A stretch of DNA of 21,585 bases, from positions 1 to 21,585 of the IMG/VR virus record IMGVR_UViG_3300042691_011097; one strand, given 5' to 3'. Source of the DNA: a virus. Shown piece after piece: positions 1 to 21,585 of the stretch (positions are counted from its first letter, which is position 1; each line of letters begins with the position of its first letter). Position numbers and translations under genes: made by a program. The notes below the pieces were generated by a model, which worked only from the letters and a program-made list of their open reading frames with translations, ran no database searches and was not told the DNA's origin.

Positions 1-1361
1 TTCTCCACCGGGAAGGTCAAGTCGAAACTGATATTACCACCATCAAGGCAGAGGGCAAGGGCATCGGCTCTGTCGGGGCTGGCGAGTCCCCTGGCTCGCA
101 TCGAGTCCTTGGATTCAACACCCAGCTTGCCCTTGGAGTTAACCAGGCTCCGGCGGCAGGTAAGTTGCGCCGTCAGTTCGTCGTCCTCAGGCAGGATGAT
201 CTCAGCCGCCTCGATCTTCTTGGCCATTCCATACCACATCTCAGCGGCGCGGTTGGTGTAGGCATCGGTGTCGTAGGCGGTAGAGCCGAAGTTGACCCGC
301 TGCACTTCCCAGCCAGCCTCGGCCAGGGCATCGCACATGGGCATACCCAGGCCGCTTGCGTCAGCATAGATGTCTTCGGCTTTCAAGCCGTGCTTCTTGA
401 ACTCGACGATAAAACGGCCTACCGCAGACATGGTGTCCCTTTCGCGCCATGCCGTGATGGGTAGAACCTTGTTCCCATCCCGCACGCAAAGCACGTTACA
501 GTCGCCGCCAGCCGCAAAGTCTACACCGGCGATCTTTGTGCCAGGCTTGAAATCCGGTGGGCTGGTAAGGCAGTTCTGAAGCTGATTCAGGTTAATAATC
601 AGGCTCTCGTTGCCGATGTCCACAAACTCGCCATAGATCATGGAGCGGGTCAGAGGGTGCTTCTCTCCGTACCGCTGGATAACCTCGTCGATCTGCTTCT
701 GGGTTATATGAGGGCAGTCGAAGGCGGTCACGGCGTGCTTCTTCCACATATTCGCCTCCTTGGTAAAGGCGCGATAGAAGGCACCGCTTGACCCACCGGG
801 GCTGGAGGCGATTAGCAGTCGCGTTGGTTGGCACCGACTGATAGCCTCGAACAATGGATCGGCAACGGTCTTGGCTTCGTCAACCACCATAAGCAATGGC
901 GCAGTTTCGTGGTTCTCGGCGTGCCAGCCTTCAGCACGGCCAGGATCGGTCGCAGAGTAACCTATAATGCGCGATGTGTTGCCGTCAGGGTGCAGGTAGC
1001 GGATCTCGCCGGATGTGACCTCCCAGGGGCCACCAAGCTTGGCGATGTGGGATCGTAGGCTCGGCCAAAGCTGGGACTCGACTTGGCGGAAGACTCCGGC
1101 GGTCGTGACCGCAATAGAACGCTTGTAGACGAGCGCGTGCCATATCAAAACGCCGGAAATTACCGTGGAAGTCTTGCCGGAACCGTTGGCGGCGCGTAGA
1201 GCCACTCTAGCGTCTACTGGCTCAATATCTGCCAGTACATCCTTTTGCCATTTGTAGAGATTGATGCCCAATACCTTATCTGCGAAATACGCAGGGTTTA
1301 GCAGTTGCTCTAAAACCTCTTCAGGTGCCTTTTGGGCTGACTTGGGAATACGCTTGGGCAT
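1..1361 (-). CDS. Terminase large subunit (TerL), 3' end cut by window edge
   Basis: This is the ATP-driven DNA packaging motor and headful/cos nuclease of a tailed phage. The frame is open from an ATG at 1361 to position 1, giving about 453 residues. Near the N-terminus a Walker A motif, RAANGSGKTS (residues 56-65), is clear. Walker B, LLMVVDEA, lies at about 156-163, followed by an SSPGG coupling-type motif near 187. The C-terminal RNase H-like nuclease is visible as AGVDFAAGGD (D281), YADASGLG (D334) and DRADALAL (D429/D432), so all catalytic parts are present and only a short tail is missing. An AGAGG-like ribosome site precedes the ATG. The gene follows terS by 39 bp, the usual terS-terL order. 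Family assignment is confident; the subfamily (T4-like/Terminase_6) is inferred from motif style. Confidence 0.95.
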   Translation of the reverse strand, partial: MPKRIPKSAQKAPEEVLEQLLNPAYFADKVLGINLYKWQKDVLADIEPVDARVALRAANGSGKTSTVISGVLIWHALVYKRSIAVTTAGVFRQVESQLWPSLRSHIAKLGGPWEVTSGEIRYLHPDGNTSRIIGYSATDPGRAEGWHAENHETAPLLMVVDEAKTVADPLFEAISRCQPTRLLIASSPGGSSGAFYRAFTKEANMWKKHAVTAFDCPHITQKQIDEVIQRYGEKHPLTRSMIYGEFVDIGNESLIINLNQLQNCLTSPPDFKPGTKIAGVDFAAGGDCNVLCVRDGNKVLPITAWRERDTMSAVGRFIVEFKKHGLKAEDIYADASGLGMPMCDALAEAGWEVQRVNFGSTAYDTDAYTNRAAEMWYGMAKKIEAAEIILPEDDELTAQLTCRRSLVNSKGKLGVESKDSMRARGLASPDRADALALCLDGGNISFDLTFPVE

Positions 1362-1400
1362 AACCTCTTTTTGTTTTGTGGCGCAATTATTTAGGGGGTA

Positions 1401-2216
1401 TTATAGATGTAAATCGGTGGCGGGGGGCGTGGTGGGGGGCGTGTCGTGTACCGGCCATTTCTTCAGAGACTCTGCCCTTGGTTTTCTTCGTCTCATTTGC
1501 TTGCCTCGCCGTTTTTGCAAATTGTCTTTCGTAATATCTTTATTGTCAACATTATTGTCAGAGTTGATACAATAATTAGTGAGCGACAAATGGTTTTTCG
1601 GTTCTTTGGCAAGTTGTTCTTTGTCAGTATGGTTATGACTATTTCCCAACTGCTTCAACTTTGGTGCATCTGTATCAGATATGGCAATAACTTGCGCTTT
1701 CTTTTCCGCTCGCCTCGATGCGAGTCCGGCAAGTAATGCTGCGAATGATCCATTGACCCCATGAGTCACGGAAGTATCTACGGATAAACGACTTGAGGGC
1801 TGCGCGTAGGAATAAACACGCTCCGCCATCCACGCTTTCGCTTGCCATGACTTCTCACCGGCAAGCTCGATGTCTTTTAATAGTTTTAATTCGTGCTTTT
1901 TTCTGGCCATCCTCACTTGATCGCCGAATGCCGGACGCTTTTTAGTCCAACCTTGGACTGTCACCGGATTAAGTCCGACTAATTCAGCGGCTTTCTCAAG
2001 CGTGAAGCCGGAGCCGCACGCATCGATTATTGTCTTAGCAATTTCATCCGTGAATGCCGTCTTTCCATTCTTTGATTTTGCTGGAAGATTTTCTGAAGGA
2101 TTTTCCACGCGCCTAAGATACCATAAAAATTTATCAAAAATAATAGTTGACGATACAAGCGGCTTGTAATAGTTTGACCTTGCCAATGGAAAATCCGCGC
2201 GGATTACCCAAGGCAA
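1401..2216 (-). CDS. Terminase small subunit-like HTH protein (TerS)
   Basis: The protein contains a helix-turn-helix, FTLEKAAELVGLNPVTVQGW, and then a charged helix with the pattern W-QAKAW-AERVY that is typical of phage terminase small subunits. These bind the packaging site and regulate TerL. The tail is basic and low-complexity, ending in a Pro/Thr-rich stretch. It lies directly upstream of terL. The longest frame begins at 2216 (ATG), but the first 36 residues overlap promoter-like DNA and look unlike the rest. A GTG at 2108 preceded by TAGG would give about 235 residues and places the palindrome at 2154-2168 upstream of the gene, so it may be the true start. Function is inferred from motif and position; a generic phage HTH regulator is the alternative. 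Confidence 0.8.
   Translation of the reverse strand: MPWVIRADFPLARSNYYKPLVSSTIIFDKFLWYLRRVENPSENLPAKSKNGKTAFTDEIAKTIIDACGSGFTLEKAAELVGLNPVTVQGWTKKRPAFGDQVRMARKKHELKLLKDIELAGEKSWQAKAWMAERVYSYAQPSSRLSVDTSVTHGVNGSFAALLAGLASRRAEKKAQVIAISDTDAPKLKQLGNSHNHTDKEQLAKEPKNHLSLTNYCINSDNNVDNKDITKDNLQKRRGKQMRRRKPRAESLKKWPVHDTPPTTPPATDLHL
2147..2175 (+). promoter_or_regulatory. Divergent promoter region with 15-bp palindromic operator
   Basis: On the plus strand TTGACG (2147-2152) and TAGTTT (2170-2175) are separated by exactly 17 bp and point toward the gene at 2239. The spacer holds a perfect palindrome, TACAAGC-G-GCTTGTA (2154-2168). On the minus strand TTGTAT (2158-2153) and GATAAA (2135-2130) are also 17 bp apart and point toward terS. 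One palindrome therefore overlaps the spacer of one promoter and the -35 of the other, as expected for a repressor operator. The boxes are inferred by eye. Confidence 0.6.
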
Positions 2217-2238
2217 CTAAAAGAAAGGAAACACAACA

Positions 2239-2487
2239 ATGACAAAGCGAACAAAAACTTGGAAAATCGGCGAATATTGCTCCGGTGGAGTAATTCGCGC
2301 CAAGAGTTGCGGCGAATTCGTTAAACTTGAAATTCGAGACTACTTCACGGATGAATTGTTAAACGATGGCACTTTCGGGCGAATCCATGAAAGACAGATA
2401 TTCGAATTCTTGACCCTGTTTACCACTCATTACTATGCCGATAATGTTATCGCATGGATTAAGCAGAAAGTCTGGGGGTTGGCATGA
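2239..2487 (+). CDS. Small phage protein of unknown function (82 aa)
   Basis: I do not recognise this 82-residue protein. It is mixed charged and aromatic, with an internal stretch (YFTDELLNDGTFGRIHERQ) and a C-terminal hydrophobic helix, but no clear membrane segment. It is the first gene of the plus-strand island and lies downstream of the TTGACG/TAGTTT promoter. Its start is supported by the leader AAAAGAAAGGAAACACAACA directly before the ATG, a leader repeated before other genes of the island. Its stop overlaps the next start as ATGA, so it is translationally coupled to the gp88-like gene. Confidence 0.75.
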   Translation: MTKRTKTWKIGEYCSGGVIRAKSCGEFVKLEIRDYFTDELLNDGTFGRIHERQIFEFLTLFTTHYYADNVIAWIKQKVWGLA

Positions 2488-3185
2488 GTATCCAAGTACA
2501 TTTCACCCTCTCTTCATCCAACGCGAAAACTGGCGCGATTCCAGTAAGCACGACATCCGCCAACACTTGCCCAGACGCTTGCCCATTGAAAGCTGGCGGC
2601 GGATGCTATGCCAACGGCGGACCGCTTGGAATGCACTGGCGCAAGGTGACGGATGGCAAGCGCGGCACCGGTTGGGAAGACTTCCGCCGCGCGGTTGCCA
2701 ACTTGCCCCAAGGGCAACTTTGGCGACACAACCAGGCTGGCGACTTACCTGGTGAAAGCGACAGAATCAGCGTCCCCATGCTCGAAGATTTGGTAAGGGC
2801 GAATAAGGGGCGGCGCGGATTCACCTATACGCATAAGCCGGTACTAGACCGGCAGCGCGGCGAGGTTGTGGAGAATCGGGAGGCGATTGCCAAGGCGAAC
2901 CGAGAGGGATTCACTATTAATCTTTCCGCGAATGGCCTGAAGCACGCCGACGAGCTTGCCGCGCTTAAAATTGCGCCGGTTGTCACCTTGTTGCCAAGCG
3001 GCATCGAGGACAACACAACCACACCCAACGGGCGGAAAGTTGTAGTCTGTCCTGCTCAAAAAATTGACGGCATTACTTGCGCGAAGTGTCGCCTATGCGC
3101 GCGGGCGGATCGATCCGTCATAATCGGTTTTATACCGCACGGGAACGCGAAGCGTAAAACCGGCGCGGTTGCGGATAAAAACTAA
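2484..3185 (+). CDS. gp88/DUF7227-like cysteine-cluster phage protein
   Basis: This 233-residue protein resembles the mycobacteriophage gp88-like (DUF7227) family, recalled from memory, whose function is unknown. Two cysteine groups are visible: C29-x3-C33-x7-C41-Y near the N-terminus, and C189-x9-C199-x2-C202-x2-C205 near the C-terminus. They are spaced like ligands for zinc or an iron-sulfur cluster. Between them are the segments FTYTHK (113-118), EGFTINLSANGLKHADEL (141-158) and APVVTLLPSG (164-173), typical of the family. The C-terminus is basic. The start ATG overlaps the preceding stop (ATGA). The gene is the largest in the plus-strand island. Metal binding is inferred; no enzymatic activity can be assigned. 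Confidence 0.75.
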   Translation: MSIQVHFTLSSSNAKTGAIPVSTTSANTCPDACPLKAGGGCYANGGPLGMHWRKVTDGKRGTGWEDFRRAVANLPQGQLWRHNQAGDLPGESDRISVPMLEDLVRANKGRRGFTYTHKPVLDRQRGEVVENREAIAKANREGFTINLSANGLKHADELAALKIAPVVTLLPSGIEDNTTTPNGRKVVVCPAQKIDGITCAKCRLCARADRSVIIGFIPHGNAKRKTGAVADKN

Positions 3186-3202
3186 AAGAAAGAGAGGACA
3201 CC

Positions 3203-3433
3203 ATGACAAAACAAAAAGCAATTGCGCTCTCCATATTGGAGACGCTGACAGAATCGAAAACCGGCGGGATGTCCGCTGGCCATATGTTTGTGGCCCTTAT
3301 GGGCTTTTGCGGTCATATGGAATTCAATTCCATCCTATCCGCACTAGAACGCGGCGGGCTGGTTCAAGTTAGCAATCACTACGTTACCCCCACGGATAAA
3401 GCGAGGGCCTTATTTGTAAAGGAGGTTGCATGA
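3203..3433 (+). CDS. Small protein, possibly winged-helix fold (76 aa)
   Basis: The 76-residue product is not recognised by family. Its pattern (N-terminal helix, then FNSILSALERGGLVQVSNHYVTPT) looks like the recognition helix and wing of a small winged-helix domain: helix, 'RGGLV' turn, then beta strands. This suggests a DNA-binding regulator, but it rests on pattern only. The start is supported by AAAAGAAAGAGAGGACACC just upstream, a variant of the island's repeated leader. The stop overlaps the start of the 31-residue membrane peptide at 3430 (ATGA). Confidence 0.7.
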   Translation: MTKQKAIALSILETLTESKTGGMSAGHMFVALMGFCGHMEFNSILSALERGGLVQVSNHYVTPTDKARALFVKEVA

Positions 3434-3525
3434 TCGCAGAAGTTCACGGTGCCGTATACTTCGCCCACGGTTTGATTTTGGGCGGGATCTTGGCGGCTTT
3501 CGCAATGTTCATCGGGCGGAAATAA
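3430..3525 (+). CDS. Tiny one-helix membrane peptide (31 aa)
   Basis: A short frame runs from the ATG at 3430 to TAA at 3523-3525. It encodes MIAEVHGAVYFAHG followed by a hydrophobic segment (LILGGILAAFAMFI) and ends GRK. A strong AGGAGG site lies 4 bp before the ATG, inside the end of the previous gene, and the start overlaps that gene's stop as ATGA. The single membrane span with a positive C-terminus is visible, but the role is unknown. Similar tiny membrane peptides in phages include holin- or spanin-like and superinfection factors; none can be chosen here. Confidence 0.6.
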   Translation: MIAEVHGAVYFAHGLILGGILAAFAMFIGRK

Positions 3526-3551
3526 AAACAATAAAAGAAAGGAAACACAAA

Positions 3552-3743
3552 ATGAAAAATAAACTATTCACGGTATACGCAAAGAGCGTTGTGAAATACC
3601 AAATAGAAGTAAACGCCAGCAGCGCAGAAGAAGCCGTTAAGAAGGCGGAAACGATCGACGCTGGCGAGTGGATCGAAGACGAGAAAAGCGGAGACTTCGA
3701 GGTGACATGGGCGGAGGCTTTCGATATTTGTAAATTGAAATAG
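3552..3743 (+). CDS. Small hypothetical protein (63 aa)
   Basis: This 63-residue protein starts MKNKLFTVYAKSV and contains an amphipathic helix (SSAEEAVKKAETI). The layout, a beta strand, then 'V-A-S-EEA-+-A', then a charged loop and final strand, resembles small phage and plasmid proteins of the DpnD/PcfM-like type (FxV...A.s.eeA), a comparison made from memory. A longer in-frame extension to 3426 exists, but the ATG at 3552 is preferred because the repeated leader AATAAAAGAAAGGAAACACA sits right before it. It is followed by a long hairpin. Confidence 0.7.
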   Translation: MKNKLFTVYAKSVVKYQIEVNASSAEEAVKKAETIDAGEWIEDEKSGDFEVTWAEAFDICKLK

Positions 3744-3788
3744 TCTCCCCTCGTTCCCCCTCGTCACGGAGGGGGACGGAGGTGAGAC
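3743..3788. other. Long GC-rich hairpin between two island genes
   Basis: Directly after the stop of the preceding gene, GTCTC (3743-3747) pairs with GAGAC (3784-3788). Inside, CGTTCCCCCTC pairs with GAGGGGGACG with one bulge, around the loop GTCACG. No run of T follows, so a Rho-independent terminator is not clearly supported. An mRNA-stabilising or processing structure between 3743 and the gene at 3833 is equally possible. Confidence 0.55.
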
Positions 3789-3832
3789 ACGATAGGGTCG
3801 AGCCTAAAAACAATAAAGAAAGGAAACATAAA

Positions 3833-4063
3833 ATGAAATATTGGTTCAAAACTAAAAAACAGCTTGGGGATTTTGTAAAAGACTACTCCAAAAACGATAA
3901 TTTTGTCGTTTTTATATGGGCAAAAAACGAAATAGAGGAGTCGGCAGGAAAAAAAATTAAAAATTGGAAGGCATTTTGCGAAAAAGTTGAAGACGATTCA
4001 GAGGTATATGACGCAGATGTCAAATTGGAAAATAGTCTTTTTGAAATTGCCAAAAAACTTTAA
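3833..4063 (+). CDS. Small AT-rich hypothetical protein (76 aa)
   Basis: The 76-residue product begins MKYWFKTKKQLGDFVKDYSK and is rich in Lys, Glu, Asp and aromatic residues, with no recognised motif. The base composition is clearly more AT-rich than the replication genes. An in-frame upstream extension to 3782 is rejected because the island's repeated leader (AATAAAGAAAGGAAACATAAA) lies immediately before the ATG at 3833. It may be a small regulatory or anti-host protein, but nothing in the sequence establishes that. Confidence 0.65.
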   Translation: MKYWFKTKKQLGDFVKDYSKNDNFVVFIWAKNEIEESAGKKIKNWKAFCEKVEDDSEVYDADVKLENSLFEIAKKL

Positions 4064-4096
4064 CAAGGCGGCAAGGGTTTATCGTAGTAAGGGAGG

Positions 4097-4168
4097 ATGT
4101 CGAAGAGACTTTTAAACTTTATTGAATATTGGCGCGACAAGGTTCCACCCCTTGGCCGGTTCACCTAG
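4097..4168 (+). CDS. Possible 23-residue peptide
   Basis: An open frame from ATG 4097 to TAG 4166 encodes MSKRLLNFIEYWRDKVPPLG plus three residues. A GGGAGG sequence touches the ATG, which is too close for normal initiation, so the case is weak. The rest of 4064-4248 holds no other gene that I can support, only the repeats at 4183-4235. Confidence 0.2.
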   Translation: MSKRLLNFIEYWRDKVPPLGRFT

Positions 4169-4182
4169 TCCGCCATACGCCT

Positions 4183-4235
4183 ATAAACGGCAGCGTGGCG
4201 ATTTTATTTGACCAATAAACGGCAGCGTAGCAATT
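4183..4235 (+). repeat. Two direct repeats ATAAACGGCAGCGT (32-bp period)
   Basis: ATAAACGGCAGCGTGGCGATT (4183-4203) and ATAAACGGCAGCGTAGCAATT (4215-4235) share 19 of 21 positions and start 32 bp apart, just upstream of the gene at 4249. Weaker relatives with AAACGGTAG or CGGTAGC cores occur at about 4404, 4425, 4440 and 4588. They could be regulator sites, a phage-specific promoter element or iterons. Confidence 0.6.
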
Positions 4236-4248
4236 AACCAGGAGCATT

Positions 4249-4431
4249 ATGACCAAAGAACAAATCATTAAAGAGTATCTTTCCACCCTTGGCCGCAAGG
4301 GCGGGAGCGTTAAGGGGCCGCAGAAGGCCCGGAAGTTATCGCGGGAGCATTACGCCAAGGTTAGCCAGGTTCAGCGGGATCGTTGGGCTAAATGGCGGGA
4401 GTCAAACGGTAGCATACCCACTGATCGGTAG
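4249..4431 (+). CDS. Small basic KGG-motif protein (60 aa)
   Basis: This 60-residue basic protein contains LGRKGGSVKGPQKARKLSRE followed by a helix with repeated Arg/Trp (QRDRWAKWR). The GRKGG motif and basic character recall small phage and bacterial proteins with KGG-type repeats and suggest nucleic-acid binding. Its function is unknown. CAGGAG lies six bases before the ATG, a good ribosome site. The two repeats at 4183-4235 sit immediately upstream. It is the last plus-strand gene of the island and converges on the leftward gene ending at 4450. Confidence 0.65.
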   Translation: MTKEQIIKEYLSTLGRKGGSVKGPQKARKLSREHYAKVSQVQRDRWAKWRESNGSIPTDR

Positions 4432-4449
4432 CGTCAGTAAAACGGTAGT

Positions 4450-4620
4450 CTATCGACCTATAGAGACGCAACAGGCTTTATTGCCTAGAGATTCTGGGAT
4501 TTTGCGCTTTATAGCCGGTATCTTGCGTTGGGAGGCATGGTCTACCTGCTTGCCATCAATCTTCGCTTCTAGCGGCATCTCCGCTCGATTAAACGGTATC
4601 CTGGTGCCTTGTTTTACCAC
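4450..4620 (-). CDS. Small basic phage protein (56 aa, GTG start)
   Basis: A 56-residue frame runs from GTG 4620 to TAG 4450. The GTG overlaps the TAA of the upstream gene (GTGGTAA), and GGAG lies nine bases before it, so coupled translation is plausible. The sequence (IPFNRAEMPLEAKIDGKQV, then RKIPAIKRKIPESLG) reads like a real protein with a repeated RKIP element, but no family is recognised. It completes the small leftward cluster 5207-4450 and converges on the plus-strand gene ending at 4431. Confidence 0.5.
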   Translation of the reverse strand: MVKQGTRIPFNRAEMPLEAKIDGKQVDHASQRKIPAIKRKIPESLGNKACCVSIGR

Positions 4621-4844
4621 TTCCTGCAACTCCAGTAGCGTGCAGTCAGTTTGCTAGGAGGGTTGCTGTCGCACCGATGCCTAGCCCTAAAGCTCTTACG
4701 CCGTCCAGGTATGGACTTCTTAATGGTCATCTTGGGATCGCCAAAGCGGATGGTCTTAGACTTGCCACCCGAACAGGCTCGAACCTTAAACTTCTTTGAC
4801 CCTCCAGGGGTACGCACCGGCCTATTGCATGGGGATTGTTTCAT
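4614..4844 (-). CDS. Conserved phage protein with FGDPxMxIKK...RARHRC motif (76 aa)
   Basis: The 76-residue basic protein has the pattern KFKVRACSGGKSKTIRFGDP, then MTIKKSIPGRRKSFRARHRC and a T-ARYWSC-KW ending. I recognise this as a small conserved family found in many marine and freshwater phages, with no known function. Conserved Cys residues in the RARHRC and YWSC motifs could bind a metal. The start at 4844 overlaps the stop of the upstream gene (ATGA), and an AGGAG lies about ten bases before it. It sits next to another short conserved phage protein (5064-5207); the two often occur together in my recollection, which is not verified here. Confidence 0.75.
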   Translation of the reverse strand: MKQSPCNRPVRTPGGSKKFKVRACSGGKSKTIRFGDPKMTIKKSIPGRRKSFRARHRCDSNPPSKLTARYWSCRKW

Positions 4845-5095
4845 TGGTTTAATGCTCCTGCCAGTAGCTTAATCTTTTCCTGGTGTACTTCAAGGAACTT
4901 TCCCAGGTCCTCTAGGTCATCTGTAAGGCTGACCATGTTTGCCTCGTACACCTCGCGGGAGCAGTCAGCTAATATGTCACCACAGAGTCGGTCCACCTTG
5001 GCTATGGTCTGATGCAGGCGGGAGTTCTCTGTCAGGAGAAGCTCGATATACGCCCAGGCGAGGTCAACCCTTGGACTTTTCACTGAAGCCGCCAC
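4841..5095 (-). CDS. Helical hypothetical protein (about 80-84 aa)
   Basis: The protein is almost entirely helical (SRLHQTIAKVDRLCGDILAD, LTDDLEDLGKFLEVHQEKIK) and may be a coiled-coil or small structural/scaffold protein; no family is recognised. The longest frame uses GTG 5095 and overlaps the upstream gene by 32 bp. A second GTG at 5083, preceded by GGCGG, is an equally good start. Its end overlaps the next gene as ATGA. Confidence 0.6.
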   Translation of the reverse strand: MAASVKSPRVDLAWAYIELLLTENSRLHQTIAKVDRLCGDILADCSREVYEANMVSLTDDLEDLGKFLEVHQEKIKLLAGALNQ

Positions 5096-5207
5096 GCTTG
5101 GCTTTCATCATACGCCAGATGCGAGGGCTGATGGTAGACTTGGACTTGGGACGGGAGGTGCCAGCCTTACGGCGAGCATTGATATTAGCGTAAAGACCGG
5201 GTTTCAT
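5064..5207 (-). CDS. Conserved short phage protein, GLYANINARRKAGTSR family (47 aa)
   Basis: From ATG 5207 the product is MKPGLYANINARRKAGTSRP, then KSKSTISPRIW and a basic tail ending KSKG. The GLYANIN-KRKAGTSR-KSTIS signature belongs to a widespread family of very short phage proteins of unknown function, often near structural or packaging genes. The frame stays open upstream to 5294, but that part has no homologous look and overlaps repeats, so the internal ATG is chosen. No good Shine-Dalgarno lies directly before it; a GGGAGG lies about 17 bases away. It is the first gene downstream of the promoter at 5430-5458. Confidence 0.7.
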   Translation of the reverse strand: MKPGLYANINARRKAGTSRPKSKSTISPRIWRMMKAKRGGFSEKSKG

Positions 5208-5254
5208 TTCACTAATATACCACACCCTCCCTGCACGCCCAAGGGCGCGTGTCG

Positions 5255-5275
5255 TACCGTTTATAGCGTTTATAG
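5255..5275 (-). repeat. TATAAACGGTA / TATAAACGC motif pair
   Basis: Read on the minus strand, TATAAACGGTA (5265-5255) and TATAAACGC (5274-5266) stand side by side, about 50 bp upstream of the gene starting at 5207. The core equals that of the plus-strand repeats at 4183 and 4215 (TATAAACGGCA and AATAAACGGCA). The motif thus precedes the starts of both convergent small-gene clusters, on the coding strand of each. Confidence 0.5.
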
Positions 5276-5340
5276 CAGCCCTGCGCGTGTCCATGCGGCT
5301 GCCAGCTTTTCTTTCCTTGGGAACACTCAGGCAGTGGATT

Positions 5341-5414
5341 TTCCTCGGAACCTGCCGTCAGGGGAGGGGAGGGTAACGACATAGGAGTTACCCCTCCCCC
5401 TGGTTCCTCGGAAC
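5341..5414. repeat. Nested inverted repeats with two TTCCTCGGAA palindromes
   Basis: TTCCTCGGAA occurs at 5341-5350 and GTTCCTCGGAAC at 5403-5414, each a small palindrome (TTCC-TC-GGAA). Between them CAGGGGAGGGGAGGGTAAC faces GTTACCCCTCCCCCTG around a short loop, forming a GC-rich stem. A related TTCCTTGGGAAC is at 5313-5324. The stretch 5208-5488 otherwise contains no gene. Together with the promoter just to the right, this looks like an operator and leader control region. No T-run supports a terminator. Confidence 0.55.
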
Positions 5415-5429
5415 TGTCTTTTGCCTTAT

Positions 5430-5458
5430 TATATATAAGGGTATGGCAGTAGTGTAAA
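5430..5458 (-). promoter_or_regulatory. Leftward promoter before the small cluster
   Basis: On the minus strand TTTACA (5458-5453) is followed after 17 bp by TATATA (5435-5430); a TATAAT reading (5433-5428) with 19 bp is also possible. Transcription would start near 5422 and enter the palindrome at 5403-5414 at once, as expected for repressible control of 5207-4450. The leader would be about 215 bases. Confidence 0.5.
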
Positions 5459-5488
5459 TGGCAGGAAAATGACAGGCTGAACTGACAG

Positions 5489-6505
5489 CTAGAAGCTGGA
5501 CTGGTTGGCAGTATACAAGTCCTTCTCCAACAATATCTTGCCAGCCTTTGTCAGCCGTTTCAGGTGCCGATAGAAGGTTCTCTCTGAAATCTTGCACTTA
5601 TCCATGATGTGACGGCACAGGTCGGATGCCTGCCAGCCCTTGCAACCCATCTCTCCAAGGAACCGCTCGTCACCTATGACAGGCTTGGCACCCGGCCTCT
5701 TTAGGTTGTCAGGGTTCAGGGCGTAGTTGGGTCGGAACAGGGGGTAGTGCCACTGGATCACAAAGGGGTCCATTGGGCTGAAGTTGCGTAGCGTGACATC
5801 ACAAGTGAAGGTACGCTCGTCCTCCTCATGTGGTGTCAGTACGACCAAGCTGTCAGGGTTCCGGGCGAACACCCCTGACCCGGAGAAGCGGTCGATGGCT
5901 TCCTTCGATGACGCATTGCCCTTGGCGAAATGGTGCGACAGTATGACGGACAGGTTGTGTTTGGTTGCCAGTGCCTCCAGTTCGTTCATCAGGCTCGCCA
6001 TGTCACCCGCGCTGTTCTCATCGCGGTCGCCCATAAGCATATAGTTCGGATCAAGGACGATGGCCTGGTATCCCCTGCCCTGGATGTGCTTCTCAATGAT
6101 CGGGCGGATGAATGTCAGGTCGGCGGCATAGCCCCGGAGCGTCCAGACATCGAAGTCTTTGACCTGTTCGGATGTCAGATTCTTTGCCTTGATGACATCG
6201 CCCAGGCGGTTCCTAAAACTCCACTCCTGAATCTCGAAGTTGATGAACAGCACCCGGCTCTTGCGGCACTTGTTGCCCCACCAATCCGTGCCGGTGTGCA
6301 GGCTTAGGGACAAGTCGATCAGGCTCCAGCTTTTGAAAGCCTTGCTGCCACCGCCCAGGAGCAACTTGCCCCCCTGGTGCAGCATCCCCTCGATCAGCAC
6401 CTCCGGCTCCGGCAACTTCTCCTTGGCCAAATCCTCGTACCTCTTGATCGGCGGCCACTGGTCCACCGGCTGCTTCACTCCCAATCCCACGGCTGGCTCT
6501 ATCAT
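5489..6505 (-). CDS. RepA/RecA-fold replicative helicase (AAA_25-like) with C-terminal HTH
   Basis: This 338-residue protein is a RecA-fold ATPase of the AAA_25/RepA helicase type, which unwinds DNA as a ring at the phage fork. The P-loop is LLGGGSKAFKSWSLIDLS (about 49-66), where K58 takes the Walker lysine position and the usual GKT is replaced by FKS. Walker B is AIVLDPNYML (D152), and SVILSHHFAKG (186-196) is the sensor-type motif. A C-terminal domain (CRHIMDKCKISERTFYRHLKRL) forms a helix-turn-helix. The frame stays open upstream to 6901, but ATG 6505 is chosen: it overlaps the primase stop as ATGA and has a GGAGGGG site in front. Pairing with the primase supports a helicase-primase module. 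Confidence 0.88.
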   Translation of the reverse strand: MIEPAVGLGVKQPVDQWPPIKRYEDLAKEKLPEPEVLIEGMLHQGGKLLLGGGSKAFKSWSLIDLSLSLHTGTDWWGNKCRKSRVLFINFEIQEWSFRNRLGDVIKAKNLTSEQVKDFDVWTLRGYAADLTFIRPIIEKHIQGRGYQAIVLDPNYMLMGDRDENSAGDMASLMNELEALATKHNLSVILSHHFAKGNASSKEAIDRFSGSGVFARNPDSLVVLTPHEEDERTFTCDVTLRNFSPMDPFVIQWHYPLFRPNYALNPDNLKRPGAKPVIGDERFLGEMGCKGWQASDLCRHIMDKCKISERTFYRHLKRLTKAGKILLEKDLYTANQSSF

Positions 6506-7428
6506 TTCCCCTCCTTGCAAAACCAGAGAAAACTCTGGTAGGTTGTGTCGTTTCTTTTTGCCCCCGGAATTCTCACCGGTTGGCTTGGCTTGAAAGTCGC
6601 AGGATCGCATCCGAGCGGAACAAGAAAAGCTTTTAGTTGCTCCATCCATTCTTTCTTGGGCGGGTTCTCGAACCAACCGTGCAGGCTCTTCCCACCGGTA
6701 TCGACCACGGCATACATCCTCATCTTGAATAGATCGCGCATGGCCTGGAACACCGCGCCCATCTGTGGCTTGGTCAGCGTGTCGGACTCCACCACCAGGT
6801 AGACCCTGGCATCCACGTTCTCGTTGGCGCGGCTGACCGATCCCGGCACGAACACCGCGCCGGTCGTGTAGTTGCCCACCGGCGATGGCAAGCCCATCCA
6901 CTCGTCCGCCCTGCGAAAGTTCTGTGGATGCCTGCCGCTGTCCTTAACGTCCCCGATCCAGATTAGGTCGCTCGGTTGCCACAACGTCAGGAAGCGGTGA
7001 TAGTCCTGCGCCGGATCGTCCAGCTTGACCGGACTTTCCTCGTACATATCCGCCGGGTCCCAGTTGTAGTGGGTCAGATACCGGCTCTTGTTCGATTCGG
7101 CAATCGTCTTGATTCGATCAATTATCTCGCTCTCTGGATCTTTCTCGATCACCAGTTTCACCGGATTATCCAAATGCTGGATCGGCCTGCCCATGCTGTC
7201 GTGCAGGATCGCCCGGCGCAGCTTGCGGTTTGCCTCGTCGCGGTATGCCATGCAGGAGGTGTGCCAGCAGAAGATCGTCGGCACCCCGTCCACGAACACC
7301 GTGGTATCACGCAGCCTGGTGTGGCTGGTATGCGTGGCCTCTCCTGGGCAATGGCATAGTCCGTGGTTCTCGGACTGCCAATCCACCTGACCCACGATGG
7401 CTTCGGCTTTGCGTTGATTCTCGTTCAT
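6502..7428 (-). CDS. Archaeo-eukaryotic-type primase-like protein
   Basis: The 308-residue protein is interpreted as a replicative primase. Its N-terminus carries a zinc-site pattern (CHCPG at about 25-29, then FCWHTSC at 53-59). The catalytic part shows VYLVVESDTL (about 208-217), like the acidic motif I of AEP primases, and VDTGGKSLHGWF (241-252), like the S-x-H motif II. The ending QPVRIPGAKR...Q-FLWF also recurs in this family. It overlaps the helicase by ATGA, so the two are made together. No clear Shine-Dalgarno precedes ATG 7428; instead an 88-bp gap with three stems lies upstream. Assignment rests on motifs and context. It is likely but not certain that the domain is active. Confidence 0.75.
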   Translation of the reverse strand: MNENQRKAEAIVGQVDWQSENHGLCHCPGEATHTSHTRLRDTTVFVDGVPTIFCWHTSCMAYRDEANRKLRRAILHDSMGRPIQHLDNPVKLVIEKDPESEIIDRIKTIAESNKSRYLTHYNWDPADMYEESPVKLDDPAQDYHRFLTLWQPSDLIWIGDVKDSGRHPQNFRRADEWMGLPSPVGNYTTGAVFVPGSVSRANENVDARVYLVVESDTLTKPQMGAVFQAMRDLFKMRMYAVVDTGGKSLHGWFENPPKKEWMEQLKAFLVPLGCDPATFKPSQPVRIPGAKRNDTTYQSFLWFCKEGK

Positions 7429-7439
7429 ATCAGAAATTC

Positions 7440-7517
7440 ATGCCGGTGATTCAAGGGGTGAACACACCCTCAGGAGGACAACCCGTTGCAGGATCTCCCT
7501 GCACACCACTCCGGCAT
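7440..7517 (-). ncRNA. Candidate three-stem structured RNA or leader upstream of primase
   Basis: A 7-bp outer stem (ATGCCGG at 7440-7446 with CCGGCAT at 7511-7517) encloses two hairpins: GGGTG/CACCC (7456-7460 with 7465-7469, loop of 4) and TGCAGG/CCTGCA (7487-7492 with 7498-7503, loop of 5). All stems are perfect. It fills the gap 7429-7516 and would lie in the leader of the primase mRNA. A 15-codon frame (ATG 7517) also exists but is not considered coding. Folding is by eye, and the class is unknown. Confidence 0.4.
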
Positions 7518-7897
7518 TAAATTAAACCCCTCTTCTTCTGCTCAGTCCTAACAGCGTCTTCAATCTTTTCGCATTCCGACATGGTAAATAACTGCTCTCC
7601 GCACTTGTGGCATTCATCCCTTGTAACATTCGGAACAACGAATGACTCTCCGTTTAACTTTGCAACGCTCTCCAATCTGTAATCCTTTGTTACCTTAACC
7701 ATGTTTGCCTTTCTGCAAGTTGGGCAAAGTTCCTTTGGCGTAAGCATCCCATGCTCAAGCGCAAACTCTTCCCCGGCCTTCATCATTCTTTCGGACATAT
7801 CCGAAGGACCATCCTCCAGCCACCAATCGTCCCGCGTTATGCAGATGGTGTACTCTTCTTCTCTATATCTAAACTTATGTTTTGTTGCATGGCTCAT
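7517..7897 (-). CDS. MqsA/YgiT-type zinc-finger protein
   Basis: The C-terminal half carries CPTC (C58, C61), a short beta-hairpin region ending in FVVPNV, and CHKCGE (C96, C99), then a helix (SECEKIEDAVRTEQ). This is the N-terminal zinc-domain pattern of MqsA/YgiT antitoxins. The DNA-binding HTH that normally follows is absent, and the zinc domain is instead preceded by about 55 unrelated residues with several Trp and acidic residues (DDWWLEDGPSD). The start ATG overlaps the upstream gene's stop (ATGA). With its partner at 7894-8253 it could form a toxin-antitoxin-like or regulator pair, but no toxin motif is seen, so this remains inference. Confidence 0.65.
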   Translation of the reverse strand: MSHATKHKFRYREEEYTICITRDDWWLEDGPSDMSERMMKAGEEFALEHGMLTPKELCPTCRKANMVKVTKDYRLESVAKLNGESFVVPNVTRDECHKCGEQLFTMSECEKIEDAVRTEQKKRGLI

Positions 7898-8253
7898 TTT
7901 GAGCCTTTCTTAACAGCCCTTTTGCGAGCAGATTCTAAATACTTTTTAATTGCCGCATCGCGCTCTTCAATCGTGCGGAAAATATCGCCCAATTGTGATG
8001 CGCCGAAAGGTTTTCCATCGCGTGTTGCTTGTGGAATAAATTCATAATGAAATCCTAGTTGGCTTTCTAGGCACATACATCCAAATTCAACCATTCTTTT
8101 TTTGGTTCTTGTAATTTCAGATGTTCTTATTTTTGCCCCAATCATTCTGCCTCGCTCATCTAAAACATCAAAATTATTATAAACTATGGCTACATTTTTT
8201 TCTGTTTCGTTGAAACAAACATACTTATCTTGTTTTGTTGTGTTCTTTTTCAT
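7894..8253 (-). CDS. Unknown AT-rich gene paired with the zinc-finger protein (119 aa)
   Basis: This 119-residue protein is not recognised. It starts with a Lys/Thr-rich stretch. It has strands such as VCFNETEKNVAIVYNNFDVL and a helical basic tail (RDAAIKKYLESARKRAVKKG). The DNA is visibly more AT-rich than its neighbours, suggesting later acquisition. Its own promoter (8261-8289) is predicted so close that the transcript would start at or just before the ATG, and there is no Shine-Dalgarno. It overlaps the MqsA-like gene by ATGA. In two-gene toxin-antitoxin modules this position often holds the toxin, but no RNase or other active site is visible. Confidence 0.65.
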   Translation of the reverse strand: MKKNTTKQDKYVCFNETEKNVAIVYNNFDVLDERGRMIGAKIRTSEITRTKKRMVEFGCMCLESQLGFHYEFIPQATRDGKPFGASQLGDIFRTIEERDAAIKKYLESARKRAVKKGSK

Positions 8254-8260
8254 GTCGCCA

Positions 8261-8289
8261 AGATAAGGTTAAACACAAAACAAATGCAA
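8261..8289 (-). promoter_or_regulatory. Promoter for the AT-rich pair, probable leaderless start
   Basis: On the minus strand TTGCAT (8289-8284) and TTATCT (8266-8261) are separated by 17 bp. Only seven bases follow the -10 box before the ATG at 8253, so transcription would begin almost at the start codon. No ribosome site is visible in TTGGCGAC before the ATG. Confidence 0.5.
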
Positions 8290-8298
8290 GCATTATTT

Positions 8299-9396
8299 TT
8301 ATCCCTCCAACTCCATCGCTTTCTTCGCCGCCTCGACAATATCCTGGGCGGTGATGTTGCGAAGGGCATTGCACCAGTATTGCGTACCCTTGGTCTTGTT
8401 GGTCGCGTCCTTGCACTTGGCCTGCGGTAAACCCGCATGAGGGCGGCACGGAGCGTGCGGACAGGTGTCCGGCTTGAAGACCGAGACGTTCTTGGGGTAA
8501 TAGGTCATCCGATCTTCCGGGTCGTAGCTACCCCATAGCGACACACAAGGCGTGTCGAAGGCGGCGGCCACATGGTTGACACTGCTGTCCGGTGCGACCA
8601 CGAAGTCTGCTCCGCTGACAATCGGGAACAGCGAGCGGAACTGCTTGGTTGTGTTGAATAGGTCGATCACGCGCGGATGATCCACCTTGAAGTTATTGCT
8701 ATTGTCCAGCCCGATGATCACGGCCTTGTGGTTCGGGAATGCCTCCAGTAACGCCAGCACCGCCTCTTGCCCCTGCTTGGGCGGGTAGGTGCGGGTCGGC
8801 CCGGAACTGCTGACATGGTAGGCAAAGTAGTCACCCTTGATCGGCCACTTGCCCATCTCCATAAGCTCCTTGTGATCCGGCTCGATCAGATACAGGTGCG
8901 GACGCTTGTACTTGGGGTCGACATCTCCAGCGTTCATCCAAGTATAAATCCGGTCGTAGCAGTTGCCTGGACCAGTACCTAGCTTGGTATTGCCAACCTG
9001 ACCTGAGAACAGGTCGTCGGTCGGCAGGTGCGCGTCATAGCTATCCCAAGCCTCCAGCGTTGGAGGCAGCGGGAACAGCTTGGCACCCAACCCTGCGTAG
9101 AGCGGCAGGTTCCTGGCCGGTGCGTAGACATCCACGCATCCGCCTGATTCGTTGACCAGGTAATGTACGAATGCGGTCGTGATGATCGCATCCCCAATCG
9201 CCCCGGCGCGGTACACCGCCGTGGCACCGCCGGTCGCACGGCCGGGATAGTACGGCTTGATCTTGTGGGGACACGGCACGGCATCCTCCCACATCGGTCC
9301 GGTCAGTTCGTCCGGCAACACATAGGTGTTGCGCGGGAAAAGCATCGAGTCATCGACCTTGTGGATTGAGTTGGTTTGATTCGTCCAGAGTTTCAT
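8299..9396 (-). CDS. Glycosyltransferase family 9 (heptosyltransferase-like)
   Basis: The 365-residue protein looks like a GT-B enzyme of family 9, which transfers ADP-heptose or a similar sugar to bacterial lipopolysaccharide core or related acceptors. The N-terminal domain has AVYRAGAIGDAIITTAFVHY (about 60-79), the family's 'GDA..T.A' nucleotide-sugar loop. The C-terminal half has VIIGLDN, then SGADFVVAPDSSVNHVAAAF and TPCVSLWGSYDPE, the donor-binding region. Several Cys in the tail (CPHAPCRPHAGLPQAKC) are unusual and may hold a metal. In a phage it could modify host surface sugar, for example to block superinfection, or glycosylate a phage product; the acceptor is unknown. The start overlaps the tiny membrane gene's stop (ATGA). 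Confidence 0.8.
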   Translation of the reverse strand: MKLWTNQTNSIHKVDDSMLFPRNTYVLPDELTGPMWEDAVPCPHKIKPYYPGRATGGATAVYRAGAIGDAIITTAFVHYLVNESGGCVDVYAPARNLPLYAGLGAKLFPLPPTLEAWDSYDAHLPTDDLFSGQVGNTKLGTGPGNCYDRIYTWMNAGDVDPKYKRPHLYLIEPDHKELMEMGKWPIKGDYFAYHVSSSGPTRTYPPKQGQEAVLALLEAFPNHKAVIIGLDNSNNFKVDHPRVIDLFNTTKQFRSLFPIVSGADFVVAPDSSVNHVAAAFDTPCVSLWGSYDPEDRMTYYPKNVSVFKPDTCPHAPCRPHAGLPQAKCKDATNKTKGTQYWCNALRNITAQDIVEAAKKAMELEG

Positions 9397-9527
9397 TTAG
9401 TTTTCTCCTCCCATATAAAAAACACCGCTAGGATTGCAATACCAAATGCGATTACAGCAGAAGCAACAATCAGTCTGCCAATGGCAAGACCCATTCCTAC
9501 AACAATCCATTCAGATAGCGCGCTCAT
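9393..9527 (-). CDS. Small single-span membrane protein (44 aa)
   Basis: A 44-residue frame runs from ATG 9527 to TGA 9393. It has one long hydrophobic helix (LIVASAVIAFGIAILAVFFI) and a charged C-terminus (WEEKTK). GGGAG lies before the ATG; the start overlaps the upstream stop and its own stop overlaps the glycosyltransferase start, both as ATGA. It is therefore a true link of the operon. Its role is unknown. Confidence 0.65.
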   Translation of the reverse strand: MSALSEWIVVGMGLAIGRLIVASAVIAFGIAILAVFFIWEEKTK

Positions 9528-9802
9528 TTTTCTCCCTTTCTTAGCGACCGCTTGGTTTCGACAAACATGGGAGTCCTTTCTCCCACATAAGCTCCGGCCA
9601 CGTTGTAATCGAAATATTCATACGCTTCGTCAACCTTCATCCCAGACTCGCGCAGGATCGTAATGACCATGCTCTTGTCGTAGACCGCGACTGACGGACC
9701 GCTGAATATCCGACCGACACCAAGGAAAGCACGGTCGAATCCATCTGCAAGCAAAATCCCTTCGTCGGGATAATTTTCCTCGATCCATTCCCGCACGTTC
9801 AT
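9524..9802 (-). CDS. Conserved phage hypothetical, YFDYNVAGAYVGERTP type (92 aa)
   Basis: The 92-residue acidic protein contains EAYEYFDYNVAGAYVGERTP in its second half. I recognise this as a recurrent sequence in short proteins of many phages, without a known function. The first half (EGILLADGFDRAFLGVGRIF, then SVAVYD) is also typical of that family. Its start overlaps the preceding stop as ATGA. No membrane segment or catalytic motif is visible. Confidence 0.75.
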   Translation of the reverse strand: MNVREWIEENYPDEGILLADGFDRAFLGVGRIFSGPSVAVYDKSMVITILRESGMKVDEAYEYFDYNVAGAYVGERTPMFVETKRSLRKGEK

Positions 9803-10230
9803 GCCGCCCCCCAGTTATGCTCGCGGGCATAATCAATCGAAGAGCGGTTGCACTTCCATGCGCTGGCAATCTGCCTGGTGGTGTAGCCCTGCTCGTACTG
9901 GATGCGCCATAGCCCCCAACGTTTCAGGACGATCTGTCTTGTCCTGTTTCCGCCGCCGCTTTTCATCTTTCCCTTCCTGATCTTTGGCTTGGCGATCTTG
10001 AGCGACTCAGGAACCACGATCTCCCGCTCGTCACGAATCCCAGCAACGACCCGCGCCGCCTCCGATTCGTTGGCCTTGGTGCGCTCGATCCGCCCGATAC
10101 TGATCTCATGGCGCATCTGCTGGATGGTCTGGACTGCGGCGACAAGCCTCGCCTCCAGCACCTTGATGTTTGTCTCGGTCGTGCTGACCCGGTCAGTTAG
10201 TACCTGCGCTACTGCTTCCTGTGTGTTCAT
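9799..10230 (-). CDS. Coiled-coil protein with C-terminal HTH (143 aa)
   Basis: The first half is a predicted coiled coil (VSTTETNIKVLEARLVAAVQ, TIQQMRHEI). After a basic linker (KPKIRKGKMKSGGGNRTR), the C-terminus has a helix-turn-helix (YTTRQIASAWKCNRSSIDYA). An oligomeric DNA-binding protein, perhaps a phage regulator, is likely, but its target is unknown. The start overlaps the 10193-10390 gene by 38 bp, and its own stop overlaps the next gene as ATGA. Confidence 0.65.
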   Translation of the reverse strand: MNTQEAVAQVLTDRVSTTETNIKVLEARLVAAVQTIQQMRHEISIGRIERTKANESEAARVVAGIRDEREIVVPESLKIAKPKIRKGKMKSGGGNRTRQIVLKRWGLWRIQYEQGYTTRQIASAWKCNRSSIDYAREHNWGAA

Positions 10231-10390
10231 TCCTTATCTCCTTTGTGATGAGTGCCGCTGCGTCAACGTCCGCGATTACCTCGCGAACTTTGTGCGCCTC
10301 GGCGTGGTTTATCTTGTCCCTGTGGCTGGCCAGACTCCGGCGCACCCGCGCCAGAATCTCGGCCAACCATGCCATGCGATCTTCCGACAT
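10193..10390 (-). CDS. Small helical hypothetical protein (65 aa)
   Basis: A 65-residue, mostly helical protein (MSEDRMAWLAEILARVRRSL, then HAEAHKVREVIADVDAAALI) with no recognised family. Its ATG overlaps the TAA of the upstream gene as TAATG. Its 3' end overlaps the downstream gene by 38 bp, which is longer than usual in this operon, so either its C-terminus or the downstream start may be misjudged. Confidence 0.5.
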   Translation of the reverse strand: MSEDRMAWLAEILARVRRSLASHRDKINHAEAHKVREVIADVDAAALITKEIRNEHTGSSSAGTN

Positions 10391-10575
10391 TACCGACTCC
10401 GCATACGGAACCGGCGAGGACCACCCTTGGGCGGCACCCCAGCAGACCGAAGCGCAATGGCCAGAATCTGCTTATGCGAGCGTTGCTTGCCGCCAGCACC
10501 GCGAGCCTTGCCCTTGCGTTTATTGTCGGCGCGTAGTTCACGAATGTTCTTTCCGATGTCTTTGCCTAGTGGCAT
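10390..10575 (-). CDS. Small basic protein with HKQILAIALRSAG motif (61 aa)
   Basis: This 61-residue, very basic protein has GKDIGKNIRELRADNK followed by RSHKQILAIALRSAGV. The S-KQ-LAIAL--AG pattern is common in small phage and bacterial proteins (DUF6496-like), where it sits near the C-terminus. The role is unknown, and nucleic-acid association is only suggested by the charge. GGAGAGTGAT before the ATG provides the ribosome site and overlaps the upstream gene's end. Confidence 0.65.
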   Translation of the reverse strand: MPLGKDIGKNIRELRADNKRKGKARGAGGKQRSHKQILAIALRSAGVPPKGGPRRFRMRSR

Positions 10576-10576
10576 A

Positions 10577-10783
10577 TCACTCTCCTTTTGTTTTCACGAA
10601 TCTACCGGCCACGAGATCCAACTCCCAGCCGTGTCCATGAAATTTGTCATACATCATCTGGTTCATAATCCAGTAGAGCGGCGAGCAGCCTGAGTCCATC
10701 AATTTTCCTGGGTGGCAGTTGTCCATGTCGAGAAACTCTTTGAGTGCCTCAACCTCCAATCTTGCCACCTGATATATGGTCAC
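10577..10783 (-). CDS. Small hypothetical protein (68 aa, GTG start)
   Basis: The 68-residue protein includes MDNCHPGKLMDSGCSPLYWI and a C-terminal GHGWELDLVAGRFVKTKGE. There is no known family. GTG at 10783 is the start: it overlaps the preceding stop (GTGA), and a strong GGGGAGGAG ribosome site lies about seven bases before it. Confidence 0.6.
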   Translation of the reverse strand: MTIYQVARLEVEALKEFLDMDNCHPGKLMDSGCSPLYWIMNQMMYDKFHGHGWELDLVAGRFVKTKGE

Positions 10784-11376
10784 GCTGTCTCCTCCCCTAC
10801 CACGCCATCAAACGCCTGTTCTTCTGCGTGGAAGACCTGTGTTTGTACCTTCAGCCATGTCGGCTTGACAACCCCATTCTTGCCTGTGAACGATGCCTCC
10901 GTGAATAAAACGTTGTTGCCCGGCACGCAGGCGATCCTTCCATTGGCAAGCTCAATGAAGTGATGCGACTTGGTTTGGCTCGGCTCCAGGCTGTACCCGT
11001 CCCCATAAGGTTCTGCGGTGAACATATAGGCTCCCCGCATCCAGGCCTGCTTGCCAGCCAGCCACACCTGGCAATCCAGTTCGCGCAGGTAGTCGTACTC
11101 GATAGTCGTGAAGTTCCAACCGAAACAGTCCCACCTCTGTGCGTCTCCCAGGGTCCACGGCTCGCCTGTCCCGCTTGGAAACGCCAATGCATTGAGCGGT
11201 AGCCCCCGGTACAACGCCCCGCACTTCAGCATGACCGTGCAACCCCAAGCCCGGTGCGGCACCGAGTACAGCCCGAACCAGACAGCATCCTCCCAGCCGT
11301 TCTCGTTGCCCTGTGAGATAAACTTGCGGTTCACCATGACGTACTGGTGGCGCGGTAGATTTGCGGCGAAGGTCAC
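10780..11376 (-). CDS. Unrecognised phage protein, Trp/Tyr-rich (198 aa)
   Basis: The 198-residue product is rich in aromatic residues (GWEDAVWFGLYSVPHRAWGC, then QRWDCFGWNFTTIEYDYL) and contains no motif that I know. The even strand-like pattern suggests an all-beta globular protein, possibly structural or ligand-binding. The start is a GTG whose last bases overlap the stop of the 25-residue membrane peptide (GTGA). It ends overlapping the next gene in the same way. It sits beside a 2OG oxygenase, so a joint role in modification is possible but unsupported. Confidence 0.65.
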   Translation of the reverse strand: MTFAANLPRHQYVMVNRKFISQGNENGWEDAVWFGLYSVPHRAWGCTVMLKCGALYRGLPLNALAFPSGTGEPWTLGDAQRWDCFGWNFTTIEYDYLRELDCQVWLAGKQAWMRGAYMFTAEPYGDGYSLEPSQTKSHHFIELANGRIACVPGNNVLFTEASFTGKNGVVKPTWLKVQTQVFHAEEQAFDGVVGEETA

Positions 11377-11450
11377 TTACGATCCATCCACATCGCCATC
11401 AGCGCAATGCCGATGGCGAACATCAGCATCTCGGTCGGGCCTACTTCCAT
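11373..11450 (-). CDS. Tiny membrane peptide (25 aa)
   Basis: From ATG 11450 to TGA 11373 the frame encodes MEVGPTEMLMFAIGIALMAM then WMDRK, a single hydrophobic span with a basic end. Its start lies within the last codons of the oxygenase gene, and its stop overlaps the next GTG start. Position and composition favour a real peptide, but the size makes the call uncertain. Confidence 0.4.
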   Translation of the reverse strand: MEVGPTEMLMFAIGIALMAMWMDRK

Positions 11451-12013
11451 TGTGGCCCCGTGATCCATGCGACCAACGCCCAGCGCGTGCCGAACAGTGG
11501 TGCTTTGGCCTTGTGCTTGATCCATGATGGAAAGAAGTTGGCCGATCCCTGGTGCGCGGACTTCTCAGCCCCATGCCAATCGGCCTCGACGCGCAACCCT
11601 CCGCCCACATACTCCTCTGGCCTGGACAGGTTCACCACGCAGGTCAGCTTGCGGTCGCTGCCGTCATAAGTGTCGAAGTGCCACTTGAACTTCTGGAATG
11701 GGCGATACCTCAACACCTGAAGCTGCTGCATATCCATTATGTCAAAGCGATAGTGTTCCGTGTTGACCTGGTCAACCACTGCGGCCAGGTAATTGTAAAG
11801 CCACTGGAAGTGCGGTGCCTTTGGTATCCAGCACGATGAGCAGGTCCGGGTACGGCTGGCAACGTGGGTGCCGTCTTTCGACAACACCGGCGCACGCTTC
11901 ATCCCAATGACCTCCGCATCGCGGATAATCATCTCGCATTGCGAGCGGGTCAGGACTTGCGGTATCGTTACCGCCGTGAGGATTTTTTGCTTGAACGTTT
12001 TTTCGGTTTGCAT
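11441..12013 (-). CDS. 2-oxoglutarate/Fe(II) oxygenase, P4H/PKHD-like
   Basis: The 190-residue protein has the core of 2OG-Fe(II) dioxygenases, which hydroxylate proteins, sugars or bases using oxygen and 2-oxoglutarate. The iron site is H112-F-D114 in FKWHFDTYDG, with distal H167 in SWIKHKAKAP. The 2OG-binding R177 is in GTRWALVAWITG. Strand 'LTCVVNLSRPEEYVGGGLRV' (124-142) is the family's typical ELxGGxL region. The size matches phage P4H-like enzymes. Substrate is unknown: it may be a phage or host protein, or a modified base. It overlaps the upstream gene by 46 bp. Family confidence is high. Confidence 0.87.
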   Translation of the reverse strand: MQTEKTFKQKILTAVTIPQVLTRSQCEMIIRDAEVIGMKRAPVLSKDGTHVASRTRTCSSCWIPKAPHFQWLYNYLAAVVDQVNTEHYRFDIMDMQQLQVLRYRPFQKFKWHFDTYDGSDRKLTCVVNLSRPEEYVGGGLRVEADWHGAEKSAHQGSANFFPSWIKHKAKAPLFGTRWALVAWITGPQWK

Positions 12014-12207
12014 TTGGTTTTCCTTTCTACGTACTCCGTCAATAGCTTCCTGATGGCATAGCTGGCAAGCTCATCCCTCTCGTACATGATCTTGTTGAAT
12101 CCGATATGCGCTAGCCTGTCGGCAATGCTGTCGTCCATGTCGAATTTCATTTCGACCATCTTGACCTCGCGCTCGCCCAAAAACTTTATCTGTCCCAGTT
12201 TTTCCAT
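11968..12207 (-). CDS. Small regulator-like hypothetical (79 aa)
   Basis: From ATG 12207 the protein is MEKLGQIKFLGEREVKMVEM and continues with a helical part (DSIADRLAHIGFNKI, then LASYAIRKLLTEYVE) and a very basic Lys/Arg tail. The layout, strand followed by two helices, is loosely like ribbon-helix-helix proteins, but this is not established. A longer frame from TTG 12243 is rejected because GGAGGAAAGG precedes the internal ATG. Confidence 0.55.
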   Translation of the reverse strand: MEKLGQIKFLGEREVKMVEMKFDMDDSIADRLAHIGFNKIMYERDELASYAIRKLLTEYVERKTKCKPKKRSSKKSSRR

Positions 12208-12353
12208 TCCGACCTTTCCTCCCTCGACTTGGCAATCAGCCAAGAGAGAAAGCTACCGGCAAACACAAGTAAAGAGATTCCGCCGCCAACCAGGAAGGCA
12301 AACAGGACAGCGTGAAAGAACACCTCGCTAAAGAACTTCAGATAGTCCGTCAT
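12186..12353 (-). CDS. Small membrane protein (55 aa)
   Basis: A 55-residue frame from ATG 12353 to TAA 12186 has a hydrophobic core (HAVLFAFLVGGGISLLVFAG) and a charged C-terminus (AKSREERSEWKNWDR). GAGGAAAG directly before the ATG is a good ribosome site. It overlaps the upstream gene by 26 bp and the downstream gene by 22 bp. Its role is unknown; a membrane helper or lysis-related peptide is possible. Confidence 0.6.
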   Translation of the reverse strand: MTDYLKFFSEVFFHAVLFAFLVGGGISLLVFAGSFLSWLIAKSREERSEWKNWDR

Positions 12354-12657
12354 CTTTCCTCCTCTTAAGCATTTTGTTCAGGGTGGATTGGTCGATGTTC
12401 GCCCCGCCCATCCTGCACCAAAAGAGTACGGTGCCGTCCCTGAAATCGTCAAGCAGGTTCTTGATGTTGTTTTCCTCTCGGTAGCAGCAACAGTCTTTCA
12501 GGCCCGGACGCTTGTTCGCCGGTGTCAGTTCGTCCCCGACCAAGACCTTGCGGCGTTGCAACAAGCGCAGGTCGTAGATCGCCCGTATGGCAATCTCGCT
12601 GGCAAGGAGCTTGACTCGCTCCTCCTGGCTTAAGCGGTTCGCTTCTGCTTTGACCAT
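12328..12657 (-). CDS. Unknown phage protein with Cys triplet (109 aa)
   Basis: Starting at ATG 12657, the protein is MVKAEANRLSQEERVKLLAS and carries a CCC run (KDCCCYREEN) and a second Cys further on (LFWCRMGG). Its helical N-terminus and 'NIDQSTLNKMLKRRK' end suggest a nucleic-acid binding protein, but no family is known. The frame stays open to 12708, which would overlap the upstream gene much more, so the internal ATG is preferred. Confidence 0.6.
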   Translation of the reverse strand: MVKAEANRLSQEERVKLLASEIAIRAIYDLRLLQRRKVLVGDELTPANKRPGLKDCCCYREENNIKNLLDDFRDGTVLFWCRMGGANIDQSTLNKMLKRRKDDGLSEVL

Positions 12658-12875
12658 TTCTTTTTCTTTCCAGAACGATCCTCGGCCCAAGCCGAATAAG
12701 CGTTCCATAGCCTTGCCGCATCCAGGGCGTTCTGTTTGTCGTCAAACACATCGTCGGCTGGCGGCAATCCGTTGGGCGGTTCGGCCCCCCATAGGCGCGG
12801 ACCAACTGGGTTTTCCATCGACTCCGTAACCACTCGCCACTTGTCGCCATGCGGGATCACCTTGACCGGGGTCAT
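12630..12875 (-). CDS. Small protein, possibly DUF2188-like (81 aa)
   Basis: The 81-residue protein has VKVIPHGDKWRVVTE, then DDVFDDKQNALDAARLWNAY and a Lys-rich tail. The 'W.V..E....F..K..AL..AR' pattern is similar to small DUF2188-type proteins, but match quality is low. The start overlaps the glycosyltransferase stop as ATGA. Its 3' end overlaps the downstream gene by 28 bp. Confidence 0.6.
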   Translation of the reverse strand: MTPVKVIPHGDKWRVVTESMENPVGPRLWGAEPPNGLPPADDVFDDKQNALDAARLWNAYSAWAEDRSGKKKKWSKQKRTA

Positions 12876-13537
12876 CGAATCTCCTCTTCCAGCTTCTTGA
12901 TGTCAGCCTCAATCTGGCCGCGAAGCTTGGCCATGTCGTTTGATTGCCCGGCGTAGTGTATCATCTGGGCATCCATGTATCGGTTAAGTCCAAAGTGTTC
13001 CTCGACGCTGGTCATGCAGTTAAAGGACGGATCAAGCTCCTGAAGATCCAGGTCGCACAGGTGCGCCATGATGTTCATCCAAGTCTGCTCGGCAAAGTGA
13101 TTGGGGAACAATCCGATTGGCGGCTGGGCAAAGATACCAGCCACGCTCTTTGTCACCACAAAGACACCCGTGTTAACGTAGAACCTTGGCTCGATCTTGT
13201 AACCAAAAGCCTTGGCCAGTGCCGTCATTCCCGGCTTGCGGTCTAGGTAAGCACCCTCGTCAAAGGCGCAGAACTTCTCGACATCCTTGGAAATGTCAGG
13301 GCAGTCCAGAGCGACCAGCACATCAGCGTCAAGGAATGTTACGACATCGTAGCCCTTGGTCGTCATCAGGTGCGGGATAATCAGCTTGCTGTACTGGACA
13401 GGATGCGCCAGCGGCTTCTCAATAGAAATAAAGTCCTGTTCGTGTCGCTTGCAATAAGCCTCCATGCGCGGGCGGGTTAGATTCAAGACTTCCAGCCATT
13501 GATCGCCAAACGCCTGTGTGACCACGCAGGACTTCAT
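12872..13537 (-). CDS. GT-A fold glycosyltransferase (GT8-like)
   Basis: The 221-residue protein has VVTFLDADVLV (about 65-75) with D70-A-D72 as the metal-binding DxD of GT-A sugar transferases. It also has YVNTGVFVV (120-128) and MIHYAG (192-197, with H194), as in GT8-type enzymes. The N-terminus MKSCVVTQAFGDQWLEV is typical of the family's first strand. It ends with a helical charged tail. The acceptor is unknown. This is the second sugar transferase in the window, and both lie in the same operon. The start overlaps the preceding stop as ATGA. A donor-specific subfamily cannot be told by eye. Confidence 0.78.
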   Translation of the reverse strand: MKSCVVTQAFGDQWLEVLNLTRPRMEAYCKRHEQDFISIEKPLAHPVQYSKLIIPHLMTTKGYDVVTFLDADVLVALDCPDISKDVEKFCAFDEGAYLDRKPGMTALAKAFGYKIEPRFYVNTGVFVVTKSVAGIFAQPPIGLFPNHFAEQTWMNIMAHLCDLDLQELDPSFNCMTSVEEHFGLNRYMDAQMIHYAGQSNDMAKLRGQIEADIKKLEEEIR

Positions 13538-13806
13538 ACCATCTCACAAAGCTGGTAGTCGGCCTCCTCCATCAGAAGCTGGTGGGCAAACTCTCTCAGG
13601 TTGTCATCGTCCCTGATCTTGTTGCCGTCAATCAAAACCTCAAGATTCACAAGATCCATATCGTATGGAACATCCGCCATGCAATGCTCCCGGTGGCCCT
13701 GCGGTCCGATGTCCACCCGATGCGTTTTGTAGATCACATCGGCAAACGCCGTGGCCTCCTTGCCTCCCCAGATGAATGTTACTTTGATGTCCTCTATTTT
13801 CTTCAT
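13534..13806 (-). CDS. Acidic hypothetical protein (90 aa)
   Basis: From ATG 13806, MKKIEDIKVTFIWGGKEATA leads a compact acidic protein with many Asp and Glu residues (NKIRDDDNLREFAHQLLMEE). It has no recognised family. The frame stays open upstream to 13908, but the ATG at 13806 forms an ATGA overlap with the previous stop and is preferred. Its own stop overlaps the glycosyltransferase start. Confidence 0.6.
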   Translation of the reverse strand: MKKIEDIKVTFIWGGKEATAFADVIYKTHRVDIGPQGHREHCMADVPYDMDLVNLEVLIDGNKIRDDDNLREFAHQLLMEEADYQLCEMV

Positions 13807-14099
13807 AGTCTTGGTACTTCCTTTTTGATTTGCGCCCAGGCAAACAAGGCGCGGACCAAAGCCCTTTCGAGGTGATCCGCAGCCGTTTCCCCGTTGTTGT
13901 CCGGGCAAGGCGTTGACTTCTGCAACTGCAACATGGCCGTGGACAAGTGACGCATAGCACGACCTATATGGTAATCATGCACCGGCTTGTCAACATGAAA
14001 CCATTCTCCGTAGGCGGATTTCTCCGAACCTTTGCCCATAACGCGCCACGTTATGTCCTCGGCGGCTTTGCCCAATTCCTCGATGGTGGGTGGTGTCAT
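13803..14099 (-). CDS. Helical hypothetical protein (98 aa)
   Basis: The 98-residue protein is mostly helical (MTPPTIEELGKAAEDITWRV, then IGRAMRHLSTAMLQLQ and HLERALVRALFAWAQ). No active site is seen and no family is assigned. Both ends overlap neighbours as ATGA, placing it within the same translationally coupled operon. Confidence 0.6.
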   Translation of the reverse strand: MTPPTIEELGKAAEDITWRVMGKGSEKSAYGEWFHVDKPVHDYHIGRAMRHLSTAMLQLQKSTPCPDNNGETAADHLERALVRALFAWAQIKKEVPRL

Positions 14100-14416
14100 C
14101 TTAACCTTCTTACCGTATTTTCAAATTTAATTATTTTTTCCCTTAATGCCCTTGTTTCACCAACCAATCCAAACTCATCTGATAATGACTTACTTAATGA
14201 GCTATACATATTTTCCATATTAGCCAGATATTTCCTATCAAATGCAGCCTCAACATTTTTTATCATTTCTTGAAATCTTGTTTCAAGTTCCTTTATTTTC
14301 TTATCAAATCTCTTGTTTTCTTCTTGAATTATTTTTGTAAATCTTTTTCCAAGATTTTTAACTTCTTTTTCAGAATACAAAAATTCATCATTCATATTTT
14401 TTATTTCAAATTTCAT
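14096..14416 (-). CDS. AT-rich coiled-coil protein (106 aa)
   Basis: From ATG 14416, the protein (MKFEIKNMNDEFLYSEKEVK and on) is a long Lys/Glu/Asn-rich coiled coil, with clear heptads in IIQEENKRFDKKIKELETRF. The DNA is far more AT-rich than both neighbours, suggesting separate ancestry. An upstream in-frame extension to 14569 is only the exonuclease gene read in another frame and is left out. The start overlaps the exonuclease stop as ATGA. The role is unknown; coiled-coil phage proteins may be structural or inhibitory. Confidence 0.65.
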   Translation of the reverse strand: MKFEIKNMNDEFLYSEKEVKNLGKRFTKIIQEENKRFDKKIKELETRFQEMIKNVEAAFDRKYLANMENMYSSLSKSLSDEFGLVGETRALREKIIKFENTVRRLR

Positions 14417-15264
14417 AGCTTCATCCCAGGTGGGTTGTACTTCTTTGACCACGCCCAGACTTTGAGCATCGCATTGAATGCGATTCCGGCTTCGTGCAGT
14501 TCCTCCTCGCTCCACTGGTGGATCACCAGCGTTTCGGGATCGTTGGCCGCCAGGACCACCGATACGCACGCAGCTTTTGGGTTATCCGATGCGATGCGGT
14601 AGGCCCATAGTTGGGCGCAGTCGCTATCGTAGAACGGGTCGTACTTCGGGTTTACCTTGCGGTTCTTAAGGTCAATGATCGCGTCACCGATCCGCTTCAG
14701 TCGGACGTAGGCATCGCACCTTCCAGCATAACCAGCACCGACCAGTGCCTTTTCGCACCAGTAAGTTTTTTCGACGTTGTCTTCCGCCCATTCAGTGAAC
14801 GTCTTGACATACGGAGCAAGTGTCTCATCTCTGGATACAGGTCTTCCAAGCAGGATGTTTTCCATACATTCATGCATTTTGGTGCCGTGTTCCGCCGCCT
14901 TGGTTGTGGATTGCTTCGAGTCTTTGACGACTCGCTTTGCGTACTCTTCGAGTGTTTCACCGTCCTCCTTCGGAAGCGTAAGCGAGGACATGATGGCCTG
15001 CTCTATCTTCCATGCTGTAAGTTGAGGCTTATCCATGATGCCCAGGACGCTCGTGACCGATGGGAGCAAACCCATCTTGCGTGCGTCCGTAACCGTGGTG
15101 TTACGCTCGTTGCCGTTCTTTCCTATGACAACGTGGGCGGACTCGCCTTCCTGTGTATACCAATGTCCCGCCTGGTCCGTTTGGACCAGACGGGATTGGC
15201 TAGGCTCTTTTTGGGTTAGGGTAAGAGCCACTTGATTAGAACGGCATTGCGTTGCCATCTGCAT
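14413..15264 (-). CDS. PD-(D/E)XK exonuclease, RecB/Cas4-like
   Basis: This approximately 283-residue nuclease shows the family's ordered motifs: H in TKMHECMEN (about 130-137), then GRCDAY (D near 184) and AIIDLKNRK (D near 198, K near 200). These are followed by CAQLWAY (Q near 218), the QxxxY motif of RecB/AddB/Cas4-type enzymes. Such phage enzymes process DNA ends for recombination and pair with SSB-like proteins, and the gene lies directly after one here. TTG 15267 is a possible start, but ATG 15264 is chosen. It lies inside the preceding gene's end, with a weak ribosome site, so a start slightly downstream cannot be excluded. Confidence 0.83.
   Translation of the reverse strand: MQMATQCRSNQVALTLTQKEPSQSRLVQTDQAGHWYTQEGESAHVVIGKNGNERNTTVTDARKMGLLPSVTSVLGIMDKPQLTAWKIEQAIMSSLTLPKEDGETLEEYAKRVVKDSKQSTTKAAEHGTKMHECMENILLGRPVSRDETLAPYVKTFTEWAEDNVEKTYWCEKALVGAGYAGRCDAYVRLKRIGDAIIDLKNRKVNPKYDPFYDSDCAQLWAYRIASDNPKAACVSVVLAANDPETLVIHQWSEEELHEAGIAFNAMLKVWAWSKKYNPPGMKL
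15160..15199. repeat. Strong 16-bp-pair hairpin inside the exonuclease gene
   Basis: CCAAT (15160-15164) pairs with ATTGG (15195-15199), CCCG (15167-15170) with CGGG (15191-15194), and CTGGTCC (15172-15178) with GGACCAG (15183-15189), around a GTTT loop. There is one mismatch and a 2-base bulge. It sits in the early codons of the exonuclease gene (encoding the region SRLVQTDQAGHW). A long stem here may slow translation or serve another purpose. Confidence 0.6.
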
Positions 15265-15883
15265 CAACGCTTACCGCAGCTTTAGCCTGCGGTGCCGAAG
15301 ACGCACCGGACAACTCTTTGCTGGAACGGATCTTCTCTTGAAGCCATTCCGGCAGTTCGCTGAACTGACCGCCCTCACCCTGCTCGATCTCGTAGAACAC
15401 CTGGCTGTTCTGGGTGGTGGCCGGAGCCTTCATCGACTTGGGCAACTTGGCGATGCCTTGGATCGCGCAGTAGTTTCGCCCGGCTTGGCTGGTCTTGTGA
15501 ACCAGCGTCAGCAGGCAAGCCTTGCCCAGAAGGTTCTTAAGGCTGAAGCTGGCAAGCTCCTTGCTGGTGAACGCCTGACCACGCCAAGTTTCGAGGTGCT
15601 TCCGCAGGGTCGCACGCTCTCCGAGGCTGCGGGTGAGTTCGATGGAAACGACCATCGGTTTCGTCACCTTGGTGGTTTTGCCATTCTCAGTCACCTCGCC
15701 TTCGATCACCTGTTCAGGCAACTCGAAAGCCAGGCGGAGTTTGGGGGTCCACTTGGTCTCGCCATCCCAGGTCACTTCCTGGGTTCCGAGATCGACCAAG
15801 CTGAATAGAACTCCTACGGTCGCTCCGGCTTCGGGCAACTGGCGTTCCGTGTTTTTGGATGTTTCACTGATGGTTAGGCTCAT
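15236..15883 (-). CDS. SSB-like phage protein (ssDNA-binding, DUF669-type)
   Basis: The 215-residue protein looks like a phage single-strand DNA-binding protein: a beta-rich N-terminal domain (ATVGVLFSLVDLGTQEVTWD, then WTPKLRLAFELPE and VVSIELTRSLGE), a flexible Ala/Ser-rich linker, and a short tail DADGNAMPF that mimics the acidic, Phe-ending tip of bacterial SSB. It lies between Hjc-like and RecB-like nucleases, an apt recombination context. The start ATG 15883 has AAAGG about nine bases upstream. The exonuclease start overlaps its last codons. The SSB role is inferred from architecture and context. Confidence 0.72.
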   Translation of the reverse strand: MSLTISETSKNTERQLPEAGATVGVLFSLVDLGTQEVTWDGETKWTPKLRLAFELPEQVIEGEVTENGKTTKVTKPMVVSIELTRSLGERATLRKHLETWRGQAFTSKELASFSLKNLLGKACLLTLVHKTSQAGRNYCAIQGIAKLPKSMKAPATTQNSQVFYEIEQGEGGQFSELPEWLQEKIRSSKELSGASSAPQAKAAVSVDADGNAMPF

Positions 15884-15897
15884 GTTATTTTACCTTT

Positions 15898-16332
15898 CTA
15901 TATTTGGTTTGGGTTTAGTGGGGTGGAAGGCATTACAAATCCTTGGGCTACGGTCGTAGCCACGGGTGCGGTCTGGACGACATCGACCGTGAAATTGGGG
16001 GGTGCAATGTGCCGGGCAATCTCGCAAAGGTCGTCAGCCTCAATGATGGCCAGCCACTTCTTCTCTCCGTTGCGGCGAAAGAACACCGCCGGGATCTTTC
16101 CCTCTGGCGCATCGCCCTTGGCCTGCGCCATCCATTGCTCCGGCTTGATCTGCTGACAACGCTTGACCTCGCAGTGAAATGGAAAGTTCGCGCAGACCAC
16201 ATCCCCGGAACCTCCTTCGGGATCACCGGCGTATTGTTGGGTGCGCCGTGCTTTCTGCCAGCCCTGCTCTCTTAGGTAGGATGCAAACTCCCGCTCGCCA
16301 GCCGCGCCTTTGCGTCTTGAATTGATTGCCAT
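15898..16332 (-). CDS. Hjc-like PD-(D/E)XK nuclease (putative Holliday-junction resolvase)
   Basis: Starting from the MAINSRRKGAAGEREFASYL ATG at 16332, the protein shows the archaeal Hjc layout: E13 in GEREF, D44 in GGSGDVV, and E55-V-K57 in FHCEVKR. These are the catalytic residues of a PD-(D/E)XK nuclease that resolves branched DNA. The GSGDVV loop and ARRTQQYAGDP are typical. The C-terminal third is unrelated and rich in Pro/Thr. ATG 16341 is an alternative start giving three more residues. Its position beside the SSB and RecB-like genes supports a role in recombination or branched-DNA clearing before packaging. No assay evidence is available. Confidence 0.75.
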   Translation of the reverse strand: MAINSRRKGAAGEREFASYLREQGWQKARRTQQYAGDPEGGSGDVVCANFPFHCEVKRCQQIKPEQWMAQAKGDAPEGKIPAVFFRRNGEKKWLAIIEADDLCEIARHIAPPNFTVDVVQTAPVATTVAQGFVMPSTPLNPNQI

Positions 16333-16362
16333 GCCCCACATTGGAGGCGTGTCAAAATTGAG

Positions 16363-16545
16363 TCAATACTTTTTTATGTCTTCGTCAAAGCAGGCCAATA
16401 GCCCCGCTCCGGTCATTTTCTTGGCGACCTGGGGGTGCCTGCGTATCCATTCAGCAGCCTTCTCGATATCATCAGTATCTTTAATGGCATCCTCGAACAG
16501 CCGCCAAGCCTGCTTGGGGGTCAGAGGTCGTTTATGATTCGCCAT
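16363..16545 (-). CDS. Small hypothetical protein (60 aa)
   Basis: From ATG 16545, MANHKRPLTPKQAWRLFEDA continues as a helical protein (DDIEKAAEWIRRHPQVAKKM) with an acidic end. No family is recognised. The frame is open up to 16590, but this ATG is chosen as the only internal Met with family-like context. It overlaps the upstream nuclease gene by 25 bp. Confidence 0.6.
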   Translation of the reverse strand: MANHKRPLTPKQAWRLFEDAIKDTDDIEKAAEWIRRHPQVAKKMTGAGLLACFDEDIKKY

Positions 16546-16919
16546 GATGAGCCTGATTTGGGATAGAATTTCTTTGTTGGTGCCTTGCAATCCGATGGTT
16601 CAAGAAGCCAGAACAGATCCTCGTCCATTGCCCAACAGACAATATAATCTACCATGGTTTTTGTGTAGGTTGTCTTTCGGTTTTTTCCACCAGATGTCAT
16701 AAAGCGATAATGAAGTTTTCGGTCCTCAGCTTTTGCGGTGGTCTTGACCTGAATCCTAAAGAACTTTCCGTTTTTCTCTGCGACAATATCATACCCATGC
16801 CCGAAGTCCTCCATCGGGACAAGCACGCTGTACCCGTTCCTGAACAGCGCACCCGCCACCCTGGCCACACCGACCGCGCCGATCTGCCTGTTATTAAGTT
16901 TCACTTTTGTGTTGACCAT
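16521..16919 (-). CDS. PDDEXK_5-like nuclease
   Basis: The 132-residue protein (MVNTKVKLNNRQIGAVGVAR and on) has NGYSVLVPMEDFGHGYDIVA with D44 and FFRIQVKTT with Q57-V-K59, a known variant of the PD-(D/E)XK nuclease core (PDDEXK_5, where Q often replaces E). The 'YDIVAEKNGKFFRIQVKT' stretch (43-60) is strongly typical. The upstream helix lacks the usual glutamate (GAVGVARV), so activity is uncertain. It is the first gene of the leftward operon. ATG 16919 is chosen over GTG 16922; a TATAAT sits 11 bases before it. Confidence 0.75.
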   Translation of the reverse strand: MVNTKVKLNNRQIGAVGVARVAGALFRNGYSVLVPMEDFGHGYDIVAEKNGKFFRIQVKTTAKAEDRKLHYRFMTSGGKNRKTTYTKTMVDYIVCWAMDEDLFWLLEPSDCKAPTKKFYPKSGSSWRIINDL

Positions 16920-16930
16920 CACGCCTACGC

Positions 16931-16938
16931 ATTATACT
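16931..16938. promoter_or_regulatory. Overlapping divergent -10 boxes
   Basis: The stretch ATTATACT reads TATACT (16933-16938) on the plus strand before the gene at 16947, and TATAAT (16936-16931) on the minus strand before the nuclease gene at 16919. The -35 elements are less clear: TTGACC at 16912 is 15 bp from the plus box. Both -10 boxes lie 8-11 bp from their ATG, so both transcripts may be near-leaderless. Confidence 0.45.
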
Positions 16939-16946
16939 TTTTACGC

Positions 16947-17327
16947 ATGAAAGCAATACTATTCCTGATGGCGGTGCTGGTGGCACCGGTGGTGGGGGAG
17001 GATGAAGATGACAATGAGCGTGCAGAACTTGCCAGGTTCATAGGCGGTGCATACAAGGGTCGCGGAACCTGGGTTATGACCAGCGGCAACAATGCCCTGA
17101 GTGATCGTGGGTGCATAAGAAAAGTTGGCAACAATTATTTTACGCCTGAAGGTTTTTACAGGAAGGTTGGAAACACATACCTGAAAGACGACGAGGCGAT
17201 TGTGACAACCGGCAAAACATTTCTTGGTGACGGCGCGGTTGTGTCAACCGGCAGGACATATCTTGGTAATGACAGGGTCAAGGTATCAACAGGACACACG
17301 ATTCTTGACTCAGACGCTTCCGAGTAA
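16947..17327 (+). CDS. Secreted short-repeat protein, moron-like (126 aa)
   Basis: This 126-residue protein begins with a signal peptide (MKAILFLMAVLVAPVVG, then acidic EDEDDNE). The mature part has six short degenerate repeats of about 13-15 residues, for example RKVGNTYLKDDEAIV, TTGKTFLGDGAVV and STGRTYLGNDRVKV. The motif is G-(N/K/R/H)-T-(Y/F)-L. This fits a small beta-solenoid or surface protein exposed outside the membrane. It is the only plus-strand gene in the right half and overlaps the lysozyme gene tail-to-tail by 18 bp. No Shine-Dalgarno precedes ATG 16947. It has the look of an acquired gene that alters the host. Function is not known. Confidence 0.72.
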   Translation: MKAILFLMAVLVAPVVGEDEDDNERAELARFIGGAYKGRGTWVMTSGNNALSDRGCIRKVGNNYFTPEGFYRKVGNTYLKDDEAIVTTGKTFLGDGAVVSTGRTYLGNDRVKVSTGHTILDSDASE

Positions 17328-18080
17328 GGCAAGCCTGTTTCTTATCCTGTTTTCAAGTCCGCGCAGAAGTGGTTTTCTGGCTGGGTTTCTGTTGGCCATC
17401 CTATATTCATCCCGAAGCTGTGCATCGCTTGCTGCACGCATCAAGGCTTGTGGCTGAACCTTGTTGATGGCAGCCAGGGTTTGCGGCCCAAGCTTACCAT
17501 CCACAGACACATTCACGCCAAGCGAGTTTAATCCTTGCTGGATATACTTCGTTGCGCCGCCCATCCCTCGATTAAACGCGAGATCCTGCGCGAATGGCTG
17601 GATGGCGTTGGGCAGTTTTGAGACGAGCGGGGATGTGTATTCTTTGATATATTGCGCTGCTGCTCCCGCTCTTTCCTGCGCCGGGAGCGACGAGATTCTC
17701 TTGAAGGCTTCAGGATGATAACGGTCGTTGATTCCGGCCACCTCAAAGTTACCACCCATGTCACCGGCTGGCAATTTATAGACCTGAAGATTCCCCTGTT
17801 TGTCTTTCCTAGATTCAAAATCAACCGTCTTGAGGGCTGCAAGCTGAAGCGGGTCTTGTGAGGGTTGGGTTGTCATGGATGTTTTCTCCGGTACAAATTC
17901 AAATTCAGGTTCTGCCACAACCTGTTCCTGCCTTATGGGCTGCTCCTTTGCCTTTGTTTCGATGGGATAACTACGCCTTATCTCTTCTGGAACGGCTGTG
18001 TATGGAGATCCGGTAAGCTCCCTAGAAACCATGTCATTGCGAAGTTCTCGGCTGGAGGATGCGTTTACACTAAACTTCAT
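17310..18080 (-). CDS. GH108-like muralytic protein with EFVPE linker
   Basis: The 256-residue protein has a disordered N-terminus with EPEFEFVPEKT (57-67). This is followed by a domain like glycoside hydrolase 108/N-acetylmuramidase: DFESRKDKQG (87-96, with E89 in the catalytic Glu position), AGDMGGNFEVAGINDRYHPE (105-124) and LAFNRGMGGATKYIQQGLN (167-185). It ends with DGKLGPQTLAAI (194-205), the family's peptidoglycan-binding part. The canonical EGG motif is altered to ESR. It may be a virion-borne lysozyme that opens the wall on entry, since it directly follows the giant protein (ATGA overlap). The GH108 link is made from motif memory. Whether it is active is unsure. Confidence 0.72.
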   Translation of the reverse strand: MKFSVNASSSRELRNDMVSRELTGSPYTAVPEEIRRSYPIETKAKEQPIRQEQVVAEPEFEFVPEKTSMTTQPSQDPLQLAALKTVDFESRKDKQGNLQVYKLPAGDMGGNFEVAGINDRYHPEAFKRISSLPAQERAGAAAQYIKEYTSPLVSKLPNAIQPFAQDLAFNRGMGGATKYIQQGLNSLGVNVSVDGKLGPQTLAAINKVQPQALMRAASDAQLRDEYRMANRNPARKPLLRGLENRIRNRLALLGSV

Positions 18081-21000
18081 TGCTTCTCTCCTCTCACAAT
18101 CCTACGCCTGTTCTTTTGCAGGAACTGGATTCTGGCATCGTCACCTACTTGGGCGTAAGCATTGCGGATAGCCACAACCTTTTCCTCCTTTGTCAGCGAC
18201 CTGAACTCCTTGTTTCTAAAAAGTTCCTCGGCTGCCCTGCGGTTGGCCCGACCACGCACTTTGGAATACTCCTCGTAAAGCTCCGGCGAAAGCCTGTATT
18301 TCACATTGTCGATGGTGAAGTTTCTTTGCGGCTTTGGCGGGATAACATCGCCATCTTCGGTTTCCTTGAACAGCCTGTATATTTCAATGGTGATCGGGTC
18401 GTAGGTTGCGTTGCGACCTTTGGTAACATCAAGGAAGTTGTATGCAACAGGATCTGCACCTTCTGGTGTCTGTGGAATTTCCCTGCCCCAAACGTCTATC
18501 CTTCTCGGCAAATCCTCATCTGCTCCTGGCAACCTTCTTTTCAGGACTTCACCAAAAAGATTGATAGCCCTCTCCGGCCCCTCTCCCTCAACATCCTTGA
18601 TTTGAATCTTGTCAGGAAGTGATTCACGCATGGATCTTGAAACAGCGGAAAGGGTGTTAGGAAACGGAATGGCTGACACGGTTCCAAAATAATTTGCAAT
18701 CCAGTTGTCCATTGTCGTGCCTTGCCCATCCAGCATGGCGGAAAGCAGGCTGTTTGTACCCTTAAGAAAACTTTGATTCATGGCAAAAGAAAGCGTTTCA
18801 GGCACCAAGGCGGTCACAAATTCTGGGCTGATAAAATCACCACCCTCGGTTGCCTTGCTTGCGGCATCCCAAGTGGCAATCATTCCGCCAACAATGCCAA
18901 GCTTCTCAAGGTTAATTACCCTGTCTCCCGGCTGGAGTTCGGTTGACTCACCCTCTGCCATTCTATTCAATGCGCTGATGTTAATGGTTCTGGGTGGCAA
19001 TGCCTTATACTGAATGTCTCTTGCCTTCTCAGTTTCCTCCGCTCTTCCACCAATAACACCAGCATCTGAAAGGGTCTTAGCCACGGCTCCGATAGTTAAG
19101 CTTGTAATGGTCTTTCCGATGGCAAGCTGTGCTTCCCTGGTGTTGCCAGCTTTCATTGCCGGTATTCCCTTAAATACCATTGCATACCCAGGAAGCGAAT
19201 AGTCCAACATTTCGTCAATGACGTTGGCCGGAGTCTTGGCGTAAGGAATGATTGTTTTTCCGATAAGCCTTGCCGGACCAAACTTTGTTCCAAGTCCGAA
19301 CATATTTGCCGCACTAAGAGCTGCCCTGGCTAGTGGCGTATCTTGCTGGAACACGGCCTGCGCTGCCTCTTCCTCAATCTTGGCAAGTTCTCTACCGGTT
19401 GGAAGTCTTGTGGCAACTGACACTGCCTTGCCTGTCTTTCCTGCAAGCTGTGCCGACTCGGAAAGAAGTCTGGCTTGCGCCATGCGCCTGAACGGAGTAT
19501 CGCCAAGTTGAAGCAAGCGCAACATGGTTTCTGGCGGCGCGCCCAAGGATGCTTCTGCGGCAAGTCTTGCCCGGTCAAGTATGTTTGCGCCAAGACCTTT
19601 CCATCCTGTCTGCACAGGTTTGGCCAATCCGGCACCAGTCCAAAACTGTTTAAATGCCTGGATGGGCTGAAATCCTCGAATCCTCTCACCTGCCAGCAAT
19701 CCCTCCGCACTGATACCACGGCGCAAACCAACCACGCCTTCAGCCGTACCGCGCCCCAATGCCTTAAGGCTTTCCCCAATCCTTCTGGTTCCAGCCAATG
19801 ATATTGGAGAGGATATTTGCCTTGGTCCAAGCTTTGCACCGAAAAGACCTTGGAATGCCCTGGTTACTTCCTGGCTGACAAAAGCTCCCTGTCTTGTAAG
19901 TATGCGAGGCAATGCGCTGACCGCATTGCTCCACAAGTTTGTTGCAATGGAAAGAGGGGCAAGAAGATTTCCCTGAATTACGGTCGGCAGGGTTTCGCCA
20001 AAAAACTTCTTTGGGATAAGCCTGCTTTCAAAATTCTGCAACCTAAACAAACTTTCCTGCAAAACTTTTTCCGCCCTTGTCGCCTTTAGAATATCGGCAT
20101 CATCCAGTGTCTGCCTTGCCTTGTTTGCAAGTTCGTCAAACCTTGTTTGCAACCTTGTCTTGACGGCGAAAAGCTTTCTGCCTTGCGACAATAACTCCGG
20201 GGTCAGCCTTCGGTTGGCCTTTTCAAGCGCACCAACCAATGAATAAAAATACCCTTGTGGGTTTGTGCTTCTTAACGCTCTTGTGGCAGCCACAATCTGT
20301 CCGGCTTCAGTTGCATTTGCCTCTCTTAAAAATCTTCCGACAGACTTCTCAAGTTCTTCAACGCTTCCGGTTGCAGCAGCCCGGTTGATCAACTCAGCCT
20401 TGGCAACAATCTTTTGAGGCTCTGTTCCCTCCATGGCAAGTCTTTCGACATCAGCCCTGTCGGCTCCAGCCATCGCTTCCTCAAATGCTTTTTGCTTAAA
20501 TTTGCCGTACTGAATATCTTCGCTCTGCGCCAATCTCTCGCGCACTCCGCGATCAAGCAACGGGTCTTTTGCCAACCTCTTACCGACAGCCCTCACTCCC
20601 GTCTGCGCGGTTTCTTCTGGAAGCTTTATTGGCGGTTGTTTTGCCGCCGCCTCCGCAACGGCAGGCGTAGCCTGTGCCGCCTCCGCTGCTGGCCTTGCTA
20701 CTGCGGCAGGAACTGCTTCTGCCGCCCCAGTGACTGCCTTTGCCCCGGCCCCACGGAATGCCTGAATGGCCGGCTTTGCCAATCCGGCGACGCCACCAAG
20801 TGTGGGTGTCAGGATTGAGGCTGCGGTTGTGGCAATCGGATATTGCTCAATGTCTTTCTGTAAAACTTCTTCAACCCTTGCAATTCGTTCCGGACCAAGA
20901 GCCGCGCCAAGAGCCGCTCTCTGCGCCTTCTCTGCTCCAAGGTATGCCGCCGTGCCAGCCACAAGTCCACCAGCAATCCTTGCCGGTAGCGGCCCAGGCG

Positions 21001-21585
21001 TTAACGCAAATCCTGCCCTTGCGGCTGCCCCGCCAGCCGTAGTCGGAAGAACTTCCCGTGCCAGCGTCCTTCCGATTGCGCCAATCATGGACGGCTGCTC
21101 CTCAATTTCGAACACATCAATCTCACCCTGCGGCGATGATTCGATGCGGACAAGTTTACCATTCTTGTCTTTTCCGATAGCAAATCCGCCGCCCGTTTCT
21201 TTGTCTGTGCCTGACGAAACGGTTTCGATGCCAAGCTTTTGCGCCTCCCTTACGGCTGGGATGGCAGGTTTTTCAATAATGCCTTCGGCCAGTGCTTGTT
21301 CGGTCGGCCTGAATCCTTCGGCAATAGTGCCGTCAGGTCTTTTGATTGCACCCATTGCGTCAACCGCTTCACCCGCTGCCCGTGCGGCTTGTTCAGGTGT
21401 TGCGCCAGCCTGAAGCTGTATTTGGGTTTCTGCTCGAAGGACCGCCTCGCGCTCAGGGGAAATCACATCCTCCGGTTTCCCGCCGGATGCGATGTATTGA
21501 GCCTTGATTAAATTTCCGTCCTGTGCTTCGGGTACAAATTCAAGATCCTGTTCCTGTTCTGGAACAAACTCAAGTTCAGGCTCAC
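18077..21585 (-). CDS. Giant internal virion or large polyvalent-type protein, 5' end beyond window
   Basis: The frame is open to the right edge, so at least 1169 residues are present and the true start lies outside. The visible N-terminal part contains EPELEFVPEQ and DLEFVPEAQD. Next come Gly/Ala-rich, membrane-prone segments (TTAGGAAARAGFALTPGPLP, then GGLVAGTAAYLGAEKA). A Pro/Ala/Glu-rich linker follows, then a long helical middle. Later, FGPARLIGKTIIPYAKTPAN resembles domain LPD38 of large polyvalent proteins (from memory). The C-terminus is charged and helical. Such proteins are packed in the capsid and enter the host with the DNA, or form an ejection channel. Position before the lysozyme gene fits this. 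No catalytic motif was found. The internal GTG at 21466 is not the real start. Confidence 0.7.
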   Translation of the reverse strand, partial: EPELEFVPEQEQDLEFVPEAQDGNLIKAQYIASGGKPEDVISPEREAVLRAETQIQLQAGATPEQAARAAGEAVDAMGAIKRPDGTIAEGFRPTEQALAEGIIEKPAIPAVREAQKLGIETVSSGTDKETGGGFAIGKDKNGKLVRIESSPQGEIDVFEIEEQPSMIGAIGRTLAREVLPTTAGGAAARAGFALTPGPLPARIAGGLVAGTAAYLGAEKAQRAALGAALGPERIARVEEVLQKDIEQYPIATTAASILTPTLGGVAGLAKPAIQAFRGAGAKAVTGAAEAVPAAVARPAAEAAQATPAVAEAAAKQPPIKLPEETAQTGVRAVGKRLAKDPLLDRGVRERLAQSEDIQYGKFKQKAFEEAMAGADRADVERLAMEGTEPQKIVAKAELINRAAATGSVEELEKSVGRFLREANATEAGQIVAATRALRSTNPQGYFYSLVGALEKANRRLTPELLSQGRKLFAVKTRLQTRFDELANKARQTLDDADILKATRAEKVLQESLFRLQNFESRLIPKKFFGETLPTVIQGNLLAPLSIATNLWSNAVSALPRILTRQGAFVSQEVTRAFQGLFGAKLGPRQISSPISLAGTRRIGESLKALGRGTAEGVVGLRRGISAEGLLAGERIRGFQPIQAFKQFWTGAGLAKPVQTGWKGLGANILDRARLAAEASLGAPPETMLRLLQLGDTPFRRMAQARLLSESAQLAGKTGKAVSVATRLPTGRELAKIEEEAAQAVFQQDTPLARAALSAANMFGLGTKFGPARLIGKTIIPYAKTPANVIDEMLDYSLPGYAMVFKGIPAMKAGNTREAQLAIGKTITSLTIGAVAKTLSDAGVIGGRAEETEKARDIQYKALPPRTINISALNRMAEGESTELQPGDRVINLEKLGIVGGMIATWDAASKATEGGDFISPEFVTALVPETLSFAMNQSFLKGTNSLLSAMLDGQGTTMDNWIANYFGTVSAIPFPNTLSAVSRSMRESLPDKIQIKDVEGEGPERAINLFGEVLKRRLPGADEDLPRRIDVWGREIPQTPEGADPVAYNFLDVTKGRNATYDPITIEIYRLFKETEDGDVIPPKPQRNFTIDNVKYRLSPELYEEYSKVRGRANRRAAEELFRNKEFRSLTKEEKVVAIRNAYAQVGDDARIQFLQKNRRRIVRGEKQ

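What the first reader, a model, noticed from the sequence alone, without database searches (positions are those of the whole stretch)
7440..7517. Three-stem structured element between the zinc-finger gene and primase
Three perfect inverted repeats are nested as in a three-way junction: outer ATGCCGG/CCGGCAT, inner GGGTG/CACCC and inner TGCAGG/CCTGCA. They fill the only sizeable gap upstream of the primase-helicase pair, whose first ATG lacks a clear Shine-Dalgarno. On the leftward mRNA this could be a cis-acting leader that controls primase translation, or a small RNA. It may alternatively be a DNA cruciform, such as an initiator site.
Basis: seen in the sequence. Interest (0 to 1): 0.65.

Follow-up and report, generated by a model that had tools for sequence, protein, structure and literature searches.

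The report
Widespread three-way-junction phage RNA

Summary
The element is real and conserved. On the leftward (-) strand, 7437-7517 folds into a three-way junction: P1, P2 with a GAGAU loop, P3, and near-invariant junction letters (AUGGU, C, UGAAACA). All 80 loci found through the neighbouring primase-like protein carry it. A covariance model finds it in many further phage contigs. P1, P2 and P3 all show compensatory changes far above shuffles. G-U outnumbers A-C about 70 to 18, so the mRNA-sense strand is what folds. No Rfam family matches.

Control of primase translation is too narrow. In the window's family the element sits just before the start codon of whichever gene follows. In other phages it lies after lysozyme genes, next to tRNAs, in tandem arrays, and in frame inside Mu-like portal and another coding gene whose reading frame continues through it. 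That speaks against a self-cleaving ribozyme and a gene-specific leader. My best reading is a location-independent RNA module, probably a binding platform or decoy. The motif is shown; the function is inferred. No cultured carrier was found.

The parts
7437..7517 (-). Whole three-way-junction RNA element
   Evidence: CM R2 hit, 66 bits, E 6e-18; CM R1 hit 59 bits
7511..7517 (-). P1, 5' strand (AUGCCGG)
   Evidence: 7 of 7 pairs of helix 1 change on both sides among relatives
7440..7446 (-). P1, 3' strand (CCGGCAU)
7505..7508 (-). UGGU, 5' side of the junction; pairs with AUCA (AACA in most relatives)
   Evidence: nearly invariant, also where the search pattern did not require it
7487..7503 (-). 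P2 hairpin, UGCAGG-GAGAU-CCUGCA
   Evidence: covarying stem; with the loop left free 63/63 copies read GAGA[U/G]
7493..7497 (-). GAGAU loop of P2
7482..7484 (-). P3, 5' strand (GGG)
   Evidence: 2 of 3 pairs change on both sides
7456..7458 (-).
7447..7455 (-). Junction strand CUUGAAUCA (YYUGAAACA in most relatives)
   Evidence: conserved
6502..7428 (-). Downstream gene (308 aa, primase-like by position; no PHROG or Pfam match), ATG 11 nt after the P1 end, no Shine-Dalgarno
7517..7897 (-). Upstream gene (126 aa, weak MqsA-antitoxin-like zinc protein), its stop codon abuts the element

Best explanation
The element is a phage RNA domain of about 75 nt, transcribed within sense transcripts, that folds into a three-way junction with a fixed core (AUGGU, GAGAU loop, UGAAACA strand) and free outer stems. 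Shown: the fold, its strand, its spread over many phage lineages, usually one copy per genome, and its tolerance of very different places including the inside of translated genes. Inferred: because the neighbour hardly matters, the core is a binding platform that acts wherever it is transcribed, most likely by capturing a host (or phage) protein or RNA in trans, as a decoy or effector. In the window's family it is also the 5' leader of whatever gene comes first in the replication module, so a local effect on expression there may come on top.
For: 80/80 loci found by protein alone carry it. CM hits in diverse contigs. Covariation 192 two-sided cells against 44.5+-4.7 shuffled, and 179 against 52.9+-6.8 in the wider set. 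G-U to A-C about 70:18 without the UGGU pair. Loop GAGA[U/G] in 63/63 when unconstrained, TGGT in all but one copy when unconstrained. One copy, or a tandem pair, per record in 27 records; three in tandem in L346. Contexts: before many different genes, beside tRNAs, in frame in portal and in a second gene family. Same strand as the upstream ORF in nearly all wider copies.
Against: No partner, expression data or cultured phage. Trans action is inferred only from indifference to location. In the window's family the tight spacing to stop and start codons would fit a cis role just as well.
Confidence: 0.38

Rival explanations
1. A cis-acting leader that controls translation or stability of the first gene of the replication module; the structure sits where the ribosome binds and replaces a Shine-Dalgarno.
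For: ATG 18-31 nt after CTTGAA in 137/151 cases whatever the gene; strict Shine-Dalgarno in 2/151 against 11/45 other genes of one relative; upstream stop mostly 0-10 nt before it.
Against: Outside this family the element is not tied to a start codon: inside portal genes, between tRNAs, 40-90 nt before genes that in L234 have their own SD. SD sequences are rare in this phage family anyway.
Confidence: 0.24
2. A new small self-cleaving ribozyme that processes phage transcripts, as theta or hammerhead ribozymes do.
For: Compact junction with about 20 near-invariant unpaired letters; copies next to tRNAs; type II hammerhead in 4 of 27 element-bearing records, three on the same strand within about 1 kb.
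Against: Copies embedded in portal and another CDS keep the reading frame on both sides, so cleavage would destroy those mRNAs. Some upstream ORFs end inside the element. No permuted forms found. No Rfam ribozyme match.
Confidence: 0.18
3. A mobile palindromic element, comparable to Rickettsia palindromic elements, that inserts between genes or in frame into linkers and persists as a selfish sequence.
For: Scattered positions, in-frame copies in protein linkers, tandem arrays.
Against: Usually a single copy per genome at a position fixed within each lineage; stems keep covarying after insertion; copies are oriented with transcription.
Confidence: 0.12
4. A DNA element (cruciform, replication initiator or recombination site) read from single-stranded DNA.
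For: Stands before the replication genes in the window's family, and genes are exchanged on both sides of it.
Against: Strand-specific G-U bias, sense orientation, and other lineages where it is not near replication genes.
Confidence: 0.06
5. Chance palindromes without function.
For: Folding z-score of one sequence is only moderate on the mRNA strand.
Against: All comparative evidence.
Confidence: 0.01

Closest known systems
HDV-like theta ribozymes of gut phages (PMC10879173)
   Same: Small structured phage RNA, intergenic, sense orientation, some copies directly after tRNA genes.
   Different: No HDV match in Rfam; three-way junction instead of the HDV fold; many copies nowhere near tRNAs; some copies inside translated genes.
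Type II hammerhead ribozyme (RF02276; PMC3088659)
   Same: Three stems around a conserved core; found in some of the same phages.
   Different: Core letters differ, no match to the element at permissive E-value; here the open stem is P1 and copies tolerate translation.
Rickettsia palindromic elements (from general knowledge, not tested against sequence)
   Same: Palindromic sequence found between genes and in frame within genes.
   Different: Usually one copy per genome, complex covarying fold, in unrelated phages.
Viral RNA structures within coding regions that inhibit a host factor, such as the enterovirus RNase L inhibitor RNA (general knowledge)
   Same: A folded domain inside a translated region proposed to act on a host protein.
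   Different: No target known here; phage instead of animal virus; different fold.

Membership tests
Any Rfam 15 family | Covariance-model score at gathering threshold | tested here: not met
   No match to the element in the window or in divergent copies
Hammerhead ribozyme type II | Conserved core and type II topology (RF02276) | tested here: not met
   Not listed for the window element up to E 10 or for L234 up to E 5
Self-cleaving ribozyme in general | Site-specific cleavage in Mg2+ | not testable with these tools
   Needs an in vitro assay; copies inside translated genes argue against it
HDV-like theta ribozyme | Cleavage site within about 5 nt of a tRNA 3' end, HDV-like fold | tested here: not met
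   Only a few copies near tRNAs; no HDV match in Rfam scans
Gene-specific cis-regulatory leader or riboswitch | Same downstream gene or pathway across occurrences | tested here: not met
   Many unrelated downstream genes
Rickettsia-type palindromic element | In-frame insertion in coding genes | tested here: met
   Portal genes and a second gene family, frame kept with different P3 lengths
Rickettsia-type palindromic element | Many dispersed copies per genome | tested here: not met
   One copy or one tandem pair in each of 27 records
Conserved structured RNA | Compensatory changes in each main stem above control | tested here: met
   slid controls far lower

The most novel reading that the evidence does not exclude
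A previously undescribed class of phage RNA effector: a location-independent three-way-junction domain that many unrelated phages carry once per genome, even written into the coding sequence of a portal protein, to act on a host factor during infection.
Probability: 0.33. Interest if true: 0.92.

Novelty: categorically new. Interest (0 to 1): 0.8.

Why it matters
A structured RNA present in all sampled members of one phage family and in many unrelated phages, with near-invariant junction letters and no match in Rfam, points to an RNA function that phages need and that has not been described. Copies that obey an RNA fold and a reading frame at the same time make it a rare dual-coded element. 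If it binds a host factor it would be a general phage RNA tool; if it cleaves it would be a new ribozyme class. Either can be tested at the bench with a synthetic RNA of 80 nt.

Tried and rejected
Mis-spaced patterns (5 N instead of 6) gave nothing or chance hits; the 13 bacterial hits were inspected and rejected. Circularly permuted form: the 4 hits come from an endonuclease gene end next to the element, not a permutation. Isolated phages by DNA and protein and plasmids: none, except a doubtful 21-bit candidate in two Microcystis phages. Bacterial genomes by CM: two weak hits, inspected as L289/L290 and judged chance; by exact core pattern: none. Shine-Dalgarno display or CsrA-like GGA by the P2 loop: rejected because AGAGAU variants lack GGA(G). 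Peptide function of the frame G-x-Q-G-D-P-A: not favoured, because wobble positions are nearly invariant, GAU to GAG changes occur, and many copies are non-coding. HDV, twister, pistol, purine-riboswitch and put resemblances were compared from memory only and not pursued.

Full report
Observation. The window (G000, a virus record of 21,585 bases) has nearly all larger genes of this half on the - strand. Between a 126-aa gene (7517-7897) and a 308-aa gene (6502-7428) lies the reported stretch. The 308-aa protein has no PHROG or Pfam match; the next gene matches DNA primase/helicase families. All three inverted repeats are present. Single-sequence folding is moderately better than shuffles. Rfam gives nothing, also at E 10 apart from two chance-level matches outside the fold.

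Conservation in the family. A search with the 308-aa protein returned 80 loci. These were not selected for the element, yet every one carries it. In many it is directly before the primase-like gene; in others another gene has been put between, and the element then stands directly before that gene. Upstream genes differ too: a glycosyltransferase gene end, HNH endonucleases, a zinc protein. The element therefore stays while both neighbours are exchanged. In 27 records carrying the element, up to 47 kb long, it occurs once, or twice in tandem in five.

Structure. From 30 sequences of one subgroup I built a covariance model. It finds 85 copies in 68 chosen sources, the window with 59 bits. The model alignment shows 16 of 21 pairs with changes on both sides, 192 such cells against 44.5 in shuffles, covariation score 0.41 against 0.12, and at most 0.09 when partners are slid. 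A second, wider set gives the same picture. The model-fitted alignment leans towards its structure, but RNAalifold on its own predicts the same stems. The consensus is P1 - AUGGU - P2 with loop GAGAU - C - P3 - YYUGAAACA - P1. Leaving out the G of UGGU, G-U pairs outnumber A-C mismatches 24 to 4 and 46 to 14; this favours folding of the mRNA-sense strand.

Non-circular checks. Because several searches required parts of the core, I left parts free. With the five loop letters free, 63 of 63 copies read GAGAU or GAGAG. With UGGU not required, all but one copy have it. The last scan also brought in many new phage contigs.

Contexts. In the window's family the upstream stop codon lies mostly 0-10 nt before the element, and about 18 upstream ORFs run into it and end inside. 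The next ATG comes 18-31 nt after CTTGAA in 137 of 151 cases, without Shine-Dalgarno. In other phages the element follows a lysozyme gene and precedes a DUF3310-like gene, with a type II hammerhead within about 1 kb. It directly follows a tRNA (L263, L334) or lies between two tRNAs (L328). It occurs as three tandem copies (L346). It lies inside long genes: Mu-like portal proteins (Pfam Portal_Mu) and a second family of about 330 aa. There the frame reads G-[ATV]-Q-G-D-P-A-x-G ... P-H-E-T-K, conserved protein sequence continues on both sides, and P3 differs in length by whole codons. A related portal without the element has a shorter linker there. In portal genes with GC3 of 0.72-0.77 the core keeps GGA and GAU codons, which fits a constraint on RNA rather than protein.

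Mechanism. A self-cleaving RNA would destroy the portal mRNA, a riboswitch would keep its gene, and a DNA site would not need the mRNA strand. What fits all contexts is a folded RNA domain whose work does not depend on its neighbour, as long as it is transcribed. I therefore favour a binding platform that acts in trans, with a possible local effect in the window's family. This step is inferred; nothing here shows a partner. Translational control in cis is the strongest rival.

Distribution and limits. No convincing copy was found in isolated phages, plasmids or sampled bacterial genomes. Hosts are unknown. The literature searches did not show this motif, but the library is open-access only.

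Noticed in passing
L127:84-142(-), L190:1805-1863(-), L225 record 4251-4309(-), record of L125 28544-28604(+): Type II hammerhead ribozymes in phages that also carry the element (three over the Rfam cut-off, one below); in three of them within about 1 kb downstream on the same strand.
   Followed up: partly
L122:4022-4110 and the same place in L125, L151, L184, L242: After tandem copies of the element comes a further structured leader: a short hairpin (ATAAG/CTTAT, covarying by eye) and a larger one with conserved CTTGCG; no Rfam match.
   Followed up: no
L030, L073, L143, L002 and about 14 other loci: HNH endonuclease and other upstream ORFs run into the element and end at a stop inside it, in the frame G-x-Q-G-D-P-A.
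   Followed up: partly
L138, L185, L192, L122, L184: In phages with tandem copies the primase-like gene is not directly downstream; in some (L138, L185) a 662-679 aa replication protein follows instead, while the element and glycosyltransferase gene remain.
   Followed up: no
window:7517-7897(-): The gene upstream of the element is a weak MqsA-antitoxin-like zinc protein (Pfam 29.8 bits, cut-off 30) with no obvious toxin partner.
   Followed up: no
L263:2991-3071, L328:1592-1667: ARAGORN reports tRNA-like genes with an odd four-base anticodon (gacg) right before the element in two different phages.
   Followed up: no
L292:5988-6058 and L291:2988-3058 (Microcystis phages OR083034, PP438416): A possible distant copy (21 bits, GAGAG loop, UUGAACA) in a long intergenic gap before the terminase genes of cultured cyanophages; could be chance.
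   Followed up: partly
L070:1230-1400, L082: An inserted spacer of about 190 nt with a GC-rich hairpin separates the element from the primase-like gene; no Rfam match.
   Followed up: partly
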